Shown here: positions 1 through 58,530 of the stretch, piece after piece | How the letters are laid out: each line of letters opens with the position of its first letter | Position numbering within the stretch: position 1 is the stretch's first letter | NCBI GenBank assembly: GCA_945949525.1 | Contig: CAMFES010000004.1 | Location: forward strand, 1-58,530 | DNA length: 58,530 nt | Source of the DNA: an uncultured Veillonellaceae bacterium | GTDB taxonomy: Bacteria > Bacillota > Negativicutes > Selenomonadales > Selenomonadaceae | Direction of reading: 5' to 3' | The notes under the pieces: generated by a model | Databases searched by the model: none | Told to the model about the DNA's origin: nothing | The model's input: the letters and a program-made list of their open reading frames with translations, nothing else | Program-made: the position numbers and the translations under genes

Positions 1-50
1 GCGACAGCCTGATTAACAGTCAGGTGCTCTACCGACTGAGCTATCGAGGA
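1..50 (-). tRNA. tRNA-Asn(GTT), partial at window edge
   Basis: The minus strand reads a tRNA 5' half: acceptor strand TCCTCGA, D-arm GCTCAGTCGGTAGAGC, and anticodon arm CCTGA-CTGTTAA-TCAGG with anticodon GTT (Asn). The variable loop, T-arm and 3' end lie beyond the left edge of the window. A promoter is visible just upstream. Confidence 0.93.
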
Positions 51-80
51 GTGTTATGTCACATGACGTCGACAAGTGTT

Positions 81-109
81 ATTATATGATATCCAGCAAA
101 AAAATGCAA
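81..109 (-). promoter_or_regulatory. Promoter of tRNA-Asn
   Basis: On the minus strand, -35 TTGCAT (104-109) and -10 TATAAT (81-86) are separated by 17 bases. The predicted start near 74 lies about 24 bases ahead of the tRNA 5' end, which fits a short leader removed by RNase P. Confidence 0.75.
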
Positions 110-156
110 GCACTTTTTGAAAAAAAAATCAAAAATTTCTCAAAAAACTTTGCTGG

Positions 157-2460
157 CTACTTCAGCCACCTCTGCAATACCTTGGCCAGCGCCTGTAAAT
201 TAAGCGGCTTTGCCACATGCTCATTCATGCCGCTCTTGATGGCCGCCTTCACATCATCCGCAAAGGCATTGGCTGTCATGGCAATAATCGGCACCTGCCT
301 GCAGTATTCATTCCTCCTGCCACGAATTTTCCTGGCCGCCTCATAGCCATTCATGACCGGCATCTGCACATCCATAAAGATCATGTCATAGTAGCCATCC
401 GGATGGCTTTCCAGCATGCCTACAGCCTCCTGACCATCTGCAGCACGTTCCGCCTCAAGGCCCGTCACCGACAAAATCTCCATGGCAATCTCCGCATTCA
501 GGTCGTTGTCCTCGGCCAGAAGCACCCTATGCCCGTGCAAGTCCAGCTCCTCAAGGCTCTCCAGCGGCGTTTCCTGGCTCTCCAGCCCCTCGTCGCCCTT
601 TTCCTTCTCCTGGGCATCCTGATGCTTCAGATACACGGTAACAATAAACTGGGAGCCTACTCCCAGCTTGCTCCTGACCTCAATGTCACCGCCCATCATG
701 CGGACAATATTCCTGGTAATGGCCATTCCCAGGCCCGTCCCCTGAATATTCTTCAGCCTTTCATCAGACGCCCTGACAAATGGCTCAAAAATCTGCTTGA
801 TGTAGTCCTCGCTCATGCCAATGCCGTTGTCCTCAAAGACAAACTCATAGCAGCCGGTCTTTTCCTGGGCACAGGGCTTCTCGGAGGCCTTCAGCTTGAG
901 CTTGCCGCAGTCCGGCGTATACTTGATGGCATTGCCCAAAAGATTGGTAAACACCTTCTGCAGATGCAGGCTGTCACCGATGACGGCCGTATGCCTCAGC
1001 TTGCTCACGTTTACCGTCAGCTTGTGGTGATGCTCATCAATATTCGGCTTCATGATGTTCACCATGTTTTCAATCAAATCCTTCAGGTCGAATTCCTCTT
1101 CTATCAGATCCACCCGCCCGGACTCAATCTTGCTCATGTCCAGCACCTCGTTGATGAGCCCCAGGAGATGCTTGCTGGCCTTGTCTATCTTCTGCAGGCT
1201 GTCCATGACCTTTTCCCGGTCATCAGCATGGCGCATGGCGATAGCCGTCATGCCGATAATGCCGTTCATCGGGGTGCGGATATCATGGGACATGCTGGAA
1301 AGGAACATGGTCTTTGCCTTGTTGGCTGTTTCCGCCGCCGAATAAGCCACCTGCAGGGCCATCTCCTGCTCCTTCTCCGCCTTGATGAGATTGTCCACGT
1401 TGCGGGTTCCTATCACGGCCACCTTGCGGCCGCACTCCTCCTGCACAAAGGATACCGCCACCTGCAGATAGCTCACATCGCTGCCGGACATGCGCTCGTA
1501 GGTAAAGGAATAGTTGCGCTTTCCCCGGCGCAGCCTTTCAATGGACAGCTTTTTGAGAAATTCCCTGCGACCGGCCTCAGCCACCAGCTCCTCCGCATAA
1601 CTGGCCAAGCCCTCCGACCAGCCGCCACGGACATCCTTGTACGCCCTGAAGCGCTCGCTAATCTCCTCGCCCGTCCTGCTGACCTCCCTGTAGATAGTCA
1701 CCATATCCGCCTCGGTGTCCACCAGCAGGACTGAATAATAGTCACAGCCGATGCCATTGATAATATCCCGCTGAATCTCCAGCTCCTGTATCAGCTTATT
1801 TTTCTGCTCCATTTCCTCATGCAGCCTGGCGTTGGCTTTCTCCAGATCATTCATGGCAGCAGCCAGCTTTTCCTGCTGTACCTGCTGCTCCTCCAACAAG
1901 GCTGTCAGCTCCTCATTGGCCTCCTTGATTTTTCTCTGAGCCTCCAGCTCCTGTATTTTGGCCGCATTAATGGACTCCGTGGCAAAAATCACATGCCACA
2001 GCCTGCCGTTGCTGTCACGGTCACATTCGATAAAATTGCACTGCACCCATTCCTCGGTCAGCCCCGATGCCAATCTCGGCCATAAAACCGGGCTGAGATA
2101 CTGATGGGACACCACCCTGGAATTTCCCAGCCTGTCATCCAGCGTAGCAAGCTCCACAAAGCTATGCAGCTCCTCGTAAAACTCAGGCAGGGACAGCTTC
2201 TCCGGCAAAAGATTCAGCTTTTCCTGCGCCTTGCCGGAGGTACCGATGTAGGCCCGCACCTCCGGAATAGAGGTCAGCTCCATAAAGCTGTCATTCAGTA
2301 TGTCAATATAGTACACAGACGTGTAGACCCTGCTCAGGGACTGTATAATCTTCACCCAGTCCATCATCTGATCCAGAACATTTCTTTCCTCCGTCTGCGC
2401 AACACAATCCCTCTGCTGACAAGAAACCACGACACAGGCCCCCTTGCACCCATTCACCAC
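157..2460 (-). CDS. Hybrid sensor histidine kinase / response regulator
   Basis: Cytoplasmic-looking hybrid kinase of 767 residues with no clear membrane segment. A sensory N-terminus is followed by a coiled coil (about 170-235) and a PAS-like region. The HisKA phospho-acceptor motif MSHDIRTP has its His near 391. The HATPase has an N-box (NLLGNAIKYTP, about 508) and G boxes (DNGIGM, GTGLGM). The C-terminal receiver has its phospho-acceptor Asp in MDVQMPVMNG near 696. Family knowledge: such hybrids pass phosphate from His to Asp and then to an Hpt protein. The adjacent Hpt and HD-GYP response-regulator genes make a complete phosphorelay likely. The start is uncertain: the GTG at 2460 has no good ribosome site, and the ATG pair at about residue 32 is an alternative. 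Confidence 0.9.
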   Translation of the reverse strand: MVNGCKGACVVVSCQQRDCVAQTEERNVLDQMMDWVKIIQSLSRVYTSVYYIDILNDSFMELTSIPEVRAYIGTSGKAQEKLNLLPEKLSLPEFYEELHSFVELATLDDRLGNSRVVSHQYLSPVLWPRLASGLTEEWVQCNFIECDRDSNGRLWHVIFATESINAAKIQELEAQRKIKEANEELTALLEEQQVQQEKLAAAMNDLEKANARLHEEMEQKNKLIQELEIQRDIINGIGCDYYSVLLVDTEADMVTIYREVSRTGEEISERFRAYKDVRGGWSEGLASYAEELVAEAGRREFLKKLSIERLRRGKRNYSFTYERMSGSDVSYLQVAVSFVQEECGRKVAVIGTRNVDNLIKAEKEQEMALQVAYSAAETANKAKTMFLSSMSHDIRTPMNGIIGMTAIAMRHADDREKVMDSLQKIDKASKHLLGLINEVLDMSKIESGRVDLIEEEFDLKDLIENMVNIMKPNIDEHHHKLTVNVSKLRHTAVIGDSLHLQKVFTNLLGNAIKYTPDCGKLKLKASEKPCAQEKTGCYEFVFEDNGIGMSEDYIKQIFEPFVRASDERLKNIQGTGLGMAITRNIVRMMGGDIEVRSKLGVGSQFIVTVYLKHQDAQEKEKGDEGLESQETPLESLEELDLHGHRVLLAEDNDLNAEIAMEILSVTGLEAERAADGQEAVGMLESHPDGYYDMIFMDVQMPVMNGYEAARKIRGRRNEYCRQVPIIAMTANAFADDVKAAIKSGMNEHVAKPLNLQALAKVLQRWLK

Positions 2461-2475
2461 AAGAACATATACCGT

Positions 2476-2820
2476 TTACAGCTCCAGAATTTTGGCCTGC
2501 ACCTCATCATAGCAGGCCGACACCTCCGCCACCAAAGCGCTGTCAGCCGGCTCACCGCTGCTCCTGAGCTGCTCTGTCAGGGCAGCTGCCGCATTGTAGA
2601 GCCTGGTCAGGCCGATGTTGCCGGCCACTCCCTTGAAGGCATGAGCCGCCTCAAAGGACGCCGTGGCATCACCGGAGGCAATGGCATCCATCAGCTTCTG
2701 ATAGCTGCCCTCCTTCTGGAACTTCAGCACATACTTCTTTATGCGCTCATCTGTAAGAAACAATTCCTTGACAGCGGCGTAGCTGCCGCCTACCGCACCA
2801 TAAAATTCTTCTATCGTCAA
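2476..2820 (-). CDS. Hpt-domain phosphotransfer protein
   Basis: A 114-residue, all-helical histidine phosphotransfer (Hpt) protein. The phospho-acceptor is His60 in EAAHAFKGVAGNIG, the classic HAxKGxxxxxG pattern. It presumably carries phosphate from the receiver of the hybrid kinase to the response regulator upstream. The start is TTG at 2820, preceded by AGGAAAG about 12 bases away. The stop lies 15 bases before the kinase start, so the genes are probably co-transcribed. Domain identity is clear; the partners are inferred from position only. Confidence 0.88.
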   Translation of the reverse strand: MTIEEFYGAVGGSYAAVKELFLTDERIKKYVLKFQKEGSYQKLMDAIASGDATASFEAAHAFKGVAGNIGLTRLYNAAAALTEQLRSSGEPADSALVAEVSACYDEVQAKILEL

Positions 2821-2891
2821 ATCAATTACCCGCTTTCCTGTTCAATGTACATCCTTTTTCTGTCACATATATGTTCTTATAAAAGTCACCG

Positions 2892-3965
2892 TCACCTGGC
2901 ATCATTTTCCGCAATGGCAATCAGCTGGAACTTGGCCGCTTCAAAGCACTCCAGAAGCTCCGGCGAAAATGTGCCGCATTCCCCGGCCTTGATCATACGG
3001 ATTGCCTCATCAACAGCATACGGCGCCCTGTAGCAGCGTGAATCAACCAGTGCATCAAACACCTCTGCAATGGATACAATCTGCGCCCACACAGGAATCT
3101 CATCACCCTTCAGCCTGTCAGGATACCCCTTGCCGTCATAGCGCTCATGGTGGTAGCGGCAGATATCATAGCAGTATCTGTAAAAGTCCTTGTCATCCAT
3201 CTCCTGCTTGAAGCACTCGAGAATTTCGCAGCCCCTGATGGTATGGGTCTTCATTATCTTGAATTCCTCCGGCGTCAGCTTGCCCCGCTTCAAAAGAATC
3301 TCATCCGGAATGCTCAGCTTGCCGATATCGTGCAGGGCGGCGGCATTTACCATCAGGGCGATATCCACCTCGTTGTAGTCAAATTCCTTGTGCAGTGCCG
3401 CCCAGGTATGGAACAGCACCTTGGCCATAGGCCGCACCTTGTCAATATGCAGGCCTGCCTTCATGCTGCTGCGGAACTCCACCACGGAGCTGAAGGCATT
3501 TATCAAAAATTCCGTGTTGGCCTCCAGCTTTTTCCGGCTCTGCCGCAGCTCCGTTTCCGTTTCATCCAGCTTCAGGGCCAGATTTCTTCTCTGCTCATAA
3601 AGCTCTATGATGTTCAGGGCGCGGCGAGTGATGACCTGACGGGAAAACGGCTTGTAGATAACATCTGCCACGCCGTACTCATAGGCCGCCACATCTGTAT
3701 CATAGGTAGCCTCCCCCGTGATGATAATCACCGGCACCAGCTCCAGATAGCCGTACTTTTTCATGTACTCCAGCACATCAAAGCCGCTCTGCTTTGGCAT
3801 AATCAAATCCAGAAAAATCAGCGACAACTTCTCAAAATTTTCCTGAATGCAGGCAATGGCTTCTTCACCATCGGCAGCCTCCAGAATTTCATACTGCTCG
3901 CCAAATATCTCACCCAGCACATCGCGGTTAAACTCAACATCATCAGCGATTAAAATCTTCTTCAC
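2892..3965 (-). CDS. Response regulator with HD-GYP phosphodiesterase domain
   Basis: The N-terminal receiver (KILIADDVEFN at the start, phospho-acceptor Asp in LIFLDLIMPKQ) is joined by a helical linker to an HD-GYP domain (about 150-345). The HD pair is in ALHDIGKLSIPDEIL, and HHERYDGKGYP is the full HHExxDGxGYP signature. Known family role: hydrolysis of cyclic di-GMP under control of receiver phosphorylation. GTG at 3965 is chosen because AAGGAAGG lies 5-7 bases upstream and the translation then begins VKKILIADD, as normal for a receiver; a longer reading frame adds nine unlikely residues. It is first in the phosphorelay cluster with the Hpt and hybrid kinase genes. Confidence 0.92.
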   Translation of the reverse strand: MKKILIADDVEFNRDVLGEIFGEQYEILEAADGEEAIACIQENFEKLSLIFLDLIMPKQSGFDVLEYMKKYGYLELVPVIIITGEATYDTDVAAYEYGVADVIYKPFSRQVITRRALNIIELYEQRRNLALKLDETETELRQSRKKLEANTEFLINAFSSVVEFRSSMKAGLHIDKVRPMAKVLFHTWAALHKEFDYNEVDIALMVNAAALHDIGKLSIPDEILLKRGKLTPEEFKIMKTHTIRGCEILECFKQEMDDKDFYRYCYDICRYHHERYDGKGYPDRLKGDEIPVWAQIVSIAEVFDALVDSRCYRAPYAVDEAIRMIKAGECGTFSPELLECFEAAKFQLIAIAENDAR

Positions 3966-4201
3966 AATACCCTTCCTTTCTCCAAAACTCATGCCGTTCC
4001 CATCCGCATGATTGCCTTACCATCCTGCGCCTGTCAGGCCAGACATCCCCAACATGCCGGTATAGACTTCCGCAACTACTTCTATTATGTGATTGAATGC
4101 CCCGCCTGTCAATAAATTTTATATTTTCATTTTACCGTTATACTGATTTGCTGCTTGCGTCATATTCTGAACGATATAATTGCATATACTAAAGTATGCG
4201 C

Positions 4202-4374
4202 CAGACCTGTGAAAGAGCATCATGGCATGTGCCATTCGCAGGGCACTTAGACGCGCCTCGGTGCTTAGCAATACGCGAGCCGCAGGCGAAGCGTGAGCTT
4301 AGCACCGCTAGGCGTGGATAGTAGCGCGAGCGTGCCTGCGATGGTACTGCCATGATGCTCTATAAAAAGGTCTG
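4202..4374. repeat. Long nested palindrome, family member P1
   Basis: A large imperfect hairpin fills most of the 446-base gap between the HD-GYP regulator and the receiver fragment. The outer arms are CAGACCT/AGGTCTG (4202-4208, 4368-4374) and AGAGCATCATGGCA with its exact reverse complement (4214-4227, 4348-4361). Further complementary segments lie inside, including CGCGCCTCGGTGCTTAGC against CTTAGCACCGCTAGGCG. The GC-rich centre shares CGCGCCTCG and GCGAG motifs with the elements at 20954 and 34029. No coding potential is seen. It could be a REP/MITE-like mobile palindrome or a structured RNA. Confidence 0.75.
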
Positions 4375-4411
4375 ACCGTACAAACGTACAAATATATAAA
4401 TATACAAGCAA

Positions 4412-4762
4412 TTAAGCACGCAGGAACTTAGTCAGCGCCTCCGCAACCTCCTTCATATTGATCGACTTGGACACAAACCCATTCATGCCATGCTTTTCCG
4501 CGTCCTTCCTGTCCTCGTCAAAGGCATTGGCAGTCATGGCAACTATCGGAACAGCGGCCAGTGCCTTATCCGGCAGCTGGCGGATGCGCTCAGTGGCATC
4601 ATGGCCGTTCATAACAGGCATCTGAATATCCATCAGCACCATGTCGTAGTAGCCCGGCTGGGACTTCGCCACCATCTCTACCGCCTCGGCGCCATTCTCC
4701 GCAGTTTCCACCAAAAGTCCGTAGTCACCCAGGATTTCACAGGCAATCTCCCTATTTATGCC
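4412..4762 (-). pseudogene. Truncated receiver (REC) domain, remnant of a hybrid kinase
   Basis: The reading frame gives a receiver domain that starts abruptly at INREIACEIL. It keeps the phospho-acceptor motif VLMDIQMPVMNG and the later IVAMTANAF segment, but lacks the N-terminal strand with the acidic metal-binding pair (usually LLVEDN). Extending the frame upstream only translates the transcription terminator of the neighbouring SEC-C gene (4772-4816), so no natural start exists. The best reading is the 3' end of a hybrid histidine kinase whose 5' part was deleted. It is similar in layout to the receiver of the kinase at 157-2460. Confidence 0.75.
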
Positions 4763-4771
4763 TGTTAACGA

Positions 4772-4816
4772 AAAAAAGCACGGCGGAGATGGTATACACC
4801 TCCACCGTGCTTTTTT
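4772..4816 (-). terminator. Terminator of the SEC-C protein gene
   Basis: The stem AAAGCACGG.GGAG pairs with CTCC.CCGTGCTTT and is flanked by A and T runs, so it could act in both directions. It lies 13 bases after the SEC-C gene stop and marks the truncated end of the receiver fragment. Confidence 0.85.
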
Positions 4817-4828
4817 CAATTCTTCAAC

Positions 4829-6013
4829 CTAGTTCCATTCCTTGCCTATGCAGCAATTTTTATATTTCTTGCCGCTGCCGCAAGGACATGGCTCATTCCT
4901 GCCTATCTTGCGGCCCTCCCGTACCACGGCAGGACGAGGCTGGCCGGCAGTCTCTGCCAGGGTATGCCCCTTCAGCATCCACAGCGGCAGATTTTCATTA
5001 TAGGCGCCAATCAGCTGATACAGCTCCTCCGTATCAGGCTTGTTGCCCATCTTCAGCTGATTATCTGCCAAAAAGCCCACGATTTCCTTCATGCCATAGC
5101 CATTCTGGATAATGATGGTAATGCTGCGCACAGCCTCTGCCGCCTGCAGCACATCAAGTCCCTTCTTCTGCATGAAATACTGTGCCAAGGCACGATATGC
5201 CTCGGTGGACTCAATGTAGCCATCCTGCCCTGCATCATAGAGCTTGTCATAAGGCAGGTCAGCATAAGCAAGGCCTCCCTGCTGCCGCTGTGCCTGCTGC
5301 AAAGCCTCCGGATTCATGAGGGATTCATGCATCAGGTCATGCTGACCCGTTACCACATGAGGATACCAGCAGCCACCGTTGAAAATGATGCCCATAAAAT
5401 CAGAAAAATCCAGCTCAGCATCAATATAATCACAGACCTTCTTAAACAGCTCATCATAATTGATGATGCCGTAATAAAAGACCATGCCAGCCGCCAGCCG
5501 CATTACCTCGGTATTCAGATTGACCGCATCGGCAAAGGCACCGTTGTTGATTTTCTGGTACTCTGCCTGTATTTCCTCCGGCATGAACCATACCAGGCTG
5601 CCATCCTGCATGCCGCAGAACAGCACACCGATGCCCCGGAGATAATCCAGCCGATAATCCTCCCACTGCACATTTTCCAGCAATCCCTTGTGCTGGCAGG
5701 CATAGTCAAACAGCTCCTTCTGCTCCTGAAAAGCACTGACAAACCAGCGTCCGGCGAATTTTACCACCTCCGGCCCCACCATGGCCAGCATCTCTGCTTT
5801 CTTGACACGGTCAAGGTTTTTGGCAATAGGCAGATTCAGGTTGTACTGAATATCCTCCAGTTCCTGCTTGGTCATGCCCTTCAATGCTTCCTCAAGGGTC
5901 AGCTTCTCCGGCAGCTTGTGGCGGCGCAGGCTCTTCATGCGCTCCGCCTTCTGTTCGTCCATCAGGGCATTATACTCAGCCTCGGAAAAGGTAAATTCTC
6001 TTTCTGTTTCCAT
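4829..6013 (-). CDS. SEC-C metal-binding motif protein of unknown function
   Basis: About 394 residues. Only the C-terminus is recognisable: [19 protein letters not shown], a SEC-C zinc-binding tail like that of SecA (the SecA of this window ends the same way). The remainder is mostly helical with acidic and aromatic stretches and has no catalytic motif I recognise. ATG at 6013 (METEREFTF) is preferred, with GGAG 13 bases upstream. The longer frame to a TTG at 6079 would overlap the amidase gene and has no ribosome site. It lies downstream of the amidase, in the same direction. SEC-C tails usually mediate zinc or protein binding; no function is claimed. Confidence 0.75.
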
Positions 6014-6071
6014 CTTTGCAAATTCACTCCAGTTGCTATCGAATATCATCTGCCAGCTGTCCGGCACAAAC

Positions 6072-7292
6072 TCAGCCAAAGAAGCTGCGGATTCCCTTCA
6101 GAAGACCCTCGGCAGCCTTCTTGATGCCTGCCTCGGAATTCATCAGCCGCTCTTCCTTGTCGTTGGATATAAATGCCATCTCTATCAGTGCCGCCGGCAT
6201 GGTTGTATGCTTCACCACATAGAAGTTACAGCTCTTGGTTCCCCTGTTGCCTGTTCCCAGCTCTGTCACCAGCCCCTCGGCCAGCTCCCTGGCCAGGCGC
6301 TGGCCCGCCTTGGAGCCGTTCACATAATAATACCCTGTCGTACCGCTAGGAGAGCTGTTTGTAAAGGAATCCATGTGCATAGAAATAAAGATGTCCGCAT
6401 TTTTATCATTGCCTGCATCGCATCTTGCCTGTAGCTCCTCAATATCCGAAGCCTTGGCCTTCTTTGGCGAAACCTCCGTATCGGTACTGCGGGTCATGAT
6501 TACCGTAGCACCTTCCTTGACCAGCAGCTTCTGCAGCTCCAGCGCCACCCGGAGAGTGACCCCCTTCTCCGTAACGCCTGTCGGGCCTATAGCTCCCACA
6601 TCACTGCCGCCATGACCGGCATCCAGGGCAATTACTTTCCCCTTTATGCCCGGCGTAAAGACAGGCTCACCCTTGACCACTACATCAGTGCCTCCGGCGT
6701 TGCCCTGGTTCTTGTCGGCAGCGGTACCAGTCCCAGTACCCGTGCTGCTGCCTGTACCTCCCCCGCTGCCCGCAGTTTCATCCTTTGGCTTCGGCTTTGG
6801 ATTGAAGTCTATGGCAGAGCCGCTGCTGCTGCCCCCAAGATTGCCAAAATCCAGCACAATACGATAAGCCGTACTGCCGCCCTTCAGGGGAAAAACCTTG
6901 TAATTATTCTTGCCCACACTGCTCTCAACCACCACGCGCACCGTGCTTGGGTCATGCTGGGCAATGCGCACTGCCTTGGCAAACCTGCTGTCAATAGTAG
7001 TGGATTTCTTGACGTCGGGAGCAAGCCATGCATTCTGTATATCCACCACAATCCGCTGTGGATTGGACAGCACGCTGACCTTGTAGGAAGCCTCCTTCGT
7101 CCCATCCAGCACAATACGCGTCTTGTCAGCGCTGTTGCTTACCCTGACAGCCTTTATTTCCGACATGGAACCGGCTCTTTCCGCAAAGGCTGCCTCGACG
7201 CGCGCCGTACCAAATATGAGCATGAAGCCAGCGATAAGCAGCATCGCCTGCCCCAGCAGGCCCAGCCACGCTCTTTTTTCGCAATATTGCAT
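6072..7292 (-). CDS. N-acetylmuramoyl-L-alanine amidase with AMIN domain
   Basis: Exported peptidoglycan amidase. It has a signal peptide (hydrophobic segment [19 protein letters not shown], cleavage probably after RVEA), an AMIN domain (about 40-140) that targets amidases to the envelope, and a low-complexity Gly/Ser/Thr linker (about 150-190). The C-terminal Amidase_3 domain shows its zinc ligands in LDAGHGG, TEKG and SMHMDS, and the catalytic Glu in ALIEMAF. It cleaves the bond between MurNAc and the stem peptide, typically in cell separation. ATG at 7292 is chosen for GGAGG seven bases upstream. In enterobacteria such amidases are controlled by FtsEX-EnvC; ftsEX and an M23 gene occur at 18-21 kb here. 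Confidence 0.93.
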
Positions 7293-7322
7293 ATTTGATT
7301 CCTCCAAATGTTCTTATAGCAG

Positions 7323-8102
7323 TTACAGCATATTTTTCAGGAATGCTATGGTTCTTTCCTGCACAGGATGGGCAAAGAATTCCTCCGGCCGTCCCTGCTC
7401 CACAATCACGCCGTCAGCCATGAACATCACATGGTTGGCCGCCTCCCTGGCAAAGGCCATCTCGTGGGTCACCACCACCATGGTCATGTGTTCAGCCGCC
7501 AGCTCACGCATGGTTTTCAGTACCTCTCCCGTAAGCTCCGGGTCAAGAGCCGAGGTAGGCTCATCAAAAAGCATAATATCAGGCTTCATGGCCAGGGCAC
7601 GGGCAATAGCCACCCGCTGCTGCTGACCGCCGGAAAGACGTCCCGGATAGCAGTCCCGCTTCTCAAAAAGACCCACCTTCCTGAGAAGCTCCTCCGCCTC
7701 CGGCCGCACCTCCTCCGCCGGACGCTTCTTTACCTGCACAGGTGCCTCCAGAAGATTCTGCATGACCGTCATGTGAGGAAACAGGTTGAACTGCTGAAAA
7801 ACCATGCCCGTGCAGGACAAAATCTCCCGCGACTCCACCTCACTGACGTATTCGGCCACGCCGTCAGCATTGTTCTGCACCAGCACCCTGCCCTTGATTT
7901 CGATGGTACCGGCATCAATCTCCTCCAGCCTGTTGATACAGCGCAGCATGGTACTCTTGCCGGAGCCGGAAGGCCCGATAATCGCCAGCACATCACCCTT
8001 GGCTACGGAAAAATCAATGCCCTTCAGTACCTCCAGCTCGCCAAAACGCTTGTGGATACCTCTCATCCTCAGCATGCTATTATCATTCATCATATTTTGC
8101 AT
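7323..8102 (-). CDS. Polar amino-acid ABC transporter, ATP-binding protein
   Basis: ABC ATPase of the PAAT (GlnQ/HisP) type. It has Walker [11 protein letters not shown]-loop near [13 protein letters not shown], signature LSGGQQQR, Walker [13 protein letters not shown] and H-loop VVTHEM. It powers import together with the permease whose 3' end it overlaps by 20 bases, a sign of translational coupling. The ATG at 8102 has GGAGG six bases upstream. The ligand is an amino acid or related polar compound; the exact one cannot be read from the sequence. Confidence 0.95.
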
Positions 8103-8727
8103 AATGCGCCTCCAGCTTCTTGAATGCCCAGGTCAGAACAAAGGTCATGGCCAGGTAAAACACGCCTGCAATAACAAAAGGCGTCATATCAAACTCCCGC
8201 TGCACGATGGTCCGGGCCACCCGCAGCAGGTCATTCATGGCGAGAATATAAATCAGGGATGTATCCTTGACCAGATTAATCGTTTCGTTGCTGATCGGTG
8301 GCAGGACGTGACGAATCATCTGCGGTATAATAATCCGGCGCATGGTCTGAGGATAGGTCATGCCAAGGGTCTTGGCCGCCTCATACTGGCCGCGGCTGAT
8401 GGACTGAATACCGGCACGAAAAATCTCCGCAAAATAAGCCGCATAGTTCAGCACAAAGGCCAGCAGTGCAGCAGCGATATCCGGCAGCTTTATCCCCACC
8501 AGCGGCAGGGCAAAATACACAAACAAAAGCTGCAGCATCAGCGGCGTACCGCGCATTATCCACACGTAAAACTCCATCAGAAGGCTGACAGGCTTCAGGC
8601 TGCTGATGCGCCCCAGCGCCGCCAGCAGGCCGGTAGGCAGTGCCAGCACCAGCGTAATACAAAAAATCTCCAGCGTAACCTGGGTGCCTTCCAACATTAA
8701 CACAATAGTGTGCAGCAGGTTATCCAT
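8083..8727 (-). CDS. Polar amino-acid ABC transporter, permease
   Basis: Inner-membrane permease of the HisM/GlnP family with about five membrane spans. The EAA loop that contacts the ATPase is visible as [21 protein letters not shown]. It belongs to an importer operon: binding protein (8879-9667), this permease, then the ATPase. ATG at 8727 or the TTG two codons earlier may be the start; both follow AAGGAAG. A terminator-like hairpin between the binding-protein gene and this one probably lowers permease and ATPase expression relative to the binding protein. Confidence 0.93.
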
Positions 8728-8792
8728 AAGCAAAAAAACTTCCTTTCATACAAAAAAGCACAGATATTTATATTTTACTTCAAATCCGCGCA

Positions 8793-8831
8793 AAAAAAAA
8801 GACCTGCCGACAAAAATCAGCGGTCTTTTTT
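8793..8831 (-). terminator. Terminator/attenuator inside the amino-acid importer operon
   Basis: The hairpin AAAAAGACC.GC..GA/TC..GC.GGTCTTTTT, followed by T residues, sits between the binding-protein gene and the permease gene. Partial read-through would give the usual excess of binding protein over membrane components. Confidence 0.75.
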
Positions 8832-8878
8832 CCTTCCGGCATCATCACCGGACAGCAGCCCTGAAAAACAAGGGCAGA

Positions 8879-9667
8879 TTATTTGGTTATATCCTTGGCG
8901 AACCACTTCTCGGAAATCTTTGCAACAGTGCCGTCAGCCTTCATCTCGTCAAACACCTTCTGCACCTCATCCCGCAGAGCCTGGTCATCCTTGCGGAAGG
9001 CAAAGCCGAACTGGCTCACATCACCGATGACGGTTTCAACGGCCTCGATGTTCTCCGGATGCTTGCTGATGTAGTAGCGGCCGATAATCTCATCGCCCAC
9101 CACAGCATCAATGCGGCCGCTTTCCAGATCCATGAAAGCGGTAATATAGTCAGGATAGTATTTTACTTCCTTCATGGAGTCCTTCAGGGCGGTATTCTTG
9201 GTGAAATACTCCTCAGTAGTGCCGCCGCTCTGGGTGCCTATTGCCTTGCCGGCCAGGTCAGCCTCGCTGGCGATGGCAATTTTGTTGTTCTTGGAAACAA
9301 AAACAATCTGGCGGTTGTCCATGTACGGGTCGCTGAACAGCATGTTTTCCTTGCGCTGCTCAGTGATGTCAAGACCGTTCCAAAGCACATCCACGCGGCC
9401 GCTCTTCAGCTCCGCCTCCTTGGAATTCCAGTCGATGGCCTTGAACTCCACCTCCCGGCCCAGGCGCTTGGCGGCCTCCTTTGCCAGGTCAATATCAAAG
9501 CCCACGATTTCGTTCTTTTCATCCTTGAAGCCCATCGGCGGGAAGTTGTCATCCAGACCAACGACAATCTTCTTGCCCTCTTCCTTCTTGGCAGTATCGC
9601 CGCCGCAGCCGGCCAGGGCAGTAACCGCCAGAACCAGCATCATGCACAACGCAAAAATCTTCTTCAT
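8879..9667 (-). CDS. Polar amino-acid ABC transporter, substrate-binding lipoprotein
   Basis: Lipoprotein signal peptide with lipobox LAGC (MKKIFALCMMLVLAVTALAGC), then a SBP_bac_3 (PAAT) fold: IVVGLDDNFPPMGF, GFDIDLAKEAAKRLG and DVLWNGLDITEQRKE are the usual strand and ligand-pocket segments. It would be anchored in the cell envelope and deliver a polar amino acid to the permease and ATPase encoded downstream. It is the first gene of the operon. The importer at 30.7-33.1 kb is a separate paralogous system with reverse gene spacing and a different lipoprotein. Confidence 0.95.
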   Translation of the reverse strand: MKKIFALCMMLVLAVTALAGCGGDTAKKEEGKKIVVGLDDNFPPMGFKDEKNEIVGFDIDLAKEAAKRLGREVEFKAIDWNSKEAELKSGRVDVLWNGLDITEQRKENMLFSDPYMDNRQIVFVSKNNKIAIASEADLAGKAIGTQSGGTTEEYFTKNTALKDSMKEVKYYPDYITAFMDLESGRIDAVVGDEIIGRYYISKHPENIEAVETVIGDVSQFGFAFRKDDQALRDEVQKVFDEMKADGTVAKISEKWFAKDITK

Positions 9668-9714
9668 ACCACTTGCACTCTCCCTCTATGTATACTGATA
9701 AAATCACTATGCCT

Positions 9715-9744
9715 ATTATACTTTAAACCATTAAAACATGACAA
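9715..9744 (-). promoter_or_regulatory. Promoter of the amino-acid importer operon
   Basis: On the minus strand, -35 TTGTCA (9739-9744) and -10 TATAAT (9715-9720) are 18 bases apart. The start of transcription would be about 40 bases ahead of the binding-protein ATG. No riboswitch-like or T-box-like leader fits in so short a leader. Confidence 0.7.
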
Positions 9745-9912
9745 GCCTAAAATCGTGAATATTGTATTTTTTCCACCGCCCGGAGGATAAATTTTCACGC
9801 CGCGAAAATCCTTCCCAATTTTACCGGAGCTTTGACAGCATGCCGGATGGCGTGCTATATTCAGGACAGCAGCACGAGGATGCAAAAACAAAAAAGAGAA
9901 GGGGAATATTCT

Positions 9913-10974
9913 ATGACAGAAATCGCAAAATCTGAATTCGGCAGGCTGCAAAACGGCAGCATGGTTTATCTCTACACCCTGAAAAACAGCAGCGGAGCCA
10001 GTGCCGGCATCATCACCTACGGAGCAAGGCTCCAGAGCTTCCTGGTGCCGGATAAGGATGGTCAGCTGCAGGACATAGTACGCGGCTTTGACGATGCCGC
10101 CGGCTACGAGGGAGAAACCTTCTACATGGGTGCCATCGTAGGTCGCCATGCCAACCGCATTCAGGATGCAAAGATTACCATCAACGGCACGGAATATCAG
10201 CTGGAGGCCAATGACGGCCCCCGCGGAACCAACAGCCTCCACAGCGGCAGCAGGGGCTTTCACTGCCAGCTGTGGGGAGCAGAGGTGCAGGCTGACAGGC
10301 TGGTCATGACACATTTCAGCCCTGACGGGGACGGCGGCTTTCCGGGCAATTTCACCGTCCATGTCACCTACCAGCTGACCGAGGACAACGCCCTGAAAAT
10401 TTCCTACGAGGCGGCTTCCGACGCCGATACCATCTGCAACCTGACCAACCACAGCTACTTCAACCTGAATGGACGCGAGGCTGACAGCATCCTTGACCAT
10501 CGCCTGCAGATTTTCGCTGACAGCCTGACGGAAGCAGATGCTGAATCCCTGCCAAACGGCACCATCTATGAGGCGGCAGGCACACCGATGGACTTTCGCC
10601 GCCTGACCGCCATTGGAGAGCGTATCGACGCAGATTTCCAGCAGTTGAAATGGGGGGCAGGCTATGACCACAACTGGATTCTCAGCGGCGCAGCCGAGAA
10701 CGGACTGCGCAGGGCGGCATACGCGGAGGGTGACAGGAGCGGCATTACCCTGACCGTATTCACGGATATGCCTGGCCTGCAGTTTTACAGCGGCAATTTC
10801 CTGGACGGCACCATCGGCAAGGGCGGCATCAGCTACGGCAGGCGCAGCAGCTTTGCCCTGGAAACCCAGTATTTTCCAAACTCACCAGCCCATCCGGAAT
10901 TTCCCCAGCCACTGCTGAAAAAGGGAACGAGCTGGCAGTCCGCAACTATTTTCCAGGCAGGCATCGTAAAATAA
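9913..10974 (+). CDS. galM: Aldose 1-epimerase (galactose mutarotase)
   Basis: 353 residues, the usual length for GalM. It interconverts alpha and beta anomers of galactose or glucose in the first step of the Leloir pathway. Visible signatures are GRHANRI, TNHSYFNLNG (catalytic His), YDHNWIL and the late catalytic Glu in ALETQYFPNSPAHP. ATG at 9913 is chosen because AGAAGGGGAA lies just upstream; the open frame continues further upstream without a ribosome site. It is monocistronic and followed at once by a terminator. galE and galU, which complete UDP-galactose metabolism, lie about 33 kb away. Confidence 0.95.
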   Translation: MTEIAKSEFGRLQNGSMVYLYTLKNSSGASAGIITYGARLQSFLVPDKDGQLQDIVRGFDDAAGYEGETFYMGAIVGRHANRIQDAKITINGTEYQLEANDGPRGTNSLHSGSRGFHCQLWGAEVQADRLVMTHFSPDGDGGFPGNFTVHVTYQLTEDNALKISYEAASDADTICNLTNHSYFNLNGREADSILDHRLQIFADSLTEADAESLPNGTIYEAAGTPMDFRRLTAIGERIDADFQQLKWGAGYDHNWILSGAAENGLRRAAYAEGDRSGITLTVFTDMPGLQFYSGNFLDGTIGKGGISYGRRSSFALETQYFPNSPAHPEFPQPLLKKGTSWQSATIFQAGIVK

Positions 10975-11008
10975 GACAGCCCATGACCCTGCCCAAAGCA
11001 TAGCCTGC

Positions 11009-11049
11009 TAAGAGGACATTCCACTACTTATGTCCTCTTATTTTTTTTT
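11009..11049 (+). terminator. Terminator of galM
   Basis: The perfect stem TAAGAGGACAT/ATGTCCTCTTA is followed by a run of nine T residues. Confidence 0.9.
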
Positions 11050-11126
11050 GCCAAATATGGTAGGATATTATATATAAATATCTGATACATATACGATATA
11101 CATAAAAAAGAGAGGGAGATTCTATT

Positions 11127-12194
11127 ATGAAAGCTCTAACAGTCGGCCAGCTGCAGCCGGGGATGGAACTAGCACGCACCGTCGTCAATGACGATATGGT
11201 GGTAATTTTGTCGGAGAACACCCTGCTTACCAAGGCACACATAACAAGGCTCAGCTTCCTGAATATTCCCCAGGTCTATGTCAAGGATGAATACGAGCTC
11301 AGTCCCAACTATCAGTCTGTAATGACCATATTCAACCGCAGCAATGCCTTTGCTGCTGAATACCGGGAGGTCATCCGCGAGGTCAACAACATATTTGAGG
11401 CCACTGCCAGCAACGGCGAGATTCCTGTGGAAAAAACCCAGACCCTGGTGCAGGATTCACTGGCGCCTATGTCGAAGCAGAGCGGCGTCATTGACTATCT
11501 GTACGGTCTTAACCACATGGCTGACGACCTCTTCAACCACTCCATGCGCGTATCCATCCTGGCGGGAGTTATCGGCAAATGGATGTACAAGAAGACCAGC
11601 GTGGTCAACGAGCTTATCCTGGCAGGCTTCCTGCACGATATCGGCAAGACCAAGTTTCCGCCACGCCTGCAGTCCCGCCGCGTAGAAACGCTAAACGGTG
11701 ATGATTTCGAGCGCTACATGCAGCACACCATTGACGGCTCCCATCTGCTGAACGAAAACAGTAAGATTCCTGACGGCGTAAAGCTGGCCGCCCTCCAGCA
11801 TCACGAATGCATGGATGGCAGCGGATTTCCTTTTGCCGTAGGCGGCGGGGAAATCCATGAGTATGCCAGGATTATTGCCATTGCTGATATGTATGACAAC
11901 ATCACCACGGAGCGGGAGGGCTTTGTCCGCCAGACGCCTTTCACCGCTATTGCCAAAATCACGGAGCAGATGTACACCAAGCTGGACCCGACCATCAGCG
12001 TGGCCATCCTGAAGCGCATAAAGGACGCCTTCCTGGGCTCCACCGTGGTACTCAACAACGGACTTGCCGGCACCATCATCAACTATCCTCACGATTTTGC
12101 CGAGCATCCGCTGGTGCGCATTGACCAGGATAATATAATCGACCTGAATCAGCACAAGGGCATCAAGATTGTGGAATACAATCCAAAGCAGTAG
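11127..12194 (+). CDS. HD-GYP domain protein (c-di-GMP phosphodiesterase-like)
   Basis: 355 residues without a receiver domain. A DUF3391-like N-terminal region (MKALTVGQLQPGMELART) precedes an HD-GYP domain: FNHSMRV, GFLHDIGKTKFP and HHECMDGSGFP, the last differing from the consensus only by Phe for Tyr in GYP. Metal ligands appear intact, so cyclic-di-GMP hydrolysis is plausible. The ribosome site GAGAGGGAG precedes the ATG. It is a single gene ended by a strong terminator. With the regulator at 2892-3965 this is the second HD-GYP protein in the window; no GGDEF cyclase is seen here. Confidence 0.9.
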   Translation: MKALTVGQLQPGMELARTVVNDDMVVILSENTLLTKAHITRLSFLNIPQVYVKDEYELSPNYQSVMTIFNRSNAFAAEYREVIREVNNIFEATASNGEIPVEKTQTLVQDSLAPMSKQSGVIDYLYGLNHMADDLFNHSMRVSILAGVIGKWMYKKTSVVNELILAGFLHDIGKTKFPPRLQSRRVETLNGDDFERYMQHTIDGSHLLNENSKIPDGVKLAALQHHECMDGSGFPFAVGGGEIHEYARIIAIADMYDNITTEREGFVRQTPFTAIAKITEQMYTKLDPTISVAILKRIKDAFLGSTVVLNNGLAGTIINYPHDFAEHPLVRIDQDNIIDLNQHKGIKIVEYNPKQ

Positions 12195-12229
12195 CTTTTA
12201 TCAGCAATATAAAAATATATAGGCAAAAC

Positions 12230-12279
12230 AAAAATCACCTGATACGCGCGTCTTCTTCGTGCATATCAGGTGATTTTTT
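12230..12279. terminator. Bidirectional terminator between HD-GYP gene and efflux operon
   Basis: AAAATCACCTGATA pairs with TATCAGGTGATTTT and has A and T tracts on both sides. It serves the convergent HD-GYP gene (+) and the MacB-like permease gene (-). Confidence 0.92.
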
Positions 12280-12285
12280 CAGTTG

Positions 12286-13503
12286 TTATTCATACCGCAG
12301 GGCCTCTATCGGATCCAGCCTTGCCGCCTTGCGCGCCGGCAAAATGCCAAACAGCAGGCCTATGCCCACCGAAAATGTAAAGGAAATCAATATCGGAGCC
12401 AGCGTGATTACCGTAGTAAATCCCCCCACACCGGCAATTGCATAGGACAGGCCGCACCCCACAGCAATGCCGATAATGCCGCCAATTACGCCGATTACCA
12501 CCGACTCAATCAAAAACTGCATCATGATGTTGTTGAAGGTTGCCCCCAACGCCTTGCGGATGCCGATTTCCCTGGTGCGCTCCGTCACGGACACCATCAT
12601 GATGTTCATGATGCCGATGCCGCCTACAATCAGGGATATACCGGCCACACTGCCCAGAAGCAGGGTAATCATAGTGGTAGTCTGATTCATGGTTTCCATG
12701 AGGCTGGTCAGGTTCCGCACATGAAAATCGTCCTCATTGTCCCCGATAATCCTGTGCCGCTGCCTGAGCAGCACCTCAATATCGTTCTGCACCTGATCCA
12801 TGTACATGGCATCACTGACCTGCACGCTGACGGACTGCACGTAGGTGATGCCCAGCATGCGCTCCTGGGCCGTAGTCAGGGGAATGATTACCACATCGTC
12901 CTGATCCTGCCCCATGGAGGACTGCCCCTTGCTTTCCAGCAGGCCAATAACCCGGAAGGGCTGGTTGTTCACGCGGATATTCCTGCCTACAGGGTTTTCT
13001 GCACCAAAGAGATTTTCAGCAACCGTAGCGCCGATAACCGCCACCCTGTCACGCTTGTTCATATTATCGTTGGTGATAAAGGAGCCTGATTCCACCGTCA
13101 GGGACTTGATATCCATGTATTCGGGGGTTACCCCCTGCACGCTGGTATTCCAGTTCTGATTGCCGTTGACAACCTGATAGCTGCCACTGACGCTGGGTGA
13201 CACAAAATCAATATTCTTGATCTTGGCCTGTATGGCCTTTGCATCATCGTATTTCAGGGTCTGCATGGACCCCGCCGCACCCCGGGGGCCGCCCCGGTTG
13301 GAGGAGCCTGGGGAAACAATCAGCATGTTGCTGCCCAGGCTGGCGATGGACTCCTGCACATTGCTGCGGACGCCCATGCCCACGGATACCATGGCAATAA
13401 CCGCTCCCACACCGATAATAATACCCAGCATGGTCAGAAGGGAGCGCAGCTTGTTGGCATAAAGGGCCGTAAAGGCCATGAGAAAGCATTCCTTAAACAA
13501 CAT
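12286..13503 (-). CDS. MacB-like ABC transporter permease
   Basis: FtsX/MacB-fold permease. One N-terminal membrane helix is followed by a large periplasmic domain (about 45-270, MacB_PCD) and three C-terminal helices (TMITLLLGSVAGISLIVGG onward) ending LDPIEALRYE, the usual end of these proteins. It forms the mechanotransmission unit of a tripartite exporter with the ATPase, adaptor and TolC-type genes just upstream. ATG at 13503 overlaps the end of the ATPase gene, so translation is coupled; the ATG at 13479 is a possible alternative. The substrate is not evident: macrolide, peptide or siderophore export are all known for the family. Confidence 0.92.
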   Translation of the reverse strand: MLFKECFLMAFTALYANKLRSLLTMLGIIIGVGAVIAMVSVGMGVRSNVQESIASLGSNMLIVSPGSSNRGGPRGAAGSMQTLKYDDAKAIQAKIKNIDFVSPSVSGSYQVVNGNQNWNTSVQGVTPEYMDIKSLTVESGSFITNDNMNKRDRVAVIGATVAENLFGAENPVGRNIRVNNQPFRVIGLLESKGQSSMGQDQDDVVIIPLTTAQERMLGITYVQSVSVQVSDAMYMDQVQNDIEVLLRQRHRIIGDNEDDFHVRNLTSLMETMNQTTTMITLLLGSVAGISLIVGGIGIMNIMMVSVTERTREIGIRKALGATFNNIMMQFLIESVVIGVIGGIIGIAVGCGLSYAIAGVGGFTTVITLAPILISFTFSVGIGLLFGILPARKAARLDPIEALRYE

Positions 13504-14224
13504 CCAGCACCACGCCCTTTCCCTCATCACGGGTAATCACGCCATCCCGCACCAAAAGCTGCCGGTTGGCACAGACGGCAATCTCCGGCTCATGGGTAAC
13601 CAGAATGATGGTGCGTCCCGTGCCGTGCAGCTTCTGGAAGATGTCCATAATCTCCCGCGTCGACTTTGTATCCAGGTTTCCTGTAGGCTCGTCCGCCATG
13701 ATAATTTCCGGCTCGTTCACCAGCGCCCTGGCTATGGCCACACGCTGGCGCTGACCGCCTGACAGCTCGTTGGGCATGTGTTCTGCCCTGTCTGCCAGAC
13801 CCACGGTATCGAGAAAATGCATGGCCCTTTTCCGCCGCTCCCGCGCCCCGATACCTGCATAAATCAAAGGCAAAGCTACATTATCCAAAGAGGAAATCCT
13901 GGACAGCAGGTTGAAATTCTGAAACACAAAGCCGATATGCCTGTTCCTGGTCAGTGCCAGCTCATCGTCAGAAAGATGTGCCACCTCCCTGCCCTCCAGC
14001 TCATAGGAGCCGCAGGTGGGCCTGTCCAGGCAGCCCAGAATATTCATCAGCGTGGATTTGCCGGAGCCGGACGGCCCCATCAGTGCCGCAAACTCGCCCC
14101 TTTTTATATCCAGGTCAATGCCGTCAAGGGCGGCCACCTGCTGCTGTCCCATCTGGTAGAGCTTTTTTATGCCCCGCAGGCGAATGACATGCTCTGCGCT
14201 GCTTTTTATCTTTTTTTCCTTCAT
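13493..14224 (-). CDS. MacB/LolD-type ABC transporter ATPase
   Basis: ATPase of the MacB/LolD/FtsE class. It has Walker [25 protein letters not shown] at the Q-loop, signature LSGGQRQR, and Walker [13 protein letters not shown] with the DEPTGNLD signature that marks this class. It energises the permease encoded next. ATG at 14224 is preferred because GGAG lies five bases upstream; a GTG two codons earlier is less likely. It sits between the adaptor and permease genes with minimal spacing, so all four exporter genes should be one transcript. Confidence 0.95.
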   Translation of the reverse strand: MKEKKIKSSAEHVIRLRGIKKLYQMGQQQVAALDGIDLDIKRGEFAALMGPSGSGKSTLMNILGCLDRPTCGSYELEGREVAHLSDDELALTRNRHIGFVFQNFNLLSRISSLDNVALPLIYAGIGARERRKRAMHFLDTVGLADRAEHMPNELSGGQRQRVAIARALVNEPEIIMADEPTGNLDTKSTREIMDIFQKLHGTGRTIILVTHEPEIAVCANRQLLVRDGVITRDEGKGVVLDVV

Positions 14225-14242
14225 ACGCACTCCACGCCCTTC

Positions 14243-15385
14243 TTACATCGGAGGCGGGCCGCCCATGCCGCCCTTGCCGGAGCTGCTCTTGGACTTGTAG
14301 CTGACAGCCAGCACATCACCATCGCTCAGCCCCTCCAGTATCTCCACATACTCGTCGCTGTAGATGCCGGTGGTCACATAGCGCTTTGCCTGCTGAGGCG
14401 CACCATCGCCTCCGGCCTCTCCCCGCCCGGTCTGCACCATTACGTAGGAGCCTGTGGAGTCAGTCTTGAGGGCGGAAATAGGCACTGCCAGGGCATTTTC
14501 CTTTTCATCCGTCACAATCTCCACCCGCGCCGTCATGGCCGGCAGCAGAAGATTTTCCGGATCATCCACGTCCAGCACCACGTAGTAGTAAATTACGCTG
14601 GCAGAGCTGGAGGAGCTGGAGGAATTGCTGGAATTGGTATTCCAGCTGTTGGTGACATCTGTCTGTGATATCTTGGAAACCGTTGCCGTGAAGGTTTTGC
14701 CGGTATAGGTATCCACCGTAAAGGTGGCCTTCTGCCCCACCTTGACGCTGCCGATATCCGTTTCATCCACCTTGGCCAGAATCTGCTTTTTGGACAAGTC
14801 CGCGATAGTCATGATGACAGTAGGATTGCTGTTGCCCTGCACGGCCATGGTACCCGCCGTCTTTGGCTCCCCTACCACGATGCCGTCCATAGGCGCAGTA
14901 ATGACCGTTTCTGCCAAATCCGACTCCGTCTTTGAAAGGGAGCTTTCCGCCGTATCATAGTCGTACTCCGCGTCCTCCAGCTCCTCCTTGGACTTTGCCC
15001 CGATAGAATACAGGTACTCCGCCCGGTTGTATTTGGAGCGGGTATTGGCCACCTTGTAGGAAGCCTGATCCTTGGTGGCCTCATAGTCCTTGCCATCCAG
15101 AATCGCCACGGTCTGCCCCGCCTTCACCACGTCATTTTCCTTGACCAGCACGGATTTGATGCGGGCGGTGATCTTAGAGCTTACCTCCACTGAATCCACC
15201 GGCCTGATGGTGCCCGTAGCCGACACCGTGGACTTCAGCCTCTGGCGGGAAACCTCCACCAGCTCCACGGAGGCCGCCTGCTTTGCCGCCTCCTGCTGAC
15301 TGCTGTAATAGCTGTAGCCTCCCACGGCCGCCGCCAGCACCAGGGCACCTATTACAAGCCATTTCACTTTTCCTTTTATGTTCAT
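14243..15385 (-). CDS. HlyD/MacA-type periplasmic adaptor of tripartite efflux pump
   Basis: One N-terminal membrane anchor (VKWLVIGALVLAAAVGGYSYY), then lipoyl half-motifs flanking a helical hairpin (about 90-140) and a beta-barrel region. It has a Ser/Asn-rich insertion (about 250-275, SSSSSSSSAS) and a C-terminal Gly/Met/Pro tail. This is the adaptor that bridges the MacB-like permease to an outer-membrane channel. The rather short helical hairpin agrees with MacA-like rather than long HlyD adaptors. The gene lies between the TolC-like and ATPase genes. Confidence 0.92.
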   Translation of the reverse strand: MNIKGKVKWLVIGALVLAAAVGGYSYYSSQQEAAKQAASVELVEVSRQRLKSTVSATGTIRPVDSVEVSSKITARIKSVLVKENDVVKAGQTVAILDGKDYEATKDQASYKVANTRSKYNRAEYLYSIGAKSKEELEDAEYDYDTAESSLSKTESDLAETVITAPMDGIVVGEPKTAGTMAVQGNSNPTVIMTIADLSKKQILAKVDETDIGSVKVGQKATFTVDTYTGKTFTATVSKISQTDVTNSWNTNSSNSSSSSSSASVIYYYVVLDVDDPENLLLPAMTARVEIVTDEKENALAVPISALKTDSTGSYVMVQTGRGEAGGDGAPQQAKRYVTTGIYSDEYVEILEGLSDGDVLAVSYKSKSSSGKGGMGGPPPM

Positions 15386-15444
15386 CTGCTGCTCTCCTTA
15401 TACGCACAGCTGACGGGCAATCCCCCCTGCTGCACAGCTTACGA

Positions 15445-16722
15445 TTACTGACGGCTGTACTCCACAGCCATGCCCATGTCGCTTTCCAGGGCCGCCTTGT
15501 AGCGGGCATAGTCGTACTGGGCGCTGATATAGTTGTGGCGGGCAGTGGAAAGAGCCTCCTGGGCGTCAATAATATCCAGCATGATTCCTTCCCCGGCCTT
15601 GTATTTTTCCTGAGCGATGAAGAAATCCTCCTCGGCCTGCTTCACGGCGGCCTGGGTGGAATTGAACCGCTCCTCCGCCTCCCGCATGCTGTTGTAGTCC
15701 TTGCGCACCGCCAGATCTATATCATTTTTATCCTTTGCCAGCGTCGCCTGAGCTATGGCCAGCTCTGCCCTGGCCGCATCCACCTTGCTTGCCGTAATGC
15801 CGCTGTCAAAAATATTCCAGCTCACTCCCAGGGAGGCCGTGTAGTCGTGGTTGTCATTGTCCGGCAGAACCTGCTTGCTCCAGCCTGCCCCCACGCTCAC
15901 ATCCACCGTGGGGCCATAGCCGGCCTTTGCCGTCTTGACCGCCAGCTCCTTCTGCTGCAGCTGATAGTTGTCCATCATTATTTCCTTGCGGTTATCAAGG
16001 GCATAGGACAGACACTCACCTACATCACCTTCAAAGGCAATGTAGGAAAAATCATCTGTCAGCTCCAGCGGCTCACTGCTGTCAACATAAATCAGGCTTC
16101 TCAGGGTACTCAGGTTGTTGTCATAGCTGTTCTTACCCTTAATCAGCTCCTGCTGTGCATTGGACAGCTCCACCTGGGAACGCAGCACGTCAATCTTGGC
16201 CTTGCTGCCTGCCCCATACAGCTGCTCCACGTTTGTCAGATGCTGCTGGTATTTGTCTACCGTATCCTGGTAGACGGCAATCTTCTTCTTAGCCTCCAGC
16301 GTATCATAGTAAGCCTGAATCACTGCCAGGCGGGTTGTCTCCCATTTTCTTTCCGTCTTGAGCCTGGCAATATCCACTCCCAGCTCGCCGGATTTTATGC
16401 TGTTCTGGTTTGCCCCGCCGGAATAGAGGGGCAGGGATACGGAAATTTTATTGCTGTTGCCGTTTTCCCAGTCGCTGTTACCGGATTCGGAGCGGCTGAA
16501 GCTGCTGCTGGCCTTCCAGCTGAAGCTGTTCTGCCCCCTTGCCTGCCGCAGGGATGCCCTGGCCGTTTCCTCACCCAGCCGGGTAATCAGCACATCAGGA
16601 TTATTCTTCAGGGCCAGCTGCACAGCCTTTTCCAGCGGCAGCTCCATGCAGCTGCCCACAGTGCCTTGTGCCAGCAGACAGCCCGCCAGCACGCCGCCCA
16701 GTACCAAGCTTTTCAATTTCAT
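15445..16722 (-). CDS. TolC-family outer-membrane efflux protein
   Basis: Signal peptide (MKLKSLVLGGVLAGCLLAQG) followed by two OEP repeats, each with a long helical stretch and a short barrel strand pair: LPLEKAVQLALKNNPDV at the start and LEALSTARHNYISAQYDY-type ends. It forms the outer-membrane channel of the exporter, which is strong evidence that this Firmicute relative has an outer membrane. ATG at 16722 is chosen for AAGGAAGG about eight bases upstream. It is the first gene of the operon TolC, adaptor, ATPase, permease. Confidence 0.93.
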   Translation of the reverse strand: MKLKSLVLGGVLAGCLLAQGTVGSCMELPLEKAVQLALKNNPDVLITRLGEETARASLRQARGQNSFSWKASSSFSRSESGNSDWENGNSNKISVSLPLYSGGANQNSIKSGELGVDIARLKTERKWETTRLAVIQAYYDTLEAKKKIAVYQDTVDKYQQHLTNVEQLYGAGSKAKIDVLRSQVELSNAQQELIKGKNSYDNNLSTLRSLIYVDSSEPLELTDDFSYIAFEGDVGECLSYALDNRKEIMMDNYQLQQKELAVKTAKAGYGPTVDVSVGAGWSKQVLPDNDNHDYTASLGVSWNIFDSGITASKVDAARAELAIAQATLAKDKNDIDLAVRKDYNSMREAEERFNSTQAAVKQAEEDFFIAQEKYKAGEGIMLDIIDAQEALSTARHNYISAQYDYARYKAALESDMGMAVEYSRQ

Positions 16723-16798
16723 AAAAAACACCCTTCCTTATGGTGAAATATTCTAGCCTGTATTTTATTACACAAATCTTAAAATAGCATTAAAAAAC

Positions 16799-16852
16799 GC
16801 AAATAATATGAACCCCCGCAGCCATTCCAGCCGCAGGGGTTCATATTATTTG
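16799..16852 (-). terminator. Terminator of the ftsEX-peptidase operon
   Basis: A long stem pairs GCAAATAATATGAACCCC with GGGGTTCATATTATTTGC. It lies directly after the S41 peptidase stop and before the TolC-operon promoter region. Confidence 0.85.
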
Positions 16853-16858
16853 CCCGGT

Positions 16859-18004
16859 TTATTTGCCAAGCTTTTCCTTCATCACATCTACAGCCTTCAG
16901 AAGCTGCACATCCTGCACCGCTCCCTCCGGCAGCTCAACGGTCACATCAGGCTCCACGCCTGTGCCGTCAATGCTCCTGCCTGACGGCGTGTAGTATCTG
17001 GCCACCGTCAGCTTCAGGCCGTCACCATGGGTAAGGGGGAGCATGGTCTGCACGGAGCCCTTGCCAAAGGATTTGGTGCCCACTATGGTGCCGCACTGCC
17101 TGTCCTGCACAGCCCCTGCCAGAATTTCCGAGGCGCTGGCACTGTTGCCGTCAATCAGCACCACCAGAGGATAATCCAGACCGGACAGCTCCGAATCATA
17201 CACCGTCCTATGTCCGTCCCGATCCACCATGGACACGATTTCCCCGGCGGGGATGAGCTGGTTGGCTATCTCCACGCAGGAGGTCAGAAGCCCGCCCGGA
17301 TTTGCGCGCAAATCCACAATCAGCCCCTCCATGCCCTGCTCCTTCAGCGCTGCCAGCTCCTTCTGAAATTCCTTGCCGGTGTTTTCACTAAAGGAAGCAA
17401 CCCGGATGTAGCCAATCTTCGTATTGTCAATCATGATGCCCTTGGCAGTAGTCAGCTGGATAGCCGCCCTGGTAATGGTGACATCAAAATCCTCCTGGCC
17501 CTGGCGGCGGATGGTCAGCACCACCTGGGTGCCCTCCTCGCCCCTTACCCGGCCGGCCATTTCCTCCGGCTGCATGCCGGACACGGCATCGCCGTCAATC
17601 TTGATAATTTCATCCTTTTCCTGCAAGCCTGCCGCCTCGCTGGGGGTATTCTCCATGACGGACATAACCTCGCAGCGTCCCGGCTCGGGAAAGCCCATCA
17701 CTACGCCTATGCCGCCAAAGGAGCCCTCCGTCTGCTGCATCAGCTGCTTGAACTTTTCATCATCCATGTAGATGGAATGCTTATCCCCAAGAGCCCTTGT
17801 CATGCCGTCAATGGCGCCGTCCACCAGCTTTTCCAGCGGCACCTGGTCCACATATTTATTCTCAATAAACAGCATGGTGGTCACCAGCCTGCCAATCTGG
17901 GACACATTTTCCTCGTTGGCCCCCAGCAGGCTGTACAGCCCCATGAATATACCCATGACGACAAGCACCGCCGTCGTCAGGGCCGTTATAATTATCTTTT
18001 TCAT
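16859..18004 (-). CDS. ctpA: S41-family C-terminal processing peptidase
   Basis: 381 residues with an N-terminal membrane anchor or signal (IIITALTTAVLVVMGIFMG), a PDZ domain (about 90-175) and the S41 protease core. The catalytic Ser is in GNSASASEILAGA and the catalytic Lys in TKSFGKGSVQT. It cleaves proteins from their C-terminus in the envelope; homologues trim murein hydrolases and their regulators. It is the last gene of the operon ftsE-ftsX-M23 peptidase-S41 peptidase, an arrangement that suggests joint control of septal peptidoglycan cleavage. The symbol follows family usage. Confidence 0.92.
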   Translation of the reverse strand: MKKIIITALTTAVLVVMGIFMGLYSLLGANEENVSQIGRLVTTMLFIENKYVDQVPLEKLVDGAIDGMTRALGDKHSIYMDDEKFKQLMQQTEGSFGGIGVVMGFPEPGRCEVMSVMENTPSEAAGLQEKDEIIKIDGDAVSGMQPEEMAGRVRGEEGTQVVLTIRRQGQEDFDVTITRAAIQLTTAKGIMIDNTKIGYIRVASFSENTGKEFQKELAALKEQGMEGLIVDLRANPGGLLTSCVEIANQLIPAGEIVSMVDRDGHRTVYDSELSGLDYPLVVLIDGNSASASEILAGAVQDRQCGTIVGTKSFGKGSVQTMLPLTHGDGLKLTVARYYTPSGRSIDGTGVEPDVTVELPEGAVQDVQLLKAVDVMKEKLGK

Positions 18005-18123
18005 ACTACATTACCTTTGCATCATTCTGTCAGCCATAAGTGTAACTTATATCGCAAACGGGAGCATACCGGCAAAGGGATTGCCGGGCAGCTCGCCTCA
18101 AAACAAAAAATACTCTTTAATGC

Positions 18124-19260
18124 TTATAAATAATTATACGGGCTGACAGGCTCTCCATTCTCACGCACCTCAAAATGGCAGTGAGGCCCCGTGGAATTGC
18201 CCGTGGAACCGCACATGGCAATCACCTGGCCCTGGCTCACCGTCTGGCCTACACCTACGTTCAGTGAATCATTGTGTCCGTACAGGGTAGTGACACCGCC
18301 GCCGTGGTCAATGATCACAGTGTTGCCATAGCCGCTTATCCAGCCTGCGTGGATAACCGTGCCGCTGGCCGCCGCATAAATAGGCAGGCCGTAGTCACCG
18401 CCAATATCCAGGCCGCTGTGAAAGCGCGCCGTCCCAAAAATCGGATGGGTACGCCAGCCAAATTCCGAGGTCACCGGCCCGTCCAGCGGCCAAATCATGC
18501 CACCGGCACCGGCAGGAGCGCCGCTGTAGGTCATGTTGCTGCGACGAATCATGCTGGCAACCTCCTCCGAAGCCGCCATCAATTCCTCATAGGCCTGCTC
18601 CGAGGTATCCCTGTCATAAATCGCCTTGTCCAGAAGGTCCTGCTGCTCGGCTTCCTTTTCCTCCACGGCAGCCCGCTTCGCATCAGCATCCGCCACCAGC
18701 TTTTCCGCCTCGGCCTTGTCCTTCTCCAGCTGTGCCCTGGCCGTAACCACAATCTCCTTTTCCTGCTTTACCTTCATTATCAGATCGTAATCATGCTTGA
18801 TAATGCGCTTGAGAATATCCATCCGCGTCATCAGGTCGGAAAAATCCTTTGCCCCGAACAGCACATCCACATAGCTTATCTGTCCGTTGATATAAATATC
18901 GCGTACGCGTTTTTGCAGCTTTTGGTTCTTTACCTTTAAATCAGCCTCTGTCCTTGTCAAAAGCGCCGTATTTTCATCAATCTTGCCCTCCACGGCATCC
19001 AGCTGGAACTTTACCTCCTTGTAGGCTGCTGAAGCCGTCCGCAGCTCCTCCTGTATCGCCCGCAGGCGCTCGGAAACACTCTCCACCTTGGCGGCGGCCT
19101 CATTGGTAATCTCCTGCTGACGCTCAGCCTGACGCTGCAGGTCAGCCAGCTGCTCCTCCAGGTCATCAGCCTGTGCCGTGCCCATGCCCGCCACGGAAAT
19201 CAGCAGTACCAGTGACAAAAACAATCCCAGCAGCCTGAAGCCGCCGGCATGCTCCTTCAT
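18124..19260 (-). CDS. EnvC-like M23 peptidase with coiled coil
   Basis: Signal peptide (LLGLFLSLVLLISVAGMGTAQA), then a long coiled coil (about 35-235) and a C-terminal M23/LytM domain. Its zinc ligands are intact: HSGLDIGG supplies His and Asp, and GPHCHFEVR supplies the HxH. Unlike enterobacterial EnvC, whose LytM site is degenerate, this enzyme should be catalytically competent. By its position after ftsX it is the likely periplasmic partner activated by FtsEX. Two ATG codons lie close together; the second (19260) has AGG at better spacing. It may hydrolyse cross-links itself or activate the amidase encoded at 6072-7292. Confidence 0.9.
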   Translation of the reverse strand: MKEHAGGFRLLGLFLSLVLLISVAGMGTAQADDLEEQLADLQRQAERQQEITNEAAAKVESVSERLRAIQEELRTASAAYKEVKFQLDAVEGKIDENTALLTRTEADLKVKNQKLQKRVRDIYINGQISYVDVLFGAKDFSDLMTRMDILKRIIKHDYDLIMKVKQEKEIVVTARAQLEKDKAEAEKLVADADAKRAAVEEKEAEQQDLLDKAIYDRDTSEQAYEELMAASEEVASMIRRSNMTYSGAPAGAGGMIWPLDGPVTSEFGWRTHPIFGTARFHSGLDIGGDYGLPIYAAASGTVIHAGWISGYGNTVIIDHGGGVTTLYGHNDSLNVGVGQTVSQGQVIAMCGSTGNSTGPHCHFEVRENGEPVSPYNYL

Positions 19261-19278
19261 TCTCATCCTGCCATCACC

Positions 19279-20166
19279 TCAAACCTTCAGGAAGCGCTTG
19301 ATGGATACTGCACTTCCTACCGCACCCACAGCCATGCCGCTCAACACCACAATCACCGTAATATAAGTCAAAAACGGCTGCTCAGGAATCAGCGGGAAAA
19401 AGGCCAGCGTATCATATACCTTCTCGGCGATGCCCGTATAGGTCACCCGCAGCACCACGGCCGCCACAAGGCTGCCGAACAGTCCCAGCACCATGCCCTC
19501 CAGCACAAAAGGCCAGCGGATGAACCAGTCCGTTGCCCCCACATACTTCATGATGGCAATCTCCTTGCGCCGGGCAAACACAGTCAGCCTGATGGTGTTG
19601 GAGATGATAAACAGCGTGGCCAGCGCCAGCACCAGCATCAACGAAAAGCCGAAAATCCTGATAAGCCGCGTCATCTCAAAAAGATGCTCCATTACATCCT
19701 GACCATATTTGGCGGATTCGACCCCATCAAACCTCTCGATGGACTCTGCCGCAGTCCTGACCAGCTCCGGCCGCGTAATCGTCACCTCAAAGGCATCTGG
19801 CAGCGGGTTCGTGTCATCCAGCGCCTCCAGCAGTGTCTTCTGGTCGCCAAGACGCTCCTTGAAGCGCTCCATAGCTTCCTCCTTGGAAACAAATGTCACC
19901 TTTTCCACGCCCTGCATGCCTTTTAAATCCTGCTCTATGTCCCTGGCGTCCTCCCTGCTGACAGAATCCTCCAGATAGACATTAATCTGCACCTGTGATT
20001 CCAGTGATTCAGCCATCTTGTTCATGTTCATCACCAGCATGAGAAACATGCCGAAGATAAACAGGGAAACTGCCACCGTGCCGATGGAGGCTATAGACAT
20101 CCAGTTATTGCGCTTTAACGATAAAAACACTTCCCTGATGAAATACTCTGATGTTCTAATTTTCAT
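19279..20166 (-). CDS. ftsX: Cell-division protein FtsX
   Basis: 295 residues with four membrane segments: one near the N-terminus (MSIASIGTVAVSLFIFGMF) and three in the second half. A periplasmic loop (about 50-150) corresponds to the FtsX extracellular domain. It pairs with FtsE to transmit ATP hydrolysis across the membrane to peptidoglycan hydrolases. Its ATG lies inside the last codons of ftsE, with GGGAGG eight bases upstream. Confidence 0.95.
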   Translation of the reverse strand: MKIRTSEYFIREVFLSLKRNNWMSIASIGTVAVSLFIFGMFLMLVMNMNKMAESLESQVQINVYLEDSVSREDARDIEQDLKGMQGVEKVTFVSKEEAMERFKERLGDQKTLLEALDDTNPLPDAFEVTITRPELVRTAAESIERFDGVESAKYGQDVMEHLFEMTRLIRIFGFSLMLVLALATLFIISNTIRLTVFARRKEIAIMKYVGATDWFIRWPFVLEGMVLGLFGSLVAAVVLRVTYTGIAEKVYDTLAFFPLIPEQPFLTYITVIVVLSGMAVGAVGSAVSIKRFLKV

Positions 20167-20842
20167 AGCCGTAGCCTCCCTGTGCCTCATCCCGGACAAT
20201 GGTGCCATCCTCAATGGCGATTACGCGCCGCTGCATGGCATCCACAATAGTTTTGTCATGGGTGGCCATTACAATGGTCGTTCCGGCTGCATTAATCCTC
20301 TGAAAAATATCCATGATTCCCCAGGAGGTTTCCGGGTCCAGATTGCCCGTAGGCTCATCCGCAATCACAATAGCAGGGTTGTTGACGATAGCGCGGGCTA
20401 TGGCCACACGCTGCTGCTCGCCGCCGGAGAGCTGATTCGGGAAGCATTTATACTTGTCCCGAAGCCCCACAATATCCAGCACCGAGTTCACACTGCGCTG
20501 CATCATGCGGCGGGGCGCCTCAATAACCTGCATGGCAAAAGCAATATTTTCATAGACAGTCTTGTCAGGCAGCAGGCGATAATCCTGAAAGATTACCCCA
20601 AGGCTGCGCCGGAGGTACGGCACATCACGACTCGCCATGCGTATAACATCCCTGCCATTCACGGTCAGAATGCCGGAGGTAGGCAGCACCTCCCGAAACA
20701 GCATCTTGATAAAAGTGGATTTTCCTGCACCACTAGGGCCTACCAAAAAGACAAACTCACCCTTGCGAATATCCACGTTGATATTGTTCAGGGCCACCGC
20801 GCCATTTTCATAGACCTTCATAACATCCTTCATGTGTATCAT
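20156..20842 (-). CDS. ftsE: Cell-division ATP-binding protein FtsE
   Basis: 228-residue ABC ATPase: Walker [25 protein letters not shown] at the Q-loop, signature LSGGEQQR, Walker [13 protein letters not shown]. The [14 protein letters not shown] start and DEPTGNLDP motif are typical of FtsE. It is the first gene of the operon. A -10 like TATAAT lies about 40 bases upstream on the minus strand. Confidence 0.96.
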
Positions 20843-20903
20843 ACGAGTAAAACCTCATTTCCCTATACAATCTTTTTCATTATACACCAAATCCAACATA
20901 AAT

Positions 20904-20924
20904 AAAACATTTTCTCAATTGATG
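20904..20924 (+). repeat. 21-bp direct repeat, left copy
   Basis: AAAACATTTTCTCAATTGATG. The same 21 bases recur at 21135-21155, so the pair brackets the P2 palindrome. This may be a long target duplication made when the palindrome arrived. Confidence 0.85.
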
Positions 20925-20953
20925 ATACATGCCAACGAGCTATTGATTTGTAA

Positions 20954-21103
20954 GCGGGGTGTGGCAGTGACCTGAGAAAACTCTAGTCGCGCCTCGTTAC
21001 TTCATTCATCAGAGCGTCATAGACGCGATAGATGAATGTTTGTAACGCGAGGCACGACTTGAAGCGAGAGCGGGTTTTCGACCAGGTTACTGCCACACCC
21101 CGC
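20954..21103. repeat. Long nested palindrome, family member P2
   Basis: The outer 21-base arms (20954-20974 and 21083-21103) are reverse complements with one mismatch. Nested inside is a second stem (GCGCCTCGTTACTTCATTC against its near complement). Its core, read on the minus strand, matches the core of the element at 34029-34171 closely over about 90 bases: ACCCGCTCTCGCT, GTGCCTCGCGTTAC, ACATTCATCTATCG and CTCTGATGAATGAAGTAACG are shared. It is bracketed by 21-bp direct repeats. No reading frame is apparent. Confidence 0.85.
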
Positions 21104-21134
21104 GATACACCGCGACACCCCCCGCGCCACAAAC

Positions 21135-21155
21135 AAAACATTTTCTCAATTGATG
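21135..21155 (+). repeat. 21-bp direct repeat, right copy
   Basis: Identical to 20904-20924. Apart from the P2 palindrome and these repeats, the ftsE to Rpn-nuclease gap holds only promoters. Confidence 0.85.
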
Positions 21156-21248
21156 TCCATCCCATTGGCAATAACAGCTATTTTCACAACGCCCTTACTT
21201 TGTAAACTTATTTTCAAAAAATATATTCCCTTATCATCTTTAACATGT

Positions 21249-21254
21249 TATAAT
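21249..21254 (+). promoter_or_regulatory. -10 box upstream of the Rpn-family gene
   Basis: A perfect TATAAT lies about 45 bases ahead of the start codon. The -35 position at 17-base spacing (TTCCCT) is poor, so expression may be low or activator-dependent. Confidence 0.45.
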
Positions 21255-21298
21255 ATGTATGTACCATTTTATTTGCTTTTTTGCAGGGAGGGATTGAT

Positions 21299-22255
21299 TT
21301 GATTACAATGGAGGAACTCAAGGCGCAGGCAGTCTATGCCATAAAATACAAGCTGCGCCTGATAGACGATGCGTTTATGCGCAAGGTGTTCGAGGGACAT
21401 GATGAATGCGTAGAGCTGGTTCTGCAGATTGTGCTGGAAAAACCGGATCTGAAGGTTATTTCCAGCCAGGTGGAGTACACCATAACCAGCCTGCAGGGGC
21501 AGGAAATACGGCTTGACATTCGAGCGGTGTTTGATGGTAAAATAGTGAATATAGAAATCCAGCGCGCTGACAGCGGCGCTGGCATCAGGCGTGCGCGCCG
21601 CAACAGCAGCTACATGGATGCCAACCAGGAGGATATTGGCGTATACGGCGAAGAGCTTGCCGAAACCTATGTTATTTTCATCACCGAAAATGATAGATTC
21701 AAAGGCGCCCTGCCTATGTATCACATTGAACGCTGCATCATGGAAACAGGCGAGCCTGTCAATGATGGTGCGCACATCATTTATGTCAACGGCGCATATC
21801 GCGGTGATGATGCCGTCGGCAGGCTGATGCACGATTTCTTCTGCACACAGGCTGATGAAATGAACTACCCTGTGCTGGCAGAGCGTGTCCGGCAATTCAA
21901 GGAAAGCGACGAAGGAGTGAGCAGCATGAGCAATATTTGGGACGAACTTTTGGAAAAGAGCAAGGAACTCGGTCATTATGAGGGCAGGCTGGAAGGCGAA
22001 CGCCAGGGCAGAATCGAGGGAGAACGCCAGGGCAGAATCGAGGGCGAGCGCCAGGGCAGAATCGAAGGAGAGCGCCAGGGCAGGATCGAAGGAGAGCGCC
22101 AGGGCAGGATCGAAGGCGAACGCCAGGGTATCAACAATATCAACACCCTGAACAGCATCCTCATCCGGGATGGCCGTTTTGATGATTTGACTCGTGCCAC
22201 CTCCGACCCGGATTACCAGAAAAAGCTGATGGAGGAGCTTCTGCCTTCCGCGTAA
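21299..22255 (+). CDS. Rpn-family PD-(D/E)XK nuclease / putative transposase
   Basis: Belongs to the Rpn (recombination-promoting nuclease, transposase_31-like) group. The N-terminal nuclease core shows IRLDIRAVFDGKIVNIEIQ, the D...ExQ pattern of the PD-(D/E)XK fold, followed by RRARRNSSYMD. The C-terminal region (about residues 229-276) is six tandem copies of the octapeptide GERQGRIE, encoded by 24-bp DNA repeats, then a short tail. Such charged repeats are frequent in this family and vary in number by slippage. TTG at 21299 is preferred because GGGAGGG lies six bases upstream; the ATG three codons later is the alternative. Families of these genes are scattered in Negativicutes genomes; a truncated relative lies at 46366. 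Confidence 0.85.
   Translation: MITMEELKAQAVYAIKYKLRLIDDAFMRKVFEGHDECVELVLQIVLEKPDLKVISSQVEYTITSLQGQEIRLDIRAVFDGKIVNIEIQRADSGAGIRRARRNSSYMDANQEDIGVYGEELAETYVIFITENDRFKGALPMYHIERCIMETGEPVNDGAHIIYVNGAYRGDDAVGRLMHDFFCTQADEMNYPVLAERVRQFKESDEGVSSMSNIWDELLEKSKELGHYEGRLEGERQGRIEGERQGRIEGERQGRIEGERQGRIEGERQGRIEGERQGINNINTLNSILIRDGRFDDLTRATSDPDYQKKLMEELLPSA
21987..22130 (+). repeat. Six 24-bp tandem repeats inside the Rpn-family gene
   Basis: Six near-identical 24-base units encode GERQGRIE. Third-base differences between units (gag/gaa, aga/agg) show they are diverging rather than newly made. Confidence 0.9.
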
Positions 22256-22272
22256 TCATAGGCATTAACCAG

Positions 22273-22311
22273 AAAAATCCCCGGATTCAAAGCCTGAATC
22301 CGGGGATTTTG
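22273..22311 (+). terminator. Terminator between Rpn gene and csaB
   Basis: AAAATCCCCGGATTC pairs perfectly with GAATCCGGGGATTTT. It may stop transcription in both directions for these convergent genes. Confidence 0.9.
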
Positions 22312-22352
22312 CATAATTCATATTAATTTACATAAACGCATGATATTATCAT

Positions 22353-23450
22353 TCACGCCTTGCCAATCACATCGTAGGCCAGCTCCGCATTGCGCATGGC
22401 CAGGCGGCGCAAATCATCAAAAAGCTGTTCATTCTGCTGGCTGAACCCGGCCTTGCCATTCCACTTGCCACGAATCTGCTCCATGAGCTTTTCAAACTCC
22501 ACATTCTCCAGCGTGCCAACAGGCTGCTCCCCCACCGACTCTAAAAAGCGGTCAACCTTCGGGTCATAGGAAATGCCAATCATCGGCACCCCCATCACCC
22601 CGGCAAAAATCAGGGCATGAAGCCGAATAGATATCAATAATTCCATATTGCCCACAATAGACAAAAGCTCGCCGGTCATGTATTCCTCCGGCAGTATCGT
22701 CACCTCATGCTTTGCCATGGATGCCACCAGCTCCGCTGTCCGCACATCCTCCGGATACTGCATCGGCAAAAATACCACCTGGGCCCCGAACTCCTCCACA
22801 ATCCTGTCTGCCGCCCGGGCCACTACCTCTTTGTAGTGGTTCATGCCGCACCACTCCCGAACAGAAATGCATACCAGCGGCTTTTCGCCCACAGTCACGC
22901 CATAGCGCTGCAGAATCTGCCGCCCCTTCTCCCTGTCCACCTGGTGAATAGCATGCACAGGGTCCGCGGTAGGCTCAATGGGCGGACGGGTGATGCCAAG
23001 CGCCTTCAGCTCCGCCAGGGAGCCTCTGTCCCGGACGGTAATCATCTTGACGCGATTACCTATGTAGCCCATAAACCAGCGCGCAAAGCCTCCATTAATC
23101 GGCCCTATCCCCTGGGCGTAGAGCATCACAGGCGTTCCTACAAGCTCCGCCAGCCAGATAATCAAAAGATAATAGTACAGGCTTCTGCGGCTGGTAACAT
23201 TCTGAAGCAGGCTGCCGCCGCCGCTAATCAGCAAATCAGCCCTCCTGACGGCAACAAAAATCCCCCGCAGGTCCAGCCAGCCCACAGCATTCACGCTATG
23301 GCGCCGCCTGGTATCCTCCGGATTGGCAGATATAACAGTTATATTCACTTTTGGATTCAAATCCGATAAAACCTCTACCATAGCCGCCAGCATAGCTTCA
23401 TCGCCGGCATTCCTGGAGCCGTAATATCCGGAAATTACAACATTACTCAT
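22353..23450 (-). CDS. csaB: Polysaccharide pyruvyl transferase CsaB
   Basis: 365 residues of the pyruvyl-transferase (WcaK/CsaB) family: VVISGYYGSRNAGDEAML at the start and LISGGGSLLQN, both typical. CsaB adds ketal-linked pyruvate to a cell-wall polymer, which is the ligand for SLH domains. In this organism an SLH-domain outer-membrane porin is encoded at 47.1 kb, so CsaB probably supports outer-membrane tethering. The ATG overlaps the stop of the DUF5693 gene (ATGA). Confidence 0.93.
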   Translation of the reverse strand: MSNVVISGYYGSRNAGDEAMLAAMVEVLSDLNPKVNITVISANPEDTRRRHSVNAVGWLDLRGIFVAVRRADLLISGGGSLLQNVTSRRSLYYYLLIIWLAELVGTPVMLYAQGIGPINGGFARWFMGYIGNRVKMITVRDRGSLAELKALGITRPPIEPTADPVHAIHQVDREKGRQILQRYGVTVGEKPLVCISVREWCGMNHYKEVVARAADRIVEEFGAQVVFLPMQYPEDVRTAELVASMAKHEVTILPEEYMTGELLSIVGNMELLISIRLHALIFAGVMGVPMIGISYDPKVDRFLESVGEQPVGTLENVEFEKLMEQIRGKWNGKAGFSQQNEQLFDDLRRLAMRNAELAYDVIGKA

Positions 23451-25510
23451 GCTCTGTTGTCATTCCTTTTCTCCGTCGCAAGCTTCGGGGCAACATATTT
23501 AATCCACAAATCCACCAGCACCATGCAAATGGCTCCCACGCCCGCTCCCAGTACCAGTCCGCCAATGCCTCTGGCAAAGGACATAAAGACAGGTGAGCGC
23601 ATGTGGGCAAAGGTCTCCACCATGGAGCCCTGACCGATAGTTGCCACCAACACCAGCACAAACAGCACCATAGTCGGCCACTTGCGGAACCAGGCCATCG
23701 ACGCCAGCATAAAGGCCGGATGCCCGATCATAAATTCCTTGGTGCGCGGGCGGGCATACATAGCCTGTTCAAGAAAATCCCTGAACTTCAGCTCAAGGGA
23801 AGATACAGGCATACCCATGGTATGGCCGGAACGGGCCACAAAGACCACGCCTGCTACCAGCACCAGGAACAAGCCCAGCAGTGTCTTCACCTTGACAGGC
23901 ATATTCAGCATCTTCTTGAACTGCTCCAAAAAGCCCTCTGTATCATCCATCCTGCCATCAAAGACATCAAATCTCTGCAAAAAGCCCACAGCCACCAGCA
24001 CAATCGGCATGATAAAGGTCAGCTTGATGCCCCGGAAGATATTTACCTCCAGCAGATACTCCGTATCCGCCAGGGAGCCGGACAGATAAGCCGCCCCCAC
24101 ATAAGACATTATACCACAAACAGCCAATGCGGCAATACCCGTGCCAATCATGCGCAGCAGGCCGTACCTTTCCTGCACAATGCGCCCTCTGATGCGGTCC
24201 AGCATCCAAAGCACGGAAATGGCAGGAAAAACATTGGCCGCCGCCAGTGCGGCCACTACGCGGAGCTTGTTGCCATGCCCCATCAAAACCGGCACAACAG
24301 CCGCCAGTCCCAGTACCAGCAACATGCCGTAGACATACCTCGGCTTCATCCCCGGTATCACCAGCGTAAGATAAAGAACGCCGCCAGCCACAACGCCCAA
24401 AAGCACCAGCGCACGCAGCAGGCTTGAAGGATAGAAATGCTCAAACACTCCCGCCCTGCCCATGGTAAAGCCCTGAGCCTCCAGCTTGTCCCTGACACCG
24501 GACACATAAGTCATATTGGTTTCCAGAAGTGTCATACCCGGCGCAGGCTTCTCAAAGGTCTTCAGCAGGTTAAAGCGGATATTGCGCTCATCATCCGTAG
24601 TGCCCCAGCGGTCAACCGCCTCGCCAATCTTCATCTTCTTCTGCTCATCCTTCGGAATGGAATACAGACGGGCAGACTTGTAGTCCATAGCCTTGGCAAT
24701 CTCCAGCATGCCATCCTGATGGAAGAACTGCAGCTGAGTTACCCCCTCGATCATGCCCAGGGTCAGGTCACGCTGCAGCATCTGCTCCGCCATGTACTCC
24801 GACTCATCCGGCGCTCCCAGGGTCTGGGAACCGGAGAAAACTATGCCGGAAACCCTGAAGCCATCCAGCCGGTCAAAAAAAGCATCAACATCATCACGGG
24901 TACACTGGCGATAGTTGGTAGGCCGGGCCAGTACATAAAAGCCTGCATCATTGACAGCCTGCATCTCATCCGTCGGCATGCCCAGATCCATCTTTTCAAA
25001 CTCTTCATAGTTGGCCTTTACCTCCAGCACCCGCTGACCACTGACAGTCATCTCCTTTACCCTGTCACTGCCCAGACGGCGCACCAGATCCTCATGTACC
25101 TCCTGAAAGGTCTGCTGATGATGTCCCGTCACATATACGTTGGTGCCCTTAATCTGCCCGCTCTCCACCAGCCTGCGCCAGCCCTCATCACTGATGCCGC
25201 CATTCTGATAGTTGGCAAGGATGGTGCTGCCGTTGACCGCGGTGGCCTTGCCGTTGACATTCAGCTTCTTGAAGGTGGTTTCATAGACAGCCAGGGAGGT
25301 AACCCCTGCTTCCTTCGCCTTTGCCATTACGGCCTCAGGCGCTACGCCCTCCTTCTCAGCCAGCTCCACCAGATCCTCATAATCCATAATCAGCTCAATG
25401 GATTTATTCTGCTGCTCCACCTGATAGCGCTCCACATCAATCACCAGTGAAGCCAGAAGTCCGACTGCAATCAGCAATATTAAAAACTTATTATACTTGA
25501 ACTGCTTCAT
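23447..25510 (-). CDS. DUF5693 multi-spanning membrane protein
   Basis: 687 residues. An N-terminal anchor is followed by a soluble outer domain (about 30-355) and then about nine membrane segments. The sequence pattern (EDLVELAEKEGV near residue 45) and the position directly before csaB match the DUF5693 family, which is commonly linked to csaB. No biochemical role is established; a part in transport or assembly of the pyruvylated wall polymer is an inference from the neighbour. Translation of csaB is coupled to its stop codon. Confidence 0.85.
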   Translation of the reverse strand: MKQFKYNKFLILLIAVGLLASLVIDVERYQVEQQNKSIELIMDYEDLVELAEKEGVAPEAVMAKAKEAGVTSLAVYETTFKKLNVNGKATAVNGSTILANYQNGGISDEGWRRLVESGQIKGTNVYVTGHHQQTFQEVHEDLVRRLGSDRVKEMTVSGQRVLEVKANYEEFEKMDLGMPTDEMQAVNDAGFYVLARPTNYRQCTRDDVDAFFDRLDGFRVSGIVFSGSQTLGAPDESEYMAEQMLQRDLTLGMIEGVTQLQFFHQDGMLEIAKAMDYKSARLYSIPKDEQKKMKIGEAVDRWGTTDDERNIRFNLLKTFEKPAPGMTLLETNMTYVSGVRDKLEAQGFTMGRAGVFEHFYPSSLLRALVLLGVVAGGVLYLTLVIPGMKPRYVYGMLLVLGLAAVVPVLMGHGNKLRVVAALAAANVFPAISVLWMLDRIRGRIVQERYGLLRMIGTGIAALAVCGIMSYVGAAYLSGSLADTEYLLEVNIFRGIKLTFIMPIVLVAVGFLQRFDVFDGRMDDTEGFLEQFKKMLNMPVKVKTLLGLFLVLVAGVVFVARSGHTMGMPVSSLELKFRDFLEQAMYARPRTKEFMIGHPAFMLASMAWFRKWPTMVLFVLVLVATIGQGSMVETFAHMRSPVFMSFARGIGGLVLGAGVGAICMVLVDLWIKYVAPKLATEKRNDNRA

Positions 25511-25577
25511 CTCTTCATATCCTTATCGCGGGATGCCCCGCCTGAATGCCGCTTTCCGCGCATCAATCTATGACACA

Positions 25578-26267
25578 TCAATTTCCTGCCACGGCCCTTA
25601 TGACCACATAGCCATCATGCTGCTCCACATCGTCAATCTCCGCCCTTACCGGAGAATTGTACAGGTCGAACAGAAGGATATCACCAAAGAAATTGCCCAG
25701 CACGGCCTGCCCGAAAACGGCGTTTTTGATATCCAGCTGTGTCATGTGGAAATACAGGCCGCCGTCCTTTGCCAGCACCCTTCCCTCAAGATGGATATCA
25801 GCCACACGCCCGATGAGCTTTACCTGTCCGGCAGCCGTCAGCTTGTCTCTGTCCATGGAAGCTGTGAGGTTTTCCACCTTGTCCAGCTTTTTTTCCAGCA
25901 TATCCTGCAGGGCCTGGCTGGTAATGGTTCCCGTCAGCTCCAGTCTGTCCGCCGACCTTATGGCCGAGCCGTCACGCTTGTCCAGGGCCGAAAAATCCGC
26001 CTGCACATTTTCCCCGTGCAGGGTCAGCTTCTCCACCTGAATATCCCCCAGCTGCGCCCTGTCAGCAACAATGTCTATCCCATCTGCCTGTCCGGCCAGC
26101 AGCCGCACTCCCGGCATGGACCGCAAATCCACGTCTACGGTCTTGGCCTGAAGCTCCTTCTGTATCAGGCTTCCCAGCCTGTTTTCCATCAGTCCCGGCA
26201 GCACCAGCTGACTAAAGGCCGCCGCCAAGGCCAGCACAGCCGCCAAAACAACACCAAATCTGCGCAT
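25578..26267 (-). CDS. DUF2993 (LmeA-like) lipid-binding protein
   Basis: 229 residues with an N-terminal signal or anchor (FGVVLAAVLALAAAFSQLVLP) followed by a beta-rich DUF2993 domain (RSMPGVRLLAGQADGIDIVA). LmeA-type proteins are envelope-located phospholipid-binding proteins. In a diderm bacterium this could relate to lipid movement between membranes, but that is inference. A GGAGG lies four bases ahead of the ATG. It lies between prfB and the DUF5693-csaB pair on the same strand. Confidence 0.8.
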   Translation of the reverse strand: MRRFGVVLAAVLALAAAFSQLVLPGLMENRLGSLIQKELQAKTVDVDLRSMPGVRLLAGQADGIDIVADRAQLGDIQVEKLTLHGENVQADFSALDKRDGSAIRSADRLELTGTITSQALQDMLEKKLDKVENLTASMDRDKLTAAGQVKLIGRVADIHLEGRVLAKDGGLYFHMTQLDIKNAVFGQAVLGNFFGDILLFDLYNSPVRAEIDDVEQHDGYVVIRAVAGN

Positions 26268-26283
26268 ACAACCTCCTGTATAC

Positions 26284-27390
26284 TTAGAGCTGATGATTAG
26301 CCTTTGCCCTTAAAAATGCCTCGATAAACATATCAAGCTCGCCATCCATCACTGCCTGAGTATTGCCTGTCTCCGCACTGGTGCGGTGATCCTTGACCAT
26401 GTTGTACGGATGGAACACATAGGAACGAATCTGACTGCCCCACTCTATCTTCTGCTGATCGCCCTCCAGAGCAGCAATCTCCTTTTCCTTCTTTTCCTCC
26501 TCCAGCTCAAATAGCTTGGCCCGAAGCATCTTCAGGCACTGCTCACGATTCTGAATCTGGGAGCGCTCATTCTGGCACTGTACCACAATGCCGGTAGGCT
26601 CATGGGTCATGCGTACAGCAGAAGATGTCTTGTTGATGTGCTGACCACCGGCACCGCTGGCGCGGTAGGTGTCCACACGCACATCATCCATGTTGATTTC
26701 CACCTCTACGGTATCGTCCAGCTCCGGCATGATATCACAGGCGCAGAAGGATGTATGGCGGCGTGCCGCAGAATCAAATGGTGAAATGCGCACCAGGCGA
26801 TGCACGCCCTTCTCGGATTTCAGGAAGCCGTAGGCATTGTGCCCCTTGATAAAGAGGGTGGCCGACTTTACTCCGGCCTCATCCCCCGGCAACAGGTCAG
26901 CAGTTTCCACCGTAAAGCCGTGACGCTCCGCATACCTGCCGTACATGCGCAGCAGCATGCTGGTCCAGTCCTGTGCCTCGGTGCCACCGGCACCTGCATG
27001 AAGGGTGAGGATGGCGTTGTTGGCATCGTACTTGCCGGACAGCAGCACCTCCAGCTGCAGCTCCTCCAGCGCCCTGTTGATGGCATCCATGTCCTCACGG
27101 ACATCCGCCTCTACGCTTTCATCCTTGTCATCCATGCCGATTTCCCACATTACCTGCACATCGTCATACTTGGCCAGGAGAGCCTTGTATTTGTCCACGC
27201 TGATTTTTACATCGTTCAGCTCCTGATTGATGCGCTGGGCCTCCTCCGGATTATCCCAGAAGGTAGGCTCCCCCATCTTGTATTCCAGCTCTGCTATTTT
27301 TTCTTCTTTGCGGGCCACATCCAGAGCCTTTTCCATCTCTGCCAGACGCCCCTGGAGAGCCGTGATTTCCGGCTTCAAATCCTCCAGCAT
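26284..27390 (-). CDS. prfB: Peptide chain release factor 2
   Basis: Release factor for UGA and UAA. It contains the SPF anticodon-like motif (VRISPFDSAARRH) and the catalytic GGQ (GAGGQHINKTSSAVR). The N-terminus reads straight through (LQGRLAEMEKALDVARKEEK) with no in-frame UGA and no CTTTGA slippery site, so the autoregulatory +1 frameshift found in many bacteria is absent. ATG at 27390 follows AAGGAG by eight bases. It lies 18 bases after secA, the conserved Firmicute order. Confidence 0.96.
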   Translation of the reverse strand: MLEDLKPEITALQGRLAEMEKALDVARKEEKIAELEYKMGEPTFWDNPEEAQRINQELNDVKISVDKYKALLAKYDDVQVMWEIGMDDKDESVEADVREDMDAINRALEELQLEVLLSGKYDANNAILTLHAGAGGTEAQDWTSMLLRMYGRYAERHGFTVETADLLPGDEAGVKSATLFIKGHNAYGFLKSEKGVHRLVRISPFDSAARRHTSFCACDIMPELDDTVEVEINMDDVRVDTYRASGAGGQHINKTSSAVRMTHEPTGIVVQCQNERSQIQNREQCLKMLRAKLFELEEEKKEKEIAALEGDQQKIEWGSQIRSYVFHPYNMVKDHRTSAETGNTQAVMDGELDMFIEAFLRAKANHQL

Positions 27391-27408
27391 TATATTCACT
27401 CCTTAATC

Positions 27409-29949
27409 TTACTCTTTCCTGCCGCAGCAGTTCTTGTACTTCTTGCCGCTGCCACATGGACAGGGATCATTTCTGCCCACCTTGCCGGTGTTTTTTACCG
27501 GCTGCTTTCTGACCGCGGCATCAGACTCGTCACCGTGGGTCTGCCTTGCCGCTGCCATGCGCTGCTGAGCCTCCCGCTCCATAGCCTCCTGCTGCTCCTG
27601 AGTGATGATATTCACCCTGAAGATCAGGGAAGCAATATCGTTCTGAATAGAATCTATCATCTGGCCAAACATCTCATGACCCTTAATCTTGTACTCAATC
27701 AGCGGGTTGCGCTGGCCGTAGGCCAAAAGCCCGATGCCCTCACGAAGCATATCCATGCGGTCCAGATGCTCCATCCAGCGGTTGTCCACCACCCGGAGCA
27801 TAATAATCTTTTCCAGCTCCCGCATGTTGGCCTCGCCAAAGAGCCGCTCTCTCTGGGCGTAGGATTCCTCCGCCATCCGGTTCAGGAAATCCTGCACCTC
27901 GTCGCGGCTCATTTCCTCCAGCTCCTCCAGCTTCAGCCTGCCGGTCGGCGCATAGATACTCTCCGCATCCTTGATAAGCTCATCCAGGGACCACTCCTCC
28001 GGATATAGCTTTTCGTTGGCATACTGATTCATCTCCGCCTCAATAATCCCGCCAATCATGGACAGGATATGCTCACGGAGATTTTCGCCCTTCAGCACCT
28101 TCCTGCGCTCGGCATAGATAACCTCACGCTGCTGGTTCATCACATCGTCATACTGCAGGACGTGCTTACGCATATCAAAGTTCCTGCCCTCCACCTTCTT
28201 CTGGGCATTGGCAATGGAACGGGTTATCAGCTTGTGTTCAATCGGGTCATCCTCGCCCATGCCCAGCCTGTCCATGATGCTGGAGATATTGTCGGAGCCA
28301 AAGAGGCGCAGCAAATCATCCTCCAGGGACAGATAGAAACGGGATTCGCCCGGGTCACCCTGACGGCCGGCACGGCCACGGAGCTGATTGTCGATACGGC
28401 GTGACTCATGACGCTCAGTGCCCACGATGAAAAGGCCCCCCAGCTCCGGCACGCCCTCACCCAGCTTTATATCGGTACCGCGGCCGGCCATGTTGGTGGC
28501 GATGGTCACGGCGGATTTCTGTCCGGCATCGGCAATAATCTCCGCCTCCTGCTCGTGGAACTTGGCGTTCAGCACACTATGAGGAATATTGCGCTCCTTC
28601 AGGATATGGCTAAGCTCCTCCGACTGGGTTATGGATGTAGTACCAATCAGCACCGGCTGCCCCTTGGCGTGGATTTCCGCCACGTCATTGGCAACAGCCT
28701 TGTACTTGGCACGCTTCGTCTTGTAGATAACATCAGGATGATCGATGCGGGCCACCGGCCTGTTGGTCGGAATCACGATTACCGGCAGCTTGTAGATTTT
28801 CAGGAACTCGTCTTCCTCGGTCTTGGCGGTACCGGTCATGCCGGACAGCTTGCCGTACATGCGGAAGTAGTTCTGGAAGGTGATGGACGCAAGTGTCTGG
28901 GACTCCCGGCGCACCTCCAGCCCCTCCTTGGCCTCTATGGCCTGATGCAGGCCGTCAGAATAGCGGCGCCCCTCCATCAGACGACCCGTAAACTCGTCCA
29001 CGATGACAATCTCGCCATCCTTGACTACATAGTCACGATCCCTTTTCATCAGGGCCTTGGCCCGCAGGGCTGCCGTAAAGCAGTGGGACATCTCGATATT
29101 CTCCGGATCGTAGAGGTTCTTGACTCCCACCAGCTTCTCAATCTTCGGAACGGCACTGTCGGCAGGAGCCACGGTCTTGGCCTTTTCGTCAACGGTATAA
29201 TCCGTACCCTCCTTAAGATGCTCCACGGCCTTGGCCATCTTCACATAGCTGTCGGTGGACTTGGAGCCAGGTCCCGAAATAATCAGCGGCGTCCTGGCCT
29301 CATCGATGAGAATGCTGTCCACCTCATCCACGATGGCGAAGTTCAGCTCCCTCTGCACCATCTGATTCAGGTCCACCACCATATTGTCACGGAGGTAGTC
29401 AAAGCCGTACTCGTTGTTGGTGCCAAAGGTAATATCACAGCTGTAGGCAAATTTGCGCTCCGGGAAGTCCATATCATGGCGGATAAGTCCTACGCTCAGC
29501 CCCAGAAAGTTGTACAGACGCCCCATCTCAATGCTGTCGCGCTTTGCCAGATAGTCATTGACCGTAACGATATGCACGCCCTTGCCAGTCAAAGCGTTCA
29601 GATAGGTAGGCAGTGTAGCAACCAGGGTCTTGCCCTCGCCGGTACGCATCTCGGCAATCCTGCCCTCATGCAGGCAGATACCGCCCATCATCTGAACATC
29701 AAAATGACGCATGCCCAGCACACGCTTCGAGGCCTCCCGAACCACCGCAAAAGCCTCCGGGAGAATATCATCAAGGGTCTCACCGGCAGCCAGCCTGTCC
29801 TTGAACTTTTCCGTATAACGGGTCAGAGAAGAATCACTGAGATTATTGAGGCTGTCCTCATAGGAATTAATCTTCTCTACAATCTGCCGAAGGCGCTTAA
29901 TCTCTTTATCATTGTTGTCGCCCAAAAAGCGTTTAAAAATACCAAGCAT
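27409..29949 (-). CDS. secA: Preprotein translocase ATPase SecA
   Basis: 846 residues. Walker [12 protein letters not shown] and Walker B region [16 protein letters not shown] form NBD1, with the pre-protein cross-linking domain, NBD2 ([27 protein letters not shown]) and the C-terminal zinc tail [18 protein letters not shown]. It drives protein export through SecYEG and is needed for the many exported proteins here. AGGAG precedes the ATG. It is divergent from hpf and followed by prfB. Confidence 0.98.
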
Positions 29950-30132
29950 GAACTCACTCCTATTTCATGGTTTCATCTATAATTAAGATACAATCTACAA
30001 AAACTCTACATTAGTTTATCAAAGTATCAACTATAAGTCAAAATTTCACAAATATTTTTCTCCGAAAAAGAGGGTTTTTGCATGCTTGCGGCGAATATAA
30101 CAACCATAGTCTACTAGAAAGGGGATGTTATT

Positions 30133-30678
30133 ATGGCAACATTCACTATTAGAGGAAAAAATGTAGAAGTTACACCTGCCCTGAGGGATTACGTGGAGAA
30201 GCGCGTCGGCAAGGTTACCCGCTACTTCAACGACGTGGGCGACATTTCTGTGCTGCTCAGCGTATCAAAGGAGCGCCAGAAGGTTGAGGTAACCGTTCCT
30301 GTACAGGGAGTGCTGCTCCGTGGTCAGGAAGTAACTAACAATATGTACACATCCATCGATTTGGTTATCGAAAAGCTGGATCGTCAGATTCGCAAGCATA
30401 AGACCAAGATGCAGCGTCGTTTCCGTGATGGCACCCTGCTGGATGAGGCTTTTGCCGCTGCGCCTTTCGCACCGGCAATTCCTGACGAGGAGGACGAGTT
30501 CCCTATCGTCAAGAAGAAGAAGTTCAATGTGCGTCCGATGGATGTGCAGGAAGCCATCATGCAGATGAATCTCCTCAATCACGACTTCTTCGTATTCCGC
30601 GATGCAGACACCGAAACCGTCAGCGTGGTATACCGCCGCAGCGACGGAAAGTACGGCCTCATCGAGTCCGAATACTGA
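30133..30678 (+). CDS. hpf: Ribosome hibernation promoting factor, long form
   Basis: 181 residues: an N-terminal ribosome-binding domain (MATFTIRGKNVEVTPALRDY) and a C-terminal dimerisation domain (about 120-181, RPMDVQEAIMQMNLLNHDFF and YRRSDGKYGLI). The long form pairs two 70S ribosomes into 100S dimers in slow growth. The AAAGGGGA ribosome site precedes the ATG. It is divergently transcribed from secA and followed by a terminator. Confidence 0.96.
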   Translation: MATFTIRGKNVEVTPALRDYVEKRVGKVTRYFNDVGDISVLLSVSKERQKVEVTVPVQGVLLRGQEVTNNMYTSIDLVIEKLDRQIRKHKTKMQRRFRDGTLLDEAFAAAPFAPAIPDEEDEFPIVKKKKFNVRPMDVQEAIMQMNLLNHDFFVFRDADTETVSVVYRRSDGKYGLIESEY

Positions 30679-30711
30679 GCATATAGCGTATATTAGCTAG
30701 TTGAAAAAATC

Positions 30712-30749
30712 AAAGGCACCGGATATTGATGTATCCGATGCCTCTTTTT
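30712..30749. terminator. Terminator between hpf and glnQ-like gene
   Basis: AAAGGCACCGGATA pairs with TATCCGATGCCTCTTT around loop TTGATG and is flanked by A and T tracts. It serves the convergent genes. Confidence 0.85.
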
Positions 30750-30752
30750 ATA

Positions 30753-31472
30753 TTACAGCACTTTGGACAGGAACAGCTTCGTCCGCTCCTCTTTAGGATT
30801 TTCAAATACTTCTTTTGGCGGGCCCTGCTCGATGATATTGCCGCCGTCCACGAACAACAGGCGATCCCCCACCTCACGGGCAAACCCCATCTCATGAGTG
30901 ACCACCGCCATGGTCATTCCCTCATTGGCAAGGCTCTTCATTACATCCAGCACCTCATTTACCATCTCCGGGTCCAGTGCCGAGGTAGGCTCATCAAAGA
31001 GCATTACCTTCGGGCGCATGGCAAGAGCCCTGGCAATGGCCACCCGCTGCTGCTGGCCGCCGGAAAGCTGCGGCGGATAGGCATCTGCCTTGTCTGCCAG
31101 CCCCACGCGCTCCAAAAGCTCCCTGGCGATTTTCTCCGCCTCATCCTTGGCCATGTTGCGCACCTTGATTGGCGCCAGGGTAATATTCTGCAGGACAGTC
31201 ATGTGAGGAAACAGGTTGAACCGCTGGAACACCATGCCAATTTCCTCCCTGGCCTTGTTGATGTCAGAGTCCCCGGTCAGGTCAATGCCGTCCACAACCA
31301 CGCTGCCGCTGGTAGGCTCCTCCAAAAGATTCATGCAGCGAAGCAGGGTGCTTTTGCCGGAGCCAGACGGCCCGATAATAACCACTACCTCCTGGGGATT
31401 GATGTGCAGGTCTATTCCCTTCAGCACCTCATGATCCCCAAAGGATTTATGCAAATTCTTTATATCAATCAT
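30753..31472 (-). CDS. glnQ: Glutamine-type amino-acid ABC transporter ATPase
   Basis: 239-residue ABC ATPase: Walker [22 protein letters not shown], signature LSGGQQQR, Walker [15 protein letters not shown]. Its ATG overlaps the permease stop (ATGA), so translation is coupled. With the permease and binding protein upstream it forms a PAAT importer; glutamine or glutamate is the likely but unproven substrate. It is a close paralogue of the ATPase at 7323-8102. Confidence 0.95.
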
Positions 31473-32131
31473 TTCGTATCCAACCTTTTCTCCAGATATG
31501 CTACCAGACGGGAAATCGTCAGCGTCATTATCAGATAGATAATCGCCACGGTAATCCAGATTTCCAGCGAGCCGTAGGTGCGGGCAATAATCAGCTGGCC
31601 GCGGCGGGTAAGCTCCTCAAAGCCGATAACGGACACCAGGGAGGAATCCTTGAGAAGCGCAATAAACTCGTTGCCCAGGGGCGGCACAATGTTCTTGAAG
31701 GCCTGGGGCACGATGATATAGCGCATGGTCTGCACCCAGGTCATGCCCAAAGACCTGCCTGCTTCCATCTGCCCCTCATCAATAGCCTGAATACCGGCCC
31801 GGAAAATCTCAGCGATGTAGGCACCGCTGTTGATGCCGCAGGCAGTAATAGCTGCAATGAACGGGTCCACCCTCTGCCCCAGCAGTACCGGCAGGGCAAA
31901 GTAAATCAGGAAAATCTGCACCAGCAGCGGCGTCCCCCGCAGAAAATCAATATAGATTGCCGCCAGCCAGCGCAGCAGTTTGACATTAGAAATCCTGGCA
32001 ATGCCCACAAACATGCCGATAATCAGGCCCAGTCCCACCGAAATAGCCGTAATCTGTATCGTAATTCCGGCACCTGCAATCAGCAGGGGAAGTGAATTGA
32101 TCATCAGATCAACATTCAAATTCATATCCAT
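31469..32131 (-). CDS. glnP: Glutamine-type amino-acid ABC transporter permease
   Basis: 220-residue membrane permease of the HisM/GlnP family with five hydrophobic segments and the ATPase-contact loop [22 protein letters not shown] (split by the usual EAA pattern). AGAGG lies six bases before the ATG. It follows the binding-protein gene after a terminator-like hairpin and overlaps the ATPase gene by four bases. Confidence 0.94.
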
Positions 32132-32197
32132 ACACGTCCTCTAAAATAATATTACTAACATATTATATGAAACCAAAGCACTAGTGTCAACAAAATA

Positions 32198-32231
32198 AAA
32201 ATGCACCATCGCCAAAGCAACAGTGCATTTT
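32198..32231 (-). terminator. Hairpin between glnH-like and glnP-like genes
   Basis: AAAATGCAC pairs with GTGCATTTT, followed on the minus strand by TTATTTTG. It probably causes partial termination so that the binding protein is made in excess, as in the other importer operon. Confidence 0.7.
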
Positions 32232-32315
32232 GCATTACTTATGTAATTTGCATGGTTTTGCCAGCCGCTGCACCACAGGCACTGCCTGGGCAGGCCGGCA
32301 GCATGACAGCACCAA

Positions 32316-33092
32316 TTACTTGCTGGTAGTGCCGAACCACTTGGTGAAGATCTCGTCATACTTGCCGTTCTCATGCAGCTTTCTCAGTGCATCATTCACC
32401 CTGTTCAGAAGCTCTTCGTTCTTCTTGGATACGGCAATACCGTAATCCTCGGAGGTCAAAAGGTCAGGCAGTGCCTTTACGTTGGTCTCGCCGCTCTTCA
32501 TGATATAGTAGTCATTTACAGGACGGTCATTTACCACTGCATCAACGCCCTTAGCACGAAGCTCCATGAAGGTATCAGCAGAGGAATTGAACTCCTTTAC
32601 CTCAACGCCCTCAATCTTCTTTACCTCGGCAGCGGAGGTAGTGCCAATCTGCACGGCAACCTTCTTGCCCTGCAAATCCTCGAACTTCTTGATGGAATCG
32701 TTGTCCTTTGCCACGATGATGGACAGGCCGGACTTGTAATAAGGATCGGAGAAGTTAACCTTCTGCTTGCGCTCCTCATTGATGGTCATGCCGGAAATGC
32801 AGACATCAATGTTGCCAGCCTCCAGGGCAGGAATCAAGCCGTCAAAGTTCAGGTTGTTAATCTCTACCTTGTAGCCCATTTCCTCGCCTACGGCACGGAT
32901 CAGGTCCATATCAAAGCCCTGATACTCCTTGCCGTTCTCGTCCTGGAACTCAAACGGAGCGAAGTCTGCATTTACGCCAACCTTCAGGACCTTCTCGCTC
33001 TCAGCAGCCTTCTGCTCACCGCCGCAGCCCGCAACCAAAGCAGCCATAGCCATCAGGGCAGCCATGCACAACACCAATAATTTCTTTGCCAT
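32316..33092 (-). CDS. glnH: Glutamine-type amino-acid-binding lipoprotein
   Basis: Lipoprotein signal peptide with lipobox VAGC (LLVLCMAALMAMAALVAGC), then an SBP_bac_3 domain: VGVNADFAPFEFQDENGKEY, GFDMDLIRAVGEEMGYK, CISGMTINEERKQKVNFSDP. These segments are close to GlnH-type binding proteins. ATG at 33092 is chosen over an upstream frame because GCAAGGGGGA precedes it. First gene of the glnHPQ-like operon. Confidence 0.94.
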   Translation of the reverse strand: MAKKLLVLCMAALMAMAALVAGCGGEQKAAESEKVLKVGVNADFAPFEFQDENGKEYQGFDMDLIRAVGEEMGYKVEINNLNFDGLIPALEAGNIDVCISGMTINEERKQKVNFSDPYYKSGLSIIVAKDNDSIKKFEDLQGKKVAVQIGTTSAAEVKKIEGVEVKEFNSSADTFMELRAKGVDAVVNDRPVNDYYIMKSGETNVKALPDLLTSEDYGIAVSKKNEELLNRVNDALRKLHENGKYDEIFTKWFGTTSK

Positions 33093-33154
33093 GTAAAAAA
33101 TCCCCCTTGCTTCAAATAACATTTTACTGGTTCAACAATCGCCAGTCATAAAAT

Positions 33155-33188
33155 AAAGCCCAAGAAACATTTACGAATCCTGGGCTTC
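33155..33188 (-). terminator. Terminator of the zinc-ribbon gene
   Basis: AAGCCCA pairs with TGGGCTT. The hairpin lies after the zinc-ribbon gene and ahead of the glnH-like promoter region. Confidence 0.6.
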
Positions 33189-33251
33189 ATTGCCACATAA
33201 AATTATGCGATTTTACCGCTGCCGGACATGCCGCCAGACAGCCAAATCATA

Positions 33252-33542
33252 TCAACCGTTTCTCTTGGCCTGGAAGCAGTCGCGGCAATACACCGGACGG
33301 TCATTCTTCGGCTCAAATGGAACCTCGGTCTCCTTGCCACATTCAGCGCATACCACGGTGAACATCTGGCGCTGTTCCTTCTCTCCACCCTCACGATTGC
33401 GACGTCTCTTGTCGCGGCAATCACGGCAGCGAACCGGCTTGTTCTCAAAGCCCTTTTCTGCGTAAAATTCCTGCTCGCCTGCGCTGAAGATGAATTCCTT
33501 ACCGCAGTCCTTACATACTAAAGTCTCGTCTACAAATGCCAT
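33252..33542 (-). CDS. Small zinc-ribbon protein
   Basis: 96 residues with four CxxC pairs: CKDC, CRDC, CAEC and CRDC, i.e. two zinc ribbons joined by a basic Arg/Glu linker (RDKRRRNREGGEKEQ). This matches the zinc-ribbon (zinc-binding domain) proteins common in Firmicutes, with no defined role; nucleic-acid binding or stress function is possible. The ribosome site ATGGGGGA precedes the ATG, and a good promoter lies about 100 bases upstream. Confidence 0.85.
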   Translation of the reverse strand: MAFVDETLVCKDCGKEFIFSAGEQEFYAEKGFENKPVRCRDCRDKRRRNREGGEKEQRQMFTVVCAECGKETEVPFEPKNDRPVYCRDCFQAKRNG

Positions 33543-33639
33543 GAAAAAAATCCCCCATTATAATTTTTGAATATCCCATATGTGCGCTTACTTCTTTTAC
33601 CTAATCCCAGGTGGACAAAGAGACATCCTACTACGACCT

Positions 33640-33668
33640 AGTATACTTGCCTGAGTGAAAAAAAGCAA
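33640..33668 (-). promoter_or_regulatory. Promoter of the zinc-ribbon gene
   Basis: On the minus strand, -35 TTGCTT (33663-33668) and -10 TATACT (33640-33645) have 17-base spacing. The leader is about 90 bases. Confidence 0.65.
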
Positions 33669-33773
33669 GTAAAATTTTCTGACAACTCTTCTTTTGAGAC
33701 TTTCGGGCACACCGCTGCTCATCCTGTCAGCACCCGTCACAAAAAATAACGTCAAAAAATCACACAAAAAAAA

Positions 33774-33959
33774 TCACGCCAGAATATCAATGTTTCCCCC
33801 TACACCGGTAAGTGCGGATACGTCGATTGTTTCCAGCATATCCATCATTGCCGTTTCCGATGTTTCCATGGCCATCTTCAGCACCGATGTCCCTACCTGC
33901 ATGTCAAGCTGTTGCTGATGCAGGCCCACGGACATAGCCGCTATGCTCATGTAATCCAT
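33774..33959 (-). CDS. YjfB-like small protein
   Basis: 61 residues starting MDYMSIAAMSVGLHQQQL and containing a run of Met-rich amphipathic helix. This matches the YjfB family (putative motility protein), short proteins often found near flagellar or surface genes; the function is unknown. ATG at 33959 is chosen because AAAGGAGGGAA lies just upstream; the longer frame starts within repeats. It lies next to the glycosylation cluster, which could act on flagellin, but no flagellar gene is in the window. Confidence 0.8.
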   Translation of the reverse strand: MDYMSIAAMSVGLHQQQLDMQVGTSVLKMAMETSETAMMDMLETIDVSALTGVGGNIDILA

Positions 33960-33974
33960 AAAATTCCCTCCTTT

Positions 33975-34018
33975 TGTAGTACCAGATACCGTATTTAGTG
34001 CCAAGTACCGTATTTAGT
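33975..34018. repeat. Short tandem repeat upstream of the YjfB-like gene
   Basis: Two copies of TACCGTATTTAGTGCCA, 19 bases apart, with a third partial unit (TACCGCAT) after them. They occupy the position of the promoter or leader of the YjfB-like gene, but no clear sigma factor sites are visible. Confidence 0.75.
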
Positions 34019-34028
34019 GCCAGGTACC

Positions 34029-34171
34029 GCATCAGGGCAATACCCCTCAAAAACCCGCTCTCGCTCTTAGTTGTGCCTCGCGTTACTAACATTCATCTAT
34101 CGTGCTTCGCACTCTGATGAATGAAGTAACGAGGCGCAACAAAGGTTTTTTCGGGGTACATGCCCTGCTGC
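34029..34171. repeat. Long nested palindrome, family member P3
   Basis: Outer arms GCATCAGGGCA...CCCC and GGGG...TGCCCTGCTGC are complementary, and an inner stem pairs GTGCCTCGCGTTACTAACATTC with GAATGAAGTAACGAGGCGC. The core is nearly the same as P2 (20954-21103) in opposite orientation, whereas the outer arms differ completely. It fills the gap between the YjfB-like gene and the glycosyltransferase gene. Nothing else is seen in this gap. Confidence 0.85.
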
Positions 34172-34275
34172 TTACCAGTCTGCTAATATGTAACATGATG
34201 TTTTTGCGGGTAAACCGCAGGCTGACACATGCTAATGCACCACATGGCTTTTCCTGCAAATACAAAATCTGTTAC

Positions 34276-36057
34276 CTATTTTATCGGCAACAGGCTGCCG
34301 CTGCAATAGTGCTGCCAGATTTTTTTGTAGGCGGCCTCCACATCCTGCATGTATGCCTTGCCGTCCATCAATCGGGAATTGCGCATCATATCAGGCAGCT
34401 CACGGTGCAGCTTGTTCAGAAGGATGCCGTTGCTGGCCAGCTGAACGGCCTTTGCCACATAATCCCTGGAGCTGTTGGCAACCAGCTCCGGAAGCCCGGC
34501 CGCTGTCAAAATGGACGCCCCGTAGCGGGAGCCGTGGGTCCTGCCCCGCAGGGCAATCACCGGCACCCCCATATAAAGGGCATCGCAGGTTGTCAGTCCG
34601 CCATTATAGGGAGCAGTGTCCAGGACAATATCGATATCGTTGTACTGGGTGAGATAATCCGGCGTAAAGGGACGAAGCTCCAGCCTGTCTGCATCTCCGC
34701 CCAGCCTGCGGAAGCGCTGACGCACAATCTCCTGCCCTGACGGCACGCTGCAGATTTTGCACTTGATGACCAGCCGCGACTCCGGCACTGCCTGCAGAAT
34801 ATTCCGCCACTGCACCAGCATGGCATCAGTCACCTTGGCAAAGCTGTTGAAGCTGCCAAAGGTAATATACCCCCGCTCTATACCGGGGGCATTATGTCCC
34901 TGAGAGCGCAGCTCCCGCATGGTTTCCGGCCGATAGCACAGATGGCAGCGGGGCAGCCGGAGAGGTATCTCGGAAAAACCGCCCTGCCTTTCACCCTTTG
35001 GCATGCAGCACTCATCCGTCAAAAAATAATCCACCGCCGGAAGGCCCGTGGTGTTGATATAGCCAATGCCTGACACCTGCACCGGCGCAGGGCGGCAGGC
35101 CAGCACCGGCAGGCAGCTGTTCTGGCTGTGCCCTGATAAATCCACCAGTATATCTATGCGGTCATCATGAATCAGCCTGGCAATCTCCTGGGGCGTACGC
35201 CCGTGGACATCCCGCCAGCGGTCAGCCATTTTCTTGAAACGCTGGGTGATGTGATCCTCCCTGCAGGTGGAATAGCCATACACCGAAAATTCCGTATGAT
35301 TGCCGTCCTTCAAAAGTGCCGTAAAAAAATATGCCGCCGCATGGAGGCGAAAATCCGGGGAAATATAACCGATGCGCAGGGCGTGAGGCTTTCTTCGGGT
35401 GCTGACATCGTGGGGAAAGCCCACCTGCTCCGGATACATCAGGCCATACTGGGCATGCTTCGCCGCCAGGCTCTGAGAATCAGCCGCCCGGTAATTGCTC
35501 AAAAACAATCCCTTGCTGAAATAACCTGCTCCTGCCGCCCTGTCCTCCAACATGCTGCTCACCATAAAGGCCGCCTCTGCCGCCTTTTCCGTTTCCCCCG
35601 CCAAAAGGCAGGTATCAGCATAAAAGCTGTAGCCCCGCATGACCAGCCGCCTGTCAAGCTCATTCCAGCCCGGCTGGCCGGAAATAAAACGATGCCTGGC
35701 AGACAATCCCTTTCTGATACCCTCCTGATAGCGATTAAAAAGCTGCTCATAGGCAGGCATGGCCCTGTCCAGCTCATAGCGGGCGCCAAAAAACACCGCC
35801 GCCGCCAAAAGTCCCCGCAGGTTTGCCGCTGAGGCACTGCGCTGGCTTGGCAGACCCCAGAACCGCTCCAGATATTCCTCCGCCGTATCAAAATCCTGCA
35901 GATAGACGGAAGCCTCTGCCACCAGTGCCAGTCCCTCCGGACTGTCCGGCTCTTCCTCCAGAAGCTGCTGCCCGCAGGCCCGCATGCTGTTCATATCACC
36001 GCGGGCAAAACATCCCTCTGCTGATTTTACCCACTCATTTACAACTTCCAGTTCCAT
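34276..36057 (-). CDS. SPINDLY/OGT-type glycosyltransferase (GT41-like)
   Basis: 593 residues. A TPR-like helical N-terminus (about 1-190) is followed by a Glyco_transf_41 catalytic region: LRIGYISPDFRLHAAAYFF, VDLSGHSQNSCLPVLACRPAPVQV, GYINTTGLPAVDYFLTD, FGSFNSFAKVTDAML and LDTAPYNGGLTTCDALYMGVP. These are hallmark segments of O-GlcNAc transferase/SPINDLY enzymes, which add a sugar to Ser/Thr of proteins. In bacteria, relatives often modify flagellin or surface proteins. It is last in a three-gene operon with a methyltransferase/glycosyltransferase and an O-antigen-ligase-like gene. Confidence 0.9.
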   Translation of the reverse strand: MELEVVNEWVKSAEGCFARGDMNSMRACGQQLLEEEPDSPEGLALVAEASVYLQDFDTAEEYLERFWGLPSQRSASAANLRGLLAAAVFFGARYELDRAMPAYEQLFNRYQEGIRKGLSARHRFISGQPGWNELDRRLVMRGYSFYADTCLLAGETEKAAEAAFMVSSMLEDRAAGAGYFSKGLFLSNYRAADSQSLAAKHAQYGLMYPEQVGFPHDVSTRRKPHALRIGYISPDFRLHAAAYFFTALLKDGNHTEFSVYGYSTCREDHITQRFKKMADRWRDVHGRTPQEIARLIHDDRIDILVDLSGHSQNSCLPVLACRPAPVQVSGIGYINTTGLPAVDYFLTDECCMPKGERQGGFSEIPLRLPRCHLCYRPETMRELRSQGHNAPGIERGYITFGSFNSFAKVTDAMLVQWRNILQAVPESRLVIKCKICSVPSGQEIVRQRFRRLGGDADRLELRPFTPDYLTQYNDIDIVLDTAPYNGGLTTCDALYMGVPVIALRGRTHGSRYGASILTAAGLPELVANSSRDYVAKAVQLASNGILLNKLHRELPDMMRNSRLMDGKAYMQDVEAAYKKIWQHYCSGSLLPIK

Positions 36058-36073
36058 CCTCTATCACCACATA

Positions 36074-37747
36074 CTATATTTCAGGAGCCAGCTCACTGCC
36101 GTACTCCCGCAAAAAACGCCTCTGGTACAACTTGTATGACCCGTCCAGCGGCTTTTCCTTCGGACAATGGATGCACCAGAAGCTCTCCTGCCGCGGCAGG
36201 GCAACCTTGTACCCGCGCCTCTGCAGCTCCTTGCACATGCTGACATCATAAAAATGCCAGCCGTCAAACAAATCCTCCCGCCAGGGCACATCCACCGCTG
36301 TTGCCAGCAAAAGCCCGTCCGCGGCCTCAACCTCCGCCCAGGCCCCCTCCGGCTCCATGCAGGCGGTTTCCACCACGCATTCCGGCTCACAGGCATGAAG
36401 CACTCTGCCACAGGTGCGCATGGCATCCCACCACACGCCTGACGCCGGCAGCTTCCGCGCCCCTATCATGCCCACCGCACCGATGCTCTTATCCGCAAAC
36501 AGCGCCAAAAGGTCAAAGACAAAATTTTTATTGACAATCAGCGTATCCTGATGCACATACACCTTGTAGGCGGCGGATGTTTTGGCCATGCCCTGATTGT
36601 AGCCGCCGCACATGGAGCCTGCCCCCTCTATGGGGATGAACTCGGCCTCCATGCCCTTCGGCAGGCGCAGCTGCTTCATGTACAGCAAGGCCTCCCCATA
36701 CAGCTCCGGCCTGTTCACGCAGGTTATAAAGGCAATCCGCGTCCCCGGCGGCACCGCCATGTCCGGCACCTGCCCGGCAGGCAGCGGCTCCGGCTGACCC
36801 TGCCGCCAGTCCATAACCACCTGAAAATCCTGCCTGTCCTCATACACATCCTGCATTTCCTCCAGAAGCTCCGCCCAAAACTCCCGCTGCTCCGCCACAG
36901 CGGATTTCTGCCATGGGGACAGCTGCCACAGCAGGCTGTTGGTGTGTACCACTGTTTCCTTGACAAAGGACGCCAGATAGGCAGGAAAGATGAAATGCTC
37001 CCTGCACAGCTGCCACAGGAGGGACAGACTGTCCCTGCCCTCGCCATCCAGCCTGATGCCGTACTCCAGACGCCGCAGCAGGACAGCCAGCCTCTGCCGG
37101 ATAACAGGCGTATACATGCGCTTCAGCTCCATGATTTCCGGCGTTGATTTGGCAGCCCTGACCAGCCACGTCCCCGTCAGCAAATCGTTGTCTATATTCT
37201 GAAAGCCTCCCGCCTCCAGCCTTTTAACAAGCCCCTCCGGCGGCCTTCTTCCCTCCACCGGCAGGAACTGCACATCCTTGTAGAAGGAGGCCGCCATGAG
37301 CTTCGTCATTTCATCACGGGTAAAGGCACGGGTACACACATGATAAAAATGCCCCTCCATGAGATTGCTGATAATCCGCCAATGGCGCATGTTGGCAAAG
37401 CTCAGCAGAAGGTAGCCTGTCGGCTTCAGGTAAAGCCCCAGCCCGGAGGCAATATCCTGTGGATTAGCCGCCTGCGAAAGCCCATCCTCCGCCACAATAT
37501 AATCAAAAAACTCCTTCTCCAGGGGCAGCTGCCGGGACAAATAATCCGCAAACACCCAGTGCACCCCAAGGCCCTGCACATCCTCCTCATCGGCCACATC
37601 CCTGTCAGCTGCAGTACACCACAGCTCCCCATTGGGAAACATCTCCCGCAGCGGTGCCAGATACTCCCGCCTCTCCAGCACCAGTATCCTGTAGGGTGTC
37701 CCGCAGGCAGTCAAAAACCTCAGAAGGCTACAATCCCTGTATTCCAT
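36074..37747 (-). CDS. Methyltransferase-like / glycosyltransferase fusion protein
   Basis: 557 residues. The N-terminal third resembles a SAM-dependent methyltransferase fold (YIVAEDGLSQ, LKPTGYLLLSFANMRHW), though the SAM-binding GxGxG loop is poor. A helical linker follows. The C-terminal third is a GT-A type glycosyltransferase: AFITCVNRPELYGEALLYM, GGYNQGMAKTSAAYKVYVHQD and DGLLLATAVDVPWREDLFDGWHFYDVS. Acceptor and donor are unknown. GGAG precedes the ATG. The stop is only 16 bases from the start of the SPINDLY-type gene, so the two probably work on the same glycan. Confidence 0.75.
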   Translation of the reverse strand: MEYRDCSLLRFLTACGTPYRILVLERREYLAPLREMFPNGELWCTAADRDVADEEDVQGLGVHWVFADYLSRQLPLEKEFFDYIVAEDGLSQAANPQDIASGLGLYLKPTGYLLLSFANMRHWRIISNLMEGHFYHVCTRAFTRDEMTKLMAASFYKDVQFLPVEGRRPPEGLVKRLEAGGFQNIDNDLLTGTWLVRAAKSTPEIMELKRMYTPVIRQRLAVLLRRLEYGIRLDGEGRDSLSLLWQLCREHFIFPAYLASFVKETVVHTNSLLWQLSPWQKSAVAEQREFWAELLEEMQDVYEDRQDFQVVMDWRQGQPEPLPAGQVPDMAVPPGTRIAFITCVNRPELYGEALLYMKQLRLPKGMEAEFIPIEGAGSMCGGYNQGMAKTSAAYKVYVHQDTLIVNKNFVFDLLALFADKSIGAVGMIGARKLPASGVWWDAMRTCGRVLHACEPECVVETACMEPEGAWAEVEAADGLLLATAVDVPWREDLFDGWHFYDVSMCKELQRRGYKVALPRQESFWCIHCPKEKPLDGSYKLYQRRFLREYGSELAPEI

Positions 37748-37787
37748 AGCATTTCTCCATCATGCCGCCAACCACCGGGCGCATCCA

Positions 37788-38681
37788 TCACTCAAGCTTT
37801 CCCGCTTCCAACAATCTCATCTTGCCGGCCGCCAGCAAAAGCCCTATCAGCAGCCAGTATTCACGCATGACGGAAATCTGCAGCATGCTGCTTTCCGTCA
37901 TGCCCTCAAGATGAAGCCCCGCCAGAACCAGTATGCCTATCATGCCGTATGAGGCAGTATTCACGGAACGGCTGATGGATTTTTCCGCCTGATACAGCTT
38001 CACAAGGCGATACAGGATATAGCCCTGCAGCATCACAAAGGAAGCCAGCCCCACAAAGCCGCCCTCCACGAATATCTTGACAAAGCTGCTCTGGCTCAGC
38101 ACCGACGCCCAGGTAGCCTGGCCACTCCAGTCATTCCAGGACACGATGGCATACATGACCACCGAAAAAGCCAGCATAAAGGCAGGTATCGTCCTGTTGG
38201 CAAAAACCCCTTCATCCTGACGGCACATAAGATAAAAAATCGGTATGGCCATCATCAGATGGGTGGCATAAAAGGAAGCCGCCGAGCTTGCGCCAATAGG
38301 AGTATAATCATCCCAGACCACCAGCTGATATGCCCCCATGGCATCACAGACCAGCACCGACACCGCAAAGGCCACCAGAATCCACGCCATGCGCCGCCGC
38401 GTCTGCAAATAGCCGATGCCCATAAACAGCGGGCTGAGGCGATAGATGGTACCCCACACTTCCCCAAGGCTCTCCGCCGGATCCGGGGCAATCAGCGCCG
38501 CCACCACCTGCAGAACGCAATAAAAGGCCACAATCTTGACCAGTCCCTTGTCCATGTCAGGCAAACTGCCGGTACACACCTTCTGGGCAATCACCACCAC
38601 AGCCCCCAGCACAATGCACACACTGGTAGCCGCAATGGAAAAATTTGATGTCAGGGCAAACAACATCATCACTATATACAT
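37788..38681 (-). CDS. O-antigen ligase-like membrane protein, short form
   Basis: About 297 residues with eight to nine membrane segments. SAASFYATHLMMAIPIFYLM and FVEGGFVGLASFVMLQG resemble parts of WaaL/Wzy_C proteins, which join or polymerise glycans at the outer face of the inner membrane. It is shorter than usual (about 400), and the stretch between these two parts, which normally holds the periplasmic loop with the conserved His, is abbreviated. It may be an internally deleted, non-functional copy, or a divergent family. The start is uncertain: ATG at 38681 is taken, and a frame open to 38762 exists. Confidence 0.55.
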   Translation of the reverse strand: MYIVMMLFALTSNFSIAATSVCIVLGAVVVIAQKVCTGSLPDMDKGLVKIVAFYCVLQVVAALIAPDPAESLGEVWGTIYRLSPLFMGIGYLQTRRRMAWILVAFAVSVLVCDAMGAYQLVVWDDYTPIGASSAASFYATHLMMAIPIFYLMCRQDEGVFANRTIPAFMLAFSVVMYAIVSWNDWSGQATWASVLSQSSFVKIFVEGGFVGLASFVMLQGYILYRLVKLYQAEKSISRSVNTASYGMIGILVLAGLHLEGMTESSMLQISVMREYWLLIGLLLAAGKMRLLEAGKLE

Positions 38682-38756
38682 TAACTGATTCCAGATTCCC
38701 AAAACCACCACTCCATACTTAAAGAAAGCTACTAACCCCCTTAGTATACCACAAAA

Positions 38757-38790
38757 AAACAATCCCGACTACGGCTAGACGGGATTGTTT
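38757..38790 (-). terminator. Terminator of the sodium/alanine symporter gene
   Basis: AAACAATCCCG pairs with CGGGATTGTTT and is followed on the minus strand by more T residues. Confidence 0.85.
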
Positions 38791-38818
38791 CAGCATTATA
38801 TCATTATTATATTATTAT

Positions 38819-40234
38819 TCAGGCACTAGCGGACAAATCCACCTTCTCACCCTTTTTCTCGCGCACTACCACGCGCTCCTCGTAGTCAAAGCACTCCCTG
38901 GCAATATCCTTGCTGAGCCACAGGAGGCAGATGAGGTTCGGAATCGCCATCAGTCCGTTGGCCGTATCGGAAAAGTCCCATACCAAATCCAATGTCTGGG
39001 TAGCGCCGATGTAGGTAATAAAGGAGAAAATAACCCGGTATGCCACCAGAATATCGTGATTGCTCACCAGATACTCCAGGGCCTTCTCACCGTAATACTC
39101 CCAGCCAAGAATGGTGGAAAAAGCAAACAGCGCCAGGGAGGTGGAAACAATTACGCGGGCATGCTCGCCAAAAACTGTAGAAAATGCCATAATCGTCATC
39201 TGGGCGCCGGAAACAGCCTTGCCGGTAGCCGGGTCAATGGTGCCCAGCATGCCGGAGGAAGCGATAACAAGACCTGTCAGCACGCAGATAACCATGGTAT
39301 CAAAGAAGGTACCGGTCATATTTACATAGCCCTGGCGGGAAGCATGGTCCGTCTTGGCTGCGGCAGCCGCAATCGGCGCAGAGCCGAGACCTGCCTCATT
39401 GGAGAACACGCCGCGGGCAACGCCCCAGCGCATGGCAGTCAGCATGGAGGCGATAATGGAGCCGCCTACGCCGCCTGCAACAGCCTCCGGCGCAAAGGCC
39501 ATCCGGAAAATCTCACCGATACCGGCCGGCAGGTTGCCTGCATTAACCACGATAACAATCATGGCCATCACTACGTAGAAGGCCGCCATAGCAGGCACAA
39601 CGATACTGGAAACAGCACCGATACTGCGCACGCCCTTGAACAGGATAACCATGGAAAGAATAACCAGAATAGAGCCAATCAGGGCAGGGTCTACGCCAAA
39701 GCTGGTGTTAAAGGCGGCGGCGATGGAGTTTGCCTGGGTCATGTTGCCGATACCGAAGGAAGCACAGACAGCAAACACTGCAAAAAGGAAAGCCAGCACC
39801 CGGCCCGGCACGCCGCCGATGCCGTTCTTCATGGCATACATCGGACCGCCTGCCATCTCGCCCCGCTCGTTGGTTTCACGATACTTTACTGCCAGCACGG
39901 ACTCGCCGTACTTGGTAGAGAGGCCAAAGGCGGCAGAAATCCACATCCACACCAGGGCCCCCGGGCCGCCCAGCACCATAGCGGTGGCAACCCCCACGAT
40001 GTTGCCTGTACCCACGGTGGCGGACAAAGCGATCATCAGAGACTGGAACGGCGTAACATCGCCCTCCGTGTTATCCTTCTTGGTCAAAATCATCTTTACC
40101 GCATAAGGCAGGTTCAGCCACGGCTTGAACTTCAGGCGCACCGTCAGAAAAATACCGGTGCCTACCAGAAAGCACAGCATGACGGGGCCCCATACGAAGT
40201 CATTCACCTGCTTCATAATAGCTGCAAAATCCAT
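38819..40234 (-). CDS. Sodium:alanine (glycine) symporter, AGCS family
   Basis: About 471 residues with ten or more membrane helices. GTGNIVGVATAMVLGGPGALVWMW and GVARGVFSNEAGLGSAPIA (each cited in part) are signature regions of AGCS carriers, which import alanine or glycine with Na+. ATG at 40234 is taken because AGGGGGAA lies eight bases upstream. It is monocistronic. Confidence 0.93.
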   Translation of the reverse strand: MDFAAIMKQVNDFVWGPVMLCFLVGTGIFLTVRLKFKPWLNLPYAVKMILTKKDNTEGDVTPFQSLMIALSATVGTGNIVGVATAMVLGGPGALVWMWISAAFGLSTKYGESVLAVKYRETNERGEMAGGPMYAMKNGIGGVPGRVLAFLFAVFAVCASFGIGNMTQANSIAAAFNTSFGVDPALIGSILVILSMVILFKGVRSIGAVSSIVVPAMAAFYVVMAMIVIVVNAGNLPAGIGEIFRMAFAPEAVAGGVGGSIIASMLTAMRWGVARGVFSNEAGLGSAPIAAAAAKTDHASRQGYVNMTGTFFDTMVICVLTGLVIASSGMLGTIDPATGKAVSGAQMTIMAFSTVFGEHARVIVSTSLALFAFSTILGWEYYGEKALEYLVSNHDILVAYRVIFSFITYIGATQTLDLVWDFSDTANGLMAIPNLICLLWLSKDIARECFDYEERVVVREKKGEKVDLSASA

Positions 40235-40434
40235 ACACAATTCCCCCTATAACATTTATAATGCCTTTTGTATACATCTATGTACATTTTGTTATAATGT
40301 TCACTGTACATAGACATTAGTCTTTAACGACTACGTGTGATAGTATACCTTTCATAAACACATTTGTAAAGGCGGTTTTGCATTTTTCACAAAAAAGCAA
40401 TAAAAAAAAGGTGTCCCCTTTGAACACCTTTAAT

Positions 40435-40884
40435 TTATTCCCATGTTTCTCCGTATTGAGTTTTATATATATGGCTCTTCTTCCAGTCCAGGGCAAACTC
40501 CACAACCTCCTGCAGCATGGTACTCTTGCCGTAGGAAAGCTTTTCCTGCACATTCACCGCGCCGCTCATCAGCTTCTTGGTTTCATAGTTGTACACCTTG
40601 GCATTGCGGTATTCATAGGAGCCCTCCACAGTATCAAAATAAGCCCGATAACGGTACATGTACCTGCTGTGCAGCTTCACCAGATACAAATCCAGCACCA
40701 CCTCATGCTCGCTGGGCTGCTCAATGGAGTTGACATCCACATAGTAGCCGGTATTTCCCTCATAATCCACAAAATATCTGTCAACCCTGGCGGCCTCCAC
40801 GCCGCCTGCCCACAGAACCACCACGGCGCACACAGCCACAGCCGCAGAAACTATCCATTTTTCTTTGCTCTTGAAAAAATCCAC
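40435..40884 (-). CDS. Small exported protein of unknown function
   Basis: 149 residues with an N-terminal signal or anchor (IVSAAVAVCAVVVLWAGG, then VEA) and a beta-rich, Tyr-rich remainder (YFVDYEGNTGYYVDVNSI, YRYRAYFDTVEG). The pattern recalls small surface proteins in which a tyrosine-rich domain checks an exported chain, but no family is certain. It starts at GTG 40884 after GGAAGGAAG. Single gene, no clear partner. Confidence 0.7.
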   Translation of the reverse strand: MDFFKSKEKWIVSAAVAVCAVVVLWAGGVEAARVDRYFVDYEGNTGYYVDVNSIEQPSEHEVVLDLYLVKLHSRYMYRYRAYFDTVEGSYEYRNAKVYNYETKKLMSGAVNVQEKLSYGKSTMLQEVVEFALDWKKSHIYKTQYGETWE

Positions 40885-40979
40885 TAAAAACAGACTTCCT
40901 TCCCAGGGTACAAATGATATATAATATATACTGTGAATATATTATACGACGGCAAAATGAAATGGCAATGACTGCAGGA

Positions 40980-41171
40980 CTATTCTGCCCCGGTAACCAC
41001 CGCTTTTACCATCCGCTCAAATTTGACACGGGGTATCATCACAAAATGGCCGCAGCCCTGGCATTTCATACCAAAATCCATGCCGGTGCGAGTAATCTGC
41101 CAGATATCGCTGCCGCAGGGATGAGCCTTGCGCATTCTGACCACATCTCCCACATTAAATTTTAATGGCAT
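40980..41171 (-). CDS. DUF951 zinc-finger-like small protein
   Basis: 63 residues, MPLKFNVGDVVRMRKAHPCGS then CQGCGHFVMIPRVKFER. The HPCGS and CxxCG motifs identify DUF951, a family commonly near ychF. The role is unknown; zinc or nucleic-acid binding is possible. ATG at 41171 has AGGATG eight bases upstream; earlier in-frame starts are unlikely. Confidence 0.88.
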   Translation of the reverse strand: MPLKFNVGDVVRMRKAHPCGSDIWQITRTGMDFGMKCQGCGHFVMIPRVKFERMVKAVVTGAE

Positions 41172-41209
41172 AAAAATCATCCTATCTATAGAAAGGGAGT
41201 TACACTATC

Positions 41210-42016
41210 ATGAAAATATCCATTCTTCAGCTGCCCATTGAAGAGGGCAACATTGAACACAACCTGGATGCCATGGCCGCCATGCTGGACAAGGCCATGA
41301 GCAGTGACCAGCGTCCTGACGCCGTCCTGCTGCCGGAGCTTTGGAACACCGGCTTTTATCCGAAGCCAATCAGCGAATACGCCGACAGTCAGGATATCTG
41401 GAAAAAGCACATGAGCAGGCTGGCCTCGGAGTATACCGTCAACATCATTGCCGGGTCCATTGCCGTAGAAAGAAAAAAGAAAATCTACAACACCTGCTAT
41501 GTTTTTGACAGAACCGGTGAAAACATCGCCGTATACGAAAAGACCCATCTCTTTTCCCCTGCCGGTGAAAACACGGATTTTACCCCCGGCAGCAGGCTGA
41601 CCACCTTCAGCATAGACGGCATCAAATGCGGCATCATCATCTGCTACGACCTGCGCTTCCCGGAGCTGGTGCGGCAGCTGGCCCTGCAGGACATCAGCAT
41701 CCTCTTTGTGGCTGCCGCCTGGCCCGTAGAGCGCATCCAGCACTGGGATACCCTGCTCAGGGCCCGCGCCATTGAGAACCAGTTCTTTGTGGCCGCCGCC
41801 AACGGCATTTCCTCCCATCTGGGAGAAGCCATGCACCTGGGTGGCGGCTCCGCCATCTATGACCCGTGGGGCAGCCTGCTGGCACAGGGCTCCACCGACA
41901 ACCTGGAGGGCGAAATTCTCCACGCCAATCTCCAGCCCGGCATGATAAGCCAGATACGGAGCGACATCAACATCTTCCGTGACAGGCGCCCGGAGCTGTA
42001 CGACCTGCCCCGCTGA
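41210..42016 (+). CDS. Carbon-nitrogen hydrolase (nitrilase-family, omega-amidase-like)
   Basis: 268 residues. The catalytic triad is visible as Glu43 in LPELWNTGF, Lys111 in YEKTHLF and Cys145 in ICYDLRFPEL. The CYDLRFPEL motif is shared by omega-amidases (Nit2/YafV type), which hydrolyse alpha-keto amides of glutamine or methionine. GAAAGGGAG precedes the ATG. Divergent from DUF951 and convergent with ychF. Confidence 0.9.
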   Translation: MKISILQLPIEEGNIEHNLDAMAAMLDKAMSSDQRPDAVLLPELWNTGFYPKPISEYADSQDIWKKHMSRLASEYTVNIIAGSIAVERKKKIYNTCYVFDRTGENIAVYEKTHLFSPAGENTDFTPGSRLTTFSIDGIKCGIIICYDLRFPELVRQLALQDISILFVAAAWPVERIQHWDTLLRARAIENQFFVAAANGISSHLGEAMHLGGGSAIYDPWGSLLAQGSTDNLEGEILHANLQPGMISQIRSDINIFRDRRPELYDLPR

Positions 42017-42075
42017 AGCCTGCAAAGCTGGCCCCCCTGCCAAAAAGCCAGGAAAGGGCAACAGGGCTAAAGCCT

Positions 42076-43182
42076 TTAAACATTAAAGCGGAAATAAGTA
42101 ACGTCGCCGTCCTGCATGATATAATCCTTGCCCTCAAGGCGCACCTGCCCCTTTTCACGGGCGGCGGCAGTAGAACCGGCCGCTACCAGATCATCAAAGT
42201 TGACAATCTCCGCCCGGATAAAGCCCCGCTCGATATCAGAATGAATCTTTCCGGCGGCCTTCGGGGCAGTGGTTCCCTTGACAATGGTCCAGGCACGGCA
42301 CTCATCAGGGCCGGCCGTCAGGAAGGTCATGAGGCCCAAAAGGTCAAAGGCGGCGTGGATGAGCTTTTCCAGTCCGGACTGCTCCAATCCCATCTCCTGC
42401 AGGAACTCCTTGGCCTCGTCATCGTCCAGCTCTGCAATCTCCGACTCCACCCGGGCAGAAATAGCTACTACCTCTGCACCCTCGGTAGCCGCATACTCCT
42501 TTACCTTCTGCACGTATGGATTTTCCGCATCGGCAGTGGCAACCTCATCCTCGCCTACATTAGCTACATACAGGGTAGGCTTCATGGTCAGGAAATTCAT
42601 CTCCCTGATAAGAGCCAGCTCATCATCAGACAGCTCTACGCTGCGGACAGTTCTGCCCTCATCGAGAGCTGCTTTTATTTTGTCCAGAACAGCCTGCTCC
42701 GCCTTGGCTTCCTTGACACCGGCCTTGGCCAGCTTCACCAGCTTCTGCATGCGGCGCTCCAGCACCTCCATATCAGCCAGGCACAGCTCCGTGTTGATAA
42801 TCTCAATATCCCGCAGAGGGTCAATAGAGCCCTCCACATGGGTAATATCCCCGTCCTCAAAGCAGCGGACAACCTGCGCCACTGCATCCACCTGACGGAT
42901 ATGCTCCAAAAACTTGTTGCCCAGACCCTCACCCTGGGAGGCACCCTTTACCAGACCGGCAATATCCACGAAGCGGAAGGCCGCCGGCGTGGTCTTCTTG
43001 GAGTTATACATCTCATGCAGTACCTGCAGGCGCTGATCCGGCACATCCACGATGCCCACATTCGGCTCTATAGTGCAGAATGGATAATTGGCCGCCTCGG
43101 CCCCCGCCTTGGTAATAGCATTGAACAATGTGCTTTTGCCCACATTCGGCAATCCCACAATACCTACTTCTAAATTACTCAA
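42076..43182 (-). CDS. ychF: Ribosome-binding ATPase YchF
   Basis: 368 residues of the Obg-like GTPase superfamily: GLPNVGKSTLFNA (P-loop), DIAGLVKGASQGEGLG (G3), ANVGED in place of the GTP-specific NKxD (which is why YchF prefers ATP), and a C-terminal TGS domain. It binds the ribosome and modulates stress responses. It starts at TTG 43182 with AAGGTGG upstream. The DUF951 gene lies nearby, as in many Firmicutes. Confidence 0.96.
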   Translation of the reverse strand: MSNLEVGIVGLPNVGKSTLFNAITKAGAEAANYPFCTIEPNVGIVDVPDQRLQVLHEMYNSKKTTPAAFRFVDIAGLVKGASQGEGLGNKFLEHIRQVDAVAQVVRCFEDGDITHVEGSIDPLRDIEIINTELCLADMEVLERRMQKLVKLAKAGVKEAKAEQAVLDKIKAALDEGRTVRSVELSDDELALIREMNFLTMKPTLYVANVGEDEVATADAENPYVQKVKEYAATEGAEVVAISARVESEIAELDDDEAKEFLQEMGLEQSGLEKLIHAAFDLLGLMTFLTAGPDECRAWTIVKGTTAPKAAGKIHSDIERGFIRAEIVNFDDLVAAGSTAAAREKGQVRLEGKDYIMQDGDVTYFRFNV

Positions 43183-43272
43183 AACCTTATTCCACCTTTA
43201 TAAATTGTACTTTTGAAAATATTACCCGTATAGTATATCACAAATCACGGCAAGAAAAAACACAAAAACGTA

Positions 43273-43301
43273 TTTACGCTTTTGTGCCTGTATAGTATAA
43301 T
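43273..43301 (+). promoter_or_regulatory. Forward promoter of orphan cassette A
   Basis: -35 TTTACG (43273-43278) and -10 TATAAT (43296-43301) have 17-base spacing. The -35 matches that of toxin module 1. The transcript would be only about 60 bases, from 43308 to the terminator at 43364, and carries no reading frame beyond the codons ATG CGC TAG. Confidence 0.7.
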
Positions 43302-43333
43302 CAGGAGCATAAGCCACTCCTAAAAATGCGCTA

Positions 43334-43403
43334 GAAAAGCCCCGATGGTCGGTCGGGGCTTTTCGTGTGCAGCGTATCCTATGGAGACTGCATACTTCAT
43401 TGC
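43334..43403 (-). ncRNA. Orphan antitoxin-type RNA, cassette A
   Basis: A minus-strand promoter (-35 TTGTGT at 43433-43438, -10 TACAAT at 43410-43415, 17-base spacer) would start an RNA near 43403 that ends in the bidirectional hairpin GAAAAGCCCCGA/TCGGGGCTTTTC (43334-43364). On the plus strand the RNA region contains CTATGGAGACTGCATACTTC, which resembles a toxin start (Met-Glu-Thr-Ala-Tyr-Phe) preceded by no ribosome site. In the intact modules the same position holds the repeat that is complementary to the toxin start. No toxin gene is left. Confidence 0.6.
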
Positions 43404-43460
43404 AACTAAATTGTACCACACGTCAGCAAAAAACACAAGATCACATTACTTCTCTTTTAC

Positions 43461-43477
43461 ATCCTGTATAAAAGGAA
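43461..43477 (+). repeat. 16-17 bp repeat of the galE 3' end
   Basis: The string TTTTACATCCTGTA with flanking TC occurs here and again at 43594-43609, where it is the last codons of galE read on the plus strand. The copies flank orphan cassette B and may be a duplication that accompanied its arrival. Confidence 0.5.
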
Positions 43478-43480
43478 TAG

Positions 43481-43554
43481 AAAACGCCCCGACGGCACAT
43501 CGGGGCGTTTTTGCGTGCCTCACATGGACGCACTAATCACCTTTAGCTTTCGCT
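43481..43554 (-). ncRNA. Orphan antitoxin-type RNA, cassette B
   Basis: A minus-strand promoter (-35 TTGCCA at 43584-43589, -10 TACGCT at 43561-43566, 17-base spacer) leads to an RNA from about 43554 to the bidirectional hairpin AAAACGCCCCGA/TCGGGGCGTTTT (43481-43511). The terminator is preceded by GGAATAG, as in the two intact modules. The plus-strand copy includes CACATGGACGCACTAATCACC, like a toxin start (Met-Asp-Ala-Leu-Ile-Thr). No toxin frame precedes it. Confidence 0.5.
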
Positions 43555-43597
43555 ACAGTCAGCGTAGCACATTTCACATAATTTGGCAATATTTCTT

Positions 43598-44614
43598 TTA
43601 CATCCTGTAGCCATCAGGATTATTTTTTTGCCAGTTCCAGCTGTCGCGGCACATATCAGCCAGGGTGCGCCTGGCTTCCCAGCCCAGCACCGCCTTTGCC
43701 TTTGACGCATCCGCGTAGCACACCGGCAGATCCCCGGCACGGCGCGGCCCGATAACATAGCTCACCTTCACATCGTTCACCTGCTGGAAGGTATTCACAA
43801 TATCCAGCACGCTGTACGGCTTGCCGGTGCCCAGGTTGATAATCTCCACGCCCTTGTGCCCGGCCGCAAACTCAACCGCCTTCACATGACCGTCCGCCAG
43901 GTCCATGACGTGAATATAATCCCGCAGGCAAGTGCCATCCGGCGTGTCGTAATCACCGCCAAACACCGTCAGCTTTTCCCGCCTGCCCACTGCTACCTGT
44001 GACACATAGGGCATCAGATTGTTGGGAATCCCCTGGGGATCCTCCCCAATCCTCCCTGACTCATGGGCGCCGATAGGATTGAAATACCGCAGCAGCACCA
44101 CCCCCAGCTCCGGATTTGCCACAGCTGCATCAGACAAAATCTGCTCCATCATGGATTTGGTCCAGCCGTAAGGATTTGTGCAAAGACCCTTGGGCATCCC
44201 CTCGTTATACGGAGATGGATTCTGCTCCCCGTACACGGTTGCCGAGGAGGAAAAAATAATCCTCTGCACGCCGGTTTCAGCCATAGCCTCCAGCAGCGAA
44301 AGAGTTGTATTTATATTATTGCGATAATACTTCAGGGGTTTTTCCACAGATTCCCCCACGGCCTTCAATCCGGCAAAATGAATCACCGTATCCGGCCTTT
44401 CCTTGTCCAGAATCGCCCTTACTGCCGCCTCATCCTGGATATCAGCTTCATAGAGGGCGATCTTGCCACCGGCCAGCTCCTCGGCACGATGCACCGCCTC
44501 CGGGCAGCTGTTGTCATAATTATCCACCACAACAACCTCATAGCCGCCCTTCAAAAGCTGCACTGCCGTATGGGTGCCAATATACCCGGCACCTCCTGCC
44601 AATAATACCTTCAT
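43598..44614 (-). CDS. galE: UDP-glucose 4-epimerase
   Basis: 338-residue short-chain dehydrogenase-type epimerase: NAD-binding LLAGGAGYIGTHTA, Ser of the triad in IFSSSATVYGE, and the YxxxK in YGWTKSMME. It interconverts UDP-glucose and UDP-galactose, linking the Leloir pathway (galM at 9.9 kb) with surface glycan synthesis. The ATG follows galU by two bases with GGAG upstream, so both form one operon. Confidence 0.97.
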   Translation of the reverse strand: MKVLLAGGAGYIGTHTAVQLLKGGYEVVVVDNYDNSCPEAVHRAEELAGGKIALYEADIQDEAAVRAILDKERPDTVIHFAGLKAVGESVEKPLKYYRNNINTTLSLLEAMAETGVQRIIFSSSATVYGEQNPSPYNEGMPKGLCTNPYGWTKSMMEQILSDAAVANPELGVVLLRYFNPIGAHESGRIGEDPQGIPNNLMPYVSQVAVGRREKLTVFGGDYDTPDGTCLRDYIHVMDLADGHVKAVEFAAGHKGVEIINLGTGKPYSVLDIVNTFQQVNDVKVSYVIGPRRAGDLPVCYADASKAKAVLGWEARRTLADMCRDSWNWQKNNPDGYRM

Positions 44615-44616
44615 AA

Positions 44617-45504
44617 CTATTGCTCCTTCATCAGTGCCTGCAGATAATTCCTGAACTGCGGTCCCAGATCCTCACGCCGCAGGGCAAACTCCACCGTGGC
44701 CTTCAAAAACCCCAGCTTGTCCCCCACATCATACCGCTTGCCCTCAAAACAGTAGGCCCAGACCGGCTCAATCCCCGCCAGCTGCTTCAGTGCATCCGTC
44801 AGCTGGATTTCACCGCCCTTGCCCGGCTGTGTATGCTCCAAAATCTCAAACACCGTCGGGGAGATTATGTAGCGCCCCAGCACCGCCATATTGCTTGGTG
44901 CCTCACCCAGCTCCGGCTTCTCTATCATGTCGCTGACCTTCACCAGCCGCGAACCGGCAATCTCCCTGCCGGCCACAATACCATAGGAAGAAACCTTCTC
45001 ATCCGGCACCTGCTGACACCCCAGCACCGAGCCGCCATAGGCATCGTAGATATCTATCAGCTGCTTCAGGGCCGGAGCCTGTCCGCCTGCCCTGTCCGCA
45101 TACACTACATCATCTCCCAGAAGCACCGCAAAGGGCTCCCCCGCCATAAAGGATTTGGCGCAGAGAATGGCATCCCCCAGGCCGCGCATTTTCTTCTGGC
45201 GGATATAATGCACATTGATGTCTGCCGTTTCCCGCACTATGGCCAGCAAATCCTCCTTGCCCTTCTCCTCCAGCTCCCGCTCAAGGTTCGGTGCCGAATC
45301 AAAATGATCCTCAATGGCTCTCTTGGCATGGCCGCTGATAATCAGAATCTCCTCGATGCCGCTGTCCAGGGCTTCCTCCACAATATACTGGATAGTAGGC
45401 TTGTCCACGATAGGCAGCATTTCCTTCGGCGTTGCCTTGGTGGCAGGCAGGAATCTTGTCCCGTAGCCGGCCGCCGGAATTACCGCTTTTTTTATTTTCG
45501 CCAT
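44617..45504 (-). CDS. galU: UTP-glucose-1-phosphate uridylyltransferase
   Basis: 295 residues: IPAAGYGTRFLPATKATPKE (nucleotide-binding loop) and IVEEALDSGIEEILIISG. It makes UDP-glucose for galE and for glycan synthesis. ATG at 45504 is chosen because GGGGGCGTGAG lies upstream and the protein then starts MAKIKKAVIPAAG, as in homologues. First gene of galU-galE. Confidence 0.97.
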   Translation of the reverse strand: MAKIKKAVIPAAGYGTRFLPATKATPKEMLPIVDKPTIQYIVEEALDSGIEEILIISGHAKRAIEDHFDSAPNLERELEEKGKEDLLAIVRETADINVHYIRQKKMRGLGDAILCAKSFMAGEPFAVLLGDDVVYADRAGGQAPALKQLIDIYDAYGGSVLGCQQVPDEKVSSYGIVAGREIAGSRLVKVSDMIEKPELGEAPSNMAVLGRYIISPTVFEILEHTQPGKGGEIQLTDALKQLAGIEPVWAYCFEGKRYDVGDKLGFLKATVEFALRREDLGPQFRNYLQALMKEQ

Positions 45505-45585
45505 AATCTCACGCCCCCACGAAATAATTGCTCCGTCTAGTATACCACAAAACAAGCCTCACTGCCATATCAGCCGGTTACATTG

Positions 45586-45981
45586 TCAGCCAGTTACATT
45601 GTCAGGAGGAAAAAGATTATCGAGGGTTGCCCGCATCCTCAGCTTCCCCTTCTCCGTCACATGGGAATAATATTTGGCCGTAATAGCGATGCTGCTGTGT
45701 CCCAGCCGCTTGGATACAGCATCCATTGTTTCCCCTGCCTCCAGCAGCATGGTGGCGTGAGTATGGCGCAGGGAATGAGTAGAGCCGCCCCCAAGATTTT
45801 TCTTGCACCAGGCGTTAAAAAAACGAAAATCCGGCGCACATATCTGCTTGCCGCTCTCAATCCGGCAGCAGACATAATCCCCCTTGTTGTACCTGCTGTT
45901 TCCCACCGACTGCCGCACATCCATCTGGCGCAGCTGCTCCGTCTGCAAAAGCAGCTGCAGCTGTGTGCCATAAAGTTTCAA
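45586..45981 (-). pseudogene. Truncated tyrosine recombinase (phage-type integrase)
   Basis: Only the C-terminal part of a tyrosine integrase remains: HSLRHTHATMLLEAG (box II HxxR), RLGHSSIAITAKYYSHV (second His region and the nucleophile Tyr). The first catalytic Arg and the whole DNA-binding N-terminus are missing. The coding match begins about LLLQTEQLRQMDV, next to the promoter of toxin module 1. It is therefore a relic of a mobile element, not a working recombinase. Confidence 0.8.
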
Positions 45982-45999
45982 TACACAAATTCAAACTGC

Positions 46000-46029
46000 T
46001 TTACGAACATACATAAGTTATGCTATAAT
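46000..46029 (+). promoter_or_regulatory. Promoter of type I toxin module 1
   Basis: -35 TTTACG (46000-46005), -10 TATAAT (46024-46029), spacer 18. The spacer GAACATACATAAG.TATG.TATAAT is shared with the promoter of module 2. Confidence 0.8.
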
Positions 46030-46074
46030 AAACATGCTGCTCATCTGCCTTCTCCCAGGGAAGGAGGTGTGAAG

Positions 46075-46155
46075 ATGGAGACGTTTGGTACGTTTTTGTT
46101 ATCTGTCGTGGCAGGTGTAGTTTCCCACTACATTTGCAAATGGCTGGATGGGTAA
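46075..46155 (+). CDS. Fst-like type I toxin peptide, module 1
   Basis: 26-residue peptide METFGTFLLSVVAGVVSHYI followed by CKWLDG. It is a single hydrophobic helix with a charged end, like Fst/Ldr-type membrane toxins. GGAAGGAGGTG lies eight bases before the ATG, a very strong ribosome site, but CCTTC (46048-46052) can pair with GAAGG just before it, which would hide the site in an upstream helix as known for fst. The peptide shares HYICKWLD with module 2. This is too short for standard gene callers. Confidence 0.8.
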   Translation: METFGTFLLSVVAGVVSHYICKWLDG

Positions 46156-46205
46156 TACGTGAGCAGTCAGCCTAAAGGCTGGTCCACCTTTAAAAAATTG
46201 GAATA

Positions 46206-46237
46206 GAAAACCCCCGATCTACCCATCGGGGGTTTTC
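46206..46237. terminator. Bidirectional terminator of toxin module 1
   Basis: GAAAACCCCCGA pairs with TCGGGGGTTTTC. Convergent toxin and antitoxin transcripts both end here, so they overlap at their 3' ends. Confidence 0.88.
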
Positions 46238-46272
46238 GTTTGGGTGAAAATGGAAACGTTTTTGTCGTTCTC
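46206..46272 (-). ncRNA. Antitoxin RNA of module 1
   Basis: Minus-strand promoter: -35 TTGCAA (46302-46307), -10 TATAAT (46279-46284), spacer 17. The RNA of about 67 bases begins in a direct repeat (46250-46272, ATGGAAACG then TTTTTGTCG) of the toxin start region (46075-46100, ATGGAGACG then TTTTTGTTA), so it can pair with the toxin mRNA at its start codon as well as at the shared terminator. This is the two-site pairing layout of RNA II in par/fst. Confidence 0.75.
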
Positions 46273-46365
46273 ACGGTCATTATAGCAAAAAAATATATAA
46301 ATTGCAAGAAAAATACAGTTCGATATCTCTACTCACCTATATCATATTTTACAACAGAGCAGATA

Positions 46366-46704
46366 TTACTCTTGCAACAAATTTAAGTATCTGCCATATT
46401 CGCTCTTTGGAATTTTTAGTATTTCCATAGCTTTTTCGGCAGAATAATTCAGCGTCTGCATGATAGCACGAATGCTATTTGTTGTAGCAATGGATAGTCC
46501 TTCATTGCGGCCTTCGATTCTGCCCTGTTCTTCGCTCTTTTTCTTTTCACGTGCAATCAAAATGTTCAGCGTCATATATTCTCGCCTCCAGTCTTCGCGT
46601 CTTTTCGCCCGTATAACCTCGCCGTCAATAGACGCAATAGTTTCTGTATTCGTTTTATCATACCGAAAACATATTTTGAAAATCTTATTTTTTATTGAGA
46701 ACAT
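46366..46704 (-). pseudogene. Truncated Rpn-family nuclease, C-terminal fragment
   Basis: The frame encodes the C-terminal tail of an Rpn/PD-(D/E)XK transposase-like protein: RREYMTLNILIAREKKKSEEQ, GRIEGRNEGLSIATT and LKIPKSEYGRYLNLLQE. The nuclease core is absent, and the first residues overlap the promoter of toxin module 2. It is more A/T-rich than the surroundings. A relic of the same family as 21299-22255. Confidence 0.7.
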
Positions 46705-46723
46705 ACATAAGATATGTTATAAT
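46695..46723 (+). promoter_or_regulatory. Promoter of type I toxin module 2
   Basis: -35 TTGAGA (46695-46700), -10 TATAAT (46718-46723), spacer 17. Shares the ACATACATAAG spacer motif with module 1. Confidence 0.82.
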
Positions 46724-46765
46724 GATGATGCTGCCACCTCCAATCTCTAGAAAGGAGGTGTATAT

Positions 46766-46864
46766 ATGTTGGTGCTTGTGTCATTCATAGTGTCTGTTAC
46801 GGCAGGTATAGTAACGCATTATATCTGCAAATGGCTTGACAGCCACTTAAACAGCAGGCAGTAA
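46766..46864 (+). CDS. Fst-like type I toxin peptide, module 2
   Basis: 32-residue peptide MLVLVSFIVSVTAGIVTHYI followed by CKWLDSHLNSRQ. It has one membrane helix and a polar tail. The ribosome site GGAGGTG (46754-46760) is perfectly complementary to CACCTCC (46735-46741), giving a seven-base hairpin that would shut off initiation until processed or opened. The spacing and the peptide are homologous to module 1 (shared HYICKWLD), while lengths and N-termini differ. Confidence 0.82.
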   Translation: MLVLVSFIVSVTAGIVTHYICKWLDSHLNSRQ

Positions 46865-46899
46865 GCCTGGAGATTAAGCCTCTCTTAAAAATAGGAATA

Positions 46900-46929
46900 G
46901 AAAACCCCCGACCGCCATCGGGGGTTTTC
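46900..46929. terminator. Bidirectional terminator of toxin module 2
   Basis: GAAAACCCCCGA/TCGGGGGTTTTC, the same stem as module 1 with a different loop, preceded by the same GGAATAG. Confidence 0.88.
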
Positions 46930-46971
46930 GTTTTTACAGCGTATATATGTCTTACGCTTGCGTCATTCTGC
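46900..46971 (-). ncRNA. Antitoxin RNA of module 2
   Basis: Minus-strand promoter: -35 TTGCAA (47001-47006), -10 TATACT (46978-46983), spacer 17. The RNA covers 46938-46970, which repeats the toxin ribosome-site/start region: GTATATATGT, then GCTTG and GTCATTC are shared in order with 46760-46790. It can therefore pair with the toxin start codon and at the common terminator. Confidence 0.78.
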
Positions 46972-47058
46972 GTTTTTAGTATATCACATCGTAGCGTGAA
47001 TTGCAAGAACAATAATGTTCGACATTAATATTTGCTTATATATATATTTGACACAATA

Positions 47059-47085
47059 GAAGGACGGCTCGATGAGCCGCCCTTC
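47059..47085 (-). terminator. Terminator of ompM
   Basis: GAAGG.CGGCTC pairs with GAGCCG.CCTTC around loop GAT, followed on the minus strand by T-rich sequence. Confidence 0.85.
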
Positions 47086-47131
47086 GTTGTTTTTATGCTT
47101 TTTTGAAGCGAGTGACTTGCTAATCCTAAGA

Positions 47132-48451
47132 TTAGAACAGGAAGTCAACACGGCTCCATACGCCGGTAACCTTGTCATCAGTGGTGAGCAGGGTATCCTT
47201 GCCGTTGAAGTACTTGAAGGTGGATACGATGTTCTTTGCCCAAGCGTAGTCAGCACCAATCTCCCAACCCTTCAAGGAACGGAGACCTGCAAAACCATTC
47301 TTGTGGTCATAGGTAGCCTCGAAAGCTGCGAATGGAGCCAAGGAGCGATATGCTACATAAGCACCCCAGGAACCCTTGTCAGCAGCGTTGGCACCCTTGT
47401 AGTTCAACTGAATGCTGTAAGCATTCTTTGCAGCTTCAATAAACTTGCCAGTTGAACGGTTAACAGATGGACCAAAAGCATAGTCAGCAGTCAGCTTTAC
47501 GTTCTTGTCGAAGGCATAGCCAACACCCAGGTCAACTACACGGAAGGAACCATCATCACTAGCCTCATCCTGGAAAGTCTCGGTAGCAGTTACATTGTGG
47601 TAGCCGATACCTGCATCCCACTTGCCATTCTGATAACCAGCCTCAACAGCCCAGTAAGTACCATAAGGCTTCTTACCAGCACTAGCAGCCAACTCTCCGT
47701 TGGTATTGTAACGACCAGCAGTAGCCTTTACCTTCCAGTTCTCAGTAGGAGCATAAGCTACCTCAGCACCAGTTACGCGAGTATCGAATACGAGGCCATG
47801 GGAAGCATCGGAGAAGGAACCGAAACGACCGAGCTTAACATTAGCCTTGCCGTATACACCCTCAGTCCAAATCTTCTCAACAGTAACACTACCCGGGGTG
47901 GAAGCGTCCAAATCAGCAGTATTATCAACAGCAATGTTGTAATCAATCTGAGAATGGCCAGTCCAATTCTCATTGATGGTGATGGATGGCTCAAAACGCA
48001 ACTTCAATTTGTTGTCCTGGGAATCCCTGTGGTTATCGCTGTGCTCATAGTTAGTGGTGTTCCAGTCATAACGGATCAAGCCGTTCCACTTAACGTTGTC
48101 GGTCTTAGCCTCCAGGTTAGCAACGCGAACGCCCAGGTTAGCCAGCTCATCGGAGAACTCTGCGGACAGCTTCTCGATGAGAGCCTTGTTGTTGTTGTCA
48201 GCAGCATCGGACTTAGCCATAGCCTTGGCAACAATCTGAGCCATCTCATAACGGCTCATGCTCTGGTCACCCTTGAAGGTGCCATCAGCGGAATAACCGT
48301 TTACTACGCCGTCCTGTACCAGCTGAGCAACAGCATCGTATGCCCAATGGTCTGCAGGAACATCAGCGAAAGGATTAGCAGCTGCAAAAGTAGTGGATGC
48401 AGCGCCTACTACCAGAGCGGTAGTCAATGCGGATACGAGAGTCTTCTTCAT
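47132..48451 (-). CDS. SLH-domain outer-membrane porin (OmpM-type)
   Basis: 439 residues. A signal peptide (MKKTLVSALTTALVVGAAST, then TFAA) is followed by one SLH domain (ANPFADVPADHWAYDAVAQL, SRYEMAQIVAKA), a short coiled coil (about 95-125) and a 16-strand-like beta barrel of alternating polar and aromatic residues ending in Phe, as porins do. In Negativicutes such proteins are the main outer-membrane porins and tie the outer membrane to peptidoglycan through the SLH domain. CsaB (22353) would make the pyruvylated ligand in species using that polymer. AAAGGAGGA precedes the ATG at 48451. Confidence 0.95.
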   Translation of the reverse strand: MKKTLVSALTTALVVGAASTTFAAANPFADVPADHWAYDAVAQLVQDGVVNGYSADGTFKGDQSMSRYEMAQIVAKAMAKSDAADNNNKALIEKLSAEFSDELANLGVRVANLEAKTDNVKWNGLIRYDWNTTNYEHSDNHRDSQDNKLKLRFEPSITINENWTGHSQIDYNIAVDNTADLDASTPGSVTVEKIWTEGVYGKANVKLGRFGSFSDASHGLVFDTRVTGAEVAYAPTENWKVKATAGRYNTNGELAASAGKKPYGTYWAVEAGYQNGKWDAGIGYHNVTATETFQDEASDDGSFRVVDLGVGYAFDKNVKLTADYAFGPSVNRSTGKFIEAAKNAYSIQLNYKGANAADKGSWGAYVAYRSLAPFAAFEATYDHKNGFAGLRSLKGWEIGADYAWAKNIVSTFKYFNGKDTLLTTDDKVTGVWSRVDFLF

Positions 48452-48575
48452 AGAGAAATTCCTCCTTTTACAAATAAAAAACACTTATTTGTCGGAGATG
48501 AATCTCGAAGCCTTATCCCAAGAGTTTCCATGTTTCCTCTGCAATGTACTTCGTTTTCACTTCCAACATGTTTAT

Positions 48576-48604
48576 ATACTAACACACCTTGCACATAAAA
48601 TCAA
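48576..48604 (-). promoter_or_regulatory. Promoter of ompM
   Basis: On the minus strand, -35 TTGATT (48599-48604) and -10 TAGTAT (48576-48581), spacer 17. It implies a leader of roughly 120 bases before the ompM ATG, longer than for most genes here and possibly a stability element or sRNA target. Confidence 0.6.
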
Positions 48605-48720
48605 GTCCACGGAACAAATTTTAATGCTGCTCTAATTTTTGCAAGCCGCTAAAATTCCGTTAGGCCTGATAAATACACGCGGTTTTCACAAATCCCATAG
48701 AATTTAAAATTCACAAAACA

Positions 48721-48747
48721 AAAGCGTCCTGCCAATGACAGGACGCA
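48721..48747 (-). terminator. Terminator of tRNA-Arg
   Basis: GCGTCCTG pairs with CAGGACGC, followed on the minus strand by TTTTGTTTT. Confidence 0.85.
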
Positions 48748-48757
48748 AAATTTCGTA

Positions 48758-48835
48758 TGGTGACCCAGGAGGGACTCGAACCCCCGACCCTTTGATTCGT
48801 AGTCAAATACTCTAATCCAGCTGAGCTACTGAGTC
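48758..48835 (-). tRNA. tRNA-Arg(ACG)
   Basis: The minus strand folds into a full tRNA: acceptor GACTCAG/CTGGGTC, D-arm GCTCAGCTGGATTAGAG(T), anticodon arm TTTGA-CTACGAA-TCAAA with anticodon ACG (Arg), and T-arm TCGGGGGTTCGAGTCCCTC. Discriminator A and CCA are encoded (48758-48760 for CCA). Confidence 0.96.
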
Positions 48836-48849
48836 AATCAACGCTACAT

Positions 48850-48878
48850 ATCATAGCACTGTATTATATGATTGTCAA
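48850..48878 (-). promoter_or_regulatory. Promoter of tRNA-Arg
   Basis: On the minus strand, -35 TTGACA (48873-48878, consensus) and -10 TATGAT (48850-48855), spacer 17. Confidence 0.8.
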
Positions 48879-48904
48879 GATTTTATAGAATTTTTTTATC
48901 AAGG

Positions 48905-48996
48905 CACAAGAAAACCGCCTTTAGCCTTCCAGAACTAGGCAGTTTTCTCACAAACCAAATACGACTGGGGGGCGACCGTCTACTGGTACACCTCTT
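48905..48996 (-). ncRNA. Orphan antisense-type small RNA (type I antitoxin-like)
   Basis: A near-consensus minus-strand promoter (-35 TTGAAA at 49026-49031, -10 TATAAT at 49003-49008, spacer 17) starts an RNA near 48996 that ends in a hairpin made of AAAACCGCCT and AGGCAGTTTT (48910-48946). The region includes GGGGGGCGACCGTCTACTGG. This resembles antitoxin RNAs of small holin-like toxins, but that likeness is from memory and unchecked. No toxin gene lies on the opposite strand: the tRNA-Arg promoter follows directly. Confidence 0.5.
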
Positions 48997-49065
48997 GCTT
49001 TTATTATACACATTTTTAATTCTCTTTTCAAGAAATTATCACATCAAAGCCAAAACTCTACTGCC

Positions 49066-49425
49066 TCACAGGCTGGCCTTGCTCACGCCGTCAGGCACCA
49101 GTGCGGAACTCATCTGCACCCACACCTTGTCCTGCTCGTTGCAGGAGAATATCTTCTGGTGGTCTGCCTGAATCACCTGATTTTCCTCTGCAATGCTGAT
49201 ATCCAGCTGCAGGCGATGGCTCTTGTCCCGCCGGAAGGAATACTCCCCCCTGGTGGAAAGCCATTCATTGACCATCTCAAGATTGACAAAAGAAGCATTT
49301 TTGTTGTACTCCCTGTACACATCCGTGGCGGCGGCCGCCGCCTGCTTCATATCGCTGAAAGCGCCTATCAGAGAAAAATCTATGCTTTCTTCAGTGGTTA
49401 CCAGCTTTGTAACTACATACGCCAA
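49066..49425 (-). CDS. Hypothetical protein
   Basis: 119 residues, soluble, with an Ala-rich helix (SDMKQAAAAATDVYREYN) and no recognised motif. It starts at TTG 49425 with AAAGGG 11 bases upstream. It lies between the orphan RNA and yqeB. I assign no function; coding is supported by the long uninterrupted frame, typical codon use and a plausible start. Confidence 0.6.
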   Translation of the reverse strand: MAYVVTKLVTTEESIDFSLIGAFSDMKQAAAAATDVYREYNKNASFVNLEMVNEWLSTRGEYSFRRDKSHRLQLDISIAEENQVIQADHQKIFSCNEQDKVWVQMSSALVPDGVSKASL

Positions 49426-49496
49426 GGCTCATTACACCCTTTCACATTAATTTAGCATCGCTTTAACATTATTTTCGCATTGCTCGCGCATTATTC

Positions 49497-49547
49497 TTTG
49501 CATCATTTTGCATCATTTTTGCATCATTTTGCATCATTTTGCATCTT
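49497..49547. repeat. Tandem decamer repeat TTTTGCATCA
   Basis: Five to six consecutive copies of a 10-11 base unit (TTTGCATCA with 3-5 T) lie just after the yqeB stop on its downstream side. Degenerate copies extend upstream (GCATCGC, GCATTGC). It looks like a slippage-prone repeat. Confidence 0.85.
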
Positions 49548-49573
49548 TCGCAGCATTACCACGCTATTTCACA

Positions 49574-50413
49574 TTACTTTTTCCACGGCAGCCTGGATTT
49601 CTTCACATGGGACATCTCCCATACGAGAATGGCCTCCAGCACGGAGCCGGAGATACAGCGGGATTTGGCTGAAATGGTGACGCAGTTGGTCGGCATGGTG
49701 CTAGGGTCAATCTCGGCAATCTTCAGCCCCGTGCGCACAGGGCACCCGTCATGCAGAAGTCCCCGCAGCACCCCCTCCACCGGTGCCTTGATATCAAATA
49801 CATGGCCGCCCTCCATGTGGAGCTTGGCGATGGTTTCATTCTTCTTTACGATGTAGGACAGAGGATGCCCGGCCTCCAGATAGCCGTCACAAGGGGCGTT
49901 TATGGAGTGGGATGCCCGCATCAGGGCGCGCACCTCCGTGGTTTCCTTCTCCGGCAGTGCCTGCCCCTCATAAATCAGCCTGCCCAGATTGTGGCCACGG
50001 GTGGTTTCCACCACACAGTTTACATCCTTGCCGGCAGTAAAGCCCGGCCCGATAGCAATGGTAAAGTCGGCCATATCCTTACTGGTGCCCATGTTGCGCT
50101 TGGCATAAATGGCATCCACCAGAATCCGCGGCTTCAGCCTGGCCAGGCAGGCCGCCTCCGGGTCAACCATGATTACCAGCTGACCATCCTTCAGCATTTT
50201 TTCTGCCTCCTGAAGATTTGCCGCCTTGTAGCACACCAGGCGCTCCACCTTCTTTTCACCCTCATAAACGGCCTCTGCAAAAACAATGCTGCGCCTGATA
50301 GCCGAAGGAGCCGCCTTCTCCAGCATCAAAACCTGATAACCGGTATTGTGCAGGCGATGGGCGATGCCGGTAGCCAGCTCACCGCCGCCGCGAATAACAA
50401 CCAACTTTTTCAT
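49574..50413 (-). CDS. yqeB: YqeB-type selenium-dependent molybdenum hydroxylase system protein
   Basis: 279 residues: VVIRGGGELATGIAHRLHNTGY (nucleotide-binding-like), MVDPEAACLARLKPRILVDAIYAKRN, GPGFTAGKDVNCVVETTRGH. This is the EF2563/YqeB family, usually encoded with selenium-dependent molybdenum hydroxylases (xanthine dehydrogenase type) and thought to help mature their cofactor. No hydroxylase, selD or ygfJ-type gene is present in this window. GGAG lies four bases before the ATG. It is followed by a radical SAM gene on the same strand. Confidence 0.88.
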   Translation of the reverse strand: MKKLVVIRGGGELATGIAHRLHNTGYQVLMLEKAAPSAIRRSIVFAEAVYEGEKKVERLVCYKAANLQEAEKMLKDGQLVIMVDPEAACLARLKPRILVDAIYAKRNMGTSKDMADFTIAIGPGFTAGKDVNCVVETTRGHNLGRLIYEGQALPEKETTEVRALMRASHSINAPCDGYLEAGHPLSYIVKKNETIAKLHMEGGHVFDIKAPVEGVLRGLLHDGCPVRTGLKIAEIDPSTMPTNCVTISAKSRCISGSVLEAILVWEMSHVKKSRLPWKK

Positions 50414-50439
50414 GATTCTCCGTCACTCCCGTTACAAAT

Positions 50440-51105
50440 TCAGCTGTCCTCATAGACGCGGACTCTCAGCTTCAAACCTTTTTCATCACAAATCCTGCGG
50501 CATGCGTCAATCTCCGCCTGATTCTCCACCTTTTCCACCACGGTCAGTACCACGTTGGGAATATACTCCTTGCAATCCTCGGCAAACTTCAGCATGGCCT
50601 CAAAGGAACCAATGCCATACTTTGCTCTGGTCAGCTCCAGATATCTCTCTGCGTTGGAGGCATTCAGGCTGATGGATATGGTATCCACCAGTCCCTCAAA
50701 ATCCCCGGCCACGGAACGGCCATAGGCCAGGTCGGCCAGGCCGTTGGTGTTCAGCCGTATAGGCATCGTAAGGTGCTTCTGGCGCACATAGGCCATCAGC
50801 TCCAGCAGCACATCCAGCCGCATGGTTGGCTCTCCAAAGCCGCAAAAGACAATCTCGCTGGCCATATCCCAGGGCAGCTTGTCCAGCTCGGCCTTGACCT
50901 CCTCCACGGATGGCTCCTGCTTCAGCCACAGGGTGCTTTCCTCTGCCATGTGCTTCATGGTACGCAGACAGAAGGTACAGGCACAGTTGCACTGGTTTGT
51001 AATATTCACATAAAAGCCGCGCTTGCCCTCCGGCTGCTCCCGCAGGCTGTCTGCCACCTGCACATAACGGCCGCCCTCATGCACGGCATAAACTAACATA
51101 CTCAA
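50440..51105 (-). CDS. TatD-linked radical SAM protein
   Basis: 221 residues with the radical SAM iron-sulfur motif CxxxCxxC as NQCNCACTFCLRT, then FCGFGEPTMRLDVLLELM and NTNGLA, typical of the family. The arrangement YVNITNQCNCACTFC identifies the TatD-associated group (usually next to a TatD DNase); no tatD is beside it here. The substrate is unknown. A TTG at 51105 with GGAG upstream, or the ATG two codons later, is the start. Confidence 0.85.
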   Translation of the reverse strand: MSMLVYAVHEGGRYVQVADSLREQPEGKRGFYVNITNQCNCACTFCLRTMKHMAEESTLWLKQEPSVEEVKAELDKLPWDMASEIVFCGFGEPTMRLDVLLELMAYVRQKHLTMPIRLNTNGLADLAYGRSVAGDFEGLVDTISISLNASNAERYLELTRAKYGIGSFEAMLKFAEDCKEYIPNVVLTVVEKVENQAEIDACRRICDEKGLKLRVRVYEDS

Positions 51106-51117
51106 AATACTTCACTC

Positions 51118-51204
51118 CGCATCACACATCATACACACATTACAATCATACACACATCATATATCATACATCACACATGATGCATCACACATCATGCATC
51201 ATGC
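51118..51204. repeat. Low-complexity CATCA/CACAT-type repeats
   Basis: Irregular tandem units CATCACACAT, CATACACAC and CATGATGCATCA fill the gap between pyridoxamine kinase and radical SAM genes. No gene or promoter is seen in it. Confidence 0.8.
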
Positions 51205-51205
51205 A

Positions 51206-52039
51206 TTAATTCAGCTCCGTCAGGTACTCCTCAAAGGCCAGGCCGTAGTTCCACGGCAAATCCAGCTCCACCGTATAACGGAGCGCCCTGGTAATAAACC
51301 CTGCCGCCTTTTCTACGGATTCCTGCAGGGAAAGTCCGTTGACCAGCCCTCCCGCCACAATAGCGGCAAAGGCATCACCAGTGCCGGAGCGGTCACCGCC
51401 GATTTTTGGCTCCCGCACCACGGAATGACTGCCGTTTTTCTCGTAGACAAAGTTTAGCACCTGCCCATCCCCCTGCAGTCCGGTAATCACCACCTGAGCC
51501 GGGCCGCGCTCCGCCAGCCCCCTTGCCATCACCGCCAGCTCATCCTCGCTGATAACGCCGTTCTCAGGGTACTCCACATCCAGCAGGCGGCAGGCCTCCG
51601 TCAGGTTCGGCGTCACCAGATCCGCATGCTTTAAAAGCCTCTTCATCTCCTGGCAAATCTCCGGGGTGTAGGAGGCATACAGCTTGCCGTAGTCACCCAT
51701 CACCGGGTCCACCATCACCCGGGTAAAGGACTTTTTAAACCGCTGGACAAACTCCTCCACAATGTTTATCTGCTCCACAGAACCAAGAAAGCCGGTGCAG
51801 ATGCCGTCAAACTCCAGCCCGTTCACCGCCCAGTTTTCCATGTACGGCCGCATCCTGTCCGTATAATCGTCAATGTAATGCTCCGGAAAGCCCGTATGCA
51901 CGGACAATATAGCCGTAGGCAATGGACAGGCCTGTATCCTCATGGCGGAAATCAGCGGCAGCTCCACGGCGATGGAGCAACGGCCAAAGCCCGTCATATC
52001 ATTAATCAGCGCAATGCGCTTCTGTCTTTTTTTCGTCAT
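51206..52039 (-). CDS. pdxY: Pyridoxamine kinase
   Basis: 277 residues, ribokinase-like PfkB fold of the PdxY/PdxK group: INDMTGFGRCSIAVELPLIS near the start, VMVDPVMGDYGKLY and GGDRSGTGDAFAAIVAGGLV (anion-hole GTGD with the catalytic Asp). It phosphorylates pyridoxal or pyridoxamine in B6 salvage. It lies next to the radical SAM gene without clear functional link. Confidence 0.9.
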   Translation of the reverse strand: MTKKRQKRIALINDMTGFGRCSIAVELPLISAMRIQACPLPTAILSVHTGFPEHYIDDYTDRMRPYMENWAVNGLEFDGICTGFLGSVEQINIVEEFVQRFKKSFTRVMVDPVMGDYGKLYASYTPEICQEMKRLLKHADLVTPNLTEACRLLDVEYPENGVISEDELAVMARGLAERGPAQVVITGLQGDGQVLNFVYEKNGSHSVVREPKIGGDRSGTGDAFAAIVAGGLVNGLSLQESVEKAAGFITRALRYTVELDLPWNYGLAFEEYLTELN

Positions 52040-52124
52040 TATTCATTAGCTCTTTTCATAGTCAGCTCTCTGTACAATCAATTCCTTGTGCAAGCAAATC
52101 ATTGTGCAAGCAATTCCCCGATGC

Positions 52125-53345
52125 CTACTTTATCCTCTGCAGGCGCGGCCTCACAGGACTTGAGGCCAGAGCCGCCTCGTGATTCTTTTGGTTTTTCTTT
52201 TTCAGCGCCTCCAGCTTGTCCCTTTTTTGCCTTGCGGTGCTGTAGCGGCCTATATTCACCATGACCCCCACGGAAAACATGGTCATCATCAGTGATGTGC
52301 CGCCATAGCTGATAAAGGGCAACGGCACCCCCACCACAGGAAAACAGCCCGCTACCATGGCGATGTTCACCACCGCCTGCCCGGTCACCAGAAGCATGAT
52401 GCCCCCCGCCAGAAGCTGGCCATAGGCATCGTGGGCATCCCTGGCTATGCGTACGGCGTAGTAGGCAAATGCGGCATACAGCAAAAGCACCGGCAGCACC
52501 AGCATAAAGCCATTCTCCTGGCAGAAAACGGCAAAGGCAAAGTCCGTATGAGCCTCCGGCAGATAGGCGTATTTGGCCAGCCCCTGCCCCAGTCCCATGC
52601 CCCAGAAGCCGCCGGAGCCAATAGCCGTCACGGACTGCACCGTCTGATAGCCGATGCCCTGAGCATCAGACCAGGGATCAAGCATGACCTTGATGCGCTG
52701 CAGGCGGTAGGGCTGGTAGATGCACATAGCCACCACTGCCCCCAGGCACAGCATGATGAGCCGGTGCAGCTTGTAGCTTTTCAGCCCGGCCATCCACAGC
52801 ATGCAGAGGGGGATTCCCAGAATAACGCAGGCCGTTCCCATATCCGGCTCCAGCTCCACCAGCACAAAAAGCCCTACAATGATGCCATACTGCTTGTTGA
52901 ATATATTGATGGGCAGCTTGCGTTCCACCCGGTAGGACAGGGCGTAGGCGGCTATCATCACACTGCATATCTTGGCAAACTCCGCCGGCTGGAAGGAAAA
53001 CGCCCCCAGATAAACCCATCTTTTGGCGCCGTTGACAGCCGTACCGGCCACCAGCACAAAAATCAGCAGCGTGGCAACCCCAATGGTTACAGGCCCCAGC
53101 CAGTCACGCCACTTGTGATAATCCACCCGCCATGACATGGCAAACAGCCCGAAGCCTATCAGCATGCTGATCATGTGCTTCATCAGATAGGCATAGGGCG
53201 CACTGTTCTCGTTTTCTGCCGTGATAAAGGTGGAGCTGAAAACATTTACCATCCCCACCACCAGCAGGACAACCATCAGCCAGACTATGGCCTCATGACT
53301 GCTGTTCCAGGGAACCCTTCTTTTTGGCACACGTAACGTCTTCAA
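52125..53345 (-). CDS. ftsW: Cell-division SEDS protein FtsW
   Basis: 406 residues with about ten membrane helices and SEDS signatures: GTAVNGAKRWVYLG, QPAEFAKI, EPDMGTACVI, and PLPFISYGGTSLM near the end. FtsW is the septal peptidoglycan polymerase; RodA/SpoVE relatives are possible alternatives but GGT after PFISY fits FtsW. It starts at TTG 53345, overlapping the trmB stop. Confidence 0.9.
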   Translation of the reverse strand: MKTLRVPKRRVPWNSSHEAIVWLMVVLLVVGMVNVFSSTFITAENENSAPYAYLMKHMISMLIGFGLFAMSWRVDYHKWRDWLGPVTIGVATLLIFVLVAGTAVNGAKRWVYLGAFSFQPAEFAKICSVMIAAYALSYRVERKLPINIFNKQYGIIVGLFVLVELEPDMGTACVILGIPLCMLWMAGLKSYKLHRLIMLCLGAVVAMCIYQPYRLQRIKVMLDPWSDAQGIGYQTVQSVTAIGSGGFWGMGLGQGLAKYAYLPEAHTDFAFAVFCQENGFMLVLPVLLLYAAFAYYAVRIARDAHDAYGQLLAGGIMLLVTGQAVVNIAMVAGCFPVVGVPLPFISYGGTSLMMTMFSVGVMVNIGRYSTARQKRDKLEALKKKNQKNHEAALASSPVRPRLQRIK

Positions 53346-53992
53346 GAGAACACGACCTCACATCTGTTTATCTTCTCACCAAAACCGCTGAATTTCCGCT
53401 CGTACTCGGTCATAATGTTGTCAGGGCGGTTTTCACCGTGCAGGTCAAAGGAAACATCCTCCACGGCCAGCCCCGCCTCCTGAAACTGCTCCAGGGAAAA
53501 ATCAAACAGCGGACGGTTATCAGTCTTGAAAATCAGGCGGCCCGGCTTTTTCAGCAGCTTTTCGTAACGACGCAAAAATCCTATATGGGTGAGCCGCCTC
53601 TTGGCATGGCGGGCCTTCGGCCACGGGTCGCAGAAGTTAATGTAGAACTGGTCAACCTCATGCTCAGCAAAAATGCTTTCAATGTTGTTGATATCAAACA
53701 CCAAAAGCTTTACGTTGGCAAGTCCCAGCTCCCGCACCTTCCTGGCCGCAGAATACAGTACATCCTGCTGCGCCTCAATGCCGATAAAGTTTACATCCGG
53801 ATGCCGGAGGGCCAGCTGGCTGATAAAATCACCCTTGCCGGTGCCCAGCTCCACATAGAGCCTGCCCTCCCTGCCAAATACCTGATGCCAGTTGCCCTTT
53901 TGCTCCTCACCAGCCGGCCTGTCCTTTGGAAATACAAAATCATCAAAATCATGAATTGCTTCATCTACCCAGGGTTTTCTTCTTAAACGCAC
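53342..53992 (-). CDS. trmB: tRNA (guanine-N7-)-methyltransferase
   Basis: 216 residues, Rossmann methyltransferase: YVELGTGKGDFI (SAM loop), FIGIEAQQDVLYSA, and the TrmB-specific INFCDPWPKARHAKRRL. It methylates G46 of tRNA. GTG at 53992 is chosen because GGAGG lies seven bases upstream and the protein then starts MRLRRKPWVDEAI, as usual. Confidence 0.95.
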   Translation of the reverse strand: MRLRRKPWVDEAIHDFDDFVFPKDRPAGEEQKGNWHQVFGREGRLYVELGTGKGDFISQLALRHPDVNFIGIEAQQDVLYSAARKVRELGLANVKLLVFDINNIESIFAEHEVDQFYINFCDPWPKARHAKRRLTHIGFLRRYEKLLKKPGRLIFKTDNRPLFDFSLEQFQEAGLAVEDVSFDLHGENRPDNIMTEYERKFSGFGEKINRCEVVFS

Positions 53993-54027
53993 AAGTTTCC
54001 TCCTCAAAGCTGAATCTCATCTGTATA

Positions 54028-55956
54028 TTATGTGTCAATCTTATTCTTGTCCAGGCCGTATTTCTTCAGGTATCTGTAAAGCGTAACGCGGCTCACATGG
54101 AGCAGTGTAGACAGACGGCTGATATTGCCCCCCGCCACGCGCCATACCTTGATAAATACCTCCTTGTCCTCCTTCCAGCGGGCATCCAGGGTAATATCCC
54201 CGAAGAGGTTGATATCCTCTGCATGGATAACATCGCCTGCGGTGCGGAAAAAGGCATGCTCTATCACGTTCTGCAGCTGCTTGATGTTCCCCGGCCATTC
54301 GTAGGTCATCAGAAAATCCACCGCATCCTGTGCCAGAGTTTTGCCCTTTGACTGGTGCAGTCCGGCCAGCTCGGCAAGTATATGCTCGCCCAGCACCCCG
54401 ATATCCTCCTTGCGGTTTCTGAGAGGCGGTATGCGGATGATGCTGTGGGACAGCACCCCGTAGAGGGCGCTGTCAAAGCTTCCCCGCTCCGTCAGGCGCC
54501 TCAGCTCCGTATCACAGGCTGCCACCAGCCGCACGTTGATGGGACGGCTGGTGTCCTCCCCGATGCGGCTGGACTCCATGGTGGTCAGAGAGGCGGCCAG
54601 CTCCCTGGCTATATCCAGCGGCATTTTCTCCACCTCGTCGATGAAGAGGGTACCTCCGGAGGCCAGCTCCAGCTTGCCGGGATGGCTGACCTCCCGGCTG
54701 ACGCTGACGCCAAAAATCTCCTGCTCCAGAATCTCCGGTGTCACATCGCCGCAGTGCAGGGTAATAAAAGGCCCGGTGGCAAAGGGACTGGCCTGATGTA
54801 TGCCGTGAGCCATGCGCTGCTTGCCCGTGCCGCTCTCCCCCTGCAGCAGAATGTGGTTCCGTCCCTTGGCCAGCCGCTGGGCCTTGTCCTTGACGGAGCT
54901 GAAGGCCCCGCTGGCACACACCATAGAACTCAGGCTGTATTTGGCCGTAAACCCCGCCGCATGCGCCACCATGGTACGCAAATCCTCAATGGGCATGGAG
55001 ATGGCCACCACGCTTTGTACCACATCCTCGCTATCCCGCTCAAAGGGAACCACCGTGGTGATATCCTCGTAGGTCCTGCTGGGAGTAATCCAGGTGACCT
55101 CCCTGTTGTGGCTGGGAACCCCCTGAAAGCCGGAGTATATAGGCGTGTGGCGGTAGTTCATCACCACGTCGCTGAGCCTGGTGCCAAAGCCGTTGCTGTC
55201 CTTCCTGCCGATGCCGATTTTCTTCAGCCTCTGCATGCCCAGCTTGTTGGCGTAGGCCACCTCCGAACCCTCCTGCACATGGTAGACGGCAAAGGGAATC
55301 ACATCCAGTATGGCCTCCTGGGCCTTGAGACGTATCTGCTGCTGCAGGTAGTTCTCCAAACCGTAGCTCAGGGTCTTCAGAACCGCCATCACCGCCTCCT
55401 GCGGCATATTCTGATAGTGCATGCCCACCATGGTGATGATGTAGCGCATCTTCTGATCCACGAAAATCGGTGCCGAGCAGGCATCGCTCTCGTGGGAGTC
55501 CTGCACCCACATCTCCGGCCCGAACAGCCAGAAGGGCTGCTGCAGGTCATAGGCCATGCTGACGCTGCTGGTGCCTATTTCCTCCACACCGACCCTGACG
55601 CCCTCGATTTCCCCCGGCGTCATCTGATAAAAGGGCATGGTGTAGCTCTTCAGAATGACGCACTCCTCATCCAGAAGCAGAAGGCTGATATCGTATTCCT
55701 TGAAAAAATCACGCAGATTGTTGGTCAGATGGCGCAGGTAGGTGATAGCCTCCTTGTGCAGCCTCTGCCTGGTGGCAAACTCCTCCCTGGACAGCCTGTG
55801 ATCCGTGTGGATTCTGTCAGTGGGGGCATTGTGGCTGCGGCTTTTCGCCCAGGATGCCGCCACCTCCGGGTTGACGTTAGGGTCCAGCCTGCCTGTATTT
55901 ATATATGAATCATAGTAAGCCTTTAACTTTTCGCGGCTGCGCGGCCCTCTTATCAT
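54028..55956 (-). CDS. Sigma-54-activator-like Fis-family regulator lacking GAFTGA
   Basis: 642 residues: an N-terminal AcoR-like GAF region (about 60-200), a PAS-like domain (about 215-300), an AAA+ domain (about 345-555) and a C-terminal Fis-type helix-turn-helix (GGNISRLSTLLHVSRVTLYRYL). Walker A (GESGTGKQ) and Walker B (GGTLFIDEVEKM) are present. The loop that normally contains GAFTGA reads EIFGVSVSREVSHPGKLELA, so the sigma-54 contact is absent, and the arginine-finger region (usually FREDLYYRL) reads FDSALYGVL. It may be a regulator that no longer uses sigma-54. The ATG follows AAGGGAAGG. Confidence 0.85.
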   Translation of the reverse strand: MIRGPRSREKLKAYYDSYINTGRLDPNVNPEVAASWAKSRSHNAPTDRIHTDHRLSREEFATRQRLHKEAITYLRHLTNNLRDFFKEYDISLLLLDEECVILKSYTMPFYQMTPGEIEGVRVGVEEIGTSSVSMAYDLQQPFWLFGPEMWVQDSHESDACSAPIFVDQKMRYIITMVGMHYQNMPQEAVMAVLKTLSYGLENYLQQQIRLKAQEAILDVIPFAVYHVQEGSEVAYANKLGMQRLKKIGIGRKDSNGFGTRLSDVVMNYRHTPIYSGFQGVPSHNREVTWITPSRTYEDITTVVPFERDSEDVVQSVVAISMPIEDLRTMVAHAAGFTAKYSLSSMVCASGAFSSVKDKAQRLAKGRNHILLQGESGTGKQRMAHGIHQASPFATGPFITLHCGDVTPEILEQEIFGVSVSREVSHPGKLELASGGTLFIDEVEKMPLDIARELAASLTTMESSRIGEDTSRPINVRLVAACDTELRRLTERGSFDSALYGVLSHSIIRIPPLRNRKEDIGVLGEHILAELAGLHQSKGKTLAQDAVDFLMTYEWPGNIKQLQNVIEHAFFRTAGDVIHAEDINLFGDITLDARWKEDKEVFIKVWRVAGGNISRLSTLLHVSRVTLYRYLKKYGLDKNKIDT

Positions 55957-56038
55957 TGTAACATCCTTCCCTTCACTTTACACTCCTTATTCTATCATCA
56001 CAGGTTTTCTACTGCAAATTTATTTTGCACTCTCTTAT

Positions 56039-56066
56039 TTTACACTGCTGTGAATTATGTTATAAT
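56039..56066 (+). promoter_or_regulatory. Promoter of the small membrane protein gene
   Basis: -35 TTTACA (56039-56044) and -10 TATAAT (56061-56066), spacer 16. The leader before the ATG at 56196 would be about 120 bases. Confidence 0.65.
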
Positions 56067-56195
56067 GGTCTTGCTGTTTTTGTGTCATTGCCGAAAAGCC
56101 GGCGGGCGGCTGTAAAGCTGTGCAGTCGTGCATCTATGGGGCAACGGCCTGAAAATAGTGCAAAAAGGTCTTATGAAAGGGAAGAGGTATACAAA

Positions 56196-56531
56196 ATGGC
56201 AACCCAGTACAAAAAAATTCAGAATAAAATCCATCCCAAGGAGGATGACAAGCCAAAGGCTGACCTGAAGCCGAAGGCCAGCCGCGATGCCCTGCTGCTG
56301 GTGCTTATCGCCGTAACCCTGGTGATTCTGGTGCTGGCCTGGAGCAACATGGACGGCATCGGCCGCGGCATGTACGGTGCGATGTTCGTGGGCATGGTGA
56401 TTGTCTACATCAACAGGCGTATGGAGTTCAGCGACAAGGTGCGCAAGGCCCTCATCGCCATCAGCTCCGCCCTGATGCTGGCATCCATCTGCCTGCTGGG
56501 ACTGAGCATGTACAATCAGTTCTTCGGCTAA
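56196..56531 (+). CDS. Small three-helix membrane protein
   Basis: 111 residues with a basic, Lys-rich N-terminus (KKIQNKIHPKEDDKPKADLK) and three hydrophobic segments (ALLLVLIAVTLVILVLAW, MYGAMFVGMVIVYI, ALIAISSALMLASICLLGLS). The function is unknown. AAAGGGAAGAGG precedes the ATG at 56196. A single gene with its own promoter and terminator, divergent from the regulator gene. Confidence 0.75.
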   Translation: MATQYKKIQNKIHPKEDDKPKADLKPKASRDALLLVLIAVTLVILVLAWSNMDGIGRGMYGAMFVGMVIVYINRRMEFSDKVRKALIAISSALMLASICLLGLSMYNQFFG

Positions 56532-56561
56532 ATCGCCGCACGGCAAGCAATCAATCAGACA

Positions 56562-56611
56562 AAAATCCCCTGCTGCATATCTGCCAACGCAGAAGCAGCA
56601 GGGGATTTTTA
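56562..56611. terminator. Bidirectional terminator
   Basis: AAAAATCCCCTGCTGC pairs with GCAGCAGGGGATTTTT and serves the convergent small membrane protein and ATPase genes. Confidence 0.9.
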
Positions 56612-56630
56612 TTAACACTCAAAATTGCCT

Positions 56631-57617
56631 TCAACTATCTTGCATCTCTTTTTCGCTCTTTCTGCCGTAATTTTGGATTGCATTAACCATTTTAGGCAGA
56701 TTTTTCTCATGCAAATATACGGGATTTATATGCTGCTTACTATATTGCCAATAGGTACCTGCAGTCTGCTTAATCAGAAAATCTGTAAAAAATCGCTCCC
56801 AGCTGATATATGCTTTGCTATCAATGTAATTCTCCGGGGCTTCCAACACCTTGGCAACAGCATTATTCTCAGAAAAATGTGCCTTCAACAGCAGCCATTC
56901 AAAAGATTCCGGCAAAAACAGGTATATCTTCCTGCCATCCTCCATCAAATGATAAATCCTTTCTATTTCCGCCCCAAAGGCTGCACCATCAGCAACCACA
57001 ATGCAGGCCTTCTCACTACAAGCCAGCAATAGCCTGTACACATTTGATTTTCCCTGAGCGGACACGCATTGATATTTCTTTCCATACACGGCCTCAAAAA
57101 ACTCAAAGCCCGATTTGCTATCTTCGATTACCATGACAGCGGAATCTGAACCATACTCCTGTTTATCCGCCTCATACAGCGGATAAAATTCATTATAAAT
57201 CTGCTTGAAACCGGCATACTTCTGAGAAATTCTGATGCCATAAATTTCCTGAACACTGTATGGCAGGTTAGGCAGATTGTGTCTGGTAATAAGAACAAAA
57301 TAATTGTCCGATGCCCCAACAGCGGCAGCAAACTCATCACTGCCAATAAATTTTTCGCCCTCATCTATAAAGACTATACTATCACTAATTGACTGCAAAT
57401 TAACCTGCCAGCGAATACTATCCAGCACAACGCATTTTTTTGCACAATTCACAGTTATGCCGCTGGCAACGCCATTTTGCTCATAATTCGACAGCATTCC
57501 TATCAACGTGGTTTTGCCGGTGGCACTATCTCCCCTGACCACAGTGATATTCCGCCGTATGTCAAATTCAAACCGCAATCTTTTGTTGAAAATAGTAACC
57601 CTATATTGACCTTTCAT
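56631..57617 (-). CDS. AAA/P-loop ATPase paired with a DUF4869 protein
   Basis: 328 residues. An N-terminal P-loop ATPase core has Walker A GDSATGKT and Walker B SIVFIDEGEKFI, and the following TRHNLPNLPYSVQEIYGI may carry a sensor. The C-terminal half (about 140-328) includes a segment VVIEDSKSGFEFFEAVYG and VVADGAAFGAEIERI that resembles a Toprim-like fold, as in OLD-type nucleases, but this is tentative. It is A/T-rich compared with its neighbours, suggesting acquisition. It starts 40 bases downstream of the DUF4869 gene, same strand, so the two probably form an operon. No known function; a defence or stress role is speculative. Confidence 0.75.
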   Translation of the reverse strand: MKGQYRVTIFNKRLRFEFDIRRNITVVRGDSATGKTTLIGMLSNYEQNGVASGITVNCAKKCVVLDSIRWQVNLQSISDSIVFIDEGEKFIGSDEFAAAVGASDNYFVLITRHNLPNLPYSVQEIYGIRISQKYAGFKQIYNEFYPLYEADKQEYGSDSAVMVIEDSKSGFEFFEAVYGKKYQCVSAQGKSNVYRLLLACSEKACIVVADGAAFGAEIERIYHLMEDGRKIYLFLPESFEWLLLKAHFSENNAVAKVLEAPENYIDSKAYISWERFFTDFLIKQTAGTYWQYSKQHINPVYLHEKNLPKMVNAIQNYGRKSEKEMQDS

Positions 57618-57657
57618 TTTCTTCCCCTATATAAAGCATGCAATGTTTACCAGCAAA

Positions 57658-58107
57658 TCAGATAAAATTATAAATATTCTCCAGCCACTCATGACGATTG
57701 CGCACTATCTTGCCATTATTAAGAATTTCAATTTCAAAGGGACCTGCACCAAAACGCATCCCATGATGTAGGGTAATGGTTATATCCTTATCTTCTGCCA
57801 GCTTTAATATCCACTTGGCGCAATTATCCCCACAGGCGGAGCCATTAAAAATATTTCCGCTGGTATCAAATGCCAGAAGCATCAGGGTTTTCACCCCGCC
57901 GGATAATTCCTTGGGCGTAATCGCCCCAAGCACCGGGCTGTCTATAACATGACTGCTGATGACAACGGATTTATCAACATCCGCAATCATGGCTTTTGCC
58001 AATTCATCAGTAATCCACTTATCCTCATATTGATTGTTAAAATACATGTCAGGATTGTATATTTCATTCTCAAGTCCGCCCATGTACACCTTGAGCATAT
58101 TCATCAC
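57658..58107 (-). CDS. DUF4869 protein
   Basis: About 149 residues. The pattern YNPDMYFNNQYEDKWITDELA, PKELSGGVKTLMLLAFDTSG and ACGDNCAKWILKLAEDKDITI matches what I recall of DUF4869, a family of unknown function found in Firmicutes and often beside an ATP-binding protein, as here. The SxCGDNC cluster has two Cys that could bind metal. Start MLKVYMG (third ATG) is possible; the first ATG is given. It is the first gene of the pair, A/T-rich. Confidence 0.75.
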   Translation of the reverse strand: MMNMLKVYMGGLENEIYNPDMYFNNQYEDKWITDELAKAMIADVDKSVVISSHVIDSPVLGAITPKELSGGVKTLMLLAFDTSGNIFNGSACGDNCAKWILKLAEDKDITITLHHGMRFGAGPFEIEILNNGKIVRNRHEWLENIYNFI

Positions 58108-58209
58108 CTCATATTGCCTGGAAACTCAAATCACTTTTTAACCTTGCTTTCTTATATTTTACTATCTGTTTCGATATCTGCAAAGTTTTTTATAACCCCT
58201 GCAATAAAA

Positions 58210-58246
58210 ATCGCAGTACAGAAGCCCATAGCTTCCATACTGCGAT
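58210..58246 (-). terminator. Terminator of atpC
   Basis: ATCGCAGTA..GAAGC pairs with GCTTC..TACTGCGAT and is followed on the minus strand by TTTTATT. It ends the ATP synthase operon before the A/T-rich ATPase pair. Confidence 0.8.
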
Positions 58247-58312
58247 AATTGCTAAACTATATAAATACCCAAAACAGGCAAATCTATATGCTTGCGATAG
58301 GCTTTTGTTCCC

Positions 58313-58530
58313 TTATGCCACCGGATTGCCGGAAGCAGTCAGACGCGCCATAGCGCGATGCAGGGCAGCCTCGGCCCGCTTGCCGTCCACAGGGCACTCA
58401 GCAGAGGAAGTGCAGTTCTTGAACTCCTCCAGGCGCTTCTTGGCACGGTCATAAGCCTTCTGGGCCCTCAGCACGTCAATCTCCACAGGCAGCTCGGCAG
58501 CAGAAGCCAGCACGGTAATCTTCTCCGGCT
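58313..58530 (-). CDS. atpC: F0F1 ATP synthase epsilon subunit, partial
   Basis: The frame runs off the right edge; visible residues are PEKITVLASAAELPVEIDVL and then the C-terminal helical hairpin AQKAYDRAKKRLEEF. This is the C-terminal part of the epsilon subunit, whose helices regulate ATP synthase. It has an unusual CTSSAECPVDGKRAE insertion or variant between the two helices. The rest of the atp operon should lie to the right. Confidence 0.9.
   Translation of the reverse strand, partial: PEKITVLASAAELPVEIDVLRAQKAYDRAKKRLEEFKNCTSSAECPVDGKRAEAALHRAMARLTASGNPVA

Follow-up and report, generated by a model that had tools for sequence, protein, structure and literature searches.

Two predicted par/fst-type type I toxin–antitoxin modules with Fst/Ldr-related peptides beside an SLH-porin gene in a Selenomonadaceae genome

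Two modules in tandem

The window, that is, the whole stretch of 58,530 nucleotides analyzed here (contig CAMFES010000004.1 of assembly GCA_945949525.1, from an uncultured Veillonellaceae bacterium placed by GTDB in the Selenomonadaceae), contains in this order galE, galU, an integrase fragment of 131 aa, a first module (M1, 45999-46307), an ORF of 112 aa, a second module (M2, 46695-47006), an SLH-porin gene and a tRNA gene; the names galE and galU are our assignment, made by recognition of the translated ORFs. The 112-aa ORF between the modules (46366-46704, - strand) matches no Pfam or NCBIfam family above cut-off and may represent the tail of a PD-(D/E)XK transposase-like protein.

M1 begins with a toxin promoter (46000-46029, + strand; TTTACG-18-TATAAT with TG before the -10, 10/12 in the promoter scan), which bears out the strong forward promoter of the original prediction. 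The 26-residue hydrophobic peptide named there is also confirmed, its ORF (46075-46155, + strand, stop included; METFGTFLLSVVAGVVSHYICKWLDG) having conserved homologues and a frame that stays open upstream as far as 45583. In the leader, a hairpin (46040-46071, + strand) pairs the Shine–Dalgarno GGAGG in the predicted fold; the helix proposed to hide the ribosome site is recovered to this extent, whereas its energy is ordinary and no better than that of shuffles (z -0.18). Similarly, the proposed bidirectional terminator (46206-46237, both strands) is present in the sequence as a fully paired stem of 13 bp, but only short T tracts accompany it, and the hairpin is absent from the output of the terminator scan on either strand. 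The convergent promoter, with its spacing of exactly 17 bases, is found as described on the - strand (46279-46307; TTGCAA-17-TATAAT with TG before the -10, 10/12 in the promoter scan) and would give an antitoxin RNA of about 67 nt (46206-46272, - strand), with a predicted 5' end 7 nt after the -10. The claimed direct repeat of the toxin start region stands as well: copy a (46069-46086, + strand), lying over the toxin start codon, aligns with copy b (46244-46261, + strand), which would template the 5' part of the antitoxin RNA, with a score of 13 (z 6.8 against dinucleotide shuffles) that exceeds those of all 108 non-cognate downstream regions. Promoter-like sites number 9 in the 2.5-kb region, as compared with 4.1 (sd 1.7) in shuffles. 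The predicted full-length M1 mRNA, the first nine bases of which are paired with a segment 3' of the ORF, is more stable than shuffles (z -5.5), and the predicted antitoxin RNA has a z of -3.7.

M2 is a second complete module, 694 bp further on, with the same order of parts and another repeat sequence. It comprises a toxin promoter (46695-46723, + strand; TTGAGA-17-TATAAT, 11/12 in the promoter scan), a leader hairpin pairing the Shine–Dalgarno sequence (46735-46760, + strand; predicted fold, z -1.55), a 32-aa toxin ORF taken from the ORF list (46766-46864, + strand, stop included; MLVLVSFIVSVTAGIVTHYICKWLDSHLNSRQ), a repeat copy a placed by the repeat alignment over the toxin start codon (46760-46786, + strand), a two-way terminator listed by the scan on both strands (46900-46929), a repeat copy b (46941-46968, + strand; score 14, z 5.5, above all 108 non-cognate regions), a predicted antitoxin RNA (46900-46971, - strand) and the antitoxin promoter (46978-47006, - strand; TTGCAA-17-TATACT, 9/12 in the promoter scan). 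Relative to shuffles, the predicted full-length mRNA and antitoxin RNA of M2 have z values of -4.0 and -5.5, respectively, and the first five bases of the mRNA are unpaired.

The M1 and M2 peptides share 58% identity, and their coding sequences differ by 10.5 synonymous and 6.5 non-synonymous changes on 13.2 and 43.8 sites, respectively. The predicted duplex between the antitoxin 5' part and the leader of its own toxin amounts to -36.9 kcal/mol in M1 and -40.4 kcal/mol in M2, as against -12.8 and -21.4 kcal/mol with the leader of the other module. Judged from the sequence, M1 and M2 are very probably two independent type I toxin–antitoxin modules of the par/fst type.

Cognate repeats and convergent promoters in related modules

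The peptide search in related genomes suggested with the original prediction recovers homologues with the same flanking repeat, hereafter the branch. From 145 loci, 113 distinct modules were picked by peptide pattern and Shine–Dalgarno score, so that the Trp motif is kept in this set by construction. Four modules with fewer than 180 bases downstream were left out. For each of the other 109, the toxin start region (-25 to +45) was compared by alignment with the 180 bases past the stop codon, both of the same module and of all the others. In 72 of the 109 modules the highest score falls to the module's own downstream region, and in 98 this region ranks within the top 5%; with near-duplicates and same-locus pairs excluded from the comparison, these counts become 81 and 99. 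Among 81 non-redundant modules it is the best in 63 and within the top 5% in 73, and the mean cognate score of 14.1 compares with a maximum of 8.0 in 10,000 permutations. A clear cognate repeat is present in 95 of the 109 modules, M1 and M2 among them; no clear repeat (z < 3) is found in the other 14, two of which (L011 and L017) belong to this genus. The repeat often spans about -10 to +23 of the toxin gene, which corresponds to the ribosome site and the start codon, and is partial in some modules. Applied to eight annotated Fst loci, the same search returns the same geometry in six (scores 14-20, with no shuffle control) and no such geometry in two (scores 7.5 and 6.5). The approximately 95 paired toxin-start and antitoxin sequences, which change together, constitute a ready data set on the evolution of antisense specificity among coexisting modules.

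In the 95 modules with a clear repeat, the reverse promoter was sought as a sigma-70-like site within 100 bases spanning the repeat edge. It reaches at least 9/12 in 92 modules (19.7% of shuffles) and at least 10/12 in 57 (2.5% of shuffles), with a spacer of 17 in 68 of the 92. From the end of the -10 to the repeat edge the median distance is 10 nt (range -2 to 55), and because of this placement the antisense RNA is usually expected to start at the repeat edge. A forward promoter of at least 9/12 is present in 74 of the 95 modules, as compared with 15% of shuffles. The par/fst layout originally proposed for M1 thus finds its counterpart in M2 and, by cognate repeat (95/109) and reverse promoter (92/95), in the relatives. 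Hairpin stems of at least 7 bp precede the repeat in 93 of the 95 modules, followed by at least four T within ten bases in 68 and preceded by at least four A within ten bases in 64, all three counts having no shuffle control. The Shine–Dalgarno sequence is paired in 49 of 65 distinct leaders versus 644 of 1300 control folds in which the upstream part had been shuffled, a modest effect. No YUNR U-turn motif occurs in the terminator loops of M1 and M2; according to the available part of one account of the family, this motif is not present in all homologues (PMC7472228).

In three other loci (L010, L018 and L020, in genomes G001, G003 and G002, respectively), the first module is followed by a second toxin copy that lacks its head, and the leftover codons of this copy serve as the -35 of the antitoxin promoter of the first module, 17 bases from TATAAT; this -35 reads TTGCAA in G001 and TTGCCA in G003 and G002.

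Relation of the peptides to the Fst/Ldr superfamily and to pneumococcal homologues

For 19 core codons, the pooled pN/pS is 0.25 (6002 pairs among 113 modules at nucleotide identities of 60-90%), a value biased downwards because the homologues were gathered by peptide similarity; the C, W and D columns are invariant in 104 aligned peptides, which is partly due to the selection of the set. The Trp is W23 in both the M1 and M2 peptides, located between the membrane helix and the C-terminus, and lies nine residues past the Gly of an SxxxG motif (S10-G14 in both). Among 110 distinct peptides, the motif is found in 80 with its Gly nine residues ahead of Trp; 22 have Ser instead and 8 have neither. 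The tail after WLD, with a mean of 4.7 residues in the 113 modules, is SHLNSRQ in M2 and a single G in M1, so that the Fst-type charged tail is missing in M1. As described in the available portion of PMC7472228, peptides of the family have a charged tail preceded by a Trp and, in most cases, a P/D/S/TxxxG motif.

The original prediction regarded the peptide as belonging to a family different from Fst, a view not upheld here: by profile comparison, the HYICKWLD peptides belong to the Fst/Ldr superfamily as a divergent branch that stands outside the curated Fst family. With the curated Fst model (NF033608, cut-off 26), M2 scores 13.2 bits and M1 gives no match; at E up to 0.1 the model detects 17 of the 104 branch members, the best at 1.3e-4 and below the cut-off by score. 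A profile–profile alignment (hhalign) of the 104 branch members with 10 Fst peptides gave 80.3% (P 1.3e-5) over 32 columns, as compared with 3.8% and 2.7% for reversed decoys. In addition, a bridge peptide with HYFCKWLD encoded in the host family (G037, L147) passes the Fst model with 29.2 bits (27.7 in the genome search). We discarded a MAFFT alignment that set the branch and Fst apart by a gap of four residues, preferring the profile alignment, in which Gly and Trp are in register. Of 61 genomes of the host family searched, one (G159) has canonical-looking Fst peptides over the cut-off, with three matches, the match in G037 being the bridge peptide. A canonical-looking Fst module of the same host family, with a flanking repeat recognized by eye, lies at G159:C10:96035-96097 (L146).

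Because the window peptides miss the Fst model yet architecture and profile match, we use the term par/fst-type for the architecture of the loci and place their peptides in a divergent branch of the superfamily. The parts defining the family are, in the text available for PMC7472228, convergent promoters, a shared terminator, direct repeats and leader helices. M1 and M2 resemble the pAD1 par/fst system (Fst/Ldr) in having convergent promoters, a shared two-way terminator, direct repeats of which one covers the toxin start and the other lies at the 5' end of the antitoxin, a leader hairpin over the Shine–Dalgarno sequence, a hydrophobic peptide, an SxxxG at the position of the Fst PxxxG, and a Trp nine residues after the Gly. 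They differ from it in the peptide branch (HYICKWLD), the short tails and the terminator loops without YUNR, and also in that the named loci of the branch lie mainly on contigs of Negativicutes and Clostridia.

Other small-peptide families show weaker likeness. The model of the Clostridioides difficile type I toxins (NF047374) gives M1 19.5 bits, far under its cut-off of 60, although weak similarity is seen for M1 (E 9e-4) and for 54 of the 104 branch members (E up to 0.1). These systems share with M1 and M2 the convergent toxin and antisense RNAs and a small membrane peptide, whereas the characterized C. difficile toxins are 34-53 aa long in the portion of PMC6563280 available, compared with 26 aa in M1 and 32 aa in M2. 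Hol_Tox (PF16935), annotated as a holin-like toxin and likewise a small hydrophobic peptide, was rejected for M1 (12.3 bits versus a cut-off of 23.3, with 14 of 34 profile positions matched), as were LydA holin and the remaining Pfam matches of M1 and M2, all under cut-off. Among the 104 branch members, LydA holin matches 44 (best 0.0016) and the Ldr toxin 14 (best 0.016) at E up to 0.1, and PHROG 738, a group with no function assigned, matches 46 at E up to 0.01 (best 1e-5), M2 being unmatched. A sequence search of the PDB returned three matches only, with E of 2.1 to 7.3.

At the gathering score, Rfam reports only two tRNAs in the window. A permissive scan gives 29 matches, of which only SpF66 (RF02442) was pursued, because it is full-length on both modules and encodes a peptide; BSnc120, ohsC, OrzO-P, RefA1 and further matches were judged as a group to be hairpin lookalikes. 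The visible consensus of RF02442, which is typed as an sRNA, encodes an Fst-like membrane peptide ...DVIAGIILYFVCKWLDGKE. M1 and M2 match it end to end with 29.2 and 27.1 bits, under the gathering score of 42, and are its only matches in the genome of the window (E 3.6e-5 and 1.3e-4). Of 14 branch loci tried, 7 reach E 0.01 or better and two exceed the gathering score, one on an Enterococcus hirae plasmid (L062, 68.4) and one in a streptococcal satellite phage (L065, 102.9). Sub-threshold scores are non-specific, as a canonical Fst locus (L156) obtains 29.7, and 7 of 14 control genomes give matches to the model when E up to 10 is allowed, all of them under the cut-off. We take RF02442 to be F66, equating the two by name and length.

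F66 was described as a 239-nt sRNA detected by Northern analysis, and the words toxin and Fst are not found in the available main text of that report (PMC3395615); a list of 2025, as far as available, equates srn502, F66 and Spd_sr109 (PMC12323649). In the accessible text of PMC9812572, spd_sr109/Srf-27 and spd_sr111/Srf-28 are tandem par homologues examined by RNA-seq and Northern analysis, with Northern signals of the toxin mRNA stronger than those of the antitoxin and a partial disagreement between the two methods. In the part available of PMC6212727, these systems are said to have been predicted earlier from orthology, and Srf-27, annotated by similarity, went undetected in that study. The pneumococcal relatives had thus already been recognized as Fst-like. 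The pneumococcal modules stand in tandem, as do M1 and M2; the differences are that M1 and M2 match RF02442 under the gathering score, that canonical Fst scores equally high and that the pneumococcal host belongs to another class. Within the open-licence PMC literature, what is added here is the large branch in anaerobes and the evidence from cognate repeats.

Proposed mechanism, genomic context and distribution

The anatomy, the homologues, the cognate-specific complementarity and the promoter placement are observed, and we infer transcription in this organism, toxicity, the RNA lifetimes and the physiological role. In the proposed mechanism, the + transcript would be a toxin mRNA with its Shine–Dalgarno sequence folded away, encoding a single-span membrane peptide. 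The - transcript would start at the edge of the downstream repeat and, because of this start, its 5' part would be complementary to the ribosome-binding site and start codon of the toxin, while its 3' end, formed by the shared terminator hairpin, would be complementary to the 3' end of the toxin mRNA. Pairing at both places would block translation of the toxin; upon loss of the module or decay of the short antitoxin RNA, synthesis of the peptide would begin, and the membrane would be its site of action.

Several other explanations deserve consideration. The peptide may be a non-toxic regulator or a partner of a membrane protein, placed under antisense control in a par-like layout. Such a role would suit M1, which is without a charged tail, and the pneumococcal finding of more toxin mRNA than antitoxin (PMC9812572, available text), and the only verified function in the family is, in the corresponding portion of PMC7472228, plasmid stabilization by its founding member. 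Nevertheless, we consider it unlikely in view of the homology to Fst/Ldr toxins, the cognate pairing in 95 of 109 modules and the presence of the branch on small plasmids and phage records (L056-L065), as expected for addiction modules. We see little room for a + transcript that is a non-coding regulatory RNA with an incidental ORF: RF02442 is indeed typed as an sRNA and two antitoxin-only copies have no visible ORF, but a pN/pS of 0.25 and the C, W and D residues invariant in the 104 aligned peptides (in part an effect of set selection) argue for a coding function, and the text available for PMC9812572 regards the pneumococcal member as encoding a toxin.

The modules might also be a chance assembly of promoter-like and repeat-like sequences. 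Matches to the promoter consensus are weak by themselves, shuffles of the region averaging 4.1 sites, but the cognate match in 95 of 109 modules and the permutation maximum of 8.0 against 14.1 refute this explanation, to which we assign practically no weight. Finally, M1 may be a decaying copy, with only M2 at work, as might be suspected from its shorter tail and weaker T tracts and from the two relatives that keep the antitoxin half of an M1-like module alone. This appears rather improbable, as all parts of M1 are present, the frame is intact, the forward promoter reaches 10/12, the reverse promoter also reaches 10/12 versus 9 in M2, and the cognate duplex amounts to -36.9 kcal/mol. It is thus with considerable confidence that we regard the locus as a real type I toxin–antitoxin pair of a known kind, with the par/fst layout and the mechanism set out above.

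The surroundings of this toxin–antitoxin pair have a syntenic counterpart in another genome, G004 (L174, G004:C34:78000-92000), in which positions 3103-9592 correspond to 45586-48484 of the window. There, a full-length integrase (tyrosine recombinase) and three SLH-porin paralogues of differing orientation are accompanied by two toxin modules between the porins and a solo M1-type antitoxin, and porin2 and porin3 carry inverted arms of 445 nt (98%). This SLH-porin locus could be a porin-switching locus. The window copy, with its truncated recombinase and one porin, looks as if collapsed from a locus of the L174 type.

A DNA search with the M1 antitoxin region detected solo M1-type antitoxins at G004:C34:86017-86081 and G009:C73:234-319 (L174 and L176), both beside SLH-porin genes and both with a promoter, the repeat and a hairpin of their own, the -10 in G009 being weaker (TATAAC). 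Apart from the two G004 modules, no toxin peptide pattern is found within 14 kb (G004) and 7 kb (G009) around them. Their RNAs are predicted to pair with the M1 leader at -35.3 and -34.9 kcal/mol, as compared with -13.0 to -26.5 kcal/mol for five other toxins. Loci keeping the RNA and losing the peptide had been named in the original prediction as evidence against it; this arrangement occurs at these two M1-type antitoxins, but not in the full modules, where the peptide frame is conserved. Because of this conservation, in a set chosen by peptide similarity, the two toxin-less copies are read as solo remnants. A start-pattern search yields only the known solo copies in G004 and G009 and is silent on toxins, because the toxin start of M1 itself mismatches the pattern; a match in G013 was dropped, as it lies inside a longer reading frame. 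The site G004:C8:50210 has only the hairpin stretch in common with the M1 antitoxin.

As a conjecture read purely from this genomic context, and one that we hold to be doubtful, the modules of this genus may guard a recombination-prone SLH-porin array, with the solo M1-type antitoxins acting as chromosomal anti-addiction RNAs. Since modules sit between inverted porin paralogues, deletion of a porin by recombination would also delete the module and expose the cell to the toxin; if so, the solo antitoxins would protect cells no longer carrying the cognate toxin gene.

Matches at E up to 10 occur in 12 of the 16 genomes of the genus, and in 9 of them at E 3.3e-5 or better; the other three are discounted as chance because their matches reach only E 0.37-0.50. 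At E up to 0.01, matches are found in 124 of the 189 genomes of the host family, spread over 20 of its 30 genera, with up to 9 per genome. An even draw from the phylum gave matches in 9 of 299 genomes, and the branch is therefore patchy. In a public genome collection, at least 591 stretches match the YICKWLD pattern and at least 496 encode a relative. Among the matches listed, 80 loci are known by name, mostly from Negativicutes and Clostridia and including Selenomonas, Veillonella, Phascolarctobacterium, Blautia, Butyrivibrio and Faecalibacterium, together with many bins labeled Selenomonadaceae, Lachnospiraceae and Oscillospiraceae. With these occurrences, RNA-controlled toxins of the par/fst type extend to Negativicutes and to many Clostridia of the rumen and gut, by way of a peptide branch whose M1 and M2 members lie beyond the reach of the curated Fst model.

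On mobile elements, tblastn at E up to 10 finds 259 plasmid records, of which 201 come from Enterococcus (E 3-4 for the Enterococcus records among the matches listed), and 14 phage records; ten plasmid and phage loci inspected (L056-L065), comprising small plasmids and phage records, all carry the branch. Labels are poor. None of 20 plasmid matches listed has an annotated feature beneath it, in a PLSDB gene table that is incomplete and with 7 of the 20 checked as branch members, and the 14 phage matches lie under CDSs named hypothetical or DNA-binding protein (five), under terminase (four weak matches) or under no annotation (five). For canonical Fst, 22 of 30 plasmid matches, spread among the matches listed, are annotated as Fst toxins.

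A third, distant relative (MMIDIACSFLISVVAGIVAAYIYDRMH) is encoded on contig 24 of the same incomplete genome (G000:C24:15787-15834, L024), with promoter-like sequence, a Shine–Dalgarno sequence and a hairpin nearby. Elsewhere, three or four toxin modules stand in tandem arrays about 330-400 bp apart (G072:C42:50840-51579, G054:C148:24623-25365 and G380:C23:95580-96852).

Follow-up and report, generated by a model that had tools for sequence, protein, structure and literature searches.

OLD-type ATPase–Toprim proteins operate in anti-phage systems (PMC10568477), with the archaeal OLD protein Cran1 as one known cellular exception (PMC12796447). Members of OLD class 1, such as P2 Old and the Thermus scotoductus OLD protein (6p74), combine an N-terminal ABC-type ATPase with a C-terminal Toprim domain in one chain of 540-740 aa, and their ATPase is complete, with its own signature and D-loop. 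Gabija (GajA/GajB, class 2) is a two-gene system in which the partner is the UvrD-like helicase GajB. In PARIS (AriA/AriB, class 4), OLD-like ATPase and Toprim parts are distributed over small adjoining genes, the ATPase being split from the Toprim part and AriA retaining a complete ABC ATPase. Asymmetric ABC heterodimers such as degenerate-site transporters, SMC and MutS bind ATP between the Walker motifs of one subunit and the signature and D-loop of the other, with both halves present in each subunit. To our knowledge, every ABC ATPase has its Walker and signature motifs together in a single domain.

We analysed a pair of adjacent genes, encoding an ATPase and a smaller DUF4869 protein, in a 58,530-nt stretch of DNA referred to as the window (Table 1). 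In our preferred reading, which we consider rather likely, the two genes together encode one OLD-like effector that depends on ATP and has its ABC ATPase divided between two proteins. As in OLD class 1, an N-terminal ABC-type ATPase part would be followed by a C-terminal Toprim-like domain, and the E, D and SxE positions match. However, the large subunit comprises about 330 aa and departs from OLD in DxD and in one metal-B ligand, and signature and D-loop both appear to lie in DUF4869, so that the complete single-chain ABC ATPase of OLD proteins is not found. With PARIS the pair shares the distribution over small adjoining genes, but here the ATPase itself would be split: the Walker half is fused to the Toprim-like domain and lacks a signature, and in distant relatives all three parts are separate. 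Like Gabija, the pair is a two-gene system, but its partner is DUF4869, the only conserved neighbour in 80 ATPase loci; neither a UvrD-like helicase, nor a reverse transcriptase as in the Retron systems (OLD class 3), nor any other third gene was conserved there. Compared with asymmetric ABC heterodimers, the two halves appear fully segregated.

Table 1. Positions of the gene pair, its motifs and the surrounding signals in the window, and of the distant relatives in their own loci. Residue numbers of LSGGVKTL refer to a 148-aa DUF4869 model.
Feature	Position	Strand	Remark
DUF4869 gene	57658..58098	-	146 aa from ATG 58098; open frame 57658-58107 reaches GTG 58107
LSGGVKTL, ABC signature-like (residues 67-74)	57883..57906	-	S68, G69, G70 invariant; aligned to LSGGQ
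CGDNC cluster near ABC D-loop position	57820..57834	-	C91, G92, N94, C95 invariant
ATPase-Toprim gene	56631..57617	-	328 aa ORF
Walker A GDSATGKT (residues 29-36)	57510..57533	-	G29, S31, G34, K35 invariant, 55 sequences
Walker B IVFIDE (residues 81-86)	57360..57377	-	E86 invariant, D85 over 90%
Toprim/OLD-like C-domain (about residues 157-318)	56664..57149	-	Profile match to OLD Toprim; VIA Z 7.4
Inverted repeat, bidirectional terminator-like, 3' end of pair	56561..56610	.	Perfect, 16-nt arms
Terminator-like stem-loop, atpC/pair interval	58210..58246	-	17 pairs
Weak promoter-like site, 5' of DUF4869	58156..58184	-	9/12, consensus match only
Unannotated distant relatives	L155:3855-5411 (example)		L138-L159, L161, L163, L164, L170

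Both open reading frames lie on the minus strand with a 40-nt gap, where the first-pass annotation had placed them, and DUF4869 is read first. The open frame of DUF4869 does extend to the GTG proposed as its 5' end, but both the ribosome-binding site and homologous proteins (ML.IYYG...) point to the ATG nine nucleotides further in as the true start. The A/T-richness noted earlier was borne out by composition (GC 0.41-0.42 and GC3 0.44-0.46 in the pair versus 0.51-0.62 and 0.61-0.78 in the flanking genes), as was the presence of terminators on both sides, the inverted repeat and the stem-loop bracketing the pair. Between a 120-aa gene and atpC, the convergent intergenic site measures about 1,780 nt with the pair in the window versus about 65 nt without it in a congener (L266), indicating that the pair is an insertion. 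In another relative of the same genus (L027), the pair is also found near the atpC end, with about 93–94% identity in both ATPase protein and DNA. The atpC gene of the window (58313-58528) is truncated by the contig end, since the window is one entire contig, and the upstream ATP synthase context is unreadable here.

Residues 1–150 of the large subunit carry Walker A (G29-T36) and a Walker B (D85) with the catalytic Glu (E86), and Walker A aligns with ABC P-loops in the profile match. The P-loop core described in the first-pass annotation was thus found, but the chain lacks an ABC signature: no conserved signature-like motif lies between the Walker motifs in a 55-sequence alignment, and since only about 45 residues separate them, the helical/signature insertion of ABC ATPases is absent. 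Database comparisons added little. Nothing passed the cut-off in Pfam or NCBIfam, PADLOC and PHROGs returned weak P-loop matches and nothing better, and PDB sequence profiles gave a weak P-loop match only. The single-chain AF2 model (pLDDT 91.8) retrieved the OLD nuclease 6p74 first in Foldseek, followed by MutS-type ATPases. The OLD match covers the full model, but no single rigid-body superposition fits it (rmsd 21), and we therefore give more weight to the domain-wise VIA matches.

The C-terminal half, previously suggested to be possibly Toprim-like, was compared with Toprim and OLD proteins and matched the OLD Toprim in profile and fold rather than a housekeeping enzyme. A repeating strand/helix pattern runs through residues 157–318, in which E165 follows strand 1, D210 strand 3 and a PESFE motif strand 4. 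When aligned by hhalign to a profile built from 27 OLD proteins, the C-domain scored 30.0, a value that none of 100 shuffles reached (14.4±2.4), and VMVIED, GKSN and ADG fell on the VILVEG, G-[KS]-[ST]-NI and D-G-D stretches of the OLD Toprim. VIA superposed it on 6nk8 over 139 residues with Z 7.4. Receiver domains also matched the C-domain core (Z 7-9), but over about 80-100 residues, and receiver identity is less likely than Toprim. Residues that have been tested in OLD are E377, D381, D431, D433, S478 and E480 (PMC7049728). E165, D210, S238 and E240 keep OLD catalytic positions and K294 is invariant, while D433, the second Asp of DxD, is replaced by A212 and D381, the first metal-B ligand, by S169. 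The domain is C-terminal to the ATPase as in the OLD family, but the full OLD catalytic set (E, D/E, DxD, S/T-x-E, Lys/Arg) is not present. Because of these two replacements, cleavage of nucleic acid by the C-domain is plausible, judged from its residues, but not assured.

DUF4869 belongs to PF16163 (188.6 bits versus a cut-off of 28.9), for which Pfam gives no function and of which our literature searches found no mention. Its conserved alignment contains no Walker A (GxxxxGK[ST]). Profile and model comparisons instead liken it to the ABC signature half that its partner lacks. A helix is predicted from residue 69, which places LSGGVKTL at a helix N-end as in ABC proteins. From residue 67 onwards, the elements come in the order of an ABC C-lobe: the signature where a helix starts, a short strand in the place of Walker B, the CGDNC turn with the D-loop helix, the H-loop strand, a hairpin and a further helix. 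The conservation claimed for SACGDNC was confirmed in 50 sequences (Table 1). In Foldseek, the chains listed for the single-chain AF2 model (pLDDT 95.1) were ABC transporters and ABC-type ATPases (SMC, Rad50, PtuA), and 49 of the 50 VIA rows were ABC folds, with Z 4.2–5.5, within the range of common arrangements. Aligned by hhalign to 35 ABC nucleotide-binding domains (NBDs), a profile built from fetched loci and not from a curated set, DUF4869 scored 33.5 (37.5 with close relatives alone), versus 12.2±2.2 for 200 column shuffles (maximum 21.1) and 12.0 for the reversed profile. The small partner described in the first-pass annotation is hence paired as proposed, but it is not merely small: it resembles the signature half that the ATPase lacks, with SACGDNC near the D-loop.

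Most of the DUF4869 profile signal is due to the signature. With the signature masked, the score fell to 15-22; the part after the signature aligned in register with ABC NBDs, at a score that 3 of 200 shuffles matched, and the region before it showed no similarity to the NBD profile. In addition, DUF4869 had no match among PDB sequence profiles, and its profile did not match the full-length OLD profile. LSGG could be a coincidence and DUF4869 an unrelated small alpha/beta regulator or targeting protein of an OLD-like ATPase, as the weak VIA scores (Z 4-5.5), the masked score and the confinement of strict conservation to a short stretch would allow. We consider this improbable, as nearly all fold matches are ABC ATPases and the order of signature, Walker-B strand, D-loop helix, H-loop strand and hairpin is that of the ABC C-lobe, at a score reached by none of the 200 shuffles. 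In distant relatives the signature reads L-S-[TSAE]-G-C-K-T, in which Ser and the second Gly remain and the S-x-G-x-K pattern of genuine ABC signatures is preserved. Their D-loop cluster reads ECGxN, and as C-G-x-N survives in them without the second cysteine, SACGDNC is unlikely to bind zinc or form a disulphide.

In ABC dimers, signature and D-loop work in trans on the nucleotide of the partner (PMC7049728). A heterodimer with a composite ATP site is the simplest reading of the pair, as the elements acting in trans appear in DUF4869 and those acting in cis in the ATPase. The large subunit would supply Walker A, Walker B and the C-terminal Toprim-like effector domain, and DUF4869, as a degenerate ABC half without P-loop, the LSGG signature helix and the D-loop. 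ATP bound between the two proteins would close the heterodimer, each pair holding a single composite site; closure would switch the Toprim domain, which would then probably cut nucleic acid upon infection. Association, motifs, folds and profile similarities make up the computed support for such a split effector. The split architecture of the pair is well supported by profiles and predicted models; we infer the physical complex, the composite ATP site, the cleavage, its trigger and a defence role.

Distant relatives resolve the predicted architecture further. Among 250 genomes around a Lachnospiraceae genome, weak matches of the ATPase and DUF4869 profiles coincided in position, and these loci consist of adjoining genes for a DUF4869-like protein of ~145 aa and a stand-alone P-loop protein of ~142 aa. 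Often there is also a third gene, about 205–265 aa long; in about 15 loci it belongs to a single Toprim-like family (MKYLWTEDTGAG…, E<1e-16), which is homologous to the C-domain of the window ATPase (97% probability over 143 columns). In many loci this separate gene lies 5' or 3' of the other two. Pfam did not recognize the third gene in three loci inspected (L155, L140, L151), and it matched the P-loop protein of the same loci weakly to AAA_15, AAA_22 or SMC-like families, among others. That is, Walker, signature and Toprim halves each appear separable, the first and last being fused in the window protein and the signature half separate. We see an even chance that the pair is the first ABC-type ATPase with Walker and signature halves in two proteins, each incomplete alone, that have to combine into a single ATP site, and that it founds an unannotated two- or three-gene superfamily of immune effectors in the gut. 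The literature searched held no earlier description of a split ABC ATPase, though ABC-ATPase classification may have noted such a split. If true, the natural split would offer a minimal system to test how a half acting in trans controls catalysis, DUF4869 would gain a likely molecular role, and a new class of OLD-like effectors would probably exist in gut and rumen bacteria, including the unannotated three-gene branch. Next to individual three-gene relatives we observed a Csm6-like CARF-HEPN gene (directly upstream, L146:3998-5329) and a TOTE conflict-system primase-helicase (directly 3', L142:4246-7200); type I restriction genes also neighbour such relatives.

The two close families are rarely apart. 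DUF4869 lies directly upstream on the same strand in 79 of the 80 best ATPase loci of named genomes, and the 80th locus, in which none was seen, begins at a contig edge. Conversely, in 30 loci around a Lachnospiraceae genome that were seeded on, and chosen by, the best DUF4869 matches, an ATPase adjoins DUF4869 in 25, several of these ATPases being broken, and no ATPase neighbour was detectable in five (L115, L119, L132, L134, L136). Spacing across the ATPase loci ranges from an overlap of up to 35 nt to a gap of 114 nt. DUF4869 precedes the ATPase in most operons; the reversed order was seen in L099, once, and in several members of the family to which the window belongs. Among plasmid records, both proteins matched the same three entries and nothing else. 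ATPase and DUF4869 distances correlated with r 0.83 over 76 pairs (best of 2000 permutations 0.17), a mirror-tree value that is partly due to common descent and alone is no proof of contact. The co-occurrence check therefore upholds the two-gene module proposed earlier, with near-total pairing, co-diversification and both gene orders.

A toxin-antitoxin-like pair would likewise show close association and, in most operons, DUF4869 in first place; the ATPase-Toprim protein would then be a toxic nuclease that DUF4869 neutralizes or inhibits, with no composite ATP site. The ATPase is often broken or missing beside an intact DUF4869 (broken in L109, L110, L112, L123, L125, L129, L133, L013-L015, L017 and L020), as if the large subunit were costly, but gene length (987 versus 441 nt) and the choice of loci on best DUF4869 matches both confound this apparent bias. 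As conservation of the ABC signature and D-loop in DUF4869 would be left unexplained, we regard an antidote as unlikely and retain the split ATPase.

In genome contigs, 476 relatives of the ATPase were confirmed. The distribution spans several phyla (Lachnospiraceae, Treponema, Coriobacteriales, Victivallales) but is patchy (18 of 300 genomes in the window's class). In a sample of 250 genomes around a Lachnospiraceae genome, 43 had a PF16163 match above the cut-off; among 398 genomes of the window's phylum, the window's own genome alone was matched. One genome (G806) has 13 PF16163 matches, with close and distant types mixed (loci L112, L148-L153, L169, L170, L172). No relative was found in viral contigs, and as five "phage" records are unverified, unannotated faecal scaffolds, we do not describe the pair as phage-borne. 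Patchy distribution, low GC, the empty site in congeners, frequent broken copies and several copies per genome mark the pair as accessory genes.

Whether these accessory genes serve in defence is, taken alone and on the present computations, evenly poised; an ATP-gated heterodimer would most likely be anti-phage, and the module would probably serve in phage defence or self-harm. Patchiness over several phyla, low GC, insertion at a compact site, and multiple and many broken copies speak for defence, whereas most copies lie amid housekeeping or metabolic genes, outside defence islands. Such mostly metabolic neighbours, the cellular precedent of Cran1 (PMC12796447) and the receiver-domain scores on the C-domain core (Z 7-9) would fit a housekeeping or DNA-transaction factor that depends on ATP, or a signalling protein whose C-domain is receiver-like. 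The accessory features listed above argue against such a function, as does the extent of the receiver matches, about 80-100 residues versus 139 for the OLD Toprim, and we hold it to be highly improbable. In PADLOC, 110 near genes matched 107 models and 110 far genes 7; the models are redundant, so that these counts stand for few proteins each. Some neighbours of the pair do point towards defence (type I restriction specificity subunits, AbiEii and SoFic), as do the Csm6, TOTE and type I restriction genes beside three-gene relatives, and the gene neighbourhood is at most suggestive of a defence or stress role.
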